Position numbers and translations under genes: made by a program. From Pseudobdellovibrionaceae bacterium (GTDB lineage Bacteria; Bdellovibrionota; Bdellovibrionia; Bdellovibrionales; UBA1609), in NCBI GenBank assembly GCA_947444305.1, contig CANEZP010000008.1, positions 1 through 64,000 of the forward strand: DNA of 64,000 nt, given 5' to 3'. Shown here piece by piece: positions 1-64,000 of this stretch. Under the pieces are notes generated by a model, which saw only the letters and a list, made by a program, of their open reading frames with translations, ran no database searches and had not been told where the DNA came from. The stretch's first letter is position 1; the number at the start of each line of letters is the position of its first letter.

Positions 1-153
1 ATGACGGCAGCTAAGCGATCAAGCGGACGCGCGAGTTGCGAGTGGTCGATGACGACGGCTTTTTTCTCGAAATTAATTTTGGGTTGGCTTTTTGGGGCCG
101 ACCAATCTGGAGTGACCATATTGGTTTATCGGCGTACGGGCGTCAGGATTGAA

Positions 154-172
154 GGCCGGGAGATACCCGGCC
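154..172. other. Perfect hairpin downstream of first gene
   Basis: GGCCGGG and CCCGGCC flank a five-base loop, 8 bp beyond the stop of the minus-strand gene that ends at 180. There is no strong T-run on either side, so it may be a factor-assisted terminator or an mRNA 3'-end stabiliser rather than a clear intrinsic terminator. I see no supportable gene in bases 1-179. Confidence 0.5.
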
Positions 173-179
173 GTATGAT

Positions 180-920
180 TTAAATTTGTACGGGCTCGAC
201 TTTGAGCGAGATCAAACGCTTGTGGCGGTCCAGCTCGAAGCGGGCTTCGCCGCGGGCTTTGTTTTCTTTGTCGAACAAAGTGTAGCTCTCGACCGTTTTG
301 TCTTCGCTCTTCTCGACCGATTTCAAACGTGCGGTATCGAAGCTGCCTTTGAAAAGATGACCGTACTCGGTCAAGAATTTCGGGCGGTCTAAGATATACG
401 AAGGCTTCGCAACGGGATCTTGCAACAAGATGCTGTTGATCTCGTGTTCGGCGGCCGAGTACGTGATCGTGTATTTTTCTTCGAGCGTGCCCCAGCGTAA
501 TTTCTCTTCAACGGTGACCGTACGGCCTACGCCGGCCGAGGCGACGTCGCGCACTTGAACCGAAGACATGCTGTCGGCCAATTGTTTTTCCCATTGCGGA
601 TTGCGGGTGAAGTTCATGCGTTCAACGCTCGCGATTTTGCGGCCCATTGAATCGCCGGCTACCGAAGCCATGTCGGTGCTGCCCACGGGAGCGGAGTCAA
701 AAGTATGTTTGTTCACGGCGACGGTAAGCAGCGAGATCGCGAGCACGGTCGCGGCCATCGCCTTCTTCGAGCCCTTCTTAGTGGGCGTCGACTTATCGGG
801 AGTAGAATTGTTTGCGGGCGCCTTATCTAATGTAGGCGGAACGTCGGCATCCTTCTTACGAGTGGGAAACTGCAGTACGTTGCTCACCACTTGATCCGGT
901 GTCTTATTATCTTCGCTCAT
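180..920 (-). CDS. Single-pass membrane-anchored protein of unknown function
   Basis: A 246-aa protein that I do not recognise. Residues 1-52 are hydrophilic and rich in Thr, Pro and Lys. A hydrophobic segment follows at about 53-69 (AMAATVLAISLLTVAV), and the remaining ~175 residues form a mixed-charge domain. The layout suggests a short cytoplasmic tail, one membrane anchor and a periplasmic domain. The start is well supported: GGAGG lies six bases upstream of the ATG. It is transcribed away from the next gene (1175), and the ~250 bp between them should hold both promoters, though no convincing hexamer pair stands out. An anti-sigma-like or envelope protein is possible by architecture only. 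Confidence 0.8.
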   Translation of the reverse strand: MSEDNKTPDQVVSNVLQFPTRKKDADVPPTLDKAPANNSTPDKSTPTKKGSKKAMAATVLAISLLTVAVNKHTFDSAPVGSTDMASVAGDSMGRKIASVERMNFTRNPQWEKQLADSMSSVQVRDVASAGVGRTVTVEEKLRWGTLEEKYTITYSAAEHEINSILLQDPVAKPSYILDRPKFLTEYGHLFKGSFDTARLKSVEKSEDKTVESYTLFDKENKARGEARFELDRHKRLISLKVEPVQI

Positions 921-1174
921 TTCAATTCCTCCGTACTAACCTGTAGAGCGAGACTTGTGCCGGGCTTAGCCGGTTTGTGGTGCAGCAAAGCGGCTACTTC
1001 TTGTGCAGCGGCTAGCCGAAAACGTCACACGTCTCGTCTCAGTTTGAGGCACCCGCTTCTTCACAAATTAGACAGCTGTCGAGAAGATGAACGCCTTGCG
1101 ATTACATCGGAATAAAAGAACGCAAAATGAAGAGCTTAAGACTTAAGGTGAGGCGGGTTCCGTCCCGATAAGAA

Positions 1175-1846
1175 GTGGAGATGATTAACGTCGCACGACT
1201 CACACTTTTTACGCTCTTCGCATCGGCACTTAGCCTTTCGTTCACCTTTCCTTCGCAAGCGCGCGAGGTCAAAAACTCGGCTAAAGGCGACGTGTGCGAT
1301 ACTCGTCCGGACCTTTGCGGAGGCGCGGCCCCCGCGCGTAAAAAGAAGACTCGTAAGCCCGCTTCTAAAAGTTTCGGTGATGAGATCGACGGCGAACTAT
1401 CCGAATTAGATTTAGATATTCAACGCCGTAATAACGATTCGGAACCGCAAGCGCGTTCACGGCGCCCGTCTTCCATGCCGGCGCGTACGGTTCGCCGGCA
1501 AACGGCATCGGCGCCGGTGGCTCACAGGTCTCCTCAAGCGACCGCTCCGCCCGCCTCACCTTACCAGTCCGTGACGTTTGAATCTTACTTGCACGACAAC
1601 GCCAGCCACCCCGCGATCGCGCGCCGGCCGGCGAATATGGCTTCGAACCAAAAGGCTTTCGTGCAACCCGTAGTTCGCGCGACGATCACCGGCTCGACCC
1701 TGGACGCGAACGGCAATCCTGCGGCCGCACCCGCATCGGCCGCCGCCGGTGGCTCGTTGCCCGCAAACGCGAACCCCGTCGAGGGCACCACTTCGGACGT
1801 CCCTTCGTCCGGTGCCGACGCTAGCCAGGGCTCGCCTCTTCGCTAA
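1175..1846 (+). CDS. Secreted low-complexity protein
   Basis: A 223-aa protein starting at GTG 1175, or at the in-frame ATG 1181. Residues up to about 30 form a signal peptide ending near PSQA. The mature part has a CDTRPDLCGG loop with a Cys pair and a Lys/Arg-rich stretch (about 51-62). A long Ala/Pro/Arg-rich segment follows, looking disordered. No family is recognised. It lies 52 bp upstream of a TPR protein on the same strand and is probably co-transcribed with it. The disordered, secreted character suggests a periplasmic or envelope role, but no function can be assigned. Confidence 0.75.
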   Translation: MEMINVARLTLFTLFASALSLSFTFPSQAREVKNSAKGDVCDTRPDLCGGAAPARKKKTRKPASKSFGDEIDGELSELDLDIQRRNNDSEPQARSRRPSSMPARTVRRQTASAPVAHRSPQATAPPASPYQSVTFESYLHDNASHPAIARRPANMASNQKAFVQPVVRATITGSTLDANGNPAAAPASAAAGGSLPANANPVEGTTSDVPSSGADASQGSPLR

Positions 1847-1898
1847 CGCCGGATCACAATTGATTTCTTGCTTAAGCGCCCGCCCCTACTTAACATTA

Positions 1899-2939
1899 AT
1901 GGATATGGCCTCGTTACTAACGCTGCTTCTTTTCACTTCGCTTAGCTTTGCGCAAAATGCATCGCAGCTCGATGCCGCGCTGAAAAAGAATCCCGACGAC
2001 ATGAAAACGCGCGAACGTCTAGCCGCCGTCTACGCCGGTGAGAACAAAGCGGACCAAGCCATTGAACTTCTCAATCCCTACACGGATCAATTGAGCGAGA
2101 GCGGCTTCTTGCTGCTGGCGAATTCGTACTCAAAGCAAAAAGACTACGCCAACGAAGTCCGCACCCTTAATTTTTTGATCGTCAAAGATGAAGAGAACTT
2201 CAAATGGCACATGTTGGTCGCCCAAGCGTACTTAAAGCAGGCCAGCGAAACGAAGGACGAAGAGCGCAACAAGGTTTTGCTCACCAGCGCAATCCAAAGA
2301 ATGCGGCGTGTACTGCAAATCAATCCCAAGTACAAACCCGCCTTCGATCAGTTGTTATCGACTTTTTTGCAGCAGCAGGCCAACAACGAGGCGCGCGAAC
2401 TTTTGATGGAGGGCGTGAATCGCTTCGGCAAACGTCCCGAACTTTTCCGCGAGCTTTGCCGGCTTGATTCGCAAGACGGCTTCTTGGTTCAGGCCGTCGG
2501 CAACTGCAGCGAAAGCATCAATCTCACACCGGAGTACACGGACCATTACGTGTATATGGTCCAAGCGTTGCACGATCAAAAAGAAGATCTTCGCGCCGAG
2601 AACTTAATCGTTAAGGCCGCCAAGAAATTTCCGCAAAGTGAATTTGTGCAATGGGCCGCGGGCGAGCTCTTCTTACGCAAAAAGAATTATCCCGTCGCCG
2701 CTAGGTATTTTCAGGTCGCGGTGAAAGCGAAGCCGACTTCGGGTCGTGCGCAGTTCGGCTTGGCGAAATCATTGTTCGAGAACAACCAAGACGAAGCTGC
2801 GCTAGAACCGTTCATCCAAGCCTGCAAGCTCGAGCCGAACGCACTCGAAGTGTTCATGGGCGCAACCGGCCGCATGAAACAAAAAGGCAACGGCGAACTC
2901 ACCCAAAAATACATCCGCGCCGCAAACACTTGCCGCTAA
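1899..2939 (+). CDS. Exported TPR-repeat protein
   Basis: A 346-aa protein. The frame stays open further upstream, but ATG 1899 is chosen because it gives a clean signal peptide (MDMASLLTLLLFTSLSFAQ). The mature chain is a series of helical TPR-type repeats, such as LDAALKKNPDD, LLANSYSKQKDYANE, LQINPKYKPAFDQLL and AAGELFLRKKNYPVAARYF. TPR proteins act as protein-interaction scaffolds. Here it would be periplasmic or attached to the outer membrane. It follows the secreted protein at 1175 closely, so the two may act together. The precise partner is unknown. Confidence 0.85.
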   Translation: MDMASLLTLLLFTSLSFAQNASQLDAALKKNPDDMKTRERLAAVYAGENKADQAIELLNPYTDQLSESGFLLLANSYSKQKDYANEVRTLNFLIVKDEENFKWHMLVAQAYLKQASETKDEERNKVLLTSAIQRMRRVLQINPKYKPAFDQLLSTFLQQQANNEARELLMEGVNRFGKRPELFRELCRLDSQDGFLVQAVGNCSESINLTPEYTDHYVYMVQALHDQKEDLRAENLIVKAAKKFPQSEFVQWAAGELFLRKKNYPVAARYFQVAVKAKPTSGRAQFGLAKSLFENNQDEAALEPFIQACKLEPNALEVFMGATGRMKQKGNGELTQKYIRAANTCR

Positions 2940-2973
2940 CGGCTCGGCGCCAGCCGGCCTGGCTCTGACCCGG

Positions 2974-3046
2974 CCCGAGCTCCGGGTGCGGATCAGGGCT
3001 GAATTCCCGAAACAGCCCCGAGCCCCGGGTGCGGATCAGGGCTGAA
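2974..3046. repeat. Two 30-bp direct repeats
   Basis: Units at 2974-3003 and 3017-3046 differ at one base. Each begins CCCGAGC and contains GGGTGCGGATCAGGGCTGAA. They lie just downstream of the TPR gene, in a 402-bp gap (2940-3341) that holds no supportable gene. That gap also contains the inverted-repeat element at 3109-3203 and a GC-rich tail next to the S41 protease stop. Confidence 0.85.
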
Positions 3047-3108
3047 ATCGGGTGGCCATTGCAGCCATCCACGCCACCAACTTCTTCCGCGAAGGCGCAT
3101 ATTCAAGA

Positions 3109-3203
3109 GGCGTCGAAATGAACAAATCACTGTCGAAAGCTATTGTACGTCACATGAAATCGGGCCTGTTGTTAGCCGAGGCTGATTTGTTCATTTCGAC
3201 GCC
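3109..3203. repeat. 95-bp inverted-repeat element, copy A
   Basis: A 20-base left arm (3109-3128, starting GGCGTCGAAATG) is the exact reverse complement of the right arm (3184-3203). The total length, 95 bp, equals that of the copies at 47490 and 47738. The middle is diverged from those copies. In the + direction GAGG lies seven bases before an ATG inside the left arm, and the frame stays open through the element (MNKSLSK... DLFISTP). It could be a REP/MITE-like palindrome or a small coding element. Confidence 0.85.
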
Positions 3204-3341
3204 TTTGGTTTTTGCGTCTCCGCGATCGCGAAGGAGCCCGCTCGTACTGCCGCGTTAGCTCAACGGCATCCGCCTGCGCGCGGTCTCGCTCGTTCGCTCG
3301 CGTCCGCCGGTCCGTCCGCCTCCGCGCCCGCGCTCCGCGGG

Positions 3342-4550
3342 CTAGCGTTTTGCGTCTTCGACCCAGGAGTCTTTGCCGAGGAGGGATTGTTCGATTTCGT
3401 ATTGCAGTTCGCGTTGGGGGATTACGCCGCGGGCTTCGAGTTCCTCTTTGCCGGTGGTGAGGTAAATGGCTTCGGGAATCGACGCACTGAAGCCGCGGCC
3501 GAGTGACGGCAGGTCGTACCACACCGCCAAGATCACGTCCCCGGCCGTGGGTAATCCCCACACGCGGGCGTTCGGCCGGCGCAAGAAACTCTCGGCAAAA
3601 ATTTCGGCCGTGGAAGATGTGTCGGGACCGATGAGAACCGTCACCTTTCCTTTGTAACAACCGTAGCCGTCGAAGGTGCGCAATCCCAGGCTGCTGTATT
3701 TTTCGAGCTCCTGGATTTGGTGCAGGTCCGAGGCGTCGTCGTCCAACGATGTTTTGGACGGCAGCATCTTGCGCGGCTGCAAAATCGAACCGACCGTATG
3801 ACCGCCGCAATGGAAGGTCGACAACGCCCGCAGCATCGCCACAAAACTGCCGCCCGCATTCTCGCGCACGTCAATGATCACGTGACGGAACGGCGGCAGC
3901 TGCGCGGCCAACTTTTTCCATTTGTCGGGCGGGAAATACTCGGAGCGAAAACTATTCAGCACCAGCAGCGCCGTTCCCTGCCCGAGGTCTTGCATTTCGG
4001 GTTGCGAATCGACGACGTAATTGCGCGCTTTAATTTCGACGGGAATTTCCTTCGCGCGCCGCTTGAGCATGAACTGACCGGTCCGGCGCATCGCCCCCCA
4101 GGGCGTGACCTGTTCGGTGCCGCTGATCGAAACGATTTCGTCGCCCGCTTTAACACCGGCTTCTTCACCGGCGCTGGCCTTCTCGACTTTGTAGACGATG
4201 AGCAAATCCTCGACGTAGCGCGAGCGAATGCCGGTGTCGATCGACTCACCTTTCCATAAGCGTTTGTCTTCGTTCGGATCGTAAATCTGGAAGTGCGAGA
4301 CTTGCAGCTCGTTCATGTGATCTTGGATGTTGCGTAGGAGTTCGGCCTCGCCGGTCCGTAGCGGAACGCGCGCGGCTTTCAAACGGCAGCGCCTAACCCA
4401 AGCGTCCAGGCGGTCGTCGGCTTTATAAAAATGTTCTTCGGTAAGGTCACAGATGGAGCGGTAAACGTCGCGGTAACGGCTGGCGTGACTTAATACAACG
4501 CCGGCGGCCAGACAAAAGAAGAAGAGCAGAAAAAAGAAAAGCCGACGCAT
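3342..4550 (-). CDS. S41-family (C-terminal processing type) peptidase with PDZ domain
   Basis: A 402-aa protein. Residues 1-24 form a hydrophobic signal or anchor segment. A PDZ-like domain lies around 110-175 (EKASAGEEAGVKAGDEIVS is the binding-loop region). The S41 protease core follows (IIDVRENAGGSFVAML, then TSSTAEIFAESF at 311-322). The likely nucleophile is Ser313 in an SxxE motif. The Lys of the classical Ctp Ser/Lys dyad is not obvious: the corresponding stretch reads PTAGDV. Members cut periplasmic substrates near their C-termini. The gene follows the Fis-type regulator on the same strand, with a hairpin between them. Confidence 0.88.
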   Translation of the reverse strand: MRRLFFFLLFFFCLAAGVVLSHASRYRDVYRSICDLTEEHFYKADDRLDAWVRRCRLKAARVPLRTGEAELLRNIQDHMNELQVSHFQIYDPNEDKRLWKGESIDTGIRSRYVEDLLIVYKVEKASAGEEAGVKAGDEIVSISGTEQVTPWGAMRRTGQFMLKRRAKEIPVEIKARNYVVDSQPEMQDLGQGTALLVLNSFRSEYFPPDKWKKLAAQLPPFRHVIIDVRENAGGSFVAMLRALSTFHCGGHTVGSILQPRKMLPSKTSLDDDASDLHQIQELEKYSSLGLRTFDGYGCYKGKVTVLIGPDTSSTAEIFAESFLRRPNARVWGLPTAGDVILAVWYDLPSLGRGFSASIPEAIYLTTGKEELEARGVIPQRELQYEIEQSLLGKDSWVEDAKR

Positions 4551-4591
4551 TCATTTATAGAACGTCGGCTTCCATTGGAGGTCAAGTATTG

Positions 4592-4615
4592 AACGGTCGC
4601 AGGCTTGCGACCGTT
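4592..4615. terminator. Perfect 10-bp hairpin between regulator and protease genes
   Basis: AACGGTCGCA and TGCGACCGTT enclose a four-base loop, five bases beyond the stop codon of the regulator gene (minus strand). No run of T follows on either strand, so termination would not be of the canonical intrinsic type. It may partly insulate the S41 protease gene from the regulator. Confidence 0.5.
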
Positions 4616-4619
4616 TACA

Positions 4620-5051
4620 TTAAGCAGCGCGCTTTTTGCGAGCCGACGAAGGATCGATGTTGTACTGCTTCACTTTGCGGTAAAGGGTGGCACGTCCGAT
4701 GCCCAAAGCTTTAGCGGCCTCGGTCAAATTTCCGCCGAACTCGTGAATCGCATTTTCAATAGCAATGCTTTCCAATTCGTTGATCGTGCGTACTTTTTTA
4801 TCTTCTTCGTTGTTCAAAGAAGGCTGCGGGAACTGAAGAATTTTAGCGCCTTCGGTGATCGGGTTCAAACCAACGCTCAATGCAGGCACTTCGCCCATCA
4901 TACGGCTGCGCGAGCTAGGATCGTTCAAGTTTTTTGCCCACTCGTTCGGGGTAAACACGTGAACCGTGCATCCCATCCCTTGGCTCATGGTCTTGATTTT
5001 TTCGCACTGTTCGCGATCATCTCCGACCAAAACCACCATTGTACGTGCCAT
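4620..5051 (-). CDS. Fis-type DNA-binding protein with truncated receiver-like N-terminus
   Basis: A 143-aa protein. Residues about 90-135 form a Fis/NtrC-type helix-turn-helix (IENAIHEFGGNLTEAAKALG, then IGRATLYRKVKQY), which binds DNA as a dimer. Residues 4-37 look like the first strand-helix-strand of a response-regulator receiver (VVLVGDDREQC... TVHVF), including the acidic DD pair. The phosphoacceptor Asp strand and the rest of the fold are absent, and a linker follows. There is no AAA+ domain. The start is supported by GGAGG seven bases upstream. It is probably a transcriptional or nucleoid regulator; whether the N-terminus senses anything is unknown. Confidence 0.88.
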   Translation of the reverse strand: MARTMVVLVGDDREQCEKIKTMSQGMGCTVHVFTPNEWAKNLNDPSSRSRMMGEVPALSVGLNPITEGAKILQFPQPSLNNEEDKKVRTINELESIAIENAIHEFGGNLTEAAKALGIGRATLYRKVKQYNIDPSSARKKRAA

Positions 5052-5268
5052 TTTAAAACCTCCGCTGGTTTTGCTAAGTCGAGTGCTTCAGGCGCCCGAC
5101 ATTGAATCATTGCAAGCCACCCTTGGCTCACAGTGTACCTATCGGCGACCCACCTTGAGAATATGAGGAAAAAAATGCCGGTCTTCTCTCATTCTGAGCT
5201 AACCCCGCGTAACCTCACCCGTTTTATTTTGAGGCAAATCGGCAGGAATTTCCTTAAGCGCCATGTGA

Positions 5269-5280
5269 TATATATTAGCT
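5269..5280 (+). promoter_or_regulatory. Putative -10 box six bases before a start codon
   Basis: TATATA (5269-5274) is followed by exactly six bases and then the ATG at 5281. There is no Shine-Dalgarno sequence. The spacing puts transcription start at or next to the ATG, as for a leaderless mRNA. The -35 region is not convincing. Confidence 0.4.
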
Positions 5281-5619
5281 ATGTGGACCGTTTTACGATC
5301 ATTCGAATCCGAGGGCGAAGCGCGCGTGGTCGAGGCCTTCTTAAAGGCCCACGACATCGAGGTCCAATTGCTCGGCACGCATTCGCACCCGGGCGCCGTC
5401 GGTCCCGGCTCCAGGCACACCGCCGCGATGCGATTGATGGTTCGTGAGGGTCAAGCGGCCGACGCCCGCGCGCTGTTGAATGAAGCGGAGGCTCGCGCGC
5501 ACTTAAGCGTGGTGACCGACCCCGCGCCCGTCCCGGCCACTCGCCGCGTGGACCTCAAAGTTGTCCTCTTTATATTGATCGTCGCCGCGATCCTTTCGCT
5601 GATCGCGTGGCGGGATTAG
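5281..5619 (+). CDS. DUF2007-type putative signal-transducing protein with C-terminal membrane anchor
   Basis: A 112-aa protein. Residues 1-72 match the small DUF2007 fold, typically starting with an exposed strand followed by a helix that carries EAxVVEAFLKAHDIEVQLLG; its role is unproven. A single hydrophobic helix at about 92-109 (VVLFILIVAAILSLIAW) anchors the C-terminus in the membrane. The ATG has no Shine-Dalgarno sequence and sits just behind a TATA-like box. The gene is convergent with the large zinc-ribbon protein gene, 12 bp away. Confidence 0.85.
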   Translation: MWTVLRSFESEGEARVVEAFLKAHDIEVQLLGTHSHPGAVGPGSRHTAAMRLMVREGQAADARALLNEAEARAHLSVVTDPAPVPATRRVDLKVVLFILIVAAILSLIAWRD

Positions 5620-5631
5620 CGTCCAGGTTTG

Positions 5632-8190
5632 CTAGCCGATTTTCTTTAGCATCAACTTGGCTTGTTGCATCCCGTTGGCGAGGGCTTCGATTTTTTTCTT
5701 ACCCTCTTCTTGAATGGCGTTGATCTCGACCGTGAACACCGCTTGCGCCTCAGCGAGCTTCGCGGGTTCGCCCGAACTCATCCCCGCCCCGAGTTTAGTG
5801 GCGGCCGCGGCGAGTTTGTCCTGCATAATCTTTTGTTCCGCGCGCACGTTTTCTTCGTAAGTAGCTTGAAGCTTCGCGATCATTTCGTCGACCATCGAGA
5901 GTTTCGCCGCCAGATGGCTCGTTTCCGCCGCGCGATCGGCGGCCCGCTTTTCCGCCAAAACTTGTTCCGGGTCGGGCCATTTCGCGACGAATTCGAGGAT
6001 CATGTTTTGAATGCGTTTGTTCTCGATAAAATGCGCGCCGGTGGCCCTAGCACGGAGACGTAAAAGCCGCTCGGCCGACGGATTGTTTTCTACAAACGGT
6101 TGCACCGCGATGAAGAAGACCGAGAAGAGCCCGGCGTCATCGAGATTTTCCATCAACAGAACTTCCATCAAGAAATTAACGTAAGCCTGATCGCCGACTT
6201 CTTTGCCCAGAGCCTGGAGCAATTCTTCCTGTTCAATGAGTCTTTTCATCGCGAGGGCCCGCATCTCCGTAAGACGCTGGTTCGCTTGCACGCGTATGAA
6301 TTTCATCAGGCCGGCGCCGCATGGGTTGCCCTCAAGCGACGCGCCGAACGTGCGCGACGCGGGCGCGATTTGCATACGCGTTCGCGACAGCGCGGCGGTG
6401 TTATCTAAAGCATCGTCCGCTTCGAAAGCGGCGGGCAACGCAAAACGCGCCAACCACGAAGCGAAAAGAAATTCCAAAACCGCGGGGTCGCGGTGGGTCG
6501 AGGCCTTGCGCTCAAGATACAGCCAAAGCCCTTGCAGATCTTCACGCCGGCCGGGCTTGTTTTTATCGAACCATTCTTGCGCGAGTTGCAAAAACTTTGG
6601 TTCGACGTGCAGAGATTGCGGGAGGCCTTCTTTCTTCACGCTGAGGCAAGCCTCGAAAAACATTTCCATTCGGTAGCCCCACTCATCCGGCCCCGCGAGC
6701 GCGTTGAATAATTCTGCGTCCAGGCGGATATCCCGGCGTAACCAAAATGCGTCGGCGGGCGAAGCGAGCATCGAGATGGCACGGCACACCTGAGCATGCT
6801 CCGTCTCATGATAGATGAGTAAACCGATGAGATCGTTTTGTAATCCGGCCGGGTAATTTTGCCGCCTAAGCGCATGGGTGCGCAGCGCGCGAATCGCAGC
6901 TTCCGCTAAAACGGGCTCACCGTTTTTCAATAGCAATGCGTAAGCATTATGAGCCGCCGTGGCCAACTCTTGAACCTCGAAGGGCTCAAGCTTTGGCTTA
7001 GCAATGAACGGCAGCTCTATTTCTTTGTCGGTCCAGCCCGCGAGCCAACCGAGGATTTTTCGCTCCGCCTTTTGCACGATGATCGTTTTAAGTGTTTCCA
7101 GATCCAGCGGCCGGTTTATCAAGAACAGCGAAAGCGCGAAATCAGAATCCGAACCGGCTAAAGCATCAACCGCGCTGCGGATCCCGGGCGGTAACGCTTC
7201 TTCATTTTCCAAAAGGGCAAGCCCCAGGTACGCGTCGGTTCGCGCATCGGCGCCCGCAATTGCACCCAGCGTGTGGCGAAAATTCTTGAGCGCGAAGCCG
7301 GCCCGAAGCGCTTTCTCAGGCCGGGCGCGCGGATCTTTGCGGAACCCGCGCCAGCTCAGCAGATGTAATATCATTTCGAAGCCGAAGCCGTCCGAGGCCG
7401 GCCGCACCGTACCCGAATGATTGGCCGTGCCCGTTGTTAGTCGATTTGCTTCGAGTACTTCAAAAAACTCACCCGCGCCGAGCCCACTTTTCAAATACGA
7501 AATGACGGTCGCCACGTCCGCGGCGTCGCGGAGGTAGGCGCAGCGCTGGAACGCACGCAAAAGCCCGAGCTCGCTTGGATCCGAAGCCGCCATCTTAAGC
7601 AGCTGCGCGTGACCAAAATCAAAATGCGACTGCAGATGTTCCCGGCGCGCGGCCATCGTGACGAGACCGAACGAAAGTTCCTTCATCACGCGGTCGCAAT
7701 CGGCCTTCACCCGATCTTTCAAAATAAGATGCGGCTCGAGCATGGCGTATTCAGCATCTAGCGGCGCTAGCCGTTCGGACGCGCGCTCGACGGCCGCGCG
7801 GATGGGTTCGAAGATCGTTTCACGGATTTTTCGTAGTCGCTCATGCGCAACGGTCGATGCGCTTGCCTGATGAATGCCGAGACCGGTCTGCGCCTGGCTA
7901 CCCGTGGTTATGTCGTTCACCATGTTAATATAATCGGAAATAGGATCAGCGAAGTCGTGGATCACTTTTTCGGGAAAATCGATCAACACCACGCCGAGTC
8001 TGGCGTACTCAAAAATCCGTTCGAAACTTTCGTTTATCCAGCGGAAATATTGTAAAGGAAGAACGTCACCCTGCTCGAGGACCATGAGCGGCGGCGCGCC
8101 GCAAGCCTCGCATTGACCGGCTTTCACAACTAGGTTGCGAAGACACTGAAAACATTCGGAAGCAATTTGGGTGGAAGAGGCGTGTAGCAT
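5632..8190 (-). CDS. Large alpha-helical protein with N-terminal zinc ribbon
   Basis: An 852-aa protein that I do not recognise. The frame continues upstream to 8310, but that part runs through a terminator. ATG 8190 is preceded by GGGGAT at good spacing and is chosen. Cys13-x2-Cys16 and Cys27-x2-Cys30 form a zinc-ribbon knuckle (ECFQCLRN... QCEACGAPP). The middle ~650 residues are helical and repeat-like, without a recognised catalytic motif. The last ~110 residues are a charged coiled coil (AADRAAETSHLAAKLSMVDE onwards). No signal peptide is seen, so it is probably cytosolic. A scaffold role is plausible by architecture only. Confidence 0.82.
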   Translation of the reverse strand: MLHASSTQIASECFQCLRNLVVKAGQCEACGAPPLMVLEQGDVLPLQYFRWINESFERIFEYARLGVVLIDFPEKVIHDFADPISDYINMVNDITTGSQAQTGLGIHQASASTVAHERLRKIRETIFEPIRAAVERASERLAPLDAEYAMLEPHLILKDRVKADCDRVMKELSFGLVTMAARREHLQSHFDFGHAQLLKMAASDPSELGLLRAFQRCAYLRDAADVATVISYLKSGLGAGEFFEVLEANRLTTGTANHSGTVRPASDGFGFEMILHLLSWRGFRKDPRARPEKALRAGFALKNFRHTLGAIAGADARTDAYLGLALLENEEALPPGIRSAVDALAGSDSDFALSLFLINRPLDLETLKTIIVQKAERKILGWLAGWTDKEIELPFIAKPKLEPFEVQELATAAHNAYALLLKNGEPVLAEAAIRALRTHALRRQNYPAGLQNDLIGLLIYHETEHAQVCRAISMLASPADAFWLRRDIRLDAELFNALAGPDEWGYRMEMFFEACLSVKKEGLPQSLHVEPKFLQLAQEWFDKNKPGRREDLQGLWLYLERKASTHRDPAVLEFLFASWLARFALPAAFEADDALDNTAALSRTRMQIAPASRTFGASLEGNPCGAGLMKFIRVQANQRLTEMRALAMKRLIEQEELLQALGKEVGDQAYVNFLMEVLLMENLDDAGLFSVFFIAVQPFVENNPSAERLLRLRARATGAHFIENKRIQNMILEFVAKWPDPEQVLAEKRAADRAAETSHLAAKLSMVDEMIAKLQATYEENVRAEQKIMQDKLAAAATKLGAGMSSGEPAKLAEAQAVFTVEINAIQEEGKKKIEALANGMQQAKLMLKKIG

Positions 8191-8271
8191 GATTATCCCC
8201 GGTTGGCTGAAGCCCAATTTTACCGGGCTTTGAGGGGTGACGGTACGGCGCCGAAGTCTAGTTTTAGGCAT

Positions 8272-8301
8272 AAAAAAACCCGCGTCTTCGCGGGCTCTTT
8301 T
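8272..8301. terminator. Bidirectional-looking intrinsic terminator
   Basis: CCCGCG-TCTT-CGCGGG with seven A on one side and a T-rich run (CTCTTTT) on the other. On the minus strand it gives a stem followed by seven T, 32 bp after the gene at 8333-8785. It lies upstream of the chosen start of the 852-aa protein, which argues against the longer start. Confidence 0.85.
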
Positions 8302-8332
8302 AGCAATCAAATTTATTAGCGCGCTTGCGGGA

Positions 8333-8785
8333 CTAGCGGCGGCCCGATTTGATTTTGACCTGCATTTTCGAGATCAAATGAACGGCCATTTTCTCTTGGA
8401 CTTTGCACATTTTTAATTCGTCGCGGCGGTACGAACGTTGCGAAGGGGTCAGCGTGCCCGTCTCTAATTCCATTTCGTAATCTAATTTGCTTGAACGAAT
8501 GCCTTCGAGCTCTTTGGTTTGTTGCTTGAACAACTTGTTCACGCCGGAAAGCGGAGCGACGTCGAGCCACTCTTCTTTATTTTTGTACCAGCTCAACATG
8601 CGCAAAAAGCGCGCTTTGTTTTTGGCGAGTGTGAAACGGGGGTATTGATCTTCGGACAAATCCAAAATGTTGTCGATAGAATCAAGAAGGCTGAAATCAT
8701 CATCCCCATCAGGATTTTGCATCAAAGGCTTCATCGGCTCTTGGGGTTTTCTAAGTAAATCGACACTATTTAGGCTATTGAGCAC
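8333..8785 (-). CDS. Conserved-looking cytosolic protein of unknown function
   Basis: A 150-aa protein with a GTG start; GGAGG lies five bases upstream. The N-terminal half is acidic (DGDDDFSLLDSIDNILDLSE) and the C-terminal half is basic and helical (SQRSYRRDELKMCKVQEK, ending KIKSGRR). It has no signal peptide, membrane segment or recognised domain. It has its own intrinsic terminator. It faces away from the metalloprotease-barrel gene across ~260 bp, which hold no supportable gene. Confidence 0.78.
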   Translation of the reverse strand: MLNSLNSVDLLRKPQEPMKPLMQNPDGDDDFSLLDSIDNILDLSEDQYPRFTLAKNKARFLRMLSWYKNKEEWLDVAPLSGVNKLFKQQTKELEGIRSSKLDYEMELETGTLTPSQRSYRRDELKMCKVQEKMAVHLISKMQVKIKSGRR

Positions 8786-9049
8786 GTGGACCTCCGGGAT
8801 TTTTTGAATACGCTCGCGATGAACGATGACTATTCAATGTATATACTTCATAAGCACAAAAATCTCAATGCACACCGGAACTTATACTCTCGGAGTGTAC
8901 ATTTAACTTTTAAAATTGGCGTAGTCGGATTCAATAGCACAGGTGAAGACACATTGCATTATTCTAAATCTCAGCGACGGTCATTTTTGAAATTTTCACA
9001 GCGAAGAAACGCGGTGGACAGATTCCGTAACTTGATCCACAAGTAATGA

Positions 9050-11785
9050 ATGCACCATCTAAGACATTGTTTTTACTTAGGCCTTTTGTTGTTCACCCTC
9101 GCCTCCTCCGCCAGCGTGGTCGCCCCTAACGACGGTCCATACTACCGTTTACGTAAGGATCGAACCCTCTACATTTACGACAAATCGACCCGCGATCTGA
9201 TTAACCAACTCGCTGCCTACAACCAATCCGTGCGCGAAATCTACGATCAGAGCTACGGTTGGAAGTTAGATGAGGAGATGGATTTATTGCTCACCTCACC
9301 TAAACAACAGATCGCGAACGCCTGGGCGACGACCTCGCCCAATATCAAAACCGTTTGGTACCCTTCCGGCGCAGTCTTGGCCGACGAGATGGCCGAAACT
9401 TCGTGGTTGTTGCTGCTAAACGCCCACGAGGTCGCGCACCTTTATCAACTGAACGCCAAAGGCCGCTTCAACGCCGGTTTGAAAAGTGTGTTCGGCAACG
9501 CGATCATTCTGCAGCCGTTCATCCCCGTCTTCTTACACCCCAACTTTTTCACGCCGACCTTCATGATCGAAGGCAACGCCACGTTTAACGAATCACGCCT
9601 CAATCTCGGCGGCCGGCTTTACAGCGGCGAGAAGCGTGCGCTCGTGCTCGCGCAGATTGGCGCGGGCGATATCGATCCTTCACGTTTAATTAACGACGAC
9701 TTCTATTTTCCGTACGGCGAAGAATCCTACATGCAAGGCGCTTATTTCCAAGCTCACCTCGCGGCCAAGTACGGGGTTGAAAAAACAAATAGCTTCTTCG
9801 TCGCGCAGGGCGAACATTATTTCTTACCGCTGATTTTGAACAACACTTTCCGTGAGCACTTCGGCAACAGCTACGCGCAAGAAATTCGCGAATACGTACG
9901 CAATATGGAAGGCCTCGCGAAAAAACAGCAAAGCACCGACGGCGATCGTTTGCTCGACACCACTTTCGTAGGCAATTTCAACCACGACGGCGGCCGCATT
10001 TTCTTCCTCACAAACTCGGCGAAAGAGCCGCCTGTCTTGCAGGTCTTCGATAAAAAGACCAAAAAGTTCGAGCGGAACCAGCTCGACTTGCTCATGGGTA
10101 AAGTTTTTTTTGACGGCACCACCGTGCGTACCGCGGCCAGTGACCAGAACAATCTTTTAAGTACCGAATATTCACTCTACGGCGTCGGCGCACGCGTGGA
10201 CGATCGCTACCGCGGGCAAATTGTGACCGATCAGCGCGCGGGCAAAACGGTTTCGCTCGACGCGACCGATTCGTGGTTGCAGCCGAAAGTTCTGCTCGAC
10301 GGTGAGCCGTACGACGTCAGTCAATCCAGCGCGATCTTAGATGAACGCGGCAACGTTTATTATTTCCGCCAGAACGGCGCCGAACGGATCCTTTACAAAA
10401 ATCGCGAACCGGTCACGAAGTTCGAGGGTTTTTACGCTAAACCACTTGAGGTCACGCCCGACGGCACGTTTTATTTTATCGGCTCTACCGATTATGGTTC
10501 GACGCTTTTCCGTTTGCGCGGCAAAGAGATCGCGCGTGTTTTGAAGTCCGACCGGGTGACCGACGCCCGCTGGGTCGGTGGGGATGAATTCTTAATCGCC
10601 GAGGTCAATCACCTCGGTCACAACATCATGCTCGCGAAGGGCGAGGTAAAACCGCAGCTGCCGGCCGTCTATTCTTACGGTTATCCTAATCAAAACTTGC
10701 GTCCCGCGGCCGCCATGACCCCGAATCAAGTCAACGAAGAGGAGCGGCCGTACAATTCGTTGGGGCAAATGCGTTACAACGCGCTTGAATTCGTTACGGG
10801 ATATTCGACCGGCTCCGGCGCGGCTTTGGCGGTGCAGACTTCGTTCTCCGACCCGCTTGAATACCAATCGTTCACCGCCGCGTTTGCAGGTACGCAGTTC
10901 AATGACCGGCAAGCTTTGGTGCAGTATTCGTTCACCAAATACCTGCCCGATTTTTTTGCACGCTACAGCTACGAAGAAGACGAGTGGCAAACGATCGACC
11001 GGGTCGACCAATTAGCTTACGATCAAGAACTCGCGCTGGGCGTGAACATGCCCGTTTGGCGTTACAAAAGATGGGATGCCGCGCTCGGGCTCGCGTTGAT
11101 TTACGAACACAACGACGCCCACAACGATTCCGCTTCACCGCTCAAGCTCGCCGATACCGAAGAAACGTACGGGACGATGTCGACGTTCGGACTGAACTAC
11201 GCGATCACGCCCGGCCTCGGTTTTTTCCCGTGGCGCGCCTTCTCTTTAAATTACGTGAATCGTTTGGAGACCCAGGCCAACACCTGGACGAAGCGTTACA
11301 ATACCTCACTCGTACAGACCAGCTACACTTACGGTTTACCCAAAGAGTTTTACGTTACCGCGGCCGCGAATTACGCCTGGGCCGAAGATCCCGATATCAA
11401 AGTCGGTTACGATCCGACTTCGCTTTCACAAGATATTCGGGTCGCGCGTTTGACTTCGCACAAAGAGGAATACCTCACCAAGAACGCGGGAACCGTGCGG
11501 CTTGAAATTTCAAACGTACAAACTTTGCGCGCCTACTCGGCCCGCATGCCGATTGGTCTCAACCGGATCGCGCCGGTCGTGGTTGGCCAAGGTTTGTTTT
11601 TGGACGACGACGCCCGCAACCTGTACCCGCAAAATACTTTCGAATGGGGCTGGGGCGCGGATCTTGAAGTTCTGCTTCTGCACCGGATCCCCGTTCATAT
11701 TCGTTTGCTGAACGCGTACGACACACGCTCGCCCATCGGCGAACCCGAAAGCGAAGCCCGCCTAAGTTATTCCGCGAAATTTTAA
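9050..11785 (+). CDS. Outer-membrane protein with gluzincin motif, propeller-like middle and C-terminal beta-barrel
   Basis: A 911-aa exported protein; the signal peptide is about residues 1-21 (LGLLLFTLASSASV). His126-Glu-Val-Ala-His130 followed by Glu174 (MIEGNATF) fits an HExxH...E gluzincin zinc site. Residues about 290-560 show short repeated strands resembling a TolB/WD-type propeller (FYFIGSTDYGSTLFRLRG, FLIAEVNHLGHNIMLAKG). Residues about 590-911 alternate in amphipathic strands and end in LSYSAKF, a typical outer-membrane barrel terminus. I infer a barrel-anchored surface or periplasmic zinc protease. It converges with the lipoprotein gene, overlapping it by 4 bp. Confidence 0.8.
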   Translation: MHHLRHCFYLGLLLFTLASSASVVAPNDGPYYRLRKDRTLYIYDKSTRDLINQLAAYNQSVREIYDQSYGWKLDEEMDLLLTSPKQQIANAWATTSPNIKTVWYPSGAVLADEMAETSWLLLLNAHEVAHLYQLNAKGRFNAGLKSVFGNAIILQPFIPVFLHPNFFTPTFMIEGNATFNESRLNLGGRLYSGEKRALVLAQIGAGDIDPSRLINDDFYFPYGEESYMQGAYFQAHLAAKYGVEKTNSFFVAQGEHYFLPLILNNTFREHFGNSYAQEIREYVRNMEGLAKKQQSTDGDRLLDTTFVGNFNHDGGRIFFLTNSAKEPPVLQVFDKKTKKFERNQLDLLMGKVFFDGTTVRTAASDQNNLLSTEYSLYGVGARVDDRYRGQIVTDQRAGKTVSLDATDSWLQPKVLLDGEPYDVSQSSAILDERGNVYYFRQNGAERILYKNREPVTKFEGFYAKPLEVTPDGTFYFIGSTDYGSTLFRLRGKEIARVLKSDRVTDARWVGGDEFLIAEVNHLGHNIMLAKGEVKPQLPAVYSYGYPNQNLRPAAAMTPNQVNEEERPYNSLGQMRYNALEFVTGYSTGSGAALAVQTSFSDPLEYQSFTAAFAGTQFNDRQALVQYSFTKYLPDFFARYSYEEDEWQTIDRVDQLAYDQELALGVNMPVWRYKRWDAALGLALIYEHNDAHNDSASPLKLADTEETYGTMSTFGLNYAITPGLGFFPWRAFSLNYVNRLETQANTWTKRYNTSLVQTSYTYGLPKEFYVTAAANYAWAEDPDIKVGYDPTSLSQDIRVARLTSHKEEYLTKNAGTVRLEISNVQTLRAYSARMPIGLNRIAPVVVGQGLFLDDDARNLYPQNTFEWGWGADLEVLLLHRIPVHIRLLNAYDTRSPIGEPESEARLSYSAKF

Positions 11786-12435
11786 CGGCTGGTGCGCACG
11801 CCCGTGTGCGCGCTGATTCCGCTGCCCGCCGGGCCCGATTTGAGCGAAGCCTCATCCGAGTTCGCTTGCTGAGAAGCGACGGAACGTTGATTCATTTTAT
11901 TGGTGATCCGGACCGAGGCCGAAACGCCCGAAGTTCCGATGGCCAAGTGCCCACCCGTTCCACCCGCCGTGATCAGCGTGGGTACGACCCCACCCGAAGC
12001 GGCGCTGTACAAGATACGGATGAAGCTTGGTTTCGAACTGCCGGCCGAAGTTTCACCGCGCAACTGGATTTCGTAAACGGTACCTTCGCTGACCGTGTAG
12101 CCGAGGGCCGCTAGACTTTTTAACTCAAACGAAAACTTTTGGTCGGCCGAGCAGCTCACGCTGATCCCCGAGACCGTTAGCGCGTCGATGTTGGCGAAGG
12201 TCGTGGACGTTCCGACCGCCGTGCCGGTCAGCCGGCGAATCTTGGGATCACACTCGCCGTTGATCTGGAAAGTCAGTGCGTCGCTATACGTTTGTAGAGT
12301 TCGAACGAAGGCGCCGGAGAATTTTGGACGCGGAATCATATCTTCGTCGAGGGTCACGAAGTTAGGCGTGCCTTCCGTGCAAGCCGCGGTGACGAGCAAA
12401 AATCCTAAAATGAGACAATCCCGAAGACGCTTCAT
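11782..12435 (-). CDS. Putative lipoprotein divergent from the giant fibre gene
   Basis: A 217-aa protein from ATG 12435; ATG 12447 is possible. The N-terminus MKRLRDCLILGFLLVTAAC is a type II signal peptide with a lipobox ending at Cys19. The mature part is rich in Thr, Ser and Gly with two further Cys, suggesting a beta-sandwich or fibre-like domain (GGTGGHLAIGTSGVSASVRI). I do not recognise a family. It is divergent from the fibre gene across about 150 bp, so the two may share regulation. A role in anchoring the fibre is only a suggestion from position. Confidence 0.75.
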   Translation of the reverse strand: MKRLRDCLILGFLLVTAACTEGTPNFVTLDEDMIPRPKFSGAFVRTLQTYSDALTFQINGECDPKIRRLTGTAVGTSTTFANIDALTVSGISVSCSADQKFSFELKSLAALGYTVSEGTVYEIQLRGETSAGSSKPSFIRILYSAASGGVVPTLITAGGTGGHLAIGTSGVSASVRITNKMNQRSVASQQANSDEASLKSGPAGSGISAHTGVRTSR

Positions 12436-12583
12436 TAGATATGGCATCGGCTTTAGGTGGGGGAAACTAAAAGCGGTCTCAATCTTAGATTTGGACTTCA
12501 CTCAAATCTCGAAAATTCCGACGAATAACAAGACGTGGAACGTTGTTTGGCTAGCATACATATAAAGACGGCGGTTTAGAGTT

Positions 12584-15500
12584 TTGTCATCAGGCATCGG
12601 CAGCATCGCATTAATGTTTATCTTCATGGGCTTCTCCGCCCATGGCGCTCCCCTATTGCCTCAAAACTTTACGGTTGAAGGACGCTTCTTCGACGCGGGC
12701 AACCCGATGAACGCGGTCGTGAACGTCCGGTTAGATGTCCTCGTGCAAGACGCAACTTATCCAGATTGCATTCTCTATAGCGAACAGCACAACGGCGTGA
12801 ACGTCACCGGCACCGCGGCGACCGCGGGGTTCTTCGCGTTGCCGTTAGGCAGCGGGACGTCTCCCGTCAACTTGCTCGGCGAATTCTGGCGCGTATTTTC
12901 CAACTCTGAGAACCTGACGTTATTGCCGCCAACCTGCAAGAATATAGATCTGACCAACAAGCCACGTCTGATCCGCATCTCCGTCGATAAAGCGCAAGAC
13001 GGAAACTACGCGACGCTTTCGCCCGACACGGTTGTGACTTCGGTCCCGACGGCGTTGGTCGCCGAAACTTTAAACGGCAAATCTTCCGCAGATTTTTTGC
13101 AGCCTAACGACAACGTCGCTACCGATTTATCCCAAGGCAGCCTCGAGAATGTTTTCTCATCGACCAATTACGCGCGTTTAAAAGAGTTATTGAGTCCGAC
13201 GGCAGCTGTTGGTTTTGGCGGACAGCGCTTAACGAATCTCGCGGACCCGACGTCGGCGCAAGACGCGACGACCAAAACATATTCCGACACGCGCCTAGCC
13301 GGTCAAACGATCGACCTCGCCGACGTCGCGGCCGGTTTCGGCGGTGGTAAAGTTTTGACTTGGGATCAAACCGCGGCGAAGTGGGTGGCCACGGCTCCCG
13401 TTACGATGGGCGCGGCCGGCGGCGACCTCTCGGGCACGTACCCGAACCCGACGATCGCGGCTTTGGCGATCGGCACTTCGAAGCTCGCGGACAACGCGGT
13501 TACTTCCACAAAGATCTCCACCACCGGAATCGCGCCTAATCAATTGGTCATTACCGACAACCTCTCGGGCGCAACCCTCAAATACGCTTCTTGCGCGAAC
13601 AACGAAGTTCTGAAGTACGTCACCGGAACGGGTTGGCAGTGCACAGATGTCTCGATGCTCTCCGCAGTTTTGTCGGTGAACGGAAAGAGCGGCGTCGTCG
13701 TTTTGAACGGTGCGGACTTGGGTTTAAAAACGGCTTCGATGCGCGACATCGGCCTCGCGGTCGGCGAAGTTCCGGACCTCGATGCCGGCGGTAAGCTCGC
13801 AACGGGTGTCATCCCTAACTTCGCGGGCGATATCAGCGGCGCTTACACGAGCGCTTTCGTAGCGGGCCTACAAGGCCGCGCGATCGCCGACACGGCTCCG
13901 AACGCGAATGAAGTTTTGCGCTGGAATGCAACGTTGCTGCGCTGGGAACCGTCGGCCCTCGTGGATAACGTTGGGATCACCGCTTTAACCGGCGACATCA
14001 GTGCATCAGGCACCGGCTCGGTGGCGGCGGTTCTATCGAATGGCGTAGTTACGACCCCCAAAATGTTTGCGAATCCCGGCGCCAATCGTCTGATCGCTAC
14101 CGACGCGACGACCGGGGCTACGTTGCAACCTTTCGTATGCTCTGGCCTAAACGAAACTCTTCGGTGGACCGCCGCGGGCTGGGCCTGCGTCGATGCGACC
14201 ACCCTCCTCGGTGGAAACCCCGTGTACGTCGGTGGTAATTCCGTCGTCGCGGATCTCAACATCGGCACGAGCAACAACTACGCCGTGAATCTAATCACGA
14301 ACAACACGAGCCGTGTCACCGTAATGACCGGTGGAAATGTCGGTATCGGCACCTCAGCACCGGCCAGGCTTCTCGAAGTGGCCGGCCCCATGCGATTGCA
14401 ACCCGGTGCGATGCCAACCACGCCCGCGGCGGGTGATCTAGCCTTCGACAGTGGCTTGGCAAATGCCTTACGCTTTCACAACGGTGCGAACTGGATCACG
14501 ATCGGCAACGGAAACGGCGACTTTTTAGCCAATGGTACCGTAGCGATGACCGGTAATCTTCGGATGAACGGACGCTACGTTTCGTCGGACGGTGATAACG
14601 AGGGCTTATACGTCGACGGCGCCGGCCGTGTCGGTATCGGCAACAATGTTCCGGCCGTAGCGCTCGACGTCACCGGATCGGTCAACGTAGGGAGCACCGT
14701 CACTTCGGGTCAATTTATCGCGGCGCAAAGTTTGACCCCGGCGGTTGGCTATGGTTTCAATAATTCACCGACGACGGGACTAAGTTCTTCGAATCCGGGT
14801 TTCGTTGAAGTCGTGTCGAACGGCACCACCGTCGTTAATATTGACGACACGCTGGCCCGGTTTAACAAACCGTTGAGTATTTCGAGCGAAATTACGCAGA
14901 ACTATCTACCCGCCGGTTCGCCGCCCACTCCAGCCAACATTCAGGTGAGAGTCACGAACGCGGCGGCAGCGGACAATAATCTCGTGAGCATGCGACTGAG
15001 CACCCGGAATGCGACAAACCAAGACCAAAGCGCTTACATCGGCGCCGTTTCCAATTCGGGCGCGAGCAGTTATTCTCCGACGATTGTCTTTGGCCAATCG
15101 TTGAACCCAACGACCTACTCCGAGCGCATGCGGATTGCCGCGGACGGAAGTGTGGGTATCGGCACCTCAACCCCGACACGTTTGCTCGAAGTCGGCGGCT
15201 CCATTCGCATTCAGCCCGGCCTTCTACCCGTTTCGCCTAGCGCGGGCGATTTGGCCTTCGACAGCGGGGATTCAAACAAGCTCAAATTCAACAACGGATC
15301 AATCTGGGTGAGTATCGGCTCAGGCACCGGTGACTTCATGGCCTCGGGCTCGGTGCCGATGACCGGTGAACTTAGATTAATAGATGGTGCCGCGAACACG
15401 CCGGGCCTAACCTTTCAAAGTGACACGGACAACGGACTTTTCTTGCCCGGTCCCGACAGCGTTGCCCTAAGCACCGGCGGTATTGAGCGGCTGCGTGTCG

Positions 15501-18500
15501 ATAGCCTTGGCAGAGTAGGTATCGGAACCTCTACCGGACAATATCCCCTTCAAGTTTCCACCACTTCGGTCGGCGTCGTAAACGCCGTGGTGTTGACAAA
15601 TAAAAGCTCCGCATCCGCCGGAAACGGCGTCGCTCTCGGAATGACCTCCGGTACTGCCCAAATCGGCAACATCGCCGCCGTGAACGAATCGAACTCGAAT
15701 TCCTATCTCGCCTTTTCAAATCGTTCCGTAACCACCTTGCAAGAGCGTCTTCGGATAAGCTCTAACGGAAATGTCGGCGTCGGCACCACAGATCCCCAGC
15801 GTAAACTGCAGGTAGAAGGTGCCATGCGCCTCACGCCCGCGCCTTTACCGGGAACTCCGGGAGCTGGTGATCTCGCTTTTGACAGCGCGAGTGCGAATTC
15901 ACTAAAATATCACAACGGAACTGCTTGGGTTACGATCGGTTCCGGCACCGGCGACTTCATGAAGGACGGCTCGGTCGCGATGACCGGCAACTTCCGCACC
16001 GGCGGCAACTGGATTTCAAACGCGGGCGCGAATGACGGTTTGTTCGTTACGTCTACGGGCAACGTCGGTATCGGTTTGACGAATCCGACCACGAAATTAG
16101 ACGTGAACGGCACTTTGAACGCGAATGGCCCTATCAGCACCGGCTCGTACGTGCTCGCTAAAGGCTCGGGGTACGGATTTATTCAAGAAAGCAACTCGCA
16201 CAAGTTGATAACTTTTTTGAACGGTGGATCCTACCAATTCGGTACTGAAACGAACACTCCCCTTACGCTCGCGACTAATAATTTAGACAGAATCTTCATC
16301 AGCAACAACGGGAACGTCGGTATCGGCACGACAAACCCGGCGGCCCGCCTCGACGTGAACGCGAATATCTTAGTTAACGGCGTAAGCGTCGGTCGCGGTA
16401 CGAACAACGTGGCAAGCAATTTAGCCTTTGGAACCACGGCGTTAAATACGGCGACCGGCGGTGAGAACACCGCAATCGGACACGCCACATTGACGAATGT
16501 TAACACCGGTACGGCGAACACCGCGATGGGTCTTAATGCATTGAACGGACTTTCGGTCGGAGCTCAAAACGTAGCCGTGGGGCGATCGGCCATGGCCGGA
16601 ATGGTGACCGGCTCCAATAACGTGGCCGTTGGTTCTTACTCGTTAGCAAGCTCGGGTTTGAAAAATTACAACACCGCACTCGGTGACAGTACTCTTTTTA
16701 ACGATACATCAGGAGAACGAAATCTAGCGCTCGGTTACCAAGCTGGGTTCTCGATCACTACGGGTTCACAGAATACGATTGTAGGAACCGAGAGTGGCTC
16801 GAATCTTACGACGGGCTCAAACAATATACTTATTGGCCGTAGTGCGACGACCCCGGCCAATGACACAACCGGCTTCTTAAACATCGGTAATGCAATCTAC
16901 GCGACCGGCATGTCGGGAAGTCTCGCCAATCCCGCCGGAAATGTGGGTATCGGCACGACAACCCCGCTTCGGACTCTGGAAGTGGCCGGCTCGATCCGCG
17001 TGCAACCGACGGTACTCCCCGCTTCGCCGGTCGTGGGTGACATCGTCATCGATAGCGCGGCCGGTAACTCTTTTAAATATCACAATGGTTCCAATTGGCA
17101 GACCGTGAATACAGGTGCAGGCGACTTCAGATCCGACGGCACCATCGCGATGACCGGGGCACTCCGCACGATCGCCGGAACATCCACCACGCCGGGTTTC
17201 ACTTTCTCCGGCGACACCGATAGCGGACTCTACGCACCCGTTGCCGACAACCTTGGACTAACCACCGCGGGCGGCGAAAAAGTTCGCATTTTAGCGAACG
17301 GCAACGTAGGACTCGGTACGACTTCGCCGAACGCGCGACTGGACGTCGCGGGTCAAATCTTTACGTCTAGTGGACTCTACGCAAACGGCGTCGCTCTTAA
17401 GCTGGGTATTGCGGGCAATCCCTACATCACCGTTCTGCCAACCGGCGAGGTCGGCGTCGGCATGACTTCGCCTACCTCGGCGTTCCAAGCCGCGGCTTCC
17501 GGCCCGAAAACCACGAACTACGTTGGCCACTCGTTTACTAACGATGCAACCTCGACCTTGTCGAGCCTCATCAAAACCGGTTTAGATATTCAATCAAACG
17601 GTACTTGGTCAGGCGTGGGCGCGATGAACGTAGGACTCAACGTCAACGTTAGCGGCGCCACCACCAATTACGCAGCTACCTTCAACGGCGGAAGCGTCGG
17701 TATCGGCACCTCAACCCCGGCGCGCACGCTCGATATTTACGGCGTCATGCGCTTGCGACCGTTTACGGCACCAGTACCCGGGGCCGTGGGCGATATTCTT
17801 ATCGACAGTGCCGCATCGAACGCTCTCAGATATCATAACGGCACCCAATGGCAAACGGTCGGCACCGGTAACGGCGATCTTCGCGCGGACGGCAGCGTCC
17901 CGATGACGGGAGCTTTGCGAGTGATCGCGGGCTCACCGTCAAGCGCCGGGCTTGCCTTCGTCGGCGACACGAACAACGGAATCTTCTCACCGGCCGCGGA
18001 CATTTTGGCCGTTACAACTTCAGGCCTCGAACGCCTGCGCGTGACGAACCAAGGTTATGTCGGGATCGGATCGACCGCACCAACCGGCCGTTTTCAAGTG
18101 ACCGAGTCACGAGCCGACACCAGCGGAGACGTAGTTTCAAACGGGACAAATTTAGAGGTCAATTTTGGTTCCGCAAGTTCCGCAAACTTCTATGCTTCGC
18201 GAAATCAAGCGCTGCTTAAAGGCGGCGTGAACGGCGCGCAGGTCTACGGCGCAGATAATTTTGCGAATAGCGAAAGTACCGGGAACATCGCTTTATTGGT
18301 GGGCTCACAAAACTCCGCAGCATTGGCCTCGGGCACCGCCGGAGAGTTATTCGGAGCTAAAAACTTTGCGCGCATTGATAACAATTCGACAGCAACTTCG
18401 ACTTACGGCGCGATGAACACTTCCATTCGTTACGCGCTCGGAACGACAACGCAAGCCTTCGGTGCGTACAACTCGGTTGAAAACCAAGATGGTGTAACTA

Positions 18501-20077
18501 ATAAGGCCTACGGAAGTTACAATACCGTTAGCCAAGCGACCGGTACGACGATGTCCGAAGCGTTCGGGAGCTACAATAAAATTTCGAGTATCGGCACAAT
18601 CACGAATGCGTTTGGCGTATATGCAGAATTGACCGGCGGAGGTAGTTCGATCACCAACGGCTACGGCGTTTACGTCGGGAACATGGCAGGCAATAATAAA
18701 TACTCGCTCTACGCCTCAGATGTTACCGCTCCTTCCTTTCTCGCGGGTAGACTTGGGATCGGCCTTTCCAACCCCGCGCGCGCCCTGCACGTCGCCGGAC
18801 CGATTCGCATCGCCGCCACGAACCTCCCCGGCTCACCGGCCGCGGGCGATATCGCGATTGATTCGGCCGCGGGCAACACACTTAAATTTCACAACGGCTC
18901 AAACTGGCAGACGATCAACACGGGTACGGGCTTCGCGGCTTCGGGCGTGAATACAGATATCACGGCGTTGAACGCGGTGACTTCTATTTCCGCACCGTCT
19001 GCGTTGAGCATCGGAACCTCGTCTAATGACTCGATCACGATCGGCAATGCCTCTACCGGCAACGCGACTTTCGGGAATACCGGTACGGGATCAACCACGA
19101 CGATTCGTGGCGGAACAGGCGGTAACGTCAACGTCACGGGGGGCGCTTTCACGGTCACTTCGGGCGCGGGCATCACGCTTACTCCGGGCACGACCGGCGG
19201 ACTTTCCATCGGCGGCGCAAGCACCGGCACGGCGATCTTCGGTAACACGGGCACGAACGCATTAACGACAATTCAGAGTGGATCAGGCGCGTCGGGTAAA
19301 GCAACCGTCAGCTCTTCCGGCACGGGCGCGGATGCGGTGACCCTCAACTCAACCGGTGGTGGCATCACGTTAAGCGCGCTCTCTGGAACAAACGTCGTGG
19401 GCAGTTTCAAACTTACACCAATGAACACGCCGGCCTCCCCAACCGCCGGCTTGATGTTTATCGATAGCGGCGCAGCTAACGCTTTAAAATATCATAACGG
19501 CTTGGCTTGGCAGTCCGTCGGTACCGGAGACTTTAAGGCCAATGGTACGGTCCCGATGATCGGTTCATTGCAGGTAGTTTCGGGCCCGGCTACCTCACCG
19601 GGATTAACGTTTGTCGGTGACACGAACACCGGCGTTTACTCCCCGGCTGTAGATAACGTTGGGATCAGCACTTCGGGGATTGAGCGTTTGCGGATAACGG
19701 ATACCGGAAATGTGGGCATCGGCACCTCAGCAGTACCTTCGGCTAAGCTTGAGATCAATGGACAGATGCGGACGACCGGGCCTAGTGGCGTAACGTATAA
19801 TAACACTACTACAACTGTCGATTGGAACAACGGGAACATTCAAACAATGAGCGCGAATTGCGGAACTACACAGTTTTCGAACATGCTTGATGGTGGAGTG
19901 TATACACTGGCCGTCACGGACATAGCTATTAATACCTGCACGTTTACTCAGGCCGGGCTAACGTTCTATTTCTCACCTGGAAATGGCTTCCGTAATAATG
20001 GACAGCGAACCATTTACAGTTTTCAACGTATTGGAACTGATGTTTACGTTTCCTGGATACCTGGTTTTGCACTTTGA
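12584..20077 (+). CDS. Giant modular fibre / adhesin (mosaic trimeric fibre type)
   Basis: A 2497-aa secreted protein from TTG 12584; ATG 12614 is an alternative giving a shorter signal peptide. Layout: signal peptide to about 22; a unique N-terminal domain (about 23-170); a phage-fibre-like linker with GGDLSGTYPNPTIAAL near 280; then a long shaft with about 14 copies of an NVGIGTxxPxxxLxV motif. Five or more of these head longer modules of about 121 residues (MRLQP...AGDLAFDS...FHNG..W.TIG.G.GDF...MTG.LR). Near residues 1280-1430 is a YadA-head-like block (NTAIG, NTAMG, NVAVG, NTALG). The final ~110 residues are a distinct tip with two Cys. The organisation resembles the mosaic adhesive trimer fibres of Bdellovibrio. 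It is probably a surface fibre that contacts prey or a surface. Confidence 0.88.
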   Translation: MSSGIGSIALMFIFMGFSAHGAPLLPQNFTVEGRFFDAGNPMNAVVNVRLDVLVQDATYPDCILYSEQHNGVNVTGTAATAGFFALPLGSGTSPVNLLGEFWRVFSNSENLTLLPPTCKNIDLTNKPRLIRISVDKAQDGNYATLSPDTVVTSVPTALVAETLNGKSSADFLQPNDNVATDLSQGSLENVFSSTNYARLKELLSPTAAVGFGGQRLTNLADPTSAQDATTKTYSDTRLAGQTIDLADVAAGFGGGKVLTWDQTAAKWVATAPVTMGAAGGDLSGTYPNPTIAALAIGTSKLADNAVTSTKISTTGIAPNQLVITDNLSGATLKYASCANNEVLKYVTGTGWQCTDVSMLSAVLSVNGKSGVVVLNGADLGLKTASMRDIGLAVGEVPDLDAGGKLATGVIPNFAGDISGAYTSAFVAGLQGRAIADTAPNANEVLRWNATLLRWEPSALVDNVGITALTGDISASGTGSVAAVLSNGVVTTPKMFANPGANRLIATDATTGATLQPFVCSGLNETLRWTAAGWACVDATTLLGGNPVYVGGNSVVADLNIGTSNNYAVNLITNNTSRVTVMTGGNVGIGTSAPARLLEVAGPMRLQPGAMPTTPAAGDLAFDSGLANALRFHNGANWITIGNGNGDFLANGTVAMTGNLRMNGRYVSSDGDNEGLYVDGAGRVGIGNNVPAVALDVTGSVNVGSTVTSGQFIAAQSLTPAVGYGFNNSPTTGLSSSNPGFVEVVSNGTTVVNIDDTLARFNKPLSISSEITQNYLPAGSPPTPANIQVRVTNAAAADNNLVSMRLSTRNATNQDQSAYIGAVSNSGASSYSPTIVFGQSLNPTTYSERMRIAADGSVGIGTSTPTRLLEVGGSIRIQPGLLPVSPSAGDLAFDSGDSNKLKFNNGSIWVSIGSGTGDFMASGSVPMTGELRLIDGAANTPGLTFQSDTDNGLFLPGPDSVALSTGGIERLRVDSLGRVGIGTSTGQYPLQVSTTSVGVVNAVVLTNKSSASAGNGVALGMTSGTAQIGNIAAVNESNSNSYLAFSNRSVTTLQERLRISSNGNVGVGTTDPQRKLQVEGAMRLTPAPLPGTPGAGDLAFDSASANSLKYHNGTAWVTIGSGTGDFMKDGSVAMTGNFRTGGNWISNAGANDGLFVTSTGNVGIGLTNPTTKLDVNGTLNANGPISTGSYVLAKGSGYGFIQESNSHKLITFLNGGSYQFGTETNTPLTLATNNLDRIFISNNGNVGIGTTNPAARLDVNANILVNGVSVGRGTNNVASNLAFGTTALNTATGGENTAIGHATLTNVNTGTANTAMGLNALNGLSVGAQNVAVGRSAMAGMVTGSNNVAVGSYSLASSGLKNYNTALGDSTLFNDTSGERNLALGYQAGFSITTGSQNTIVGTESGSNLTTGSNNILIGRSATTPANDTTGFLNIGNAIYATGMSGSLANPAGNVGIGTTTPLRTLEVAGSIRVQPTVLPASPVVGDIVIDSAAGNSFKYHNGSNWQTVNTGAGDFRSDGTIAMTGALRTIAGTSTTPGFTFSGDTDSGLYAPVADNLGLTTAGGEKVRILANGNVGLGTTSPNARLDVAGQIFTSSGLYANGVALKLGIAGNPYITVLPTGEVGVGMTSPTSAFQAAASGPKTTNYVGHSFTNDATSTLSSLIKTGLDIQSNGTWSGVGAMNVGLNVNVSGATTNYAATFNGGSVGIGTSTPARTLDIYGVMRLRPFTAPVPGAVGDILIDSAASNALRYHNGTQWQTVGTGNGDLRADGSVPMTGALRVIAGSPSSAGLAFVGDTNNGIFSPAADILAVTTSGLERLRVTNQGYVGIGSTAPTGRFQVTESRADTSGDVVSNGTNLEVNFGSASSANFYASRNQALLKGGVNGAQVYGADNFANSESTGNIALLVGSQNSAALASGTAGELFGAKNFARIDNNSTATSTYGAMNTSIRYALGTTTQAFGAYNSVENQDGVTNKAYGSYNTVSQATGTTMSEAFGSYNKISSIGTITNAFGVYAELTGGGSSITNGYGVYVGNMAGNNKYSLYASDVTAPSFLAGRLGIGLSNPARALHVAGPIRIAATNLPGSPAAGDIAIDSAAGNTLKFHNGSNWQTINTGTGFAASGVNTDITALNAVTSISAPSALSIGTSSNDSITIGNASTGNATFGNTGTGSTTTIRGGTGGNVNVTGGAFTVTSGAGITLTPGTTGGLSIGGASTGTAIFGNTGTNALTTIQSGSGASGKATVSSSGTGADAVTLNSTGGGITLSALSGTNVVGSFKLTPMNTPASPTAGLMFIDSGAANALKYHNGLAWQSVGTGDFKANGTVPMIGSLQVVSGPATSPGLTFVGDTNTGVYSPAVDNVGISTSGIERLRITDTGNVGIGTSAVPSAKLEINGQMRTTGPSGVTYNNTTTTVDWNNGNIQTMSANCGTTQFSNMLDGGVYTLAVTDIAINTCTFTQAGLTFYFSPGNGFRNNGQRTIYSFQRIGTDVYVSWIPGFAL
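14336..19730 (+). repeat. Degenerate ~363-bp (121-aa) module array inside the fibre gene
   Basis: Motif starts (GTxGGTATCGGCAC or variants) occur near 14336, 14628, 15150, 15513, 15770, 16065, 16318, 16940, 17304, 17450, 17695, 18058, 18750 and 19711. The pairs 15150/15513, 16940/17304 and 17695/18058 are each separated by ~363 bp and contain the same ordered landmarks (AGD, HNG..W, GxGDF, MTG.LR, DT..G, ERLR). The repeats sit in DNA of ordinary host composition, unlike the 3' tip. Confidence 0.85.
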
Positions 20078-21468
20078 TTAAGTATTTTGCGTTTCTACTA
20101 ATTTACTGCAGTTTAAACGTTGCACACGCGCAGATGGCCGTCGGCTTCTTAAGAACTGCGTGTCCGGCTGGCTACATTCACGTTCCACCACTTGCCCCTT
20201 ACACGACTCGAAATTTTTGCGTTATGAAGTACGAGGCTAAGAACAACGGCAGCGGCGTTGCTACTTCAATCTATTCGGGATTACCGTGGACAAACATACC
20301 GAGGGGTGCTGGGCCGCAGAGTGCCGGCGGTGCTTGGAATAAGTGCCGAAGTCTAGGCTCGAACTTCGATCTTATCTCTAACGACGAATGGCAAACAATT
20401 GCGCGAAACATTGCGGACGTCGGCATAAACTGGAGTGGTGCAGTCGCCTATACTGGCCAAATAAATGTTGGCCATTCTGATAATGTCCCTCCTAGTGAAC
20501 AGGCCGCCGCAATCACAGACGCAACACCGTGTACGAATACAGGAACCGGTTGTGTTAACTCAACGTGGAACAGGCAGTGGCGGACTCACACGCTAAGTAA
20601 CGGCGCGATCATTTGGGATTTTGGCGGTAATGTTTCTGAATGGGTAAGCAATGACCGTTACGAATTGGTCGGAACGGCGGGCCGAGTTCATACCTTAACC
20701 GGTGCCGCGCAAACCTTATTCGGCAACGACACAAATTGCGCGGCCCCTATAAACAGTACTAACCAATATTGTGGTTTTGGTAACGCCGACATTGGTGAGT
20801 GGAACGGCGCCTACATCCGAGGCTCCTCTTTTGCCGATGCATCGACCGGTACGGCAGGCATATTTGCAACCTCCCTCTTGCCTTACACGAGCGAAGCGTT
20901 CATCGGCTTCCGTTGCGTCTATCGTCCTCCGAACGATGATATCTTATGCCCCTCCACCACACCGGGATCGAATTGCATGCCAGGTACGGCCGGCACTACA
21001 CCACAATCTCCGAAGTATCTCGGAGAAATGAATGGTTCACGCTATATGACGACGATGAGCGGATGCGTGAACGCCACTAACTCCGTCTGCAACGGGGGCG
21101 CGGACGCTGTAACCTACCAGTACGCCAATGACCGAGTCCTTAGTTTTAACCAGGCCGTTAGTGTTAATGACGGAGCTTTTAATACAGGGAAAATAATCGA
21201 CACGGCCTTCACCGCTCCTGCGGGCTCGTTTTGTCAGAATCTCATCTGGGGTGGCTATAACGACTGGTTTTTGCCCGCACCTGCCGAAATGGTGCTCTTT
21301 CAAAATAGCTGGCTCGCGCTCAGTATGAATAATTCTAATTATTGGACATCCAGAGAGTCCGCGGCGAACCAAGCGAATTCTGTGGGTATGACAGGCGCCG
21401 CAATTTCAGAAGATAAAGAATCAACAAGATTGGTTCGTTGCGTACGTAAGTACAACTTCAATCCTTAA
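20074..21468 (+). CDS. Secreted FGE-sulfatase-fold plus Lcl/DUF1566-type protein, coupled to the fibre gene
   Basis: A 464-aa protein whose TTG start overlaps the fibre stop (TTGA), so translation is probably coupled. Residues 1-20 form a signal peptide (ending AHAQ). Residues about 25-285 match the formylglycine-generating-enzyme/sulfatase-modifying fold, a C-type lectin topology (FCVMKYEAKN, GGNVSEWVSNDRYE, YIRGSSFAD, FIGFRCVYRP). Residues about 290-460 match the Lcl/DUF1566 fold (GGYNDWFLPAPAEM, YWTSRES, RLVRCVRKY). About a dozen Cys suggest disulfides in an extracytoplasmic protein. These folds often serve binding rather than catalysis. I infer a partner or tip of the fibre. Confidence 0.85.
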   Translation: MIKYFAFLLIYCSLNVAHAQMAVGFLRTACPAGYIHVPPLAPYTTRNFCVMKYEAKNNGSGVATSIYSGLPWTNIPRGAGPQSAGGAWNKCRSLGSNFDLISNDEWQTIARNIADVGINWSGAVAYTGQINVGHSDNVPPSEQAAAITDATPCTNTGTGCVNSTWNRQWRTHTLSNGAIIWDFGGNVSEWVSNDRYELVGTAGRVHTLTGAAQTLFGNDTNCAAPINSTNQYCGFGNADIGEWNGAYIRGSSFADASTGTAGIFATSLLPYTSEAFIGFRCVYRPPNDDILCPSTTPGSNCMPGTAGTTPQSPKYLGEMNGSRYMTTMSGCVNATNSVCNGGADAVTYQYANDRVLSFNQAVSVNDGAFNTGKIIDTAFTAPAGSFCQNLIWGGYNDWFLPAPAEMVLFQNSWLALSMNNSNYWTSRESAANQANSVGMTGAAISEDKESTRLVRCVRKYNFNP

Positions 21469-21609
21469 TTATATTTTCGTGTCTTAGTCTGTGGCCCCGA
21501 ATGAACTTGCTTTTATTCCAGGGCGAACGATGTGCGCGGTTGCGCTAGAGAAGATGCGAGAGAAATCTTAGGAAATCAAAATACAATTCAAACTTAGATC
21601 GGTTTCAGA

Positions 21610-22059
21610 TTACTGGGGGCAAGTGGCGTTACAAGCATTCAAGGTGTCGACTTCGCCGGAAATGCAGTTGGCGCGTTCCGATTGGTAGAAAGTTTCGCAA
21701 GCAACGTTGCCGCCACAAACTGAGGGGTCAAACGTGTTTTGGCAGGTCACTACGTTAGCGTCGTAGTTTTGTTGACATGAAACTTCACATTGATTGGGGC
21801 CCGAGCCTTGATCAAGACACGCGAATTTTTCGGTCTTAGCGGAAACGACGCAGGTCTTTAAGTTGGCAAAGCGAACCGTGGGCTTTTGGAAGAACGAGGT
21901 CACTACGCACTTAATAAGATCGTTGGCGAATTCGCGGCGGCAAAGTTGTTCGGCGGTCGGCACCGGCTTCGGAGTTTTCGTCTTCAGCGTAAAGCCTGCG
22001 AAAGCAGATTGCGAAACGATCATCATCGAAAAGAAGCTAAGTGCGATTTTTGAAAACAT
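21610..22059 (-). CDS. Small Cys-rich secreted protein (paralogue 1)
   Basis: A 149-aa protein. The signal peptide ends near SQSAFA (residue 21). The mature part has about 12 Cys and no recognised domain. Its C-terminal half (ANYDAN/TCQNTFDPSVCGG, then ACETFYQSERANC and VDTLNACNATCPQ) is nearly identical to that of the gene at 22477. The start is supported by GGGG eight bases upstream. It is probably a disulfide-stabilised periplasmic or secreted protein. Function is unknown; the family may be lineage-specific. The 140 bp to the FGE-fold gene show no clear terminator. Confidence 0.85.
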   Translation of the reverse strand: MFSKIALSFFSMMIVSQSAFAGFTLKTKTPKPVPTAEQLCRREFANDLIKCVVTSFFQKPTVRFANLKTCVVSAKTEKFACLDQGSGPNQCEVSCQQNYDANVVTCQNTFDPSVCGGNVACETFYQSERANCISGEVDTLNACNATCPQ

Positions 22060-22476
22060 TCATTTACCCCTGTTGTGTGTTGGACCTTACAGACTACTTT
22101 TGCAAAGGTTCGGCCACCCCTAGACAGGCGCTAAGTCCCTGAATCCGCGTCGGAATATCAATTTAGTGCGTCGAGGATCACGACAAGGTGGTGAAAGGTT
22201 GGCCAGTTTTACGGGAGATTCAATTTTCTAAACAAAAGAACTGAATAGGTAGAAGGTGGCGCCCGCTAAGGTTTGAAGTTCACAGGCGCTGGATGCTCCG
22301 ATGCGTGGCTTCGCGGCGCGGGTGTAGATTGAGCGGGCGATGCGCCGTAGGCGCGCGATGGGTGGCTTGCTCTGAACAAATACCCGAAGGTCTCATGGCA
22401 GGCTTTGCGGAAGTACAAAAGCAAAAGGGCGGATCTCCCCGCCGTTTCAAAACTCAAAATATTGTGAAGTCTTATG
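22060..22476. other. 417-bp intergenic region between the Cys-rich paralogues
   Basis: I see no supportable gene here. The part nearest 22060 should carry the promoter of paralogue 1. The rest includes a GC-rich stretch around 22290-22390 with no clear repeat. Open frames in this interval continue into the opposite strand of paralogue 2 and have no coding support. Confidence 0.6.
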
Positions 22477-22890
22477 TTACTGAGGGCAAGCGGCGTTACA
22501 AGCGTTCAAAGTATCGACTTCGCCCGCTAAGCAATTTGCGCGTTCCGATTGGTAGAAAGCTTCGCAACCCGCGACGCCGCCACATACGGAAGGATCAAAA
22601 GTATTTTGGCAGGTTACCGCGTTTGCATCGTAGTTTGCTTGGCAGGTCGTGGAGCATTGATCCGGTTGTTCACCGCCGCCACCGGCTAAGCATGTGCGTT
22701 TGTCTTCTTTAGCGTCGACCACGCAGGCCTTCAGAGCGTTGGCGCGGAGCTTCGGCTTTACGGTGCGAAGCGATTGGGCGCAGTTCACAACGGTGCTCAC
22801 GAACTCTCTTTGGCATAGACGATCGCCGGCGGCTGCGGGTTGCGAAACGACTAATAAAGAGACGAAGCTGAGAGCAAATTTTGCGAACAT
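22477..22890 (-). CDS. Small Cys-rich secreted protein (paralogue 2)
   Basis: A 137-aa protein from ATG 22890, supported by AAGGGG nine bases upstream. The signal peptide is about residues 1-21 (FALSFVSLLVVSQPAAAG). It is a tandem paralogue of 21610-22059. The two share NYDANxVTCQNTFDPSVCGG, the FYQSERANC block and the VDTLNACNAxCPQ end, while the N-terminal half and loop (AGGGGEQPDQCS) are more diverged. All Cys of the shared half are kept. It is likely exported and disulfide-bonded; function is unknown. Confidence 0.85.
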   Translation of the reverse strand: MFAKFALSFVSLLVVSQPAAAGDRLCQREFVSTVVNCAQSLRTVKPKLRANALKACVVDAKEDKRTCLAGGGGEQPDQCSTTCQANYDANAVTCQNTFDPSVCGGVAGCEAFYQSERANCLAGEVDTLNACNAACPQ

Positions 22891-23035
22891 GTAAGTGGAC
22901 CCCTTGTTTGATGAATACCTTGCAGAATACTTTTGCAAACGCACGGCCACGGGCCCGACAACGCAAGGTCTTGAATTGCGGTAAAACGAATCACTGCATC
23001 ATGTCCACGATACCGACAGGCTGTTGGAATGTTGA

Positions 23036-24046
23036 CTAGTTCAACGGAACCGTTAATTTTCGTAAACAAGAATGGTGATCACATTGATCCACCGTGCAGA
23101 ATCGGAATCTCTCGAGATGAGACGGTCCTTGTAAACGACAGGGCACTTGAATGCGATGCACGCTATTGTTCGTACCCTCGTAGGGAAACCAATCCCCTAC
23201 GCAACCTGGGCCAAAGATAAATTCCGTTTTGAGACCGCACGCGACCGCGATGTGCCCGGGCCCACTGTCGTTGGCCAATGCCGATTGCGCGCGCGAAACG
23301 AGCGTGATGAATTCGCGCAAAGAACCTTTGGCGAACAGCGGGATGTTTAGACGCTTACATTCGTCCACGAGGTTCCATTGCTTGGCTAAGTCCGCGTCGC
23401 ACATGACGAGCGGCTCATATTGACCCGCGGATTTTACGCGTTCGAGCAAGGGTAACCATAGGTCCCGCGGGTAGCGCCGCAGGTGGTGGCTCGCACCGGG
23501 CAAGAAAACGTAGCGGGGTTTGGAGGGGTCGCCCCCGCAGCCGGTGATGCGCGTAGCGACGACGTTCTCGGCCCACTCGCGTTCGGTTGTTTTAATCTCA
23601 ATGTGGGTCGGCATGCGTTTGGGTTCGAAGCCCATGGCCTTTAACACTTCGAGGTCCCGCGCGATCGCGTCGACGAGGGCGCCGGGTTGGTCAAGGCGTT
23701 CGCTTCCGCGTGGAGTGTAGGCCCAACTGTGATGATGCAAAACCAATTTGACCGCACCCGCGAGCCACGCCCACTGGCAAAGACTCTTGGTCGCGTGAAA
23801 AGCCAGCAGCCAATCGAAGCTTTCACTACGTAAACGCCACAATGCTTTCAGCAGCGCGAATTTTGAACCCGCCACGACCGTATGGATTTCATCGACCGCT
23901 TTTGAATTTTCGAGCACGGCGACGTTGATCGGATGGGTCAGCACGTGGATGACGGCGTCGGGATATTGAGCGCGCAAAGAATCGAGCGCCGCGGTCCAGA
24001 TCACCGTGTCGCCGATCGCCCTAAGCTTGATCGCTATTATCTTCAT
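23036..24046 (-). CDS. Glycosyltransferase family 9 (heptosyltransferase-like)
   Basis: A 336-aa cytosolic GT-B-fold protein. The N-terminus KIIAIKLRAIGDTVIWTAAL and the C-terminal donor-binding motif NDSGPGHIAVACGLKTEFIFGP are typical of GT9 enzymes, which transfer heptose from ADP-heptose to LPS core. Length is normal for the family. It is the first gene of its cluster and is followed by Cys-rich paralogue 2. The C-terminal ~45 residues contain an unusual set of Cys and His (CRLQGPSH, CTVDQCDHHSCLRK). It is likely involved in LPS core or another surface glycan; the exact sugar cannot be read from sequence. Confidence 0.88.
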   Translation of the reverse strand: MKIIAIKLRAIGDTVIWTAALDSLRAQYPDAVIHVLTHPINVAVLENSKAVDEIHTVVAGSKFALLKALWRLRSESFDWLLAFHATKSLCQWAWLAGAVKLVLHHHSWAYTPRGSERLDQPGALVDAIARDLEVLKAMGFEPKRMPTHIEIKTTEREWAENVVATRITGCGGDPSKPRYVFLPGASHHLRRYPRDLWLPLLERVKSAGQYEPLVMCDADLAKQWNLVDECKRLNIPLFAKGSLREFITLVSRAQSALANDSGPGHIAVACGLKTEFIFGPGCVGDWFPYEGTNNSVHRIQVPCRLQGPSHLERFRFCTVDQCDHHSCLRKLTVPLN

Positions 24047-24063
24047 GCGTGATCGAGATTAAA

Positions 24064-24639
24064 TCAGTCCCAACGGAAGGTCACGGCGAACGTCGGATAA
24101 ATTACCGCGCGGCTATGCGTGACCTGAGCTAAGGCAGTTTGCCCGGTGATTTCTTCTTTGAAGCTGGCTTTGTAGTAGTTGATCTTAGCGCCCATGAAGA
24201 CGTTTTCCCACATCTGGGGCATGTAGCCCGCTTCAAACTTCAGACTGGTGCCGCGAAGCTCGGTTTCGGCCGCGCCGGCCCCGGCGTACGTTCCCTTACT
24301 GATGAGATTGTACGTGAGCGAAGTCTCCCAAGTGCGTGCCTTATCGAGGTAATACGTTAACTTCGGCCCCATATCGGCAACCTTGAGCGATGTTTCGGTC
24401 GTGGTGGTTTCCGTAAAGCTGTACGAGCCGTAACTCCAACCGAGGACGACGCTGCCTTTTTTAGTAAGCGGAATACCTGCGGTTAAATCAAACATTATCC
24501 GTTTGTACTGGCTCGGCGAGCCTGACCCGTAGGTGAAGTCATCGGTGAAGTAAAAGGCATTCGCGCCGATCACCGGTTTCACCGCGTGCGCACGAAACCC
24601 CGCTCCAACGAAAGCGAGTAGAATAAATAGCTTTTTCAC
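24064..24639 (-). CDS. Small outer-membrane beta-barrel-like protein
   Basis: A 191-aa protein with a signal peptide (residues 1-19, ending FRAHA). Alternating hydrophobic/aromatic strands follow (MFDLTAGIPLTKKGSVVLGW, KLTYYLDKARTWETSLTYNL) with a C-terminal aromatic strand ending TFAVTFRWD. This fits an 8- to 10-stranded outer-membrane barrel. The start overlaps the stop of the upstream DUF4442 gene (ATGA), so translation is probably coupled. I do not recognise a specific family. Confidence 0.8.
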   Translation of the reverse strand: MKKLFILLAFVGAGFRAHAVKPVIGANAFYFTDDFTYGSGSPSQYKRIMFDLTAGIPLTKKGSVVLGWSYGSYSFTETTTTETSLKVADMGPKLTYYLDKARTWETSLTYNLISKGTYAGAGAAETELRGTSLKFEAGYMPQMWENVFMGAKINYYKASFKEEITGQTALAQVTHSRAVIYPTFAVTFRWD

Positions 24640-25145
24640 GTAGGCTCCTTCTGAGATTCCTTCTTAGGATCCTTTTTGCGCACGTAAAGAGTTTTGATCA
24701 CCTTAGCGATGAGCTCGCCCTTGCTATCGTGAACAAGTACTTCTTTATCGAAAAGGTACTTCTGCCCGCCCGCCGTTTTCTCGCGAATCTCTTGGATCTC
24801 TGCTTCCGTGTAGCGAAACTCGGCGATTAAGCGTCTTAACCCCGGCTTCAAGAAATCTATTTTCGCGGCCCTGTCCCACACGATGTAATCGCGCCCGAGG
24901 TTTTGCATCAGCATCATCATGTAAAACGGATCGGTCATCGCGTAAATCGAGCCGCCGAAATGGCTGCCCACGTAGTTGCGGTTGTAAGCGTGCAAAGGTA
25001 GTTCGACGCGCATGTAACGGAAGTCAGCGTCGACCTTCTTGATCTTTATCCCCGCCCCTAAGAAAGGTACGTAGAGGTTGCCCAGCACGCGCAAGATATT
25101 CGGCGCAAAGGTCGGGCTAAACTTCCTAAGCAAGGGCGCGAACAT
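24636..25145 (-). CDS. DUF4442-type hotdog-fold protein
   Basis: A 169-aa protein resembling the DUF4442/YiiD-C hotdog fold, related to acyl-CoA thioesterases. It has the landmark sequence NRNYVGSHFGGSIYAMTDPF (the Asn/His-containing helix start of hotdog proteins), followed by RAAKIDFLKPGLRRL. No signal peptide is seen. It sits between a barrel protein gene (4-bp overlap) and a lipoprotein gene (3-bp gap), so the three form an operon. Substrate and actual activity are unknown. Confidence 0.82.
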   Translation of the reverse strand: MFAPLLRKFSPTFAPNILRVLGNLYVPFLGAGIKIKKVDADFRYMRVELPLHAYNRNYVGSHFGGSIYAMTDPFYMMMLMQNLGRDYIVWDRAAKIDFLKPGLRRLIAEFRYTEAEIQEIREKTAGGQKYLFDKEVLVHDSKGELIAKVIKTLYVRKKDPKKESQKEPT

Positions 25146-25148
25146 GGT

Positions 25149-25586
25149 CTACTCCGCTGCCGGTTTCTTTTTCTTCGTCTTCTTAACCGGCTTCTTCTTC
25201 GCCGGCGCTTTCTTGGCCGCGGCTTTCTTCACCGGCGCGCTGCGAACGGGCGCGGCACGCGGGACCGCCGGTTCGACTTGCGGAACGACGTTGCCGTGCA
25301 CCTCGGGTTCGGGCGTGCCTTCGGGTTTGCGTCGGTCGGGATTGCTCGGGTCTATGCCCATCGCCGCCAATTCGTCGTTAAGGATTTGATCGTCGGCCGC
25401 GGAAGACACGGGTGCGCTTGTGGTTCCGGTGTCCTCTTCTTCGTCGATCGGGCCCACGGGAGGATTTTCGATGCGGTAAAGCGTTTTCAGCTTGGCGTCT
25501 TCGGCCGCTTCTTGGCGAGTCTTCACCTGTGAGCAAGCGACCGATGAAAAGATAAGGCTGAGCAAAATAAACCGGCTAAGTTTCAC
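25149..25586 (-). CDS. Lipoprotein with Lys/Ala/Pro-rich histone-like tail
   Basis: A 145-aa protein. The N-terminus (FILLSLIFSSVACS) is a lipoprotein signal peptide with Cys about 19. An acidic, Pro/Glu-rich mid-section follows (IDEEEDTGTTS). The last 40 residues are highly basic (VKKAAAKKAPAKKKPVKKT and similar), like H1-type or Alba-like tails. On an envelope protein such a tail would bind polyanions, for example LPS or DNA, or peptidoglycan teichoic-like acids. No family is assigned. It is first in the three-gene run 25586-24064. Confidence 0.8.
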   Translation of the reverse strand: MKLSRFILLSLIFSSVACSQVKTRQEAAEDAKLKTLYRIENPPVGPIDEEEDTGTTSAPVSSAADDQILNDELAAMGIDPSNPDRRKPEGTPEPEVHGNVVPQVEPAVPRAAPVRSAPVKKAAAKKAPAKKKPVKKTKKKKPAAE

Positions 25587-25690
25587 GAGATATCCTCCAC
25601 CCCCATAGTCTGTCTAAGGATTAGCCCGCAATCAAGGAGCTCGACGCGTCAGACCTACCTTTGGTGGGGAAAGTGGTTCAGCCTCTTCAA

Positions 25691-26101
25691 ATGAGCTGGA
25701 AAGTATTTCTCGTTACGTTGGTGTGTTTGATCGTCGTCGACTTTCTTTGGATCGGGGTCGTGGCTAAGAGTTTCTACGCCACCCACCTCGCCGAAATCGG
25801 TAATTACGAGGACGGCAAGCTTAAGGTCGTGTACTGGTCGGCCGTTATGGTTTACCTCATCCTCGCCGTGGGGATTTGTGTTTACGCCCTGCCGCTCGCC
25901 GCGCAAAGCGACTCCATGTTGGTGGCTTTCGCCTACGGCGCGGGTCTCGGCTTTGTGACTTACGGGATTTATGACTTCACGAACTACGCGACGCTGAAAT
26001 CTTACCCGCTAATTTTGCTGGCGGGCGATTTGACCTGGGGGACGTTCGTTTGCGGGCTCACCACCTGCGTCGCCCGCTACGCCCAAGAACATTTCAGTTA
26101 A
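25691..26101 (+). CDS. DUF2177-family membrane protein
   Basis: A 136-aa protein with four hydrophobic segments (VFLVTLVCLIVVDFLWIGVV, VVYWSAVMVYLILAVGICVY, MLVAFAYGAGLGFVTYGIYD, ILLAGDLTWGTFVCGLTTCV). The conserved LDFLW-like motif in helix 1 and YDFTNYATLK in the third loop match DUF2177, whose function is unknown. ATG 25691 is chosen; in-frame TTG 25661 would add ten residues. The gene is convergent with the YpfJ-type peptidase gene. Confidence 0.88.
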   Translation: MSWKVFLVTLVCLIVVDFLWIGVVAKSFYATHLAEIGNYEDGKLKVVYWSAVMVYLILAVGICVYALPLAAQSDSMLVAFAYGAGLGFVTYGIYDFTNYATLKSYPLILLAGDLTWGTFVCGLTTCVARYAQEHFS

Positions 26102-26107
26102 CCTAGA

Positions 26108-26887
26108 CTAGCGCACGCACGAGCGAAGTTCGCCGCCTTCGAAGCCCTTTTCGAAAGCCGCGACTCTCTGTGCGCTCGAACCGTGCGTGAATGAGTCAGG
26201 CACGACGTAACCTTGGCTGCGCTTCTGCAAACGATCATCACCGACGGCGCTCGCGGCGCTCATCGCCGATTCAACATCCCCGGGTTCAAGGACATTCTTC
26301 GTCGCGTCCGTTTGCTTCGCCCACACGCCCGCCAAACAATCGGCTTGCAACTCGACCGCGACCGAACTGCCGCCTTTCATGAGTCCGAGTTGGTGTTGCA
26401 CGTGGTGCCCCACTTCGTGAGCGACCACGTAGGCGCCGGCGAATTCACCTTTGGCGCCGAGCGTGCCCGACAATTCATCTAAAAAGCCAAGATCCATGTA
26501 AAGGCGTTGGTCGCCGGGGCAATAAAACGGCCCACTCGCGCTGCTCGCGCGCCCGCACGCCGACTTAACCTGGCCGCGAAACAAAACCAAACTCGGTTGC
26601 TCGTACCGGTGCCCCTCTTTTTGAAAAAGCGCGGAAAAAACATCTTCGGTATCGGCCAGCACGACCGAAACGAATTTCTTGCGATCATCACCTTTGGGGT
26701 CCGAGGCGGGAGCCGAAGATTGCGTTTGCGCTTGGTCCATATTCTGCGCCAAAAACGCGAGCGGATTTCCGCCCATGAGATAGACGATGACCGCGCCGAT
26801 CAGAAGCCCTCCGCCGCCGAGCGACTTCGCGCCGAACGCCCTTTGATCAATTACGTTTCCGCTTTCTCTTCTATCCCGCCACAACAT
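26108..26887 (-). CDS. YpfJ-type neutral zinc metallopeptidase
   Basis: A 259-aa protein of the putative neutral zinc metallopeptidase family. A membrane segment lies at about 26-46 (GGGLLIGAVIVYLMGGNPLA). The zinc motif is HEVGHHVQHQLG, and ELQADCLAGVW follows with the third ligand. The N-terminal signature WRDRRESGNVIDQRA and the C-terminal FTHGSSAQRVAAFEKGF are both family hallmarks. The protein is inner-membrane anchored with the catalytic domain outside. GGGAG upstream supports the start. Physiological substrate is unknown. Confidence 0.95.
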   Translation of the reverse strand: MLWRDRRESGNVIDQRAFGAKSLGGGGLLIGAVIVYLMGGNPLAFLAQNMDQAQTQSSAPASDPKGDDRKKFVSVVLADTEDVFSALFQKEGHRYEQPSLVLFRGQVKSACGRASSASGPFYCPGDQRLYMDLGFLDELSGTLGAKGEFAGAYVVAHEVGHHVQHQLGLMKGGSSVAVELQADCLAGVWAKQTDATKNVLEPGDVESAMSAASAVGDDRLQKRSQGYVVPDSFTHGSSAQRVAAFEKGFEGGELRSCVR

Positions 26888-26962
26888 TCGCTACTCCCTG
26901 GAAAATTAAATTGCACATAATTGCCCCGCATTTACATCGAATCGGCCCACTCGAATGAGCTA

Positions 26963-26991
26963 TTGCAAACTATAATCCCGATTCGTATACC
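26963..26991 (+). promoter_or_regulatory. Putative promoter of antiporter gene, leaderless configuration
   Basis: TTGCAA, 17 bp, TATACC (26986-26991), then exactly six bases to the ATG at 26998. A perfect TATAAT at 26971 is an alternative -10 that would leave a ~15-base leader, but it has no good -35. No Shine-Dalgarno sequence precedes the ATG. Confidence 0.45.
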
Positions 26992-26997
26992 CTAGGC

Positions 26998-28098
26998 ATG
27001 ACGAACGCAAATATTGCTCCACGTAAGATTCCCCTCGACATGTCTCACCTGCTTTCCTTCGCTTGCCTTCTCGTGCTGATCGGCTCCGTTGCTTACGGTA
27101 CCGCGGCATTCTGGGTACAAGGTTTAGCGATGTTGTTTTTAGGTGCATCGGTCCTCACGGCCGTGCACCACGCCGAAGTCGTTGCCCACCGGGTAGGTCC
27201 TTCGCTCGGAGCTTTGATTCTAGCGCTCGCGGTGACCGTCATCGAAGTGGGCCTGATCGTATCGCTCATGAGTAATGATTCGGCCGACTCGCCCACGGTC
27301 GCGCGCGATACCGTTTTCTCGGCGGTGATTATCGTGACTAACGGGATCGTGGGCGTTTGCTTGTTACTCGGGGGCCTAAGGCACCGGGAGCTTGGCTTTC
27401 AAATTCAAGGGGCGAGTTCACTGCTTGCCGTGCTCGCGGTCTTGGCCGGTCTAACGATGGTGTTGCCGAATTTCACGACCTCCACCGTGGGTTCGACGTA
27501 TAGTTTCGGGCAGTTGATCTTCGTGTCGCTCGCCTGCCTGCTTTTGTACGGCTTGCTCGTTTTTTTCCAAACGATTTCGCACAAAGATTATTTTGAACCG
27601 CGCCCGATCGAGACGCTGGTTCCGCACATGAGCACGCCGTCCCTGCGCCTGACCTGGTTGAGCTTCGCCGGCTTGATGATTAGCCTGACCGCCGTGATCG
27701 GTTTCGCAAAAGTTTTGAGCCCCGCGATTGAAGCCGGGGTCACCGCGCTGAACGCGCCCCGCATCGTCGTGGGGATCGTGATCGCGCTTCTCGTGCTGTT
27801 GCCCGAAACATGGGCGGCCATATCGGCGGCGCGCGCGAATCAATTGCAAACGAGTTTAAATCTGGCGCTCGGTTCGGGCGCGGCAAGCATCGCGCTGACG
27901 ATTCCGGTCGTTGCCGCGTTTTCGATCATGACCGAACGTAAGCTCGCGCTCGGCCTCGATAGCAAAGGCATGGCGTTTTTATTACTGACCTTTATTCTCG
28001 GCGGATTAACCCTCGGCACGGGCCGTACGACCGCGCTCCAAGGCGCGACGCATCTGGTTTTACTCATGGCTTACCTGGTAATGTCGTTTATTCCCTAA
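26998..28098 (+). CDS. Calcium/proton antiporter, ChaA-like (CaCA superfamily)
   Basis: A 366-aa polytopic inner-membrane protein with about 10-11 helices. The two inverted halves carry the conserved acidic motifs: AHRVGPSLGALILALAVTVIE followed by GLIVSLM in the first, and LVLLPETWAAISAARANQLQ followed by LNLALGSGAASIALTIPVV in the second. Family members exchange Ca2+ or Na+ for H+ at high pH or salt. Length is typical. The start is close to a promoter-like box, suggesting a leaderless message. It is convergent with the HEYAH protein gene. Confidence 0.92.
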   Translation: MTNANIAPRKIPLDMSHLLSFACLLVLIGSVAYGTAAFWVQGLAMLFLGASVLTAVHHAEVVAHRVGPSLGALILALAVTVIEVGLIVSLMSNDSADSPTVARDTVFSAVIIVTNGIVGVCLLLGGLRHRELGFQIQGASSLLAVLAVLAGLTMVLPNFTTSTVGSTYSFGQLIFVSLACLLLYGLLVFFQTISHKDYFEPRPIETLVPHMSTPSLRLTWLSFAGLMISLTAVIGFAKVLSPAIEAGVTALNAPRIVVGIVIALLVLLPETWAAISAARANQLQTSLNLALGSGAASIALTIPVVAAFSIMTERKLALGLDSKGMAFLLLTFILGGLTLGTGRTTALQGATHLVLLMAYLVMSFIP

Positions 28099-28116
28099 GG
28101 ACTGGCGACGTTGCCG

Positions 28117-29238
28117 TTAGCGGTGCTGGAGCAAGCCCGCGAATTCTCGCTTAAGCCTTTGGGTCAGAATTGCGTCGGCGTCCGTTCCTAGGTAGGTGAC
28201 GTAAAATCCATCGGGATACTCGTGGGACGAATCCGCGATGGCGGCGGCAAACGTTTTAAAAATCTTGCCGATGAATTCGGCCTTAGTCATCTTCGCGGCC
28301 TTCGCGAGATTATAGAGCTTACCGATCTCGCACCTGGTTCCACCAAAGTAAGCGTAGGCATCTGACGCCTCCGTGGGAGGTGCGGCTAAGCACTTTGAAA
28401 AGCTTCTCGAAGCTTCGCCGCCGGTTGCGACCACCATAATTTCGAGGTCATCGGCGTCGACCGCGGCCAAGGTGTCGGCGAAGAGTTCATGGTACTTCGA
28501 CATTTCGAAGAAATTATTTTTGAAGTTCTCTCGACGGCCGTGGAAGTTTTTCGCGATGGCTTCGATGCGGACCAGCTCCTCGCAGGCTTTTTGAACCATC
28601 GGCAACGGATCACCTGCTAAGTAGTTGGCGTAGATTTTTTTAACGTATTCGGGATCTTTGATCTTGCCGTCTTTGCACACGAGATCAAAGCCGAAGAGAA
28701 CGTTACTTTTACGATCGAGCGCGACTCTCGCTTCACGCACCTGCCGCAGGTAAGCAGCAAACTTCGGGACTGAATTTTCGAGTGCGTTGGAAAACAGAAC
28801 ATGCGCGTATTCATGAACGCTGACCGCGAGCGAAGTTTCAACGAGATCGGCACGTAAACCGCGAAATTGCGTACCGGTCGTCATCGTGTTGCGTTCGATA
28901 TCGTAGTGCGCGGCCGGAATAGACGTTTTGAACGGAACTTCGCTAACAATTTCCGGGCCGACCTGGGACCAAATCTTAAGTTTCAAACTTTCCGGTACCG
29001 TAAGGGCCGGTCCGTAGTCCGCGTTGAGTTGATTCAGCTTTGACAAAATCTTTTGCACGTCGTCCATCGACGGCGCGGGCAAATTCACGAAGAAGTTATT
29101 GTAGTCCCCGGTCGTAATATTCACTTTGGTATTTCCGGCGAGCACCGTCTCGTACGTGTCCGTTGAGACGAGCTTCAATGGCTCTTGTGAAAAGGCCGGC
29201 TGCGCAAAAAAGATTGAGATGATGACCGCGATTTTCAT
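28117..29238 (-). CDS. Secreted putative zinc peptidase with HEYAH motif
   Basis: A 373-aa protein from ATG 29238, which gives a signal peptide (MKIAVIISIFFAQPAFSQ) and overlaps the upstream stop by 4 bp (ATGA). His142-Glu143-Tyr-Ala-His146 followed by His250-Glu251-Leu-Phe-Ala-Asp fits a gluzincin-like zinc site with Glu251 as third ligand. The rest of the chain does not match a family that I recognise. Two Cys (about 188 and 219) may pair. It is probably a periplasmic or secreted metalloprotease. The coupled upstream gene product is an obvious candidate partner. Confidence 0.78.
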   Translation of the reverse strand: MKIAVIISIFFAQPAFSQEPLKLVSTDTYETVLAGNTKVNITTGDYNNFFVNLPAPSMDDVQKILSKLNQLNADYGPALTVPESLKLKIWSQVGPEIVSEVPFKTSIPAAHYDIERNTMTTGTQFRGLRADLVETSLAVSVHEYAHVLFSNALENSVPKFAAYLRQVREARVALDRKSNVLFGFDLVCKDGKIKDPEYVKKIYANYLAGDPLPMVQKACEELVRIEAIAKNFHGRRENFKNNFFEMSKYHELFADTLAAVDADDLEIMVVATGGEASRSFSKCLAAPPTEASDAYAYFGGTRCEIGKLYNLAKAAKMTKAEFIGKIFKTFAAAIADSSHEYPDGFYVTYLGTDADAILTQRLKREFAGLLQHR

Positions 29239-30305
29239 TTGCACAACTCCGGGTTTTTTATTCTCGCTAAGATTTTGTCGCCAAACGTGATCGCCATATT
29301 GTCGATTTCCCAATCCGGCCGATCGCCCTGCACGAGCCGCTCGTGTACGTAAGAAAGAAGACGGTACTTGGCGCCTTCACCGTAAAGGCTTTTGAGCACG
29401 AAGCCCCAGAAGTGATAGTGGTTACCGGCAAGGTCCGACGAGTAAAGAACGGGCTCGATCCGCTTCGCGAGAATCGCTCCCCGGCGGCGGCTGCCCATGT
29501 CGGCGTCGGCCATCATCATCCAAGTAATTACGCCCAAGGCGACGATCGGATTTTCGTATTGCGCGACCGCGCGATCGAACAAGGCTTCGTAAGCCACCGA
29601 ACCGTTCGGTTGTTCTAAGACCCAAAGAAACAGCGGGCTCGCGATAAGATTCGCGGACTGGGCGGCTTTGATCCACGCCGCGTACTGCGGGTGCTCGGGA
29701 TCGCCAAGCGGTTGAGTGGTGGCGCTGCTGCAGATCTCGCCGTAATACCAATTTTTACGACAGTTAAACATGGCGATTTTGTTGCGCCCGTCGTCTTCGG
29801 TAAAACGCGGCCATACTAAATTTTTGGTCGCGGGCAATAGTTCAGAGATGCGCTCTTTGAGATCTGGGTCGGTACTTAAATTGTAGGCTTTGCTTTCGTT
29901 CAAGCGGTATTGAGTTTCCAATTTTGCGGAAAGGAACAGATAAGCGCCGAACCAATTTTCATCCGGCAATGCGGAAACGTTAATTCTTCCCGTATTAATG
30001 AAGGCGTTCTGTAGGAAATAATCCGAATCCGAGTAAAAGAGTTTCGTAGTGCCGATCAGGAGCTGATTGAAGCTTACGGCCGGAGCCCAAAGCGCGATCT
30101 CCGTCTTTAAGCGCGAGCCCACCTCGCCCATCACGTCCAGATAAGTCTTGCCGGTTTTATTCAAATATTCGGCCACTCGTGACGAGATTCGGCACGCGAA
30201 ACGGTCCTGCCTGGCGGGGTTAAAACCCGAATAAAGCTCGGCCTCGGCGGTAGCGCACGCGGCGGCCGTCAGCAGACAGGCAAACATAAGTTTGAGGCGG
30301 AGCAT
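29235..30305 (-). CDS. Exported protein of unknown function, coupled to the HEYAH protein
   Basis: A 356-aa protein from ATG 30305. The N-terminus MLRLKLMFACLLTAAACATA is an export signal, either lipoprotein (Cys17) or signal-peptidase-I type. The mature chain is largely helical with Cys in FACRISSR, MFNCRKNWYYGEICSSA and the C-terminal PELCK. I recognise no domain. The stop overlaps the start of the putative peptidase gene (ATGA), so the two are co-translated and may work as a pair. There is no convincing Shine-Dalgarno sequence. Confidence 0.78.
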   Translation of the reverse strand: MLRLKLMFACLLTAAACATAEAELYSGFNPARQDRFACRISSRVAEYLNKTGKTYLDVMGEVGSRLKTEIALWAPAVSFNQLLIGTTKLFYSDSDYFLQNAFINTGRINVSALPDENWFGAYLFLSAKLETQYRLNESKAYNLSTDPDLKERISELLPATKNLVWPRFTEDDGRNKIAMFNCRKNWYYGEICSSATTQPLGDPEHPQYAAWIKAAQSANLIASPLFLWVLEQPNGSVAYEALFDRAVAQYENPIVALGVITWMMMADADMGSRRRGAILAKRIEPVLYSSDLAGNHYHFWGFVLKSLYGEGAKYRLLSYVHERLVQGDRPDWEIDNMAITFGDKILARIKNPELCK

Positions 30306-30342
30306 GGTAAGCACTTTTGCAAGCCCTAAGCCATGCCCCTGG

Positions 30343-31035
30343 TTAGGTTTTCTTACCGCACCAACCACCGATCATGAAGGATCGGAAGAATTGCACGGGG
30401 CTAAGCAAGCCGCTTTCCGCCAGCATCCGCTCCGTTTCTTCCGGCGAAAGCACGGTGAGAACCTCTTTGAGCTGTCGCGGTAGATCAACGATTGCCTCGG
30501 GCGTCGCGCCCATCAGCGTATGAACGGCCTCCCAGTTCTTCAGCATTGCCGGGAAGTTGGATGAATTAAGATCGTAGCTGATTTCGGTATTGATCAAGTG
30601 ACCTCCCGGCTTCAAACGATCGGTCATCGCTTTATAAAAACTGAGACGATCATCTCGCTTCACGAAATGCCCGACGAGTACACATACGGTGGCATCAAAC
30701 TTTTCTGCGGCCGGTACGTCGTGAACGTAGCCGTTGACGAGTTCGCAGCGATCGAGCACGCCGGCCGCAAGCAGACGCTCGCGGCAGACTTCGAGCATCG
30801 GGGCCGCGGGATCCACGCCTTTGAACGTCCATTTCGGATAGGCCTCCGCGAGGGATAAAATTTCGGCCCCGGTACCTACGCCGACGCAAAGAATCCGTGC
30901 ATTTTCGGGAAGTTCACGCAGCATCAAGCGAATAAGAAAGTGCATGTTGTCCGTTATGGGTGACAAACGCCGGTTGCGTTCGTCGTAGATCTGCGAAATT
31001 TCTTTGGTGAAGAAATCAGGCGGTGTGGTCTTCAT
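30343..31035 (-). CDS. Class I SAM-dependent methyltransferase
   Basis: A 230-aa cytosolic protein. The SAM-binding motif I is ARILCVGVGTGAEILSLA (about 59-76), with the acidic strand 2 end at FKGVDPAAPMLEVC and motif III near DATVCVLVGHFV. The Rossmann-like core matches the Methyltransf_11/25 group. GGGGA upstream of the ATG supports the start. The substrate is unknown: similar proteins methylate small molecules or lipids. It lies alone, divergent from the small membrane protein gene at 31112. Confidence 0.9.
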   Translation of the reverse strand: MKTTPPDFFTKEISQIYDERNRRLSPITDNMHFLIRLMLRELPENARILCVGVGTGAEILSLAEAYPKWTFKGVDPAAPMLEVCRERLLAAGVLDRCELVNGYVHDVPAAEKFDATVCVLVGHFVKRDDRLSFYKAMTDRLKPGGHLINTEISYDLNSSNFPAMLKNWEAVHTLMGATPEAIVDLPRQLKEVLTVLSPEETERMLAESGLLSPVQFFRSFMIGGWCGKKT

Positions 31036-31111
31036 CTTGATCCCCCATGACTGTGGTCGCTCGCATCGTATCCTGATTTACAAACGCAAGAAAGTGACTG
31101 ACCATTAAGTT

Positions 31112-31348
31112 ATGAAAATACTCGGATCATTGGTGAGCATTTGGGGCGCGGGCGTTGTCGTTTTCAACGCGGTTTATTACGCCGTTTGGCTCTCGTTAAA
31201 AGATGCCGCCGAAACACTGCCCAACGGGGATCATCAGTTCGTGCGGGAGTACGGCCACGGCTACTTCATCTTCGGTTTTTTATTCGGCCTCGCCGTTACC
31301 TACGGCGGAATCAAGTTGTACATGCGCAAAGCTAAAGAGCCCGCATGA
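31112..31348 (+). CDS. Small two-helix membrane protein
   Basis: A 78-aa protein with two hydrophobic helices (GSLVSIWGAGVVVFNAVYYA and YFIFGFLFGLAVTYGGIKL) separated by a hydrophilic loop with several acidic residues and a His-rich spot (EYGHGY). No family is recognised. The stop overlaps the start of the zf-TFIIB gene (ATGA), so the two are translationally coupled. Confidence 0.78.
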   Translation: MKILGSLVSIWGAGVVVFNAVYYAVWLSLKDAAETLPNGDHQFVREYGHGYFIFGFLFGLAVTYGGIKLYMRKAKEPA

Positions 31349-32289
31349 AATGCCCAAAGTGTCCCGGTCGCATCGTGGAGTCGGAGACCAAATCCGGAGC
31401 TCCTTACGGCTCGTGTCTTTTTTGTAAGGGCACATGGATTACTCGCGCGAACCTACCGCTCATTTTCAAAACAAAAAAGGTTACGGAGTTCGTGACCGGC
31501 GGTCTTCACGGCATAGCGCCGACCGTCTTCAAGTGTTCCTATTGTAATTCGGCATTGCTCACCGGAAAAGTCGGCGACTCAGGCTTAAAAATCGATGAAT
31601 GCCCAAAGTGCGAGGCGATTTACTTCGATCGCGGCGAAATGGATGACCTACTGAGATTGGTCGGCCGCGCTTCATTGCCGATCGCGGAAGGCGTGAAGTT
31701 CGAATCCGCTAAATTGATCGAAACCGAAGAGAAATGCCCCTGCTGCCGTACCGAAACGTTATGGGCTTACCAAGGTAAAGAAGATCGTTTTAAGACATGC
31801 CGAGCCTGCAACGGCATTCTCACTTCCGTAGAGGTCCTACAAAAGATCGCGCAGAATTCATTGTTCGGCCCGACCATGTTCACCTTCCGCGCATGTAGCG
31901 GCGTAATTAAAAAATGCCGTTTCTGTCACGAAGAACAAAACGCCGCGAACACCGCTTGTCAAAAATGCGGACGCGAAATCGGACGAGCCCAGTGTTTCAA
32001 TTGCTCATCCAACATGAGCGAGTACCAACTGCACGACTGCAATATCGAACGTTGCCAAATCTGCAATGCGGTCTGGCTGGATCCCGGCGAGCTCGAGCAG
32101 ATGATGACGCTGATGCCGGACGTACGCAAAAGCTACGAAGCGGGGCAACGTAAACTCGAACTAGACGGCGCGGTAGCAAGCGCGGTCGCGGTCACGGCGG
32201 GGATGATGATTGAGGCGTCGAAGCGGAAGTTTTTAGACAATAGCCCACTGGGGAAGCGGCTCGGGCCGCTGATTTTTTTCTTTTATTAA
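31345..32289 (+). CDS. Protein with multiple zf-TFIIB-type zinc ribbons
   Basis: A 314-aa protein containing five or more CxxC knuckles. MKCPKCPGR at the start is paired with CLFCKGTW. CSYCNS pairs with ECPKCEAIYFDRGEMDDLL, the classical zf-TFIIB signature. Then CPCCRTE with CRACNG, CRFCHEE with CQKCGRE, and CFNC with CQICNAVWLDPGELEQMM. Such ribbons bind zinc and are common in small bacterial proteins of unknown role. The C-terminus has a hydrophobic Ala/Val stretch and ends IFFFY. Coupling to a two-helix membrane protein suggests a membrane-associated complex. Confidence 0.88.
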   Translation: MKCPKCPGRIVESETKSGAPYGSCLFCKGTWITRANLPLIFKTKKVTEFVTGGLHGIAPTVFKCSYCNSALLTGKVGDSGLKIDECPKCEAIYFDRGEMDDLLRLVGRASLPIAEGVKFESAKLIETEEKCPCCRTETLWAYQGKEDRFKTCRACNGILTSVEVLQKIAQNSLFGPTMFTFRACSGVIKKCRFCHEEQNAANTACQKCGREIGRAQCFNCSSNMSEYQLHDCNIERCQICNAVWLDPGELEQMMTLMPDVRKSYEAGQRKLELDGAVASAVAVTAGMMIEASKRKFLDNSPLGKRLGPLIFFFY

Positions 32290-32307
32290 GTTATGCGCTC
32301 GGGCCTT

Positions 32308-32946
32308 TCACTCCCAGCAAGTATCGTACGCTTTTTCATACTTTGACATGAGACGATCGTATTGGTTTTTTTTGGCCTCACGAAACATCTCCCGTAAAGT
32401 TGAGCAACGATAGTTGCATCTAAGAGAAGCTTGCTGCGAGCCTTCACCGGATTCAAAAAGACAAACTTTCTTTGAATCAATGAACCGGGTCGAAGATTGA
32501 GAGTTGTATCCCTCATCTTTAAAAAGTAATCCGATTCGTTGTAATTCTTCGTCCAATAACAGCGCTAGTGTCCCCGTCACCTCCAGCGGCACCTTTGACT
32601 CCGCCTTGCCCGTAGCGTAGCTGGGCTCCGGATCACGACACGAGAGCTTTGGGGCTCTAGCATTTTTTCTGATGACTTGGCCGTCTGAATTTCGATCGTG
32701 GCCGTCATCAAAACTGCATCGAGTCGACCAAGATACCGCGACCACTCCACCCGCATTTGTCGAGAACACGGTCCCTTCCAGAGTTTCTTTAGTCAAAATG
32801 GCGAAGGGCCCGGAAATTTTTGGAATATCCGTAGACTGACCGGAGGTGGAGGTAGGTGCTCGATGCAGCCCACCCTCGGTCTTTGAAATCGAAGAACACG
32901 CCATACCGAGTAAACAAAATAATATTAGAAAAAATCGTTTTTGCAT
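32308..32946 (-). CDS. Putative lipoprotein of unknown function
   Basis: A 212-aa protein. The N-terminus (FFLILFCLLGMACSS) is a lipoprotein signal with Cys17. The mature part has several Cys (SWSTRCSFDDGHD, KLSCRDPEPS, KVCLFESGEG, LRCNYRCSTLRE, DTCWE) that could form disulfides. GGGAG five bases before the ATG supports the start. No family is recognised. Codon and base composition look slightly AT-richer than the neighbours. It converges with the zf-TFIIB gene. Confidence 0.8.
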   Translation of the reverse strand: MQKRFFLILFCLLGMACSSISKTEGGLHRAPTSTSGQSTDIPKISGPFAILTKETLEGTVFSTNAGGVVAVSWSTRCSFDDGHDRNSDGQVIRKNARAPKLSCRDPEPSYATGKAESKVPLEVTGTLALLLDEELQRIGLLFKDEGYNSQSSTRFIDSKKVCLFESGEGSQQASLRCNYRCSTLREMFREAKKNQYDRLMSKYEKAYDTCWE

Positions 32947-33278
32947 ATCACTCCCTTAATTTTTCAATCCGTTACTTGGCTTCTTTGAGGGTCGCGTTTC
33001 CCTCAATAGCCGTTGGCTCTTTGCGCCTCATTTAACGGTTGATCATCCGGATTAAGCTCATCATCTGACCAGAGATGTTGCGATGTGCTCACGACCATCA
33101 GAATGAACGCTAATTTCAGAAAACTCATGAATGATATGTTTTCACCGAAGGAATGGTTCTTCAAACTTTCTGTGAAAAGGGCATACTAAAATCGCAAATT
33201 GGCGCGCGGGGTGTAATCGTTGAACCTCGTGTTCCCAGCGGGGCTCCTGCGTCCTGCATGCTGACGTCTCGCAGCCTA

Positions 33279-33367
33279 AGTCGGCCGTCGTGGCCGACTT
33301 ACCACGCCACGAGCGCCACTGGCGCTCGCGTCGCGGCCGGCTGCTCGATTCGAATCCTTCCGGCCGC
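33279..33367. other. Cluster of three consecutive hairpins
   Basis: AGTCGGCC/GGCCGACT (33279-33299), CGAGCGCC/GGCGCTCG (33310-33328) and GCGGCCGG/CCGGCCGC (33333-33367) each have perfect 8-bp stems. The loop of the third contains TTCGAATCCTTCCGG (33349-33363), identical to the T-arm and acceptor end of the nearby tRNA-Arg in inverted orientation. It could be part of a structured RNA, a REP-like cluster or a tRNA-derived remnant. Confidence 0.7.
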
Positions 33368-33417
33368 AAACGAGATCTTATTTCTTACTATTTTCTATTT
33401 TCGAATTTCGATTTTCG

Positions 33418-33434
33418 CGATGACGAAGTCATCG
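33418..33434. other. Perfect hairpin just 3' of the tRNA
   Basis: CGATGAC-GAA-GTCATCG, adjacent to the 3' end of the minus-strand tRNA gene. There is no T-run on the tRNA-sense side, so it could be a 3' processing or termination element. Confidence 0.55.
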
Positions 33435-33435
33435 T

Positions 33436-33512
33436 TGGCGCGCCCGGAAGGATTCGAACCTCCGACACCCTGGTTCGAAGCCAGGTACTCTATCCAGCTG
33501 AGCTACGGGCGC
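33436..33512 (-). tRNA. tRNA-Arg (anticodon TCG)
   Basis: The minus strand folds into a full cloverleaf. The acceptor GCGCCCG pairs with CGGGCGC. The D-arm is GCTC...GAGT-like, and the anticodon stem CCTGG/CCAGG has loop CTTCGAA, giving anticodon TCG (Arg, CGN codons). The variable loop is short. The T-arm GGAGG-TTCGAAT-CCTTC has one G-T pair. The discriminator G is followed by an encoded CCA (TGG at 33436-33438 on the + strand). Reading frames across this tRNA on the opposite strand are artefacts. Confidence 0.97.
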
Positions 33513-33549
33513 GTTGTTAAGAGCGCCCATATGACTTCAAAATTTCAGC

Positions 33550-34110
33550 TCAGTCAATTTTTTGGGCGTGGTCGCGCGCAATGGCGGCGAATTTTGGATC
33601 GGAATTCGTTACGGCCCAGAGCCGAGCGGCTATACCGGGGGTCGCTTCTCGCGGCGCACGCACCAACGCGTAGGTGTACTCGCCGAGTACCAGCTCTTCG
33701 CCGACCACCAAAGTTTCGGCGCGGCCACTGCCCTCCACGTTCACGACGCCCTCTTCGGAGTCGGCCCATAGATCGACGAAGACATTCGGGTCTAAACGTA
33801 ACGGCTCTTGCGGGAAACCCACGAAATACATCAACGCGTCTTCGCGCCACCACCACCAGTTGATGGAATTCGTGACGGTCAGCTCAATGCGAAAGCGGTC
33901 GCCCTTCACGAATTGCGCGGGCCAGTCGCCCAAAGCAAAAGTGAAATCGGAACCGAGTTGAATAGAATTTTGGCTCAAACGAACCGGCACCTGTTGGTAG
34001 CGGCCGTTCTTCAGATGACTATGCGTATTTAACGATGAAGGAACCGGGCCCGCGGGCCCTTCGAAAATTCCTTCTAAATCAAAACGATCATCTTCACGAA
34101 GAGCGATCAA
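33550..34110 (-). CDS. Hypothetical protein coupled to the NYN-domain gene
   Basis: A 186-aa protein with a TTG start overlapping the stop of the NYN gene (TTGA). It has no signal peptide or membrane segment. The chain looks beta-rich with an aromatic patch (NSINWWWWREDALMYFVGF). I recognise no family. Translational coupling suggests that it is made with the NYN protein, perhaps as a partner. Because the start is a weak TTG, an internal start is possible. Confidence 0.7.
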   Translation of the reverse strand: MIALREDDRFDLEGIFEGPAGPVPSSLNTHSHLKNGRYQQVPVRLSQNSIQLGSDFTFALGDWPAQFVKGDRFRIELTVTNSINWWWWREDALMYFVGFPQEPLRLDPNVFVDLWADSEEGVVNVEGSGRAETLVVGEELVLGEYTYALVRAPREATPGIAARLWAVTNSDPKFAAIARDHAQKID

Positions 34111-35039
34111 TCGCCGTGTCCGTGATGGTCAAAGTGAGGATTGTAACCGCCGCGATCTTCGGGATAAGCCTGACGCCCACCACCTTCGCCGCGAGTACCG
34201 CCTCCGGAGTTGCCGTTGCCATTTCCGTTCGTGTTTCCACTCCCACCGGAGCGTCCACCGCCGGAACCGGTACCCGAGCCACGACCGCCGCCCCCACCGC
34301 GTGAGGATCCACCGCCACGACTTCCGCCGCCGCTTCGTCCTCCACCGCCCGAGCGACCGCCTCCGGAATTACCGCTTCCGCTCGCGGAGCTTGAGCCCCC
34401 CGAACCGGAGCCGGATGAACCCGTGCCGGAACCCGATCCAGAGCCCGAGCCGCCGCCTTCGCCACCTTCACCCCGGCCGCCGCTGTTGGAAGCGCGGCGC
34501 GGAGGAGTTTTGCCCGCGAGGACGTACTCTTCGGTGAGAGGAAAGTAGAAATCCGAGCCTTCTTTCATTTCCGGCGATGTCGTTTCGGGCCACGACCAGA
34601 TTTCGACGCGGCAACCTCTGGAACGGAGATACCAAATCAGCGGCAAAAAATCTTTGTCGCCACCGAGGATGATCGCGACGTCAATTTTCTCGGCCATGGT
34701 GACCGCATCGATCACTAAGAATGTATCGGCGTTCTTGGTCGGACGGCGAATCTCACCACCGAGCGAGGCCCAGAAGCCTTCGAAGTCGGCCGAGATCTCT
34801 TTGTACGCGGGCTTGTAATAAAGAATGCGGATGATTTCGCGGTCACCGACTTGATCTAAAATCTTTTTGTAATCGGTGCGGGCTTCGTGATGCTTGAGCG
34901 AAGACATTTCGATATTTTCGGCATCAACGAAAATGGCGACTTTTTGAAAGAGTAAATTCTTTTTCGGAGCGGAATTATTCAGATTCGCGGGCGTCTTCGT
35001 GACCGGCGTCTGTTTTTTTGAAGGCTCTGGTGTAGCCAT
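34107..35039 (-). CDS. NYN (PIN-like) nuclease-domain protein with Gly/Ser/Arg-rich tail
   Basis: A 310-aa protein. Residues about 30-170 form a LabA/NYN domain. It has the acidic residues expected of the PIN-like active site: FVDAENIEMSS, then DTFLVIDAVTMAEKIDVAII, then LGGDKDFLPLIWYLRSRGC. NYN domains are typically metal-dependent RNases. From about residue 190 the chain is almost only Gly, Ser and Arg (repeated GGRSGGG, GGGSRGG), ending with a His-rich tip (HFDHHGHGD). GGAG upstream supports the start. The tail may bind RNA or drive condensation; this is inference. Confidence 0.88.
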   Translation of the reverse strand: MATPEPSKKQTPVTKTPANLNNSAPKKNLLFQKVAIFVDAENIEMSSLKHHEARTDYKKILDQVGDREIIRILYYKPAYKEISADFEGFWASLGGEIRRPTKNADTFLVIDAVTMAEKIDVAIILGGDKDFLPLIWYLRSRGCRVEIWSWPETTSPEMKEGSDFYFPLTEEYVLAGKTPPRRASNSGGRGEGGEGGGSGSGSGSGTGSSGSGSGGSSSASGSGNSGGGRSGGGGRSGGGSRGGGSSRGGGGGRGSGTGSGGGRSGGSGNTNGNGNGNSGGGTRGEGGGRQAYPEDRGGYNPHFDHHGHGD

Positions 35040-35057
35040 GACTCTCCTTCGTGGAGG

Positions 35058-35080
35058 AAAAATGCTCAGCCGTAAGCATT
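35058..35080 (-). terminator. Weak intrinsic-type terminator after queF
   Basis: On the minus strand AATGCT and AGCATT enclose an eight-base loop and are followed by a run of T. It sits between the queF stop and the NYN start and overlaps the NYN leader, so it could also act as an attenuator. Confidence 0.4.
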
Positions 35081-35125
35081 GCCCAAACCGCGGGGCTTTT
35101 CACCTTTTAAAATTTAAAAATTAAT

Positions 35126-35521
35126 TTATTTTTTCGAATGCTTCGAAGTGATCACGGTTTTGATGTTGCCGCGCACGCTGAAGTCGCCGACGACTTCGAT
35201 GTCCCAAGGATCGAGCAATTTGACCAAATCATCTAAGATTTGATTCGTCACGTCTTCGTGGAAGACCTTCTTGTCGCGGAAACCATTAATGTAGAGCTTT
35301 AACGATTTAAGTTCGACGCACATTTTGTGCGGTATGTATTTGATGTTGATCGTCGCGAAATCGGGAAAGCCCGAACGCGGACACAGGCAAGTGAACTCAG
35401 GACACGAGAATTCGATCGTGTAGCGGCGTACTAAAGTGCGATTTTCGAAAGCCTCGAGCGTGTTGTTTTTTATAGCAATCGTTCCGTACAATTCGCCGGG
35501 AGCTGAGCTTTCTGTCGACAT
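35126..35521 (-). CDS. queF: NADPH-dependent 7-cyano-7-deazaguanine reductase
   Basis: A 131-aa protein matching the short, type I QueF. It reduces the nitrile preQ0 to the aminomethyl preQ1 in queuosine synthesis, using NADPH. The catalytic Cys and Asp are in [14 protein letters not shown], and the substrate-binding motif is [20 protein letters not shown] followed by HEDV. Length is typical. No other queuosine genes are in the window, and no preQ1 riboswitch is recognisable upstream. Confidence 0.96.
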
Positions 35522-35610
35522 AGTTTACACCTTTGAAAAAAGACCTTATGAGAACGAACCGATTAGCATTTCAGCCTCGGTGCAGCAACTCGGACCAACG
35601 TCGCCCGCGC

Positions 35611-35639
35611 TTGTATTGCGCTGCATAATAGGGTACATA
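35611..35639 (+). promoter_or_regulatory. Putative promoter of DUF2799 lipoprotein gene, leaderless configuration
   Basis: TTGTAT, 17 bp, TACATA (35634-35639), then six bases to the ATG at 35646. There is no Shine-Dalgarno sequence. Confidence 0.4.
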
Positions 35640-35645
35640 TAGACT

Positions 35646-36191
35646 ATGCCTCAGAAAAATTTTGCCCTTCAAGTTTTGCCCGCCGCCCTTGTTTTTCTCT
35701 TCACCGCCCTGAGCTTGGGCTGCGCAAGTAAACCGGAAAAATCGACGTGTGACCAACGTGACTGGTACGAAACGGGCCGCCGTGACGGTGCTCAAGGCGC
35801 GCCACTCGATCGCCTCGCCGCTTACAAAGCCGAATGCAAAAGCAAATTCGCCGAATTTTCCGAAACGATTTACACCAATGGACGTAACGCCGGTTTGGTG
35901 GAGTACTGCGCGCCTGATAATTCCTATGAGTTGGGCCGTATGGGTTTGCCGTATCTTTACGTTTGCCCCTCAACGACCGAAAACGATTTTCTATCCGGTT
36001 ACCGCCGTGGACAAGAAGCTCGTAAGATCGAGACCCAAAATCAAAAGCTTGATGCCGAGATCGACACGCTTCTCTCACGTTTGAATAACGAAGAATCCAA
36101 CTACACCCGCCGCGAAATCGCCTCCGAACTTGAGCAACTTCGCCGCGTTCGCACCAAGAACGATAGAGAACTGAACAAGATCGCGAACTAA
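35646..36191 (+). CDS. DUF2799-family lipoprotein
   Basis: A 181-aa protein. The signal peptide ends in a lipobox (ALSLGCAS, Cys27). The mature domain carries the DUF2799 repeats of Tyr/Gly-rich motifs: WYETGRRDGAQG, IYTNGRNAGLVEYC, YELGRMGLPY and FLSGYRRGQEA. A C-terminal coiled coil runs from about 125. Function is unknown; members are envelope lipoproteins. It overlaps the trmH gene by 4 bp at the convergent 3' ends. Confidence 0.9.
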   Translation: MPQKNFALQVLPAALVFLFTALSLGCASKPEKSTCDQRDWYETGRRDGAQGAPLDRLAAYKAECKSKFAEFSETIYTNGRNAGLVEYCAPDNSYELGRMGLPYLYVCPSTTENDFLSGYRRGQEARKIETQNQKLDAEIDTLLSRLNNEESNYTRREIASELEQLRRVRTKNDRELNKIAN

Positions 36192-36907
36192 AGTTTGGCT
36201 TTGATCAGCGCCTCGGGATTGTCGAAACATCGCAAACAATAATTAGCCAGGACCTGCCGGCGCTCTTTTTCGTTGAGCAAAGCTTTACGGCCGAGCTTCT
36301 GAATTTCTAAATGGGCGTGGTAGAAGATCAGCGCCGCCGCGACCGAAATATTAAAACTTTGCGAGAAGCCCAGCATCGGAATGCGAAATGTTCCGTCGCA
36401 AAGGCCCTTCATCTCCTCACTTACGCCGTCTTTTTCGTTGCCTAAAACGATCGCGATCGGCTTCGACCAGTCGAGCGTGTTGATCGAGTGCGAAGTGTTC
36501 AAATCCGTCGCCCAGATTTGGTAACCCTTGGCCCGCAAATCGCGTGCGGCATCCACCGGTGAAGAGAACGGCCTCGCGTCGAGCCACTTCTCGGCCCCCT
36601 TAGTCACGCGGTTCGCCGCTTTAAACTTCGCGCCGGGTTTATCGATCAAATACATCGATAAGAATCCGAACGCTTCACTCGAGCGCATCGCCGCGCTGAC
36701 GTTGCCTTGATCGTGAATGTTTTCGAGCACCGATACGACGTGCGTCGAACGCTGATTGACCACTTCCTCAAGCCGGGCCCTTCGCTCGTCGGTCATGTGC
36801 GGCGTCAACAACTCGATGATCTGCTCGATGCCGACTTCGGTTTTACCTACGCTTAACGTATCCGACCAGGTCAGGCGTGCGCGCCGGAAATCTAAATCTT
36901 GTTCCAC
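36188..36907 (-). CDS. trmH: SpoU/TrmH-family tRNA 2'-O-methyltransferase
   Basis: A 239-aa protein of the SPOUT superfamily. Motif 1 is IHDQGNVSAAMRSSEAFGF with the catalytic Arg. Motif 2 is PIAIVLGNEKDGVSEEM, and motif 3 is IPMLGFSQSFNISVAAALIF, which forms the SAM-binding knot. The combination fits TrmH-type Gm18 methylation of tRNA. GTG 36907 is chosen because AAGGAT lies seven bases upstream; TTG 36922 in the same frame is an alternative. It lies directly downstream of the speD gene, whose end carries this Shine-Dalgarno sequence. Confidence 0.9.
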   Translation of the reverse strand: MEQDLDFRRARLTWSDTLSVGKTEVGIEQIIELLTPHMTDERRARLEEVVNQRSTHVVSVLENIHDQGNVSAAMRSSEAFGFLSMYLIDKPGAKFKAANRVTKGAEKWLDARPFSSPVDAARDLRAKGYQIWATDLNTSHSINTLDWSKPIAIVLGNEKDGVSEEMKGLCDGTFRIPMLGFSQSFNISVAAALIFYHAHLEIQKLGRKALLNEKERRQVLANYCLRCFDNPEALIKAKL

Positions 36908-36911
36908 GAAA

Positions 36912-37820
36912 TTATCCTTCAAGCGGCAAAGCTTTGTAGTGCGTGAATCCGGCTTCGAATTCGCCGCTAATTAAGCGGCGTTCGGAAGAGCTTCTTTGAA
37001 AAGGCGCTATATCTAATACGTCAAAGCCCCGCGCCGGATGAAACGTGATGACGTCGAAGGCCCGCGGACGAAAAACTCCGAGCACGCTACGAATGACATC
37101 CACGGTCCGTTCACGCAAGTGAACGTTTGTGACGAAGCTTACGTAAGAGTTGGCTTCCTCGGGCGTCACGTGAATGGTGTAATACTCGAGGCCACGGATC
37201 GCGTTGAGCGAGTAGCCGCGCGGATGAAAAAGAAAATCGTCGATCTCAAAACCGGGAAAGCTATTTTCCAGTGAGATTTTTTCGCGAATCCCTTCAAGGC
37301 TCGGTTCGCAATTGAAAAGCGCGGCCGTCGCGGGTTCGAAGTTGTGCATGGAAACTTCGAGTGTGCCGTCGTGCGAGCCGGCGCTAAATTGCTTTTCGAA
37401 GTGGTAGACGAACATGCGGTGCTCGCCCGGTAGGCCGAAGTGGTAAACTTTTCCGGGCACGCTCTGCCGTAGGATTTCGGCATCGTTCGCGAAATCGGTT
37501 CGTTGCGCTTCGGGAAAATATTCGTTCTTGCGCACGTAAGTGAAAAAATCGATCGCATCGGGCGGAACATGCGCGAAGAAGAAACGAGCGGCATCGATGA
37601 GCGTCGTCGTCCCGCAGGTGATCATCGTTAGTCGTTCGTTCCAGACGAATAAACTACTTTCGGAAAGCAGGTACGCATCGCAAACTTCGTTGCTCATTTT
37701 AGAAATTATTTTTGCGCCGGCGGCTGAAACCATGTCGCGCCAAAACGTTTCGGGCTTCGCGCGCAAATTTGCGCCCCGAATTATCAATTCGACTTTCTTC
37801 TCCGTCCCCTCGAAAAACAT
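36912..37820 (-). CDS. speD: Eukaryotic-type S-adenosylmethionine decarboxylase
   Basis: A 302-aa pyruvoyl-type enzyme that would decarboxylate AdoMet to supply aminopropyl groups for spermidine. It matches the long eukaryotic class rather than the short bacterial SpeD. The N-terminus FFEGTEKKVEL has Phe3 and Glu4/Glu7. The self-cleavage site is SESSLFVW (Glu54-Ser55), and Cys69 lies in TCGTT. Ser204, His217 and Glu221 lie in GYSLNAIRG and YYTIHVTPEEANSYVSF. All key residues are present. No spermidine synthase or other polyamine gene is nearby. It is divergent from a GT2 gene, with only 34 bp between the starts. Confidence 0.93.
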   Translation of the reverse strand: MFFEGTEKKVELIIRGANLRAKPETFWRDMVSAAGAKIISKMSNEVCDAYLLSESSLFVWNERLTMITCGTTTLIDAARFFFAHVPPDAIDFFTYVRKNEYFPEAQRTDFANDAEILRQSVPGKVYHFGLPGEHRMFVYHFEKQFSAGSHDGTLEVSMHNFEPATAALFNCEPSLEGIREKISLENSFPGFEIDDFLFHPRGYSLNAIRGLEYYTIHVTPEEANSYVSFVTNVHLRERTVDVIRSVLGVFRPRAFDVITFHPARGFDVLDIAPFQRSSSERRLISGEFEAGFTHYKALPLEG

Positions 37821-37854
37821 GGCCTGGAGCGTAACAAAGCCCTAAGACTATGTC

Positions 37855-38760
37855 ATGACGAATATTTCCGTGATCGTGCCGACATTCAACCGCGCCCATA
37901 CTCTCGAGCGTGCGCTGAATTCCGTGATCCACCAGACTTGTCCCCCCGTTGAGATTATCGTGGTTGATGATGGATCGAACGACACGACCACCGCGATGAT
38001 CGAAGCGTGGCGTACCACGGCCGACTTCTCAGGAAATTTTGTTTATCTGAAAACGGCGAATCGTGGCGTGAGTTCGGCGCGAAACGCCGGCGCCCAAGCG
38101 GCCACTTCACCCTGGCTAGCCTTTCTTGATTCCGACGACGAATGGTTACCGCATAAATTGAACACGCAAGCGCCGCTTACCGAAGACTACCCGCTCGTCC
38201 ACGGTGAAGAGATTTGGATTCGCAACGGCGTTCGCGTGAACGCGATGAAGAAGTACGAAAAATCCGGCGGCCGAATCTTCAAACGCTGCGTCGATATTTG
38301 CTGTATCTCTCCCTCGAGCGTTTTGATCAGTAAAGATTTGTTCACCAAGCTTGACGGATTTCGCAGCGACTTTCCAGTTTGCGAAGATTACGAATTGTGG
38401 TTGCGCATCACCGCCCGTCACGAGGTCGGCTTCGTCAGCGAACCGGTTCAGAAAAAATACGGCGGCCACGAAGATCAGCTCTCACGTTTGTATAAGGCCA
38501 TGGATTTTTACCGCTGCCGCGCCCTCGTTCCGTTTTTAGAGAACCGCGACATCACGGCCGAAGAGCGCGCGCACGTCATCAAAGTTCTAATCGAGAAGTG
38601 TGAGATTTTGATTCAAGGTTATCTTAAGCATGATAACTTAGCGGATCTAGCGACCGTTCAAGGTTGGCTATCGCGGGCGCGGACCGCGCAGAGTGCCGTC
38701 CAAATCGCCCACTCGGCGGCCGACCGCTTACCGCGCTCGGAATTCAGGGGCAACTTGTAA
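37855..38760 (+). CDS. Glycosyltransferase family 2
   Basis: A 301-aa GT-A-fold cytosolic enzyme. The N-terminus SVIVPTFNRAHTLERALNSV, the donor-binding IIVVDDGSNDTT and the metal motif FLDSDDEW are standard for inverting GT2 enzymes. CEDYELWLRI is the likely acceptor-side ED motif with the catalytic base. Acceptor and sugar cannot be read. Its last 103 bp overlap the 3' end of the convergent CinA-like gene on the other strand. Confidence 0.92.
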   Translation: MTNISVIVPTFNRAHTLERALNSVIHQTCPPVEIIVVDDGSNDTTTAMIEAWRTTADFSGNFVYLKTANRGVSSARNAGAQAATSPWLAFLDSDDEWLPHKLNTQAPLTEDYPLVHGEEIWIRNGVRVNAMKKYEKSGGRIFKRCVDICCISPSSVLISKDLFTKLDGFRSDFPVCEDYELWLRITARHEVGFVSEPVQKKYGGHEDQLSRLYKAMDFYRCRALVPFLENRDITAEERAHVIKVLIEKCEILIQGYLKHDNLADLATVQGWLSRARTAQSAVQIAHSAADRLPRSEFRGNL

Positions 38761-39758
38761 GGCAACGTTCGCCGTTCGGTGGACGAGCCCTTCGATGAGC
38801 GGACTTCCGTCACGAGTTCTTCACCGGCGGCCGAAGTACGTAGGCCGTAAGAATCGGCGGCGCCGCCGTCATTGCGAAATTTAATTTGCGGAACTTGAAT
38901 ACCGGATTTTTCGAGCGACGCACGTGCCGCGAAGAGCCGGTCTAACAAACCGACGTCGGTGATGAGATCGACAACTTCTAGCTGCGGATCGGGCCACGCT
39001 TTCAAAAATTCTTCGGCCAGATCTTGCTCGCCGTGCGCGACGATCCACGAGCCGAGCGCGGCCTCAATTTCACTAACGAGGCTCATCTGGTCGGGTTTTA
39101 AATTCAACTTCACTTTCACGTACGGAACTTGCGCGCGGTAGCCGACTTCGATTTCGCGACCGGCGATGATCGCTTCCACTTTTTCGGCGACTTCGCTTTC
39201 GGGCACGCCGAGACAGGTCCAACGCACCCACTTCGCGCCGCCTTCTTTCGCGGCTTTCAAACGCGGGATGACTTCTTCTTCGAAGATGGCCGCGAGTTCA
39301 CGCGGCGGGCCGGGCAAAACGAAGTATTGTTGCACGCCCAACGTTTGCTTGAAGCCCAGCGCGGTGCCCGCGCTGTTGTTGAGCTTCTCGGCCCCGCGGG
39401 GAAAGTGGCATTGCCATCGGTGGGCCTCGCGCAAAGTGAGCGCACGCTTTTCGTAAAGCGCTTTGAGGTCGGTCCAAACCTGATTGTCAAAATCGAGCGG
39501 TACGCCCGTGTGGATGGCCATGCAATCGCGGGTAATGTCGTCGGAAGTCGGGCCCAAGCCGCCCGTGACGAAAACCAACGGTGCCTTCGCGAAGGCGAGG
39601 GCTTGCGCGATCTCTTGTCGTTGGTCTCGGACGGATAAGTGGGTCAAGACCCGTACGCCGACCCGTTCGAGACGCGTGGACAACCACGAAGCATTTGTGT
39701 TCACGACTTCGCCGGAGACAATCTCGGTACCGATGGTAATCAATTGAGCGCTCAACAT
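38658..39758 (-). CDS. CinA-like protein, molybdopterin-binding fold without a recognisable deamidase domain
   Basis: A 366-aa protein. Residues 1-170 match the CinA N-terminal MoCF/COG1058 domain: AQLITIGTEIVSGEVVNTNA, VFVTGGLGPTSDDITRD and the PGPPRELAAIFEEE loop. In full CinA this part hydrolyses ADP-ribose-type substrates. A middle domain follows (GVPESEVAEKVEAII). The C-terminal ~130 residues do not show the CinA nicotinamide-mononucleotide deamidase motif with its conserved ESxTGG. The 3' end overlaps the GT2 gene by 103 bp. Confidence 0.87.
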   Translation of the reverse strand: MLSAQLITIGTEIVSGEVVNTNASWLSTRLERVGVRVLTHLSVRDQRQEIAQALAFAKAPLVFVTGGLGPTSDDITRDCMAIHTGVPLDFDNQVWTDLKALYEKRALTLREAHRWQCHFPRGAEKLNNSAGTALGFKQTLGVQQYFVLPGPPRELAAIFEEEVIPRLKAAKEGGAKWVRWTCLGVPESEVAEKVEAIIAGREIEVGYRAQVPYVKVKLNLKPDQMSLVSEIEAALGSWIVAHGEQDLAEEFLKAWPDPQLEVVDLITDVGLLDRLFAARASLEKSGIQVPQIKFRNDGGAADSYGLRTSAAGEELVTEVRSSKGSSTERRTLPYKLPLNSERGKRSAAEWAIWTALCAVRARDSQP

Positions 39759-39787
39759 ACCCGGATATTTATGGCATAAACTCTGTC

Positions 39788-41113
39788 ATGCCGCAAAAGA
39801 AAGACAAGCTTAAGGACATCCGTACCAATCTTCTGACCCGGGGCTTTGCCTTGGCCAAGGCCGGCATTCGTGCCGGAGGCTTGGGGATGAGTGGATTCAA
39901 AGGTAACGCCGACCCGAATTCGCCCGCCTGGCTGGGCAAGGTTGAATACCTAATCAAGGAACTCGGTCAGCTCAAAGGCTCCGCGATGAAAGTGGGCCAA
40001 ACGCTTTCCATGTACGGCGAGCACCTTCTGCCTAAAGAAGTGAACGACCTACTCAAGACCCTACAGTCGGACTCACCCGCGCTCGAGTGGGCGGCGATTC
40101 GTAAAGTTTTGGTCGCGGAGCTCGGCGAACAAATGATCGGTGAACTCGAGTTCGATGAAGAAGCGTTAGCCTGCGCCAGCATCGGCCAAGTCCATAAAGC
40201 GCGCATCAAAGACACCGGCCAGGTGCTCGCGATTAAGATTCAGTATCCCGGCGTCGACGCCGCGGTCGAAACCGATCTCAAACTTTTGAAGTTTATCTTA
40301 ACATTGACCGACATGGTTCCGCGCGGGGCGCGCTTCGACCAAGTCTTCAATGAAATCCGCGAAATGTTCCACCAAGAAGTGAACTACGAACTCGAAAGAA
40401 ACTTCGGCGAACGGTTCCACGAACTGCTGGCCGACGATCCCCGCTACGTGATTCCGAAGTCGTTTCCCCGCTATTGCACACGTAAAATCATGGCGATGGA
40501 ATTTGTCGAGGGCGTGCGCGCCGATCACCCCAGCGTCCAAGAATTGCCGCTCGAACGCCGCAATCGTTTAGGCCTGTCGTTTCTCGATCTTTACTTGCGC
40601 GAGTTGATGGATTTCAAACTCATGCAAACCGATCCGCACTTGGGCAATTACCTGGTGCAAGTGGATCCGAACGGCGACAAAGACCGGCTCGTCTTGCTTG
40701 ATTTCGGTGCCGCGCGCGGCGTGCCCGACGAATTCTTGAAAAGCTATTTGCTGTTGATGGAAGGCGGTTTCAACCGCGATCCCCGTTTGATTGAAAAAGG
40801 TGGCCGCCAACTCGGACTGTTGCAGCCCGATGACCCGATGGCTTTGGTCGACGACTACATCAAAATCTGTAATCTGATCACCGAACCGTTCCACGGCTCG
40901 TACGATTGGGGCAACAGTGATTTACCGAAGCGCACGGCCGTGGCCGTCACGCACATCGCGGGCTCGTACAAACTTCGCGCGCCACCGCGCGAGCTTGTCT
41001 TTCTCGACCGTAAACTCGGCGGCGTCTTTATTTTCTTGAGCGTATTGAAATGCGTTTTAGACGCGCGGCCGAGTGCCCTCGCCGCGCTCGCGAGCTACGG
41101 GCCTAAGACTTAA
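39788..41113 (+). CDS. ABC1/AarF-UbiB-type atypical kinase
   Basis: A 441-aa protein of the ABC1 (ADCK/UbiB) atypical kinase family. It has the diagnostic KxGQ motif (AMKVGQTLSMYGEHL), the Ala-rich nucleotide loop ASIGQVHKA replacing the Gly loop, the catalytic region TDPHLGNYLV and the metal-binding LLDFGAARG. Members bind ADP/ATP and support quinone or lipid metabolism. No C-terminal membrane helix is obvious. Its 3' end overlaps that of the acyl-CoA dehydrogenase gene by 11 bp, in convergent orientation. Confidence 0.93.
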   Translation: MPQKKDKLKDIRTNLLTRGFALAKAGIRAGGLGMSGFKGNADPNSPAWLGKVEYLIKELGQLKGSAMKVGQTLSMYGEHLLPKEVNDLLKTLQSDSPALEWAAIRKVLVAELGEQMIGELEFDEEALACASIGQVHKARIKDTGQVLAIKIQYPGVDAAVETDLKLLKFILTLTDMVPRGARFDQVFNEIREMFHQEVNYELERNFGERFHELLADDPRYVIPKSFPRYCTRKIMAMEFVEGVRADHPSVQELPLERRNRLGLSFLDLYLRELMDFKLMQTDPHLGNYLVQVDPNGDKDRLVLLDFGAARGVPDEFLKSYLLLMEGGFNRDPRLIEKGGRQLGLLQPDDPMALVDDYIKICNLITEPFHGSYDWGNSDLPKRTAVAVTHIAGSYKLRAPPRELVFLDRKLGGVFIFLSVLKCVLDARPSALAALASYGPKT

Positions 41114-42311
41114 AACCATTCTTACATAGATCGCGCGTCATGTTTTTTTGATGCGCTTCTAAAGTTCCGCCGCCGATCTCCAACAGCTTGGCGTCGCGCC
41201 ACAAACGTTCGACAACGTATTCACCGACGTAACCGTAGCCACCCAAAGTTTGGATGGCGCGGTCGGCGATGTTTTTGCCCGCGGTCGACGCGAACAATTT
41301 TGCGCCGTCGGAATCGAGGCGATGACTATCGCTATGCCCGCCGCCCATTTGGCGCGCGGTCTCGTACGTGTAGGTCTTGGCCGCGCGGTATTCGGCGTAA
41401 GAATCCGCGATCATCTTCTGCACTTGGCCGAATTGCGAAAGCGGTTGGCCGAAGGCTTCACGCTCTTGCGCGTACTTCGTCATGATTTCGATCGAGCGGC
41501 GGGCGATACCTAAGCTCATCGCGGCTAAGGTCAGCCGTTCGATCTCGAGGTTACGCATCATGTGAATCATCGAATCACCCTCGGTGCCGACGAGATTGGC
41601 CGCGGGCACTTTGCAATCCTGAAACACGAGCTCGGCCGTGTTCGAGGCGCGCATACCTAACTTGTCTTTAATTTTTTGGCCGACCGAATAACCGGCGAAA
41701 CCTTTTTCGACGATGAAGGTCGAAACTTGTTTACGCCCGTTCTTTTCGCCGGTGACGGCGTAAACCAAAACGCAATCGCCGGGCGTGCCTTTGTCATCGA
41801 TGGTCCCGTTGGTGATCCACATCTTGCGGCCGTTAAGAATGTAATCGCCGCCGCTTTTTACGGCCGTGGTCTTCATGCCGAGAACATCGGTGCCGACGTG
41901 TGGCTCAGACATGGCCATAGATCCGATCCAATCGCCGCTCGATAACTTCGGCAGCCAGCGTTTTTTCTGCTCATCGTTGCAATTGCTTGCGATGTTGTTC
42001 GCGCACAACATCGAATGCGCCAGGTAAGCTAAACAAAATCCGGGATCACTCGCGGAAATTTCTTCGTGCGCGATGACGGCCGCGACCGTATCCATGCCCG
42101 ACCCGCCGAATTCGTCGCCGACGGTGATGCCGAGTAAACCCAATTCGCCCAATCGTTTAAACAAAGGAACGTTGAAGCGCTCATTGCGATCGAACTCCGC
42201 CGCTTGCGGTTCGACTTCGCTTTGTACAAACTCGCGAACGGTTTGCCGAAGCATCGCGTGTTCTTCGGTGGGATTAAAAAGATCGAACTTTTGCCACTCG
42301 GCCTGGGCCAT
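41103..42311 (-). CDS. Acyl-CoA dehydrogenase, isovaleryl-CoA type
   Basis: A 402-aa flavoenzyme from ATG 42311, preceded by GAGGAG. Flavin and substrate motifs are in SMAMSEPHVGTDVLGM and MWITNGTIDDKG. The canonical C-terminal catalytic Glu position is replaced by Gly (LEIGGGTLEAHQKN). Instead Glu258 in LEIERLTLA matches the catalytic base of isovaleryl-CoA dehydrogenase, so leucine or branched-chain acyl-CoA oxidation is the best guess. The C-terminus DRAIQTLGGYGYVGEYVVER is family-typical. No other leucine-catabolism genes are adjacent. Confidence 0.93.
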   Translation of the reverse strand: MAQAEWQKFDLFNPTEEHAMLRQTVREFVQSEVEPQAAEFDRNERFNVPLFKRLGELGLLGITVGDEFGGSGMDTVAAVIAHEEISASDPGFCLAYLAHSMLCANNIASNCNDEQKKRWLPKLSSGDWIGSMAMSEPHVGTDVLGMKTTAVKSGGDYILNGRKMWITNGTIDDKGTPGDCVLVYAVTGEKNGRKQVSTFIVEKGFAGYSVGQKIKDKLGMRASNTAELVFQDCKVPAANLVGTEGDSMIHMMRNLEIERLTLAAMSLGIARRSIEIMTKYAQEREAFGQPLSQFGQVQKMIADSYAEYRAAKTYTYETARQMGGGHSDSHRLDSDGAKLFASTAGKNIADRAIQTLGGYGYVGEYVVERLWRDAKLLEIGGGTLEAHQKNMTRDLCKNGFKS

Positions 42312-42502
42312 GGGATTACTCCTCGGAGTCGGATTGAAGAAAAGAAAATATCCCAAGCCGGTCTGCTGCGCAGCGCATGGCGCGTAATGCTCCGACCCAA
42401 GTCCAGGGTTCCATGTTGGAACCATTTGGCCCAACGCTTGCTACACAGTCTTTGTAAGATTCATTGGTGCGGAAGTTAATCCCGCTTACCCGGAGGTATG
42501 TG

Positions 42503-42790
42503 ATGTTGGACCCTAATATCGTTTTTCAAGGGATTGAATGCCCTAAGTTGCGCCAGCAAATGAAAAACCTTGTGGAGGATCTTACGCAGCTCTGCCCCTC
42601 GGACTCTTGCGTAAGTGCTACCTTCAAGCAAATTCCGGATCGGTTCTTAGCTGATATCAAAATCGCTTCCGAATCCGTGTTTATGCAAGCAAGGGATCAG
42701 GCGACCGTAATTACGGACGTGCTTGACCACGTCAAATCAAGCTTGATGGGCCAGATTGAGGACTGGCGAAATCACAGATTTGCGCTTTAG
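42503..42790 (+). CDS. Small hypothetical protein with intrinsic terminator
   Basis: A 95-aa protein from ATG 42503; GGAGG lies seven bases upstream. It is hydrophilic and likely helical, with three Cys (IECPKL, LCPSDSCVS). No domain is recognised. A strong intrinsic terminator follows 24 bp after the stop, so it is a complete single-gene unit. Confidence 0.8.
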   Translation: MLDPNIVFQGIECPKLRQQMKNLVEDLTQLCPSDSCVSATFKQIPDRFLADIKIASESVFMQARDQATVITDVLDHVKSSLMGQIEDWRNHRFAL

Positions 42791-42963
42791 GGTCTAAGTC
42801 CCCGTCCAATGTTAAAAGGCGGCACATAGGTTGTGTCGCCTTTTTTATTTCCGAGCGCGCTCAACATCTCTTTCAAAATATAAGCGGCCTTCGTCATGCG
42901 GGGATCGAATTGGACGTTCGGGGATTTCAAATCGTGTTCCAGAACTTTCTTTTTTTGCGTCAT
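42787..42963 (-). CDS. Possible 58-aa basic protein
   Basis: ATG 42963 has GAGG at a suitable distance. The product (MTQKKKVLEHDLK... ending NIGRGLRP) is basic and soluble. Against it, the convergent gene's terminator hairpin lies inside the frame, and no homologue is recognised. It overlaps the end of the gene at 42503 by four bases. It is possibly genuine but weakly supported. Confidence 0.42.
   Translation of the reverse strand: MTQKKKVLEHDLKSPNVQFDPRMTKAAYILKEMLSALGNKKGDTTYVPPFNIGRGLRP
42814..42846 (+). terminator. Intrinsic terminator
   Basis: GGCGGCACA and TGTGTCGCC (one G-T pair) enclose a five-base loop and are followed by six T. It terminates the gene at 42503-42790. The upstream AAAA gives a weaker mirror-image signal for the other strand. 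Confidence 0.88.
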
Positions 42964-43079
42964 GAAGTACCTCGTGGAGACCGGGCCGTTCCGGATTCCG
43001 TTGGTATTTACAAAACGCGTTCCAGGACCTAGCCTGGTAGCTAACCGCCGTATGAAATTACCTGATGAGAAAACGTTCC

Positions 43080-43101
43080 GAAAAACCCCGGGCACCGGGG
43101 G
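43080..43101 (-). terminator. Intrinsic terminator of nrdJ
   Basis: On the minus strand CCCCGG-TGC-CCGGGG is followed by five T, ten bases after the nrdJ stop codon. Confidence 0.88.
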
Positions 43102-43110
43102 CATTCTGCC

Positions 43111-45231
43111 TTAGCATTCCGCGCAGAGCGGCTGCAACGCCTTGCTTCCGTCGCGGTAAATGGCGACCGCCTTCAAGCCCAAACGCCAGCCCTCCAGGAA
43201 AATATTTTGTACATCTTCGACGGTAGCGGTCGCCGGCAAGTTCACGGTTTTCGAAATGGCGCCGCTCAAGAAAGGTTGGGCCGCGGCCATGATGCGCAAA
43301 TGGCCTTCGACCGAAATCCGTCGCTCGGGTTTGCCGGTGGGCGGAACCGCGCAGTCGAACACGGCTTCGTGTTCCGCCTTCAAGCCCGGTGCGCCGGCGA
43401 CGGTCCCGTGTTGTTCGACATGCTTTACGATTTCGGCGATCGCCGCCGCGTCGTAACCGAGCGTGGTTAAACCTTGGGTGACCGATTGATTCACCAAACG
43501 GAGTTCGCCGCCGCCCGCGAGCGTTTTTCTTTTCACCAAAGCAAAATCCGGTTCGATGCCGAGCGTGTCGCAGTCCATGAGCAAACCGATCGTGCCCGTC
43601 GGCGCGAGCAAAGTTACTTGCGCGTTTCGCAATCCGGTTTTGCCCGCAAGTGTTCGCGCGTGCGCGAACGCCTGTTGTATCCAAGGTGAATCTATTTTCT
43701 TCGCGGCGGCGTTGTGCAGATCTAAAACTTTCAGCGCGGCGGCGCGATTCTCACTCCAGCCTTTGAATGCTCCGTGCTCTTGCGCCATCTCGGCCGAGGC
43801 CATCAGACTTAAACCGTGCATCGCGGCCGTTACTTTCGCGGTGACCGCGGCGCCTTCTTCGCTATCGTACGGGATTCCCATCCGCATCAAGAGTCCTCCG
43901 AGGTTGGCGTAACCTAAACCAAGCGGCCGGAAACGGTGCGAAGTTTCGCAGATCGCCGCCGTTGGGTACGAAGCATAGTCGACGAGAATTTCTTGCGCGA
44001 GCAACATCAACGCGACGGTTTGGCGAAATGCCGGCCAATCGAGATCGTTCGTTTTCGTGTCGAGAAAATTTACCAAGTTGAGCGAAGACAAATTGCACGC
44101 AGAGTTATCGAGGAACATGTACTCACTGCAAGGATTGCTCGAACGGATCGGGCCGCTGACCGGGCACGTGTGCCATTTTTGAATCACGTCGTGATATTGA
44201 ATACCGGGATCGGCACACTCCCACGCCGCACGCGCCATTTCACGAAAGACATCCTTGGCCGGCATATCCTTGATGACTTTGTTGCCTTTGCGCGCACGCA
44301 GTTCCCAACTTCCGCCTTCGGTGGCCTTTTTCAGGAAGTCATCGGTGACGCGCACCGAATTGTTCGAGTTTTGTCCCGAGACCGTGCGGAACGCTTCGCC
44401 GTCCATGCCGCCGCCGTAACCGTTGGCCAACAGCACGCGGGCTTTTCTTTCCTCGAGCATTTTCCAGCGGATGAATTCGAGGATCTCCGGGTGATCGGCG
44501 TCGACGACGACCATCTTCGCCGCACGCCTGGTCGTGCCGCCCGATTTGATGGCGCCCGCGGCTTTGTCAAAGATTTCAAGGTAGCTAATCAGCCCGGTCG
44601 TTTCGCCGCCACCCTCGAGAGTTTCGCCCCGGCCGCGTAAGGTCGAAAAGTTCGTACCCGTTCCCGAGCCATATTTAAATAGTTTAGCTTCGGCTTTGAG
44701 CAGATCGAAGATGCCCAGCAAATCGTCTTTGATATCTTGAATGAAACAAGCGCTCGCCTGCGGTTGCACGAAGGCGTTAGTTTGCAAAACGGCTTTGCCC
44801 GTCTTCACGTCGGCCACGTAATTTTCGCCGGTGCCCATGACTCCGTATTGCGCAAAGATCCCGACGTTAAAGTACACCGGCGAATTGAAAGAGGCTTTTT
44901 GCGTAAGGAGGATGTGGGTGATTTCGTCCTCAAGAATCTGCGCCTCATCTTCGGTCTTCAATAATCCCTGCGCCTGGCCGGCCTGGCGAATGGTGCGCAC
45001 CACGCGGTGAATGAGTTGCTTCACGCTTTGCTCGGCCGGGGCATCCTGGCTGACGCCGCGGCGGCGAAAGTATTTGGTCGCGGCAATCTCAACCGCCGTC
45101 GCCGACCAGTGCGCAGGTGCCTCAACCGGCTTGTCGAACGAATTGACCTGAACCGTGATCCACTTCACCTGATCGTAGGGAGTCTGCCCCTGGCTTGCGT
45201 AACCGGCGGTGAAATGTCTTTTGATCTTCAT
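43111..45231 (-). CDS. nrdJ: Adenosylcobalamin-dependent (class II) ribonucleotide reductase, compact form
   Basis: A 706-aa enzyme reducing ribonucleotides to deoxyribonucleotides with a B12-derived thiyl radical, independent of oxygen. Recognisable stretches are KYGSGTGTNFSTLRGRGE, NPCSEYMFLDNSACNLSSLN (active-site Cys and acidic residue) and LLAPTGTIGLLMDCDTLGIE. Many NrdJ proteins are longer and carry a C-terminal zinc-ribbon-like extension. Here the chain stops after RDGSKALQPLCAEC, leaving a Cys pair that could be the thioredoxin-accessible shuttle. GGGAG upstream supports the start. A terminator follows at once. Confidence 0.94.
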   Translation of the reverse strand: MKIKRHFTAGYASQGQTPYDQVKWITVQVNSFDKPVEAPAHWSATAVEIAATKYFRRRGVSQDAPAEQSVKQLIHRVVRTIRQAGQAQGLLKTEDEAQILEDEITHILLTQKASFNSPVYFNVGIFAQYGVMGTGENYVADVKTGKAVLQTNAFVQPQASACFIQDIKDDLLGIFDLLKAEAKLFKYGSGTGTNFSTLRGRGETLEGGGETTGLISYLEIFDKAAGAIKSGGTTRRAAKMVVVDADHPEILEFIRWKMLEERKARVLLANGYGGGMDGEAFRTVSGQNSNNSVRVTDDFLKKATEGGSWELRARKGNKVIKDMPAKDVFREMARAAWECADPGIQYHDVIQKWHTCPVSGPIRSSNPCSEYMFLDNSACNLSSLNLVNFLDTKTNDLDWPAFRQTVALMLLAQEILVDYASYPTAAICETSHRFRPLGLGYANLGGLLMRMGIPYDSEEGAAVTAKVTAAMHGLSLMASAEMAQEHGAFKGWSENRAAALKVLDLHNAAAKKIDSPWIQQAFAHARTLAGKTGLRNAQVTLLAPTGTIGLLMDCDTLGIEPDFALVKRKTLAGGGELRLVNQSVTQGLTTLGYDAAAIAEIVKHVEQHGTVAGAPGLKAEHEAVFDCAVPPTGKPERRISVEGHLRIMAAAQPFLSGAISKTVNLPATATVEDVQNIFLEGWRLGLKAVAIYRDGSKALQPLCAEC

Positions 45232-45302
45232 GGCGTAATTCTCCCATAATGCTGCGCGAAAGTAATAGCTCTAACCCCGGCGTGAACCTAAATTTGAGTC
45301 AC

Positions 45303-46511
45303 ATGACTCCAAAATCCGTTCCGATGCCCATTTACATGGATCATAACGCCACGACGCCGGTTGATCCACGCGTCTCGCAAGCGATGGCGCCTTTTTTAGC
45401 CGAGCAGTTCGGCAACGCTTCCTCATCCTCACACGCCTTCGGTTGGCAAGCGCAGGCCGCGGTCAAAAAAGCGCGCGAACAAGTTGCGGCCTTGTTGAGT
45501 TGCCGCGCGGCCGACGTGATCTGGACTTCGGGCGCAACCGAAAGCAACAACTTGGCCTTGCTCGGCGTAGTGCGTGCGTTCTGCTCGCCCGCCGTTCGTG
45601 GTGGTGAAAAACCGCACATCATCACGCAAGTGACCGAACACAAAGCCGTGCTCGAAGTGCTCGACGCGGCTCTGGAATGGGGCGCCGAGGTCACCGTCTT
45701 GGGCGTCGACCAAGAAGGGCTCATTTCTCTAGCGGAGCTCGAAAAAGCCTTTCGTCCTTCGACGGTCATGGTCTCGATTATGATGGCGAACAACGAAATC
45801 GGCGCGGTTCAACCCGTGGCCGAGATCGGCGAGATGTGCAATAAGCGCGGCGTGATCTTCCATACCGATGCCGCGCAGAGTGCGTGCAAGTATGCCTTCA
45901 ACTTGCAGAGTTTGAAGATCGACATGCTTTCCCTGTCCGGCCACAAAGTCTACGCGCCGAAGGGCGTGGGCGCATTGATCGTGCGCAAGATTAATCGCGA
46001 ATTTACTCTTAAACCGATTTTATTTGGTGGCGAGCAGGAGCAGCGCTTGCGTCCCGGCACCTTGAACGTTCCCGGAATCGTCGGCTTCGGCGAGGCCTGC
46101 GCCGTCGCCGCGCTCGACATCAAAGAAGAGTGCAAGCGCTTGCACGCTTACCAAAAACAGATTCTCGACGCCGTGGCCGCCTTCCCGCGCGTGAAAATCA
46201 ACGGGCCGTTAAAGAATCGCCTGTGCAACAATCTCAGTTTCTCGTTCCCCGACCTTCCGCCCGACGACTTGGTTTTGGGGTTATCGGGGGTCGCGTATTC
46301 CTCCGGCTCGGCCTGCAATTCGTCCAATCCCCGCCCTTCCCACGTGCTGAAAGCCATGGGTTTGGACGACCAACTCGCCCGCTCGACCCTCCGTTTAGGT
46401 TTGGGCCGGTTCACGACGGACGAGGAAGTTTCGGTCGTTATTGATAAGCTAGTGAAAATGCTCGGGAAAGCTTACGGGGCCAAGGGCACGGCAACGGTTC
46501 AGCCTCTTTAA
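45303..46511 (+). CDS. Cysteine desulfurase (IscS/NifS type)
   Basis: A 402-aa PLP enzyme delivering sulfur from cysteine for Fe-S and thio-cofactor synthesis. It has IYMDHNATTPVDPRV at the N-terminus, the PLP Lys in LSGHKVYAPKGVGAL and the persulfide Cys in SSGSACNSSNPRPSHVL. The start is uncertain: the frame is open from ATG 45249, and ATG 45303 and 45324 are both compatible with family length. No good Shine-Dalgarno sequence is seen. The A-type carrier gene follows 30 bp downstream, though it has its own promoter-like box. Confidence 0.95.
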   Translation: MTPKSVPMPIYMDHNATTPVDPRVSQAMAPFLAEQFGNASSSSHAFGWQAQAAVKKAREQVAALLSCRAADVIWTSGATESNNLALLGVVRAFCSPAVRGGEKPHIITQVTEHKAVLEVLDAALEWGAEVTVLGVDQEGLISLAELEKAFRPSTVMVSIMMANNEIGAVQPVAEIGEMCNKRGVIFHTDAAQSACKYAFNLQSLKIDMLSLSGHKVYAPKGVGALIVRKINREFTLKPILFGGEQEQRLRPGTLNVPGIVGFGEACAVAALDIKEECKRLHAYQKQILDAVAAFPRVKINGPLKNRLCNNLSFSFPDLPPDDLVLGLSGVAYSSGSACNSSNPRPSHVLKAMGLDDQLARSTLRLGLGRFTTDEEVSVVIDKLVKMLGKAYGAKGTATVQPL

Positions 46512-46526
46512 CTTTGGTCGGCGCTA

Positions 46527-46535
46527 TGCTATACC
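46527..46535 (+). promoter_or_regulatory. Extended -10 box of the A-type carrier gene, leaderless configuration
   Basis: TGcTATACC with the hexamer at 46530-46535, then six bases to the ATG at 46542. There is no Shine-Dalgarno sequence. The hexamer and spacing are identical to those before the antiporter gene at 26998. Confidence 0.45.
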
Positions 46536-46541
46536 TTAAAC

Positions 46542-46868
46542 ATGATCCAAGTTTCCGAAACCGCCGCTAAAAGAATCATGGCCCTCAAATCCGAAGACAA
46601 AGCCGCCGACGAGTCGTTTTTGCGCGTCTACGTCAAGCGTGGCGGATGCTCGGGCTTCTCTTACAAAATGGATTTCGATACCGTCTTTAAAGACGGCGAC
46701 AAAGTTTTTGAATCCAACGGCGCGAAAGTTGTCGTCGACGGCCAAAGCCTTTTGTATTTGATCGGCATGACCCTCGATTACGAAGGCGGCCTGAACGGTA
46801 AAGGCTTTATCTTTTCAAACCCGAACGCCAACAAGACTTGCGGTTGCGGCTCTTCCTTCGGCGTCTAG
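46542..46868 (+). CDS. A-type iron-sulfur cluster carrier (IscA/ErpA/SufA)
   Basis: A 108-aa protein of the HesB family. The three Cys ligands are present: RGGCSGFSYKM and the C-terminal TCGCGSSFGV. The family accepts Fe-S clusters and passes them to client enzymes. It directly follows the cysteine desulfurase gene, forming a minimal Fe-S assembly pair without a scaffold gene in the window. Subtype (IscA, ErpA or SufA) cannot be settled by eye. Confidence 0.95.
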   Translation: MIQVSETAAKRIMALKSEDKAADESFLRVYVKRGGCSGFSYKMDFDTVFKDGDKVFESNGAKVVVDGQSLLYLIGMTLDYEGGLNGKGFIFSNPNANKTCGCGSSFGV

Positions 46869-46874
46869 ATTTTT

Positions 46875-47270
46875 CTAACGACCGTAAGATGTGATTAATG
46901 TTTTCTCGTCGAAGGTCGTTGCGTGAATACAGTCGACAATCCGACCACCACTCGATGATTTGCAATCGTAACCGGCCGTCGTCGAAAAATTCACACCCAA
47001 AATATATCCGTCCTCGTTCGTGCGTTGCCCAGTCGTCTGGGCAAGATGGCCCATCAACTTGCGATTGTTGCTAAGAGCAGTATTAATCACCTTCATATGA
47101 TTCTGATTCGCGGCCGCCGCACCTTGCACCCGCTGCGTCCGTAACAATTCGCGATATTCATTCGAGTTATAATACTCCGTCGCCCGCCTCGAGGTCTCAT
47201 CGTAATCCGCGTGACCGATAAGCGGAACCGCGAGCGCAAGCGAAAGAAAAACGAAAAATTTGGTAAACAT
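46875..47270 (-). CDS. Small exported protein of unknown function
   Basis: A 131-aa protein from ATG 47270, preceded by AAGGGG. The signal peptide is about 1-21 (FFVFLSLALAVPLIGHAD). The mature part is helical in its first half (TSRRATEYYNSNEYRELLR) and has two Cys in its second half (YDCKSSSGGRIVDCIH) that could pair. No domain is recognised. It converges with the A-type carrier gene, 6 bp apart. Confidence 0.8.
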   Translation of the reverse strand: MFTKFFVFLSLALAVPLIGHADYDETSRRATEYYNSNEYRELLRTQRVQGAAAANQNHMKVINTALSNNRKLMGHLAQTTGQRTNEDGYILGVNFSTTAGYDCKSSSGGRIVDCIHATTFDEKTLITSYGR

Positions 47271-47351
47271 AAAATCCCCTTTCCGCAGAGGTATAGCGGC
47301 GAAGCGTGGCCAAAGTCCACGCATGCTAACCGGTGGCGCCGCACACCGCAC

Positions 47352-47465
47352 CCGGCGAAGCCGGCTAGAAATCCGGCGTGAAACCGGCTGCGATTCCGGC
47401 GTGAAGCCAGCGGCGATTCCGCGTGAAGTCGGCGGCGACTCCGACGGAAAGCCGGACGGAAGCCG
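47352..47465. repeat. Degenerate ~23-bp tandem repeat
   Basis: About five imperfect units with consensus CCGGCGTGAAGCCGGCGGCG followed by ATT. Examples start at 47352, 47373, 47396, 47419 and 47441. Units 47373-47395 and 47396-47418 are the best preserved. It is non-coding by context. Confidence 0.75.
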
Positions 47466-47489
47466 GATGATGGGGGCGCAACTTCCGAA

Positions 47490-47584
47490 GGCGTCGAAAT
47501 GAACAAATTCGCAGTCTCAGCGAATCTGTTGAAGATGAGATTTCATATATCGTCGAGCGACTCCGATTTGTTCATTTCGACGCT
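47490..47584. repeat. 95-bp inverted-repeat element, copy B
   Basis: The left arm GGCGTCGAAATGAACAAAT (47490-47508) and right arm ending 47583-47584 are reverse complements except for the last base. GAAGG lies seven bases before an ATG in the left arm. The frame MNKFAVSANLLKMRFHISSS... DLFIST continues out of the element to a stop. It is the closest relative of copy C; the flanks on both sides are also alike. Confidence 0.85.
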
Positions 47585-47650
47585 TTTCGCAGATGCGCGT
47601 GCCCGGGGCTAACAATTATTGTGCGCCTCGATCCGTTCTTTATTTAGGTC

Positions 47651-47730
47651 GATGATTAAGATTTTGAAGCGCCGCCACCGGAGCTACCGCCACCGCCACG
47701 CCGTCCCCGACCGGACGGTTGAGGCGCAAC
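47651..47730 (-). pseudogene. Duplicated 3' fragment of the ferredoxin gene
   Basis: Read on the minus strand, this encodes a Gly-rich end (GRGRRGGGGSSGGGASKS, stop). It matches the end of the ferredoxin gene at 47916 (GGGNRGGGAPKS, stop), and the following sequence GATGATTAAG and CGTTCTTTA is also shared. It has no start or ribosome site and appears to be a relic of the segmental duplication. Confidence 0.7.
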
Positions 47731-47737
47731 TTACGAA

Positions 47738-47832
47738 GGCGTCGAAATGAACAAATTCGCGGTTTCTGTGAATCTGGTGAAGATGAGATTTCGTATATTG
47801 TTGAGCGACGTCGATTTGTTCATTTCGACGCC
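47738..47832. repeat. 95-bp inverted-repeat element, copy C
   Basis: The arms 47738-47756 and 47813-47832 are reverse complements. GAAGG lies seven bases before the ATG. The frame reads MNKFAVSVNLVKMRFRILLS... DLFISTPF and continues to a stop beyond the element. It differs from copy B mostly by scattered single bases, several of them silent in this frame. Confidence 0.85.
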
Positions 47833-47915
47833 TTTCGCGAATGCGCGTGCCCGGGGCGCAAAATAACCTGTGCGTCTCGGGCCGTTCTTTAGCCGTTCTT
47901 TATCAACGTCGATGA

Positions 47916-48770
47916 TTAAGATTTCGGAGCGCCGCCGCCGCGATTTCCGCCGCCGGAATTGCCGCCGCCGCCGCCACCGCCACCGCCGCCGCCCGGACTG
48001 CCGCCCGAGTTGCGGCCACGGCCGCCGCGTCGGCGACGTCTTCCGCTGCCGCCCGCGCCACCTTCCGCGTTGCCCGCGGCCGAGTTGCCGCCGGCGGCGC
48101 CGCCGCCCGGATTCGCGCTGTGCGCTTGCGGGTTGGCGTTGCGATTATTGGAATCGCGCCGGCCGCCGCGATTTCCGCCGGCGTTAGGTCCGCCGCCGCC
48201 GTTGCCGCCACCGCTTTTTTCTCCGCCGCGGCCACCGCCGCTGCCTCGAGCGCCGCGATCACGACCTCGGCCGCCGCCTCCGCCGCGCGCTTCGCGCGGG
48301 GCACGTTCGGTCAGGCCCGCTTGCGTGAGCGGAGCCGGTGCATCGGGAATATCATTTTTCAAATTGGCGATGAGATCCGCGCTGTCGGTCAGCATCACGC
48401 CGCCGAGCGAGTGTGATTTTTCGGCCGAGTCTTTGTGTACCTTGGTCAAAAACTTTTTCGTGACGGGCCCTTCGGCCTCTTTGCCGATCTGCTCGGTCGT
48501 GTCGACCGTGATGTCGCCGAAGCAAAGCATCTGGCAACTTAAACGCCGTTGATCAATGAAGTAGCCGGTGCCGATTAACGACAACTCTTTGCGCGAAGGC
48601 GGGTTTACGTTCCAGTCGCCGTCGGTGACGCGCACGCGGCACTCGGCGCAAGAGGGCATCCCGTTGCACGTCGAGCGGATCGGGATTCCTTTTTCGTGGG
48701 CGAGGTCCATGACCGTTTGCCCGGGTTTGATTTCGAATTCGACTTCTTGCGGAGAGAATTTAACTTTCAT
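47916..48770 (-). CDS. [2Fe-2S] ferredoxin with long Gly/Arg/Asn-rich tail
   Basis: A 284-aa protein. Residues 1-95 are an adrenodoxin-type [2Fe-2S] ferredoxin: Cys35-x5-Cys41-x2-Cys44 (STCNGMPSCAECRVRV) and Cys79 (LSCQMLCFG), with the fold start MKVKFSPQEVEFEIKPGQ. From about residue 155 the chain is low-complexity RGG/GGN-type sequence, with an Arg-rich patch (GRRRRRGGRGR) and an 11-Gly run. Typical ferredoxins end near 110, so the tail is unusual. The start follows the tyrS stop by 1 bp, in one operon. Confidence 0.9.
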   Translation of the reverse strand: MKVKFSPQEVEFEIKPGQTVMDLAHEKGIPIRSTCNGMPSCAECRVRVTDGDWNVNPPSRKELSLIGTGYFIDQRRLSCQMLCFGDITVDTTEQIGKEAEGPVTKKFLTKVHKDSAEKSHSLGGVMLTDSADLIANLKNDIPDAPAPLTQAGLTERAPREARGGGGGRGRDRGARGSGGGRGGEKSGGGNGGGGPNAGGNRGGRRDSNNRNANPQAHSANPGGGAAGGNSAAGNAEGGAGGSGRRRRRGGRGRNSGGSPGGGGGGGGGGGNSGGGNRGGGAPKS

Positions 48771-48771
48771 C

Positions 48772-49992
48772 TCAGACCACCTGCACGCGCACGAATTTCT
48801 TCTTGCCCGCTTTCAGAATAAATTTTTCGCCGCTTTTCAAATCGATTTTCAATTGCGGATCGGTCAGTTTTTCGCCGTCGCGTTCGACGGCCTTGCCCTC
48901 GATCAAACGGCGCGCTTCGGAATTGGTCGTGGCGAGGCCTACGTCGACCATGAATTTACAAACGCCTACGCCCAAGCCGGCGGCGACGGATTTTTCGGGG
49001 ATATCGTCGGGTAAACCTTTGTCGACGAAGATGCGGTCAAACTCGGCGACCGCGTTCACGCCCGCGGCCGCGCCGTGGAAGCGTTCGACCAAAATACGGC
49101 CGAGCTCAACTTTTACGGCGCGCGGATGTTTCGCGCCGGATTTGACGTCGGCGCGCAAGGCCGCAAGGTCTTCGACCGTAATGTCGGTGAGCAATTCGTA
49201 GAAACGAAACATGAGCTCGTCGCTCACGCGCATGGATTTACCGAACATGTCGCGTGGTGAATCTTCGACGCCGATGTAGTTGTCGAGCGACTTCGACATT
49301 TTTTGGACGCCGTCGAGGCCCTCTAAAATAGGCGTAGTCAGAATGCACTGCGGTTCTTGACCCGCGCTCTTCTGCAATTCGCGGCCGACGAGCAAATTAA
49401 ATTTTTGGTCGGTGCCGCCGAGTTCGACGTCGGCCTTCAACGCGACCGAATCGTAGCCTTGCACCAAAGGATACAAAAGCTCGTGCATGTGGATGGGCGT
49501 GCCGGCTTTCAAACGTTTGGTGAAATCATCGCGCTCGATCATGCGGGCGACCGTGTACTGCGAGGCCAGCCGGATAAAATCGGCGGGCGTGAACTTCATC
49601 ATCCACTTCGAGTTGTAGGCGACTTCGGTTTTGTCTTTATCTAAGATTTTGAAAACCTGATCGGCGTAGGTCTTGGCATTTTCTTGGATGGCGGCCTCGG
49701 TCAACGGCGGGCGCGCTTCGTTCTTGCCGGTGGGATCCCCGATCATCGCGGTGAAATCGCCGATCAAAAAGATCACGTGGTGTCCCAGCTGCTGGAACTG
49801 CCGCATCTTATTGATCAGGACGGTATGGCCGACGTGAAGGTCGGGCCGGTTCGGATCGAAGCCGGCCTTAATGCGCAAAGGTTTGCCTTCTTTGAAGCTC
49901 TTGCGGAGTTTCGCGAGCAATTCGGCGTCCGAGATAATCTCGGCGGAACCTTTTTTAAGTTGCTTGAGCTGCTCTTCGGGATCGCGGAACAC
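48772..49992 (-). CDS. tyrS: Tyrosyl-tRNA synthetase
   Basis: A 406-aa class I synthetase charging tRNA-Tyr. The HIGH-like motif is in [19 protein letters not shown], and the second motif is [13 protein letters not shown]-terminal S4 RNA-binding domain covers about 340-405 ([19 protein letters not shown]). GTG start at 49992, six bases after the rny stop. The sequence [12 protein letters not shown] and overall length fit the TyrZ-like subgroup. Confidence 0.96.
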
Positions 49993-49998
49993 GGGGCC

Positions 49999-51570
49999 TT
50001 ACCTTGCGTGTTCGACGATGCGAGTTTCACGAACGACCGCCACGCGCACTTGGCCCGTGTACGACAACTCGCGTTCGATCTTGCGGGCGATATCGCGCGA
50101 AAGCATCGAAGCTTGGTCGTCGGTCACGCGGCCGCTGTCGACGATCACGCGGATATCTTTACCCGATTGAATCGCGTACGAGCGGGCCACGCCGTCGAAC
50201 GAGTTCGCGACGCTTTCCAAATCCGACAAACGTTTGATGAACGTATCGAGGTTCGCGCGGCGGGCACCGGGCCGTGAGCGCGCCAAGTTGTACGCCGACT
50301 GCACGATGTGCGCGAGCGTCGTCTCGAGTTTGACTTCGTCGGTGTGCGCGCGGACGGCGTGGACGATGTCGTCTTTCTCGCCGTTCTTTTTCAAGAATTC
50401 GGCACCGGCCTGCGAGTAAGAACCTTCGTAAGTATGATCGAGTCCCCGGCCGATCGCGTGCAGCAAAGCCGCGCGACGGGCCAGCTTCTCGTCGGCGCCG
50501 AGTTCGACGGCGATGAGGCCGGCGAGTGACGAAACCTCTTGCGAATAGGCCAGCATATTCTGCCCTTCACCCTGGCGGAAACGTAGGCCGCCTAAGATCT
50601 TGATGACGTTCGGGTTCACGTTGTGAACACCGAGCTCGAAGCAGACTTTTTCGCCGTCTTCGCGCATGAGGTTGAAGATTTCGCTCTTCACTTTTTCGAC
50701 GACTTCTTCGATGCGGGCGGGATGCACGCGGCCGTCTTCCATTAAACGTTCTAAAGCTTTGCGCGCAATCTCGCGCCGTACGGGATCGAACGACGAGATG
50801 ATGACCGTCTCGGGTGTTTCGTCGATGATCAAATCCACTCCGCAAGCGGCTTCGAGCGCGCGGATGTTGCGGCCTTCACGGCCGATGATTTTACCCTTCA
50901 TCTCTTCGCCGGTCAGCGGGATGGAGGAGACGGTACGTTCGGTCGCGACTTCGGAAGCGTAGCGGGCCACGGCGGTCGCTAAGATCCGACGCGCGCGTTT
51001 CGAAGCTTCGGCCACGGTTTCTTCTTCGATCTGGGCGATGCGCGAAGCCATCTCTTTTTGCGCGTCTTCGGTCAGGGTGCCGAGCAATTCATCTTTAGCT
51101 TGTTGCGCGGTCATGTTGGCGACCGACTGCAGTTTCAACTCGAGCTCGCTAATCGCCTGGTGAGATTTTTGTTCCATCTCGCCCAAACGTTTTTCGGAGA
51201 CGGTCATGCGCTCGCCCTGCTCTTCGAGCTCGCGGGTCTTGGCGGCCAGTTGATCTTCTTTGCGTTTGGCGTCGCGTTCGATTTTGGCTTCACGTTCTTT
51301 AAGTTGCTGTTCGGTGGCGGTGACCCGCTGCTTTTCTTTGCGGATCTCGACTTCGACGTTCTTGCGGGCGCGGATTTCAAAATCTTTCGCGCGTTGGTTA
51401 GCGTCGCGCTCGATCTTGGCTACCTGACCTTTCGCGCGCTGGATGATCTTGTCGGCTTCTTTCTCGGCCGATAGCATTTGTTTTTGTCCGGTCAGTTTCA
51501 GGATCGTGTAGAGGCCAAAGGCCCCGACGCTGATCCCGCCTAATAATGCGACGACAGACGTAATGTCCAT
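49999..51570 (-). CDS. rny: RNase Y homologue with degenerate HD active site
   Basis: A 523-aa protein from ATG 51570, with AAGGAG upstream. Family layout is complete: N-terminal membrane helix (about 5-26), long coiled coil (about 33-190), KH domain (MKGKIIGREGRNIRALEAACGV split at 224-245), then the HD region. However the metal-binding residues are changed. The HD dyad is His371-Ala372 (LLHAIGRG instead of LLHDIGK). The first His is Tyr342 (LAYSQEV), the HH pair is Ala408-His409, and the last Asp is Tyr427 (VQSAYNLA). It is therefore predicted to be non-catalytic, perhaps a membrane RNA-binding scaffold. It sits in the zapA-5-FCL-rny-tyrS run. Confidence 0.93.
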   Translation of the reverse strand: MDITSVVALLGGISVGAFGLYTILKLTGQKQMLSAEKEADKIIQRAKGQVAKIERDANQRAKDFEIRARKNVEVEIRKEKQRVTATEQQLKEREAKIERDAKRKEDQLAAKTRELEEQGERMTVSEKRLGEMEQKSHQAISELELKLQSVANMTAQQAKDELLGTLTEDAQKEMASRIAQIEEETVAEASKRARRILATAVARYASEVATERTVSSIPLTGEEMKGKIIGREGRNIRALEAACGVDLIIDETPETVIISSFDPVRREIARKALERLMEDGRVHPARIEEVVEKVKSEIFNLMREDGEKVCFELGVHNVNPNVIKILGGLRFRQGEGQNMLAYSQEVSSLAGLIAVELGADEKLARRAALLHAIGRGLDHTYEGSYSQAGAEFLKKNGEKDDIVHAVRAHTDEVKLETTLAHIVQSAYNLARSRPGARRANLDTFIKRLSDLESVANSFDGVARSYAIQSGKDIRVIVDSGRVTDDQASMLSRDIARKIERELSYTGQVRVAVVRETRIVEHAR

Positions 51571-51572
51571 GT

Positions 51573-52154
51573 CTAGTTGCTCCTTCGTAGTGTGCGCAGA
51601 ATCATCTTTTCGGTGACGATCCAATCCATCGGTTGATCCCAGGTGTCTGCATTGAGCCGGGCCGTTGAAACTTGGACCTGATAAACCACGGCGGCGCGCT
51701 GGGCTAACCGGGTGGCGGAGAAGAAACGGTCGTAAAATCCTTTGCCCATCCCGAGGCGGGTGCCCCGGGTGTCAACCGCGAGCGCGGGACAGAAAACGAG
51801 CATCGGCTTATCTAAATCGAGGGGGTCGGCGTGCGCGGGGTCAGGCTCTTCGATGCCGAAGGCGCCGGTTTTGAACGGCCCACGCGGGCGGTAGAAACGA
51901 AGATTGTCGCCGTCGAGTCGCGGGTAAAAAAAACGGCGTTCGGGCGTAAGGGCAAACTGCGTTTCGTCGGGCATGGGTCGGTACAAGCAAACCTGGAGCC
52001 CGTCTTCGTCGAGGTCGCCGATCAATCTTTGGATATGGGTTTCGAGATCGGCACGCACGACGTGAGCGAAGTGCGCCGTAAATTCGGCACGAACTTTTTT
52101 AAATTGAGAACGCAGCGACGGCTTGTCGCCGGCCGCGTGTCCAACAATATCCAC
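51573..52154 (-). CDS. 5-formyltetrahydrofolate cyclo-ligase
   Basis: A 193-aa enzyme converting 5-formyl-THF to 5,10-methenyl-THF with ATP. The signature VFCPALAVDTRGTRLGMGKG followed by FYDRFF contains the nucleotide and folate-binding residues. The N-terminal basic region (SLRSQFKKVRAEF) matches the family. GTG is the apparent start and has no clear Shine-Dalgarno sequence. Its position next to zapA, as in many proteobacteria, supports the assignment. Only 49 bp separate the two genes, too short for the 6S RNA found there in enterobacteria. Confidence 0.93.
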   Translation of the reverse strand: MDIVGHAAGDKPSLRSQFKKVRAEFTAHFAHVVRADLETHIQRLIGDLDEDGLQVCLYRPMPDETQFALTPERRFFYPRLDGDNLRFYRPRGPFKTGAFGIEEPDPAHADPLDLDKPMLVFCPALAVDTRGTRLGMGKGFYDRFFSATRLAQRAAVVYQVQVSTARLNADTWDQPMDWIVTEKMILRTLRRSN

Positions 52155-52203
52155 AACAACTCACAATCAATGAAAGAATATCGATTTCGAGCGGAACGAA
52201 GTC

Positions 52204-52539
52204 CTACTGATCGATCGTGAGTCGGGTTAACGGCGAAGCGTCTAACTCGGAGAGGATGCCTTTAGCTTTGGTTTCAAGACTGTCGAGCCGGCCCCTGACC
52301 GCGCGTTTGAGGAAGACTAAGTCTTCCGCCACGTGGAGGGTTGCGAGCAACAATGCTTTCTGAAATGAAATATTAGGATTTGCGGACATGGCCTCTTTGA
52401 CCTTGCCGTCGACCATATCAATCAGTTCTTGAACCGTTTGCGTGTCATGAGAAGACTTGAGGCGGAGCGGAAGCCCGGCCACTTGCACATCGTAGGTCTC
52501 GCCGTTGTCTTTTTGGCTTAGATCGGATTGCAAATTCAT
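52204..52539 (-). CDS. zapA: Cell-division protein ZapA
   Basis: A 111-aa cytosolic protein that bundles FtsZ filaments at the division site. The N-terminal domain has the family pattern VQVAGLPLRLKSSHDTQTVQ and LIDMVDGKVKEAMS. The C-terminal coiled-coil helix includes ISFQKALLLATLHVAEDLVF. It is the first gene of the run zapA-5-FCL-rny-tyrS-ferredoxin. The preceding ~150 bp should hold the promoter. Confidence 0.92.
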   Translation of the reverse strand: MNLQSDLSQKDNGETYDVQVAGLPLRLKSSHDTQTVQELIDMVDGKVKEAMSANPNISFQKALLLATLHVAEDLVFLKRAVRGRLDSLETKAKGILSELDASPLTRLTIDQ

Positions 52540-52692
52540 AATCCCCGCAGCTGTAATCAGATAAAAATTTTGGCACCAGTCTCATGAGTAGAACCTTCAA
52601 AGGATCAACCCGGACTCACCCGAAAATCATATGTATCTTTTGCCCGAAAAGGTAGCAGTTCTATGATCTTGCTGCACTGCTCTTAATCAAGA

Positions 52693-54330
52693 TCATTCGC
52701 GTCGCGGCAAGATCCCGTAGGGGTCCGCATTCTTCAACAATCCGTACACGTGATTCGACAGGAGACCCACGATCCGCCGGTATTCGCCAAGCACGTCGAG
52801 ATGGATCGAAGACGTGCGAATGCTTTCGGGCGTGCCCTTAACAAGGCGGGTCACGTGGTTCTCACGCATCTTTTGCTCGAGCTTGCGGATGTTGCGCTTG
52901 TGGAAAATGACCTTCGCCGCGAGGTCTTTGTCCTGCGTTTGGTAACACGCGATCGCCATGTGCGCGATCTGCGCCACCGCGTTCGAAATCTCGACCAAGT
53001 CTTTCCACCCGTCATCCGAGAAGTCGACCTTGAGCAAATGCTTTTTCTGGGCGAGTTCGAGCAATTGGTTGTCGACCACGTCGGCCGCCGCTTCGAGATC
53101 CGTCACCCAGTACATGAGGTTCAGCATCTGGTTGCGCAGATTCTCGTCGGCTTTCTCAATTTGTTGGGCGAGGTAGAGATTGAGTTCGCGGGCCAGCAAG
53201 TCGGCGTTGTCATCACGACGCCGGATCGATTCGATGAGCTCGGGATCTTCGCGGCGGAACAGCGTAAGCGAATCTTCGATCATCGACGTGACGATGTCGG
53301 ACATGCGGAAGGCCTCGCGCTCGGCGTGGGCCATCGTGACGGAGGGTGATTCCCAATCGCTTTTCTTGAGATAGCGCACGGAGAACTGCACTTCGTCGTG
53401 ATGAGGGGGGAAGAGTTTCTCAACGAAGTCGGCGCCCTTTTTCACGAACGGTAGGAAGACGAGCGCCGCGACCAAATTGTAGGCCGTGTTAATGTTGGCG
53501 ATGTCGCGCTCGACCACGCCGGTCGAAAACAGTTCGGCGATTTGGGAAGCGAACGGGAAAAATAAAATGACCGATGCGATTTTGTAGAGCGAGTGGGCCC
53601 ACGCCACTTGCCGGCCGACGTAGTTTCCGCCCGCCGCCGCGATCAAAGCCGTGGCCGTCGTGCCGATGTTCGCACCGAAGATCCAGTACACGCAATCGGC
53701 CAGCGTGATCTGCCCGTGCGCCGTTAAGGTCATGCCGAGCAGGATCGTGACCGCGCTACTCGCGACCACCGCCGTAAAGAACGCGGCGAGCATCACCGAT
53801 GCCCACGGATTTTCCTTTAGGGTTTGTACGAGTTGTTGAAACTGATCCATGCTGCCCAGGCCTTCGGTGCCGATGCGAATCACTTCGAGACCGAAGAACA
53901 GCATCCCGAAACCCATCATCGCCGCCGCGAAAGTTTTGAGCGTGCGCCGGCGCGTAAGATAATTGACGAAGAAGAAAACGGCGAACACCGGCAATCCGAA
54001 TTTCGCGATGTCGAAGCTTAGGATCTGAACCGTGATCGTGCTGCCGAGGGCCGTGCCCAAGATAACGCTCATGACTTGGCTCAGGGAAATCATGCCCGCG
54101 CTGCCGAGGCCCACCAACATCGAAGTCACCGCGCCGGAGCTTTGGAGGATCATCGTAAGCCCGATGCCGAGAAAAACCCCGTAGATGGGTTTTTTCGCCA
54201 TGAAGGTTACGATGTCGCGGATGCGATCGCTCGCCAATTTTTGAAGGTTTTCGCTCGCGATGTTCATGCCGAGCATAAAGATCGCAACGCCACCGAGGGT
54301 CATAATCAATGCGGAATGTGTGCCTGCCAT
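52693..54330 (-). CDS. Na+/phosphate cotransporter-type membrane protein with PhoU-like domain
   Basis: A 545-aa inner-membrane protein. The two inverted Na_Pi_cotrans repeats carry the QSS motif (TMILQSSGAVTSMLVGLGSA) and GANIGTTATALIAAA. The final ~200 residues are a helical PhoU-like cytosolic domain (SDIVTSMIEDSLTLFRRED, DLEAAADVVDNQLLELAQKK). Such proteins are associated with phosphate import or efflux regulation. The gene follows ftsY by 43 bp and may share its transcript. A 7-bp inverted repeat follows its stop, without a T-run. Confidence 0.92.
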   Translation of the reverse strand: MAGTHSALIMTLGGVAIFMLGMNIASENLQKLASDRIRDIVTFMAKKPIYGVFLGIGLTMILQSSGAVTSMLVGLGSAGMISLSQVMSVILGTALGSTITVQILSFDIAKFGLPVFAVFFFVNYLTRRRTLKTFAAAMMGFGMLFFGLEVIRIGTEGLGSMDQFQQLVQTLKENPWASVMLAAFFTAVVASSAVTILLGMTLTAHGQITLADCVYWIFGANIGTTATALIAAAGGNYVGRQVAWAHSLYKIASVILFFPFASQIAELFSTGVVERDIANINTAYNLVAALVFLPFVKKGADFVEKLFPPHHDEVQFSVRYLKKSDWESPSVTMAHAEREAFRMSDIVTSMIEDSLTLFRREDPELIESIRRRDDNADLLARELNLYLAQQIEKADENLRNQMLNLMYWVTDLEAAADVVDNQLLELAQKKHLLKVDFSDDGWKDLVEISNAVAQIAHMAIACYQTQDKDLAAKVIFHKRNIRKLEQKMRENHVTRLVKGTPESIRTSSIHLDVLGEYRRIVGLLSNHVYGLLKNADPYGILPRRE

Positions 54331-54373
54331 GTGTTTATCTCAACGCATAACCCACAAGAAATCAACGTCGCGA

Positions 54374-55582
54374 TCAGGGAGCGCTTTCGAACAGCGCTTC
54401 CGTATACTCCGTCGGGTTGAAGCCCGTCAGCGCGTCCATGGATTCACCCACGCCGAGGAACACGGTCGGGATTTGCAAAGTCGAGGCGAGGCCGAGCACG
54501 ATCCCGCCCTTCGCCGTTCCGTCCATCTTCGTAAAGATCGCGCCACTCAGTTTGAGGACCTCGTTGAACTTCTGCGCCTGAACGAGTGCGTTCTGCCCGG
54601 AGTTCGCATCGAGGACGATCAAGGTTTCGTGCGGAGCTTCGGGATCCAGCTTTTGGATGACCCGCTTAACCTTCTTTAACTCTTCCATCAGGTTGTCTTG
54701 CGTGTGCAAGCGGCCGGCGGTGTCGATCAAAACGAGGTCGTAACCGCGGGCTTTCGCCATTTGTACGGCATCGAAAGCGACGGCACCGGGATCCTTCACA
54801 CCTTCGGGCGCGAAAATTTCAACTTGCGCGCGCTCGCTCCAGACTTTGAGTTGAGATTGCGCGGCCGCGCGGAACGTATCGCCCGCGGCGACCATGACCT
54901 TCGCGCCCTTCGAGGCCGCGAGATGCGCGAGCTTGCCGATCGTCGTCGTTTTACCGACGCCGTTCACGCCCACGATCATCCACACTTGCGGCCTGACGCG
55001 CGTATCGAAGTTTTCGAACGGGGTTACGCCCATCTTCGGCACGCCGGCTAAGATCGTGCCGACTTCAGACTTCAGAGATTCTTTTACGGTCGCGAGCGAC
55101 TTCTTGTCGTGTCGCGAAAGCGAGCTTTCGACCGAATCGAGTAAGCGCGTGACCGTTAAGGGCCCAAGATCACTGGTGTACAAAATCTCTTCGAGCATTT
55201 CGATTTGATCGCTATCGATCGTGCCCGTGATGCTCTTCTGGATTTTGCCCCAGAAACTTTCACGCGTGCCACGCAAAGTGTTGTTGAGCGAAGGCTTGAG
55301 AAAAACTTCGGGCGCGGGCGGTTGCGGTACGGGCGGTTCGGGTTTTTCGGGAGCCAGGGGCGGTACGGTTTTGAGCGCCGGCTTCGGCCGCCCGTCAGGT
55401 TGTTCAAGGCCTCGCTCCGCCGCTTGTTCCGCCGTCGAATCCGCCGGTAACTTTTGCGCGGAAGAGGCCGAGCCTTTGCGGCCCCCGACGAAATAGTAAG
55501 CGCTCGTACCGAGCGCGCCCAGCGCGGCGGCCGCGGCACCGGCCAACAAAACAGGATCTAAATTAAGCAGTTCTAAAATCAT
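54374..55582 (-). CDS. ftsY: Signal recognition particle receptor FtsY
   Basis: A 402-aa SRP receptor GTPase delivering ribosomes to the Sec translocon. It differs from E. coli in having an N-terminal membrane helix (about 12-32, VLLAGAAAAALGALGTSAYY), then a charged Pro-rich linker. The NG domain follows: P-loop VGVNGVGKTTTIGKLAH, DTAGRLHTQDNLMEELKK, FTKMDGTAKGG and the final GVGESMDALTGFNPTEYTEA. All GTPase motifs are intact. It is divergent from the nucleosidase-like gene. Confidence 0.96.
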   Translation of the reverse strand: MILELLNLDPVLLAGAAAAALGALGTSAYYFVGGRKGSASSAQKLPADSTAEQAAERGLEQPDGRPKPALKTVPPLAPEKPEPPVPQPPAPEVFLKPSLNNTLRGTRESFWGKIQKSITGTIDSDQIEMLEEILYTSDLGPLTVTRLLDSVESSLSRHDKKSLATVKESLKSEVGTILAGVPKMGVTPFENFDTRVRPQVWMIVGVNGVGKTTTIGKLAHLAASKGAKVMVAAGDTFRAAAQSQLKVWSERAQVEIFAPEGVKDPGAVAFDAVQMAKARGYDLVLIDTAGRLHTQDNLMEELKKVKRVIQKLDPEAPHETLIVLDANSGQNALVQAQKFNEVLKLSGAIFTKMDGTAKGGIVLGLASTLQIPTVFLGVGESMDALTGFNPTEYTEALFESAP

Positions 55583-55662
55583 GTCCTCGCTTTAACGAGT
55601 TGACGCGCACGGGTCAAGTGAAGGGTCGTTGAAGTTGGCGCGGGCCGTGCTAAATCAGCGCG

Positions 55663-56337
55663 ATGATCTTGGTCCTCACTCCCCTAGCCTTCGAGAACGA
55701 AGCCTTGCGCGCTTTCCTAAGCGGGCCCGGCACCGTGACCGACATCAACCGAGTAAAGGTTCACAGTTTTTTGAGCGGCGAAGTCCATCTCGCAACGGGT
55801 GGTCACGGCAAAGTGCAATTCGCACTCACGACGCAAATGTTGATCCGCGAGCTATCGCCGGCGCTTGTAATCTGCGCGGGCGCATGCGGGGCGCTCACTA
55901 AAGACTTGGCGATTTTGGACGTCATCGCGGCCGAGCAAACGATCGAACATGATTTCAACCTGCGCTTCATCAAACGCCCGTTGCCGGCCTTCGCCGGGCA
56001 CGCCGGTTCACTCGCCGCGCTCTCGCAATTGACAACGGCACCCGCCGGGCCGGAGTTTAATTTCCGCACCGGTGTGATCGCCAGCGGTGACGAAGACATC
56101 CTCGATGCGAAACGCGCACGCGAAATTCACGAACTGACCGGCGCCATTGCGGTCGCTTGGGAAGGTGCGGGCGGCGCGCGCGCCGCGGCCTTTTGCAAAA
56201 CACCATTCCTCGAACTCCGCGTCGTTACCGACTTCGCCGACGGCTCGGCCCCGCAAGACTTTCGCAAGAACGTCACCTCAGGAATGCGCAACCTCGCCGC
56301 GATCATTTCGACCCTCCCCCCTCGAAACCGCGGTTAA
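55663..56337 (+). CDS. Nucleoside phosphorylase-superfamily protein (MTA/SAH nucleosidase or futalosine hydrolase-like)
   Basis: A 224-aa cytosolic protein with the phosphorylase/nucleosidase fold: ILVLTPLAFENEALRAFL at the N-terminus, LATGGHGKVQFALTTQML, VICAGACGALTKDLAILDV and the C-terminal LELRVVTDFADGSAPQDF holding the catalytic Asp. The central AVAWEGAGGARAAAF stands where nucleosidases have a substrate-binding Met-Glu. TAAATC lies six bases before the ATG, so it may also be leaderless. It would split the glycosidic bond of a nucleoside; the exact substrate is open. Confidence 0.86.
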   Translation: MILVLTPLAFENEALRAFLSGPGTVTDINRVKVHSFLSGEVHLATGGHGKVQFALTTQMLIRELSPALVICAGACGALTKDLAILDVIAAEQTIEHDFNLRFIKRPLPAFAGHAGSLAALSQLTTAPAGPEFNFRTGVIASGDEDILDAKRAREIHELTGAIAVAWEGAGGARAAAFCKTPFLELRVVTDFADGSAPQDFRKNVTSGMRNLAAIISTLPPRNRG

Positions 56338-56450
56338 GACAGAATTAAATCCTCATCACAAGTGTTTACCACGCGACGGCGCGGAGGCAGTGTCTGCACC
56401 ATCGCCGGGTGCACGTGCAGTCCCGCGGCAACACCTAACGGGAGAATCTA

Positions 56451-57008
56451 GTGCGCGCCATCGTGAGTATCTTATTCGTGAGTATCTTATTCATGTTTAC
56501 CTTAATGTCTTCTCTACCCGCGGTTGCCGACGACGCCGTCGCCGCCGACGAAAGCGTGACCAACCAGGACCCACCGGACCGGGGCTACGAACTCGAGCTT
56601 ACGCCGAACGGCAGTTATTCCAGTTGGAACGGACTGAGTCTCGGAGCTGATCTTAGCTTTCGCTTGAAGGTCGATGACCATTGGCAATGGGAAGTCTCGG
56701 CCGGCCACAAGATTCAAAAATACGGAAATGAAAGCAGAGTCGGTACGGGCGCCGTTTACAACTTCTCTGAAGATTGGAGCCGGTCGTTTTTCGTCGGCGC
56801 GGGGCTTGGATTCGGCAATGGCTACGGATTGAACGATCACTACGGGATCGCGAACGATAAACTTTTCGGATACGTCAAAGTAGCTAAGCGATTCGCCCTC
56901 AATCGATCCGGCACCATAACCTGGAATCCCAGCGTATCGGTCGTTAACGACGGAACCGCGGCCTCAGCATTATTAATTAATCCACTGAGTATTGGATGGA
57001 GTTTTTAA
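56451..57008 (+). CDS. Small outer-membrane barrel-like protein with duplicated signal-peptide segment
   Basis: A 185-aa protein starting at GTG 56451 with GGGAG upstream. The signal sequence contains a perfect tandem repeat (two copies of a 15-bp unit) coding for VSILF twice, followed by MFTLMSSLPAVA. The mature part has alternating strands rich in Trp, Tyr and Gly (WNGLSLGADLSFRLKVDDHW, FFVGAGLGFGNGYGLNDHY) and ends IGWSF, typical of a small beta-barrel. No specific family is recognised. Confidence 0.82.
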   Translation: MRAIVSILFVSILFMFTLMSSLPAVADDAVAADESVTNQDPPDRGYELELTPNGSYSSWNGLSLGADLSFRLKVDDHWQWEVSAGHKIQKYGNESRVGTGAVYNFSEDWSRSFFVGAGLGFGNGYGLNDHYGIANDKLFGYVKVAKRFALNRSGTITWNPSVSVVNDGTAASALLINPLSIGWSF

Positions 57009-57042
57009 AAGAAATTTTTTGCCACGGAAGGCGATGGTTAGA

Positions 57043-57120
57043 CCGGAGTGATTCGACTCCGGCTGCTTACGGCGGTAAGCCTCGCCGGCGGCAACGGAAC
57101 GCCGCCGGCCCACCGGCCGG
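57043..57120. other. Cluster of four adjacent or overlapping hairpins
   Basis: Perfect stems: CCGGAGT/ACTCCGG (57043-57062), GCTTAC/GTAAGC (57065-57080), GCCGGCGGC/GCCGCCGGC (57084-57109) and CCGGCC/GGCCGG (57105-57120). The last two overlap and are mutually exclusive. It lies between convergent genes (barrel protein and smc). No T-run is adjacent. It may end transcripts from both sides by structure or be a REP-like cluster. Confidence 0.7.
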
Positions 57121-57164
57121 GATTTAGGCGACCGATATTCAAGATATTCAAACGGCCCTATTAT

Positions 57165-60100
57165 TTAAGCGACGACGACTTTCTCGGCTTCGGTCAGGCT
57201 GACGCTGACCATTTTCGAAACGCCTTTTTCTTCCATGGTGACGCCGTAAAGTGTGTTGTTCACTTTCATCGTATGTTTGTTGTGCGTGACGATGATAATC
57301 TGCGAGCGTTTGGCCATCTCTTTAACGAGATCATTGAAGCGGAAGACGTTGGCGTCATCCAGCGGAGCATCAACCTCATCCAACAGACAGAACGGCGACG
57401 GTTTCACGAGGAAGATCGAGAAAATGAGCGAAACGGCGGTCAGGGCTTTTTCACCACCCGAGAGCAACGTCACGTTCTGCATTTTCTTACCCGGGGGCCG
57501 GGAAACGATGTCGATCCCCATCTCGCCGTTTTCGGGATCTTCGACCAGGATCAGCCGCGCTTCGCCGCCGCCGAACAGAACCGGGAACACTTTGGTGAAG
57601 CGTTCGTTGACCTGCTCGAAGGTTTCTTTGAAGCGGCGTGAACAGATACGGTTGATGCGGTCGATAACCTTTTTCAACTGCTCTTTGGCTTCGATCAAAT
57701 CTTTGTACTGCTGATCTAAGAAGTCGTGGCGGCCTTTGAGGTCATTGTACTCTTCGATCGAAGACAAATTCACTTCGCCGATTTTGTTGAGCTTTGACTT
57801 CAAGTCGTTCACTTCGGATTCCATCGAAGCGAGATTGATCTCGACTTCGGCGTAGTTCGCGGCGATCTCAGACAACTGCAGCATGTAGCGTTCGTTGATC
57901 TGGTCGATCAAGTACTGCTCTTTCATGCGCACTTGTTCCAAACGCAATTGCGCTTCGTTCATCCGCGACTGGAGCTTGTTGTAGTTTTGGTGCGTTTCGT
58001 TCATCTCGGTTTCGCTCGCGCGAACCTTAGCGTGGAGCTGTTCGTAGACGTCGCGCAACTCGCCGAGCTGTTCGGCAAAAGCCTTTGTGCTGATGATCGA
58101 GTTTTCGAGCTCGATCTTACGTTGCTCTACCAAAACTTGGTTGATGCTGAGGGATTCGGTGCTGCGGTTCGATTCGGTGGCCATCTGTTCGACCTGGCCG
58201 TTGATGTCGTTGAGCGAACGCATCAGCATATCGAAGCGCTGGCGCGCCGACTCGACGTCTTTGCGGGTAGAAGCCGCTTCGACCTGGAGGCCGGTCACGA
58301 GCTTTTGTAACTCATCGACGCCCGCGCGCGAGGCCGTGTATTCTTTGTCGAGAGATTCGACCGAGCTTTCGAGAATAATCCGTCGTTCACGAACGTCGGT
58401 GAGCCTTTCGCTAATCTCTTCGACCTCACCGTTAAGGCGCGAGACGTTGGCGTCTTCGCGATTCACTTCATTTTGCTGGCGCTGAACGGCGACCGTGGAA
58501 TTTTGCAATTCATTCTCGGCGCGTTCGAGATCCTTGCGAAGCTCGGCAACCAACACTTCTTTCTCGACGTGGCGTTTGCGGGAAGCTTCGAGTTCTTCAC
58601 CGACTTGCTTCTCTTTAGCTTCTAATTTTTCGAGCGACATTTTGGCCAACGCCAATTTGCCGGCCCATTCTTCGCGTTGCTGCGAAAGCTCTTTGATTTC
58701 GCGGCGACGCTGCAAAAGACCGGAATCGGCGCCTTCGGAGTTACCGCCCGTCAAGACGCCGTCATCCGACAAGCAATCGCCGTCGATCGTGACGAACCTG
58801 CGATTCGGAAAGTTAGGACGCAAAGACAATGCGGTACGAATCGAATCGACCACGACGACGTTGTCGAAAAACGGCTGGACGGTATCGCGGCGATCTTCGG
58901 GAATTTGGACGACGTCACCGAGCAGGGTATCAACCCCGGGCAACATCTTAAGTTCCGTATTCTGACCTTGCGAAGCGCCGGTGACCCAGTCGCCGGCGAC
59001 GAAGCTCGAACGGCCTTTGGTGTTGTTCTTCAAATAGTTAAGTGCGTTTAAAGCATTCTCGCCCGAATCGGAAACGAGCAATTGCAGGCGTGCACCCAAC
59101 GCGGCTTCCATGGCGAGTTCGTACTTCTCGGGCACTTCGACAATTTCGGCGACCGGCCGCATTTCCACACGCTCGCTCACCGAACCGTCGGCGTGCGACT
59201 CTTTCGAGCGCTGCCACATCATCACTTGCTTCACGCCTTCTTCGAAGCCTTCGAAGTTGGCCTGCAAGTTTTCGAGCCCGTACAACCGGCTGGCGACCTG
59301 ATTCAAGTTGTCTTTGAACTCGGTGACTTCGTTGTTTTTCTCGGAAACTTGGCGCTGCAAAATAGCGAAGTTCTCTTGGAAGTTTTCGACGTCCTTCATG
59401 ATGTCGAGCTGCATCTGACGCTCGCCCTCGAGGCGGCGGAACATCTCATTGCGGCGGGCTTCGAACTGAACTTTTTGTTCGTTCAATTCAATTTCGACTT
59501 CGCGCAGAGTTTCGAGGCGTTCCGTCTGCTCTTTTACTTTTTCGTTCAGGGATTGAAAACGTGCATCGAGGTGCGTTTCACTTTGCGAAACGGTCAACAT
59601 CTCGCGGCGCTCGGTCGTTAACTGCTGATCGACCTGGGTGATGCGGGACTGAATGGCGGAGAGTTCGGCCGCTTTGGTTTGGTACTGCTGCCCGACTTCC
59701 TCGGCCCTTGCCGTGGAAGCGCCGAGGCCTTCTTCGATCGTTTTGATTTCGTTTTCGAGCGCGATCTTACGGGCCTGCGACTGCTCGAGCATCGAACCGG
59801 TCATTTCTTTGTTCCGGCGCGCCTGCTCGATTTCGAAATTCAATTCGCGAATTTGAAATTCAAGGGTCTGCGTTTCGTTCTGCGATTTTTGATGTTCGTC
59901 TTGCAGGCCTTCGACCATCTTCTCTTGCTCAAGGGCATTGAGACGAAGGGCCGCGAGGTCGGATTCCATTTGCGAAACTTTGCCGCCCCAGCCGGCTTCT
60001 TGCTCGCGCGCGGTCTCGACTTCGTTGCGTAGGTTTTCGCTCTCGACGTGCAGGGCCAGGTAGCTTTTCGACGAGACGGTGATTTCTTTTTCTTGCAGGT

Positions 60101-60770
60101 CGCGTTTGAGGTTGCGGTAACGTTCCGCACGCTGCGCTTGGCGCTCTAAGGAATCAAGCTGGCGCTTTTGTTCGCCCAAAATATCTTGCAAGCGAACTAA
60201 GTTTTGCTCGGTCGAAATGAGTTTGCGCTGCGATTCGCGCTTCCGAACTTTGAACTTGGTGATGCCCGCGGCTTCCTCGATCAGCGTACGGCGGTCCTCG
60301 GGTTTGGCGGTGATGATCTTACCGATCGCGCCCTGCTCGATGATCGAAAAGCCTTTGCTGCCCGCCCCGGTATCCATGAAGATTTCGTGGATGTCGCGCA
60401 AGCGAGCCGCTTCTTTATTGATGAAGTAACCGCTCTCGCCGTCGCGGTGCAGACGGCGCGTAATCATAATTTCAGAGTGTTTCAGATATTTGACCGGGAA
60501 CGGTCCGCCGTCGTTTTCGAGCGTAAGCGAAACCTCGGCCATGCCCATGGGAGCGTAGCCGTCGGCACCGGCGAAAATAACATCCGACATGTTGGCGCCG
60601 CGTAAGTGCTTGGCCGACATCTCACCCATGACCCAGACGAGCGCGTCCACGATGTTGGATTTACCGCAACCGTTCGGCCCAACGATGCCGGTAATGCCTT
60701 CGTCGAAGCTGATGACGGTGCGGTCTTTGAAGGACTTGAATCCGATGAGTTCTAACTTCTTAATTCTCAA
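57165..60770 (-). CDS. smc: Chromosome segregation protein SMC
   Basis: A 1201-aa ATPase. The Walker A is GIVGPNGCGKSNIVDALVW near residue 33. Long coiled coils flank a central hinge at about 520-680 (RPVAEIVEVPEKYELAMEAA). The C-terminal part has the ABC signature TLLSGGEKALTAVSLIF and Walker B SPFCLLDEVDAPLDDANVF. Length is standard. TTG start, with GGGG seven bases upstream. SMC forms a ring with ScpA/ScpB to organise and segregate chromosomes; the partner genes are not in the window. Confidence 0.97.
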   Translation of the reverse strand: MRIKKLELIGFKSFKDRTVISFDEGITGIVGPNGCGKSNIVDALVWVMGEMSAKHLRGANMSDVIFAGADGYAPMGMAEVSLTLENDGGPFPVKYLKHSEIMITRRLHRDGESGYFINKEAARLRDIHEIFMDTGAGSKGFSIIEQGAIGKIITAKPEDRRTLIEEAAGITKFKVRKRESQRKLISTEQNLVRLQDILGEQKRQLDSLERQAQRAERYRNLKRDLQEKEITVSSKSYLALHVESENLRNEVETAREQEAGWGGKVSQMESDLAALRLNALEQEKMVEGLQDEHQKSQNETQTLEFQIRELNFEIEQARRNKEMTGSMLEQSQARKIALENEIKTIEEGLGASTARAEEVGQQYQTKAAELSAIQSRITQVDQQLTTERREMLTVSQSETHLDARFQSLNEKVKEQTERLETLREVEIELNEQKVQFEARRNEMFRRLEGERQMQLDIMKDVENFQENFAILQRQVSEKNNEVTEFKDNLNQVASRLYGLENLQANFEGFEEGVKQVMMWQRSKESHADGSVSERVEMRPVAEIVEVPEKYELAMEAALGARLQLLVSDSGENALNALNYLKNNTKGRSSFVAGDWVTGASQGQNTELKMLPGVDTLLGDVVQIPEDRRDTVQPFFDNVVVVDSIRTALSLRPNFPNRRFVTIDGDCLSDDGVLTGGNSEGADSGLLQRRREIKELSQQREEWAGKLALAKMSLEKLEAKEKQVGEELEASRKRHVEKEVLVAELRKDLERAENELQNSTVAVQRQQNEVNREDANVSRLNGEVEEISERLTDVRERRIILESSVESLDKEYTASRAGVDELQKLVTGLQVEAASTRKDVESARQRFDMLMRSLNDINGQVEQMATESNRSTESLSINQVLVEQRKIELENSIISTKAFAEQLGELRDVYEQLHAKVRASETEMNETHQNYNKLQSRMNEAQLRLEQVRMKEQYLIDQINERYMLQLSEIAANYAEVEINLASMESEVNDLKSKLNKIGEVNLSSIEEYNDLKGRHDFLDQQYKDLIEAKEQLKKVIDRINRICSRRFKETFEQVNERFTKVFPVLFGGGEARLILVEDPENGEMGIDIVSRPPGKKMQNVTLLSGGEKALTAVSLIFSIFLVKPSPFCLLDEVDAPLDDANVFRFNDLVKEMAKRSQIIIVTHNKHTMKVNNTLYGVTMEEKGVSKMVSVSLTEAEKVVVA

Positions 60771-61071
60771 CTCAAAACCCCATGAAGCATCGCATTGGTG
60801 TCGTGTGGATGCGCTAAAATGCCAGTCGTAAGTCCTAATTCAAACCCAGACCCGTCGGATTTGCCAACTTCTTTTTGTGCGGACTAAGCCCAAAGATTAA
60901 GCGTACTTGGCGACGAACCGCCCGGGTTGTTGAGCTTTTCTAACACGGGAGGAACGAACCCGAGAAATGTCGCAGCGCGCTTCCGCTCCGGCATCGCACT
61001 GCGTTGCCAGTCGAAACGGCAGTCAAGAGTGCCCACTTGTCGTGGTTCACATCCGTTGCGGCTTTAGCCCG
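60771..61071. other. 301-bp gap upstream of smc
   Basis: It contains the smc leader (with GGGG before the TTG start). I see no other supportable gene, strong repeat or terminator here. Confidence 0.5.
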
Positions 61072-62766
61072 TTAGGGCGTGCGCCGCAAAACCCGGTACA
61101 TTTCGGAATCGAAGAGCGGCGCGTACCGGCCCGTCTTCATGAAGAAATCTTTGAAGGGGTCACCTAGCGGATCGCGGCCGCGCGGGTTCACGTTAACGAT
61201 ATTTCGCGCCCCGAACGGGAAATAGAAAAACTCGACGACGTAATCCGGCCAGTGCGCCGGATCTTGGAAATGTTGAACCAACGGCGCGCGCATTTGCGGC
61301 ATCCACTGCGGCAGGATACTCATGAACGCCGGCCCGTTCGGCCTCGCCGGTGCGAGCAAATAACCCGCGGCGAACATGTCGTAAATAAATAAAGTTTTCC
61401 CTGCGTCCAGTGTGGCAACGCTCTTAGTAAAATCGGCGATGAAGTTGCGTCGCTGGTGAGTCGTGTAGATCCCCGCGAACGGCCCCTCGCTGACTTGCGT
61501 GTCGAGCTCGCTAAACCCGTCATCGCGATAAAAATGCGTCAGCGTGAATACCTGTGCCTGCGCGAGAATGAAAACAACCGCCGAGTAGTTCACGGCCCGC
61601 CGCCAATCACGCATCACGGGCAACGCCGACGCTTGAAAACGCAAGATGCGCCAGAAAGCGTAAATCAGACAACCCACCCAAGCGAGCGGCGCCATCAATA
61701 AACCGTTACTGCTTACGAAGGCTAACGATCCACCCGCGAGAAATGCCGGCAGCCAGAGCCGCGCCAACCAATTGAGATTTTCGCGGTCGCGCCAACCACG
61801 CCGGTCCACCACGATAAGAAAAGCCGAGAACAAAACGTAGCACGCGATTCGTTGATGAAGCCCGTAAGAGACCTCATCCGGAATTATAAAATCTTGAGTG
61901 GCCGCAAATCCACCGAGCGCTACCGCCCAATTCAGACGCCCCGCTAGTCCGGTCACCGCACAAGCGCTGGCCCAAATCACCACCAGCAAGGGCCTTCGCC
62001 AGTAACCGGTCAGCTCACCCCACAGCATACCGAGCTTACCCGTACCGCCGAAAGTGGCCGGCTGGGTCGAGAAAGCGAAACTTTGCCGGAGATTTTCGCC
62101 GCCGAACAAAACGACCAACGCGAGCACCAACACGAAAAACAAAGCGGACCCGAGCAAGTAAGATCGGAAATCCCGCGGCCGGCGACTCCACAAAGCAACG
62201 ACGGCCGTTGCCGCAGTGCCGGTCAGGAAAGCCGGATGCGAATACGCGGCGAGTGAATGCAACAGGCCCGCGCCCAACGACCGGCCAAGCAAAAAAAACA
62301 TCTGACCACCGAGGCCGAAGAAATAAACGAAAGAATTGTACGACGGCACCGGCAAACACGAAGGAATGAAAACTAGCGGCACGACCGCACAAAACGCACG
62401 GCCCTCATCGGAAACTTTATCCCGCAAACAACGATAAACGATGAACATCGCGCTGATCGCGCCCGCGAAATAAATGTGCCGAAAAAATAAAACTAACCCG
62501 GTCGCCGCGGGATTGAACAAGTGAAACAGATACGCGAACGGAGTCACGAGCAACGACGCCGTCTGCGAAATCATCATCTCGTCGACGAACGGCCGAGTGC
62601 CGAGCACAGGACCGTAGGCGTTCAAGACCATGTAACTCTCGTCGGTGAAATCGATACCCCAGTACAACCGGGCGTAGAGCAAAACCGAACCTACTAAAAG
62701 AATAAAGCGTGAAGTCCACACCACATCATGGTGCCGAACCGGTGGATCGAGTGCAAGCCGGAACAC
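61072..62766 (-). CDS. Polytopic membrane protein, GT-C glycosyltransferase-like
   Basis: A 564-aa protein with about 11-12 hydrophobic helices followed by a soluble C-terminal domain of ~150 residues. Acidic residues after helix 1 (YWGIDFTDESYMVLNAYGP) resemble the Asp/Glu catalytic loop of GT-C (GT39/GT83-like) enzymes, which transfer sugars from lipid carriers at the periplasmic face. The family cannot be named by eye. The apparent GTG start has weak GCGGAA upstream; an internal GTG is possible. It follows the ABC transporter gene by 46 bp on the same strand. Confidence 0.8.
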   Translation of the reverse strand: MFRLALDPPVRHHDVVWTSRFILLVGSVLLYARLYWGIDFTDESYMVLNAYGPVLGTRPFVDEMMISQTASLLVTPFAYLFHLFNPAATGLVLFFRHIYFAGAISAMFIVYRCLRDKVSDEGRAFCAVVPLVFIPSCLPVPSYNSFVYFFGLGGQMFFLLGRSLGAGLLHSLAAYSHPAFLTGTAATAVVALWSRRPRDFRSYLLGSALFFVLVLALVVLFGGENLRQSFAFSTQPATFGGTGKLGMLWGELTGYWRRPLLVVIWASACAVTGLAGRLNWAVALGGFAATQDFIIPDEVSYGLHQRIACYVLFSAFLIVVDRRGWRDRENLNWLARLWLPAFLAGGSLAFVSSNGLLMAPLAWVGCLIYAFWRILRFQASALPVMRDWRRAVNYSAVVFILAQAQVFTLTHFYRDDGFSELDTQVSEGPFAGIYTTHQRRNFIADFTKSVATLDAGKTLFIYDMFAAGYLLAPARPNGPAFMSILPQWMPQMRAPLVQHFQDPAHWPDYVVEFFYFPFGARNIVNVNPRGRDPLGDPFKDFFMKTGRYAPLFDSEMYRVLRRTP

Positions 62767-62812
62767 ACTTCCGCACGTCGGGGTCGGCGCTCTCTCAACC
62801 GCGGCCGCTCAC

Positions 62813-64000
62813 TCAACTGCGCGCCGGAGCCGCCTTTGGTTTACGTTTAAGCACTCGTCCCGAATGCGTTTGCGTGAGGTGTAATGTGCGCCGGTGGTAT
62901 TTTTCTAAGCCTTGCCGGTGCGCCACGCTTAAGATTGCGCAATCGGCCAGTTCATCGTCGAAGATGGACATCACTAAAGCTTGATTGTCGTCATCAAGCG
63001 CCGAGGTCGCTTCGTCTAGGAATACCCATTTGGGTTTATGCAGCAACAACCGCGCAAACGCGAGCCGCTGCTGTTGACCCAAGCTCATCAGCTTATCCCA
63101 ACGCTCGGTCTCACCGAGCATGTTCGAGAACGAAAGAAGATTCACACGCTTCAAGCATCTTTCCATTTCGGATTTCTTCCACTGGTTCGCGCCGTTTGGG
63201 TAGGCGAGCGCCGCGCCCAATGTGCCGAGCGGAATGTACGGCCGCTGCGGTAAAAACATCATTTCGTTTTTAGGGGGTAGCTTAATGCGCCCGCCGCCCC
63301 AGGGCCACAAGCCTCCGACCGCACGTAACAAAGTACTTTTGCCGGACCCACTTTCGCCGGTCAAAAGAACCCGCTCCCCCGGCTTGAGTAATGCCGTCGC
63401 TTCCGCGATCACAACTTGGCCGTCCATCAACGTAATTGAAGTTTTGTCGAACTCGAGATGTTTCTCCTCATGCTCGCTGAGGGTAATCGTTTCGGGTAGG
63501 CTTTCGTAATCATCCACCGTCAACACCGCTTCGCGAAATACCACCACGCGGTGAAGTGAAGAGCGCCAATCGGCAATCTTCGCGAAATTTTCAACGAACC
63601 AGCGTAGCGATTGTTGCACTTGATTGAACGCACCGACGACCATCATCAAGCCGCCGAAATCGAGTTTGCCCTGAACATAACCCGGCAACGCAACCAGCAC
63701 CGGTAAAATGACGACTAACCAACCATGACCGCACGCGATCCACGTCAAGCGTGCGTTCGCGAACGAGAGCGTACGCAAAATATCGAGCACTCCGTTCAGG
63801 TATTGATCGGCAATCCGCCGTTCATCTTTTTCGCCGCCGTAAAAAGAAATACTTTCCGCGTTGTCACTGATGCGAACCAATGAATACCTAAAGTTGGCTT
63901 CACGCGTGTACCGCTCTTCGTTCATGGAAATGAGCGGCGCACCTACCCGCGCCGCCATCCACGAGCCGAGCGCGGCGTAGGCCAAAGCGAACCAAACCAT
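62813..64000 (-). CDS. SbmA/YddA-type ABC transporter, permease-ATPase fusion (partial at window edge)
   Basis: 395 residues are visible; the N-terminus lies beyond the window, so the first Met here is probably internal. The visible part includes the end of an ABC_membrane_2 domain (RISDNAESISFYGGEKDERR, typical of this group). The ATPase domain has Walker A LLTGESGSGKSTLLRAVGG, the signature SLGQQQRLAFARLLLHKPKW and Walker B VFLDEATSALDD. The family transports peptides, bleomycin-like drugs, cobalamin or fatty acids. It is upstream of, and on the same strand as, the GT-C-like gene. Confidence 0.92.
   Translation of the reverse strand: MVWFALAYAALGSWMAARVGAPLISMNEERYTREANFRYSLVRISDNAESISFYGGEKDERRIADQYLNGVLDILRTLSFANARLTWIACGHGWLVVILPVLVALPGYVQGKLDFGGLMMVVGAFNQVQQSLRWFVENFAKIADWRSSLHRVVVFREAVLTVDDYESLPETITLSEHEEKHLEFDKTSITLMDGQVVIAEATALLKPGERVLLTGESGSGKSTLLRAVGGLWPWGGGRIKLPPKNEMMFLPQRPYIPLGTLGAALAYPNGANQWKKSEMERCLKRVNLLSFSNMLGETERWDKLMSLGQQQRLAFARLLLHKPKWVFLDEATSALDDDNQALVMSIFDDELADCAILSVAHRQGLEKYHRRTLHLTQTHSGRVLKRKPKAAPARS

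Follow-up and report, generated by a model that had tools for sequence, protein, structure and literature searches.

How predatory bacteria recognize many prey is an open question, to which the family of mosaic adhesive trimer (MAT) fibres, surface fibres that Bdellovibrio deploys on its prey, gives a partial answer. The study describing them (PMC10769870) reports 21 MATs for Bdellovibrio bacteriovorus HD100, where they are typically about 1000 aa long, and a MAT is recognized by a β-rich, conserved N-terminal domain of about 130 aa that follows a signal peptide. In crystals, the same study reports, the Bd2133 tip trimer has an N-terminal hexapeptide bound 1:1. Two other systems bear comparison. 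Phage gp38 is seated on gp37 by its N-terminus (PMC12892980), and the C-terminal domain of Legionella Lcl is a trimeric glycan-binding head carried on a trimeric stalk (PMC11162425).

The window considered here is the whole 64,000-nt stretch at the start of contig CANEZP010000008.1, from a Pseudobdellovibrionaceae bacterium of the order Bdellovibrionales. It encodes a fibre that, judged by its sequence, is a non-S74 (NS74-type) MAT with a phage-type β-sandwich knob.

The MAT fibre and its shaft

The fibre gene (12584..20077, + strand) is a single frame of 2497 aa without interruption, running from a TTG start to a TGA stop. A weak candidate signal peptide, a feature also named by an earlier note on this DNA, occupies approximately 12584..12649, with a hydrophobic stretch and AHGA. 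Since no basic residue follows the TTG, and since an in-frame RRRFRV just upstream sits after a TAA and lacks a start codon, the exact start of the fibre is uncertain. The next segment (12644..13108, residues 21-175), expected to be the cell-proximal anchor, matches the NCBIfam model Bdello_MAT_N (NF053851) with 67.4 bits, the cut-off being 60, and with 74.6 bits in a genome-wide search. This model finds seven MAT loci in the window's genome, matches in 103 of the 141 genomes covered from the order (21 times in one of them, G004), and has no match in 14 control genomes. In the PDB, too, the fibre's best sequence matches are MAT fibres: Bd2133 (8ond) at E=6e-7, then 8ojn, a weaker match at E=0.02. 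Thus, the earlier note's reading of the protein as a Bdellovibrio-type mosaic adhesive trimer is borne out by a family match above cut-off and by the closest solved structures. No Pfam family, S74 included, matched the fibre, and the PF13884 matches in the window's genome lie elsewhere. The fibre is filed as a non-S74 MAT because of the NF053851 counts, the PDB matches to MATs and the matches of the shaft to PHROG families.

Downstream of the N-terminal domain lies a phage-fibre-type linker, GGDLSGTYPNPTIA (13418..13459, residues 279-292), and then a mosaic shaft (14336..19729) that contains VGIG-type capping motifs and seven GD..DS..KYHNG modules. The capping motifs number exactly 14 (at residues 585, 682, 856, 977, 1063, 1160, 1244, 1453, 1574, 1622, 1704, 1825, 2056 and 2376). 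In most of these loops a P comes next and then an LxV strand, which fits a MAT capping loop of the V-G-[GN]-x-x-x-P type. A spacing of 121 residues occurs three times (856-977, 1453-1574 and 1704-1825) and one of 97 residues twice (585-682 and 1063-1160), while the module core, ..PxAGDxxxDSxxxNxLKYHNGxxW..GDFxxxGxVxMTGxLR.., is present in seven copies. The phage-fibre-like linker, the roughly 14 motifs and the recurring modules of about 121 residues described by the earlier note are therefore all present, together with the 97-residue version. Three PHROG tail-fibre families (9942, 18345 and 28766) match the shaft. Within it, a GxxNxAxG repeat region (16403..16852, residues ~1274-1423) resembles a YadA head in sequence; a search of this region against the PDB gave no match.

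By proportion to Bd3182 (~550 A; PMC10769870), a fibre of 2497 aa would be roughly 150 nm long. The earlier note had considered it a very long example, which does not hold within its own lineage: of the other six MAT-N loci in the window's genome, four lie in longer frames (2853 to 3277 aa) and the remaining two are cut by contig ends, and the longest MAT frame in a congener reaches 3808 aa. Such lengths are normal for MATs of this lineage, and the candidate claim that the fibre is the longest MAT was dropped in view of the 3277- and 3808-aa frames. G004 contains a MAT of 1959 aa. One contig of the window's genome (C25, locus L044) carries two tandem MAT genes, the first with a frame of 2853 aa and the second ending at the contig end.

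The terminal knob and the downstream gene

The fibre closes in a C-terminal knob (19709..20074, residues 2376-2497), for which alignments, an AlphaFold model and matches in BFVD (predicted viral proteins) point to a β-sandwich with two conserved cysteines; the separate tip seen by the earlier note begins at about residue 2400. The tip family, defined by the last ~100 residues, has members in 57 of the 141 genomes covered from the order and at the C-terminus of other MATs, as well as outside the order in records titled Bacteriovorax and Elusimicrobia and in phage contigs. Related genomes pair the same N-terminal domain with knob, FGE-like, Lcl_C or S74-like tips, the variation in tips for which the earlier note had advised looking. 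The tip model, built from an 11-sequence alignment, is a β-sandwich with a pLDDT of 72.5 overall and of about 67-91 by block in the tip part. A Foldseek search of the model against BFVD returned many tail-fibre proteins with a probability of 1.00 and E-values down to 2e-6. Against the PDB the best match was not below E=0.02, with no likeness found to the Bd2133 or Bd1334 tips, and a PDB sequence search with the tip alone gave chance matches only. As modelled, the fibre tip is a phage-type knob, like the C-terminal domains of phage tail fibres; it is so called because of the BFVD tail-fibre matches at a probability of 1.00, with no confident match in the PDB. An alignment of the tip profile with Bd2133 (PDB) was rejected as a sign of tip likeness; what aligns is chiefly the capping-loop segment rather than the Bd2133 tip domain.

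In a record titled Elusimicrobia (L123, 7183-9330), a fibre with the same knob and a sub-threshold match to the MAT N-terminal domain (47.8 bits) is followed by a secreted protein containing GAFWKGG. The knob/partner system may thus extend beyond Bdellovibrionota, bin contamination being the alternative explanation for this record.

The gene downstream of the fibre (20074..21468, + strand) shares 4 bp (TTGA) with the fibre gene at its stop and encodes a secreted protein of 464 aa that, from its homologues, is FGE-like and Lcl_C-like. A signal peptide, MIKYFAFLLIYCSLNVAHA (20074..20130, called from the sequence by a heuristic scan), is followed by a proposed docking tag, QMAVGFLRT (20131..20157), a weak variant of GFW[KQ] that matches the relaxed motif only. 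The FGE/C-type-lectin-like domain (20149..20934) aligns with proteins that belong to the Pfam FGE-sulfatase family (PF03781, cut-off 23.3 bits), in L161 (35.3 bits) and L138 (26.6 bits). The window's copy has no PF03781 match, and the label is therefore limited to "FGE-like"; an AlphaFold model of this domain (pLDDT 42) was set aside. The remaining domain (20944..21465) is likewise called only "Lcl_C-like", because its PF07603 score of 26.1 bits lies under the cut-off of 34.9. Homologues in L137 and L179 are above that cut-off, and the family profile finds PDB 8q4e at E=6e-11.

Elsewhere, the same partner domains are joined to fibres. Complete MATs confirmed by NF053851 end in fused FGE (L161) or Lcl_C (L186) tips, a knob is fused to Lcl_C in L137, and a fibre is fused to FGE in L147. 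Split fibre/FGE pairs like that of the window occur in another family of the order (L138), in L156 and, outside the order, in L246. A fibre link for all FGE-like proteins was considered and rejected, as most of the stand-alone FGE-like proteins retrieved have no adjoining fibre. One stand-alone FGE-like protein (L155, 1650-2513, minus strand, genome G036) bears a tag (IPVWFWKNPKLCPPGY), with no fibre found directly upstream. A single-sequence search of viral contigs with the coupled protein found none, and a profile search with its family found distant FGE relatives. Viral contigs (L195-L200) carry near-identical 1090-aa FGE-ended proteins in which the last ~40 residues differ, as in targets of diversity-generating retroelements.

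Other secreted or exported proteins are encoded nearby. Just upstream of the fibre, 9050-11785 encodes an exported protein of 911 aa with a propeller-like middle and a β-barrel-like C-terminal half, for which neither Pfam nor NCBIfam gave a match. Beyond the coupled gene, two small secreted paralogues on the minus strand (21610-22059 and 22477-22950) have in common a Cys-rich C-terminal part, NYDANxVTCQNTFDPSVCGG...FYQSERANC.GEVDTLNACNA.CPQ.

Knob, partner and tag

We lean slightly toward a split adhesin, in which the fibre knob would hold a separately secreted partner through an N-terminal tag. Its main competitor, possible but rather unlikely, is a self-sufficient NS74 MAT whose knob itself binds the ligand, with the downstream gene encoding an independent secreted adhesin whose only tie to the fibre is co-expression. 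MATs with other tips do use the tip for glycan binding (Bd2439; PMC10769870), and gene overlaps are common in bacteria; however, tight coupling is about four times commoner behind knob fibres than behind control genes. A tightly placed signal-peptide gene follows 62 of 117 knob fibres and 36 of 269 control genes (Fisher, 2e-15, a test that, like the other Fisher test here, ignores the kinship of the genomes, which are related and not independent, and that uses signal peptides called by a home-made rule).

The tag provides a second line of evidence. Its strict form, F[WF][KRQNHGS] just after the signal peptide, is present in 33 of 73 partners and 4 of 129 control secreted proteins. The motif was noticed post hoc, prior to testing. 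In the early data it was found in 14 of 25 partners of the discovery set and in 8 of 22 retrieved after the motif had been spotted. Regular expressions were then fixed beforehand and applied to fresh loci, where they found the tag behind 9 of 15 knob fibres from genomes beyond the order (1e-7 by Fisher's test) and in 2 of 11 remaining in-order loci, which have more divergent knobs. Among 20 MATs with non-knob tips, 9 precede a signal-peptide gene, usually at a distance of 66-102 bp, and the motif is absent from all 9 of these genes. Its rarity in control secreted proteins and its absence behind non-knob MATs argue against a self-sufficient fibre, as does the existence of knob-Lcl fusions. About half of the coupled partners have no tag, as would be expected if the fibre acted alone, and the window's own tag (GFLR) fits the relaxed form only.

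The tag is nonetheless kept across partners of unrelated fold, which also speaks against merely co-expressed adhesins. By inspection or profile, the coupled genes encode NHL propeller (Pfam-confirmed for one), RCC1-like, LamG-like, Gly-rich and FGE proteins; NHL, RCC1, LamG-like and FGE partners are among those with the tag, and examples of it after the signal peptide are VAFWKGV, GAFWKRK, GGFWQKR, IGFWKSS and PFGFFKA. In the split FGE proteins of L138 and L246 it stands directly before the FGE domain, the window's copy having the weaker GFLR, whereas FGE domains fused to a fibre (L161, L147) are without it. In G004, a knob-ended 1959-aa MAT overlaps a 711-aa NHL-type gene with GGFWQKR, and in the window's own genome a second knob-ended MAT, of 3277 aa, is overlapped by the NHL-repeat gene behind it, whose tag reads VAFWKGV. 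The latter locus (L041/L042, contig C1, about 1-23.5 kb) carries, on one strand, the knob MAT, the secreted NHL-repeat protein of 1326 aa and then a further MAT, at least 3198 aa long. In two phage loci (L131, L132) the proteins have no signal peptide and open directly with a similar tag (MQPFPTAFWKKG and MIVFPFSFTKS). Some knob-ended fibres (L209, L210, L082, L086) have behind them secreted WTG..PGDYTSSGIVTI proteins that lack the tag; these partners are perhaps a different docking class.

A role as a chaperone for folding or exporting the fibre, with no place in the mature structure, is improbable for the downstream protein. T4 gp38, whose gene has the same position relative to gp37, is such a chaperone and is released after assembly (PMC12892980), but the great diversity of partner folds (propellers, lectin-like domains, solenoids) is a better fit to exchangeable binding heads, and the same partner domains occur as fused MAT tips. 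Least credible is a prophage or tail-like-particle remnant instead of a bacterial surface organelle, since the PHROG tail-fibre matches and the phage-type linker and knob are set against predicted signal peptides on both proteins, a MAT N-terminal domain with seven MAT loci in the genome, and scanned neighbours without a recognized phage structural gene.

The split adhesin is the most economical mechanism for the knob, the coupled gene and the tag, drawing on the observed N-terminal domain, modules, knob class, gene overlap, partner domains fused elsewhere and association of knob, gene and tag. In this mechanism, the fibre chain would be secreted and held at the cell surface by its MAT N-terminal domain, with about 2200 residues of β-helix and β-prism modules forming a long trimeric shaft capped by the knob. 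The overlapping gene would supply a separately secreted, two-domain, lectin-like adhesin, which would attach to the knob trimer by the tag directly behind the signal peptide, reading QMAVGFLRT in this protein and GFW[KQ] across the family, and be presented by the fibre to other cells, probably prey. Precedents for such an attachment are the hexapeptide on the Bd2133 tip (PMC10769870) and gp38 on gp37 (PMC12892980). The knob-tag docking, a ligand for the fibre or its partner, assembly as a homotrimer, surface display and a role in predation by this organism are all inferred.

More broadly, the knob could be a universal socket in a plug-in adhesin system of Bdellovibrionota and some phages, in which downstream heads of unrelated fold carry a GFW[KQ]-type tag and a predator swaps one gene to change its specificity; we consider this evenly balanced. 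Recognition diversity would then come from swapped downstream genes as well as from tips, and the tag would allow partner adhesins to be predicted from sequence. The literature searched, with subscription papers mostly outside its coverage, yielded no description of fibre/partner pairs with such a tag.

Comparison with described fibres and adhesins

The B. bacteriovorus MATs Bd2133, Bd1334, Bd2439, Bd2740 and Bd3182 (as presented in the accessible text of PMC10769870) share with the fibre an NF053851 N-terminal domain, a shaft with VGIG capping loops and a non-S74 tip. The fibre differs in its length (2497 aa against about 1000), in its phage-type knob, which by sequence and Foldseek is not among the solved MAT tips, and in its coupled secreted partner, which that text does not describe. 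In T2/S16-type phages, the gene behind that for a trimeric-type fibre (gp37) likewise encodes a distinct receptor-binding head, gp38, which binds by its N-terminus (PMC12892980). The analogy is functional only; here both fibre and partner are bacterial and secreted, and the tag proposed for docking spans only about 8 residues. Legionella Lcl (PMC11162425, PDB 8q4e) resembles the coupled protein in the Lcl_C-like domain, a weak match that here lies on a separate polypeptide without a collagen region. Finally, the C-terminal domains of caudovirus tail fibres (BFVD, PHROG) have the same predicted knob fold and similar modules, whereas the bacterial knob has conserved cysteines and caps MAT fibres that are secreted.
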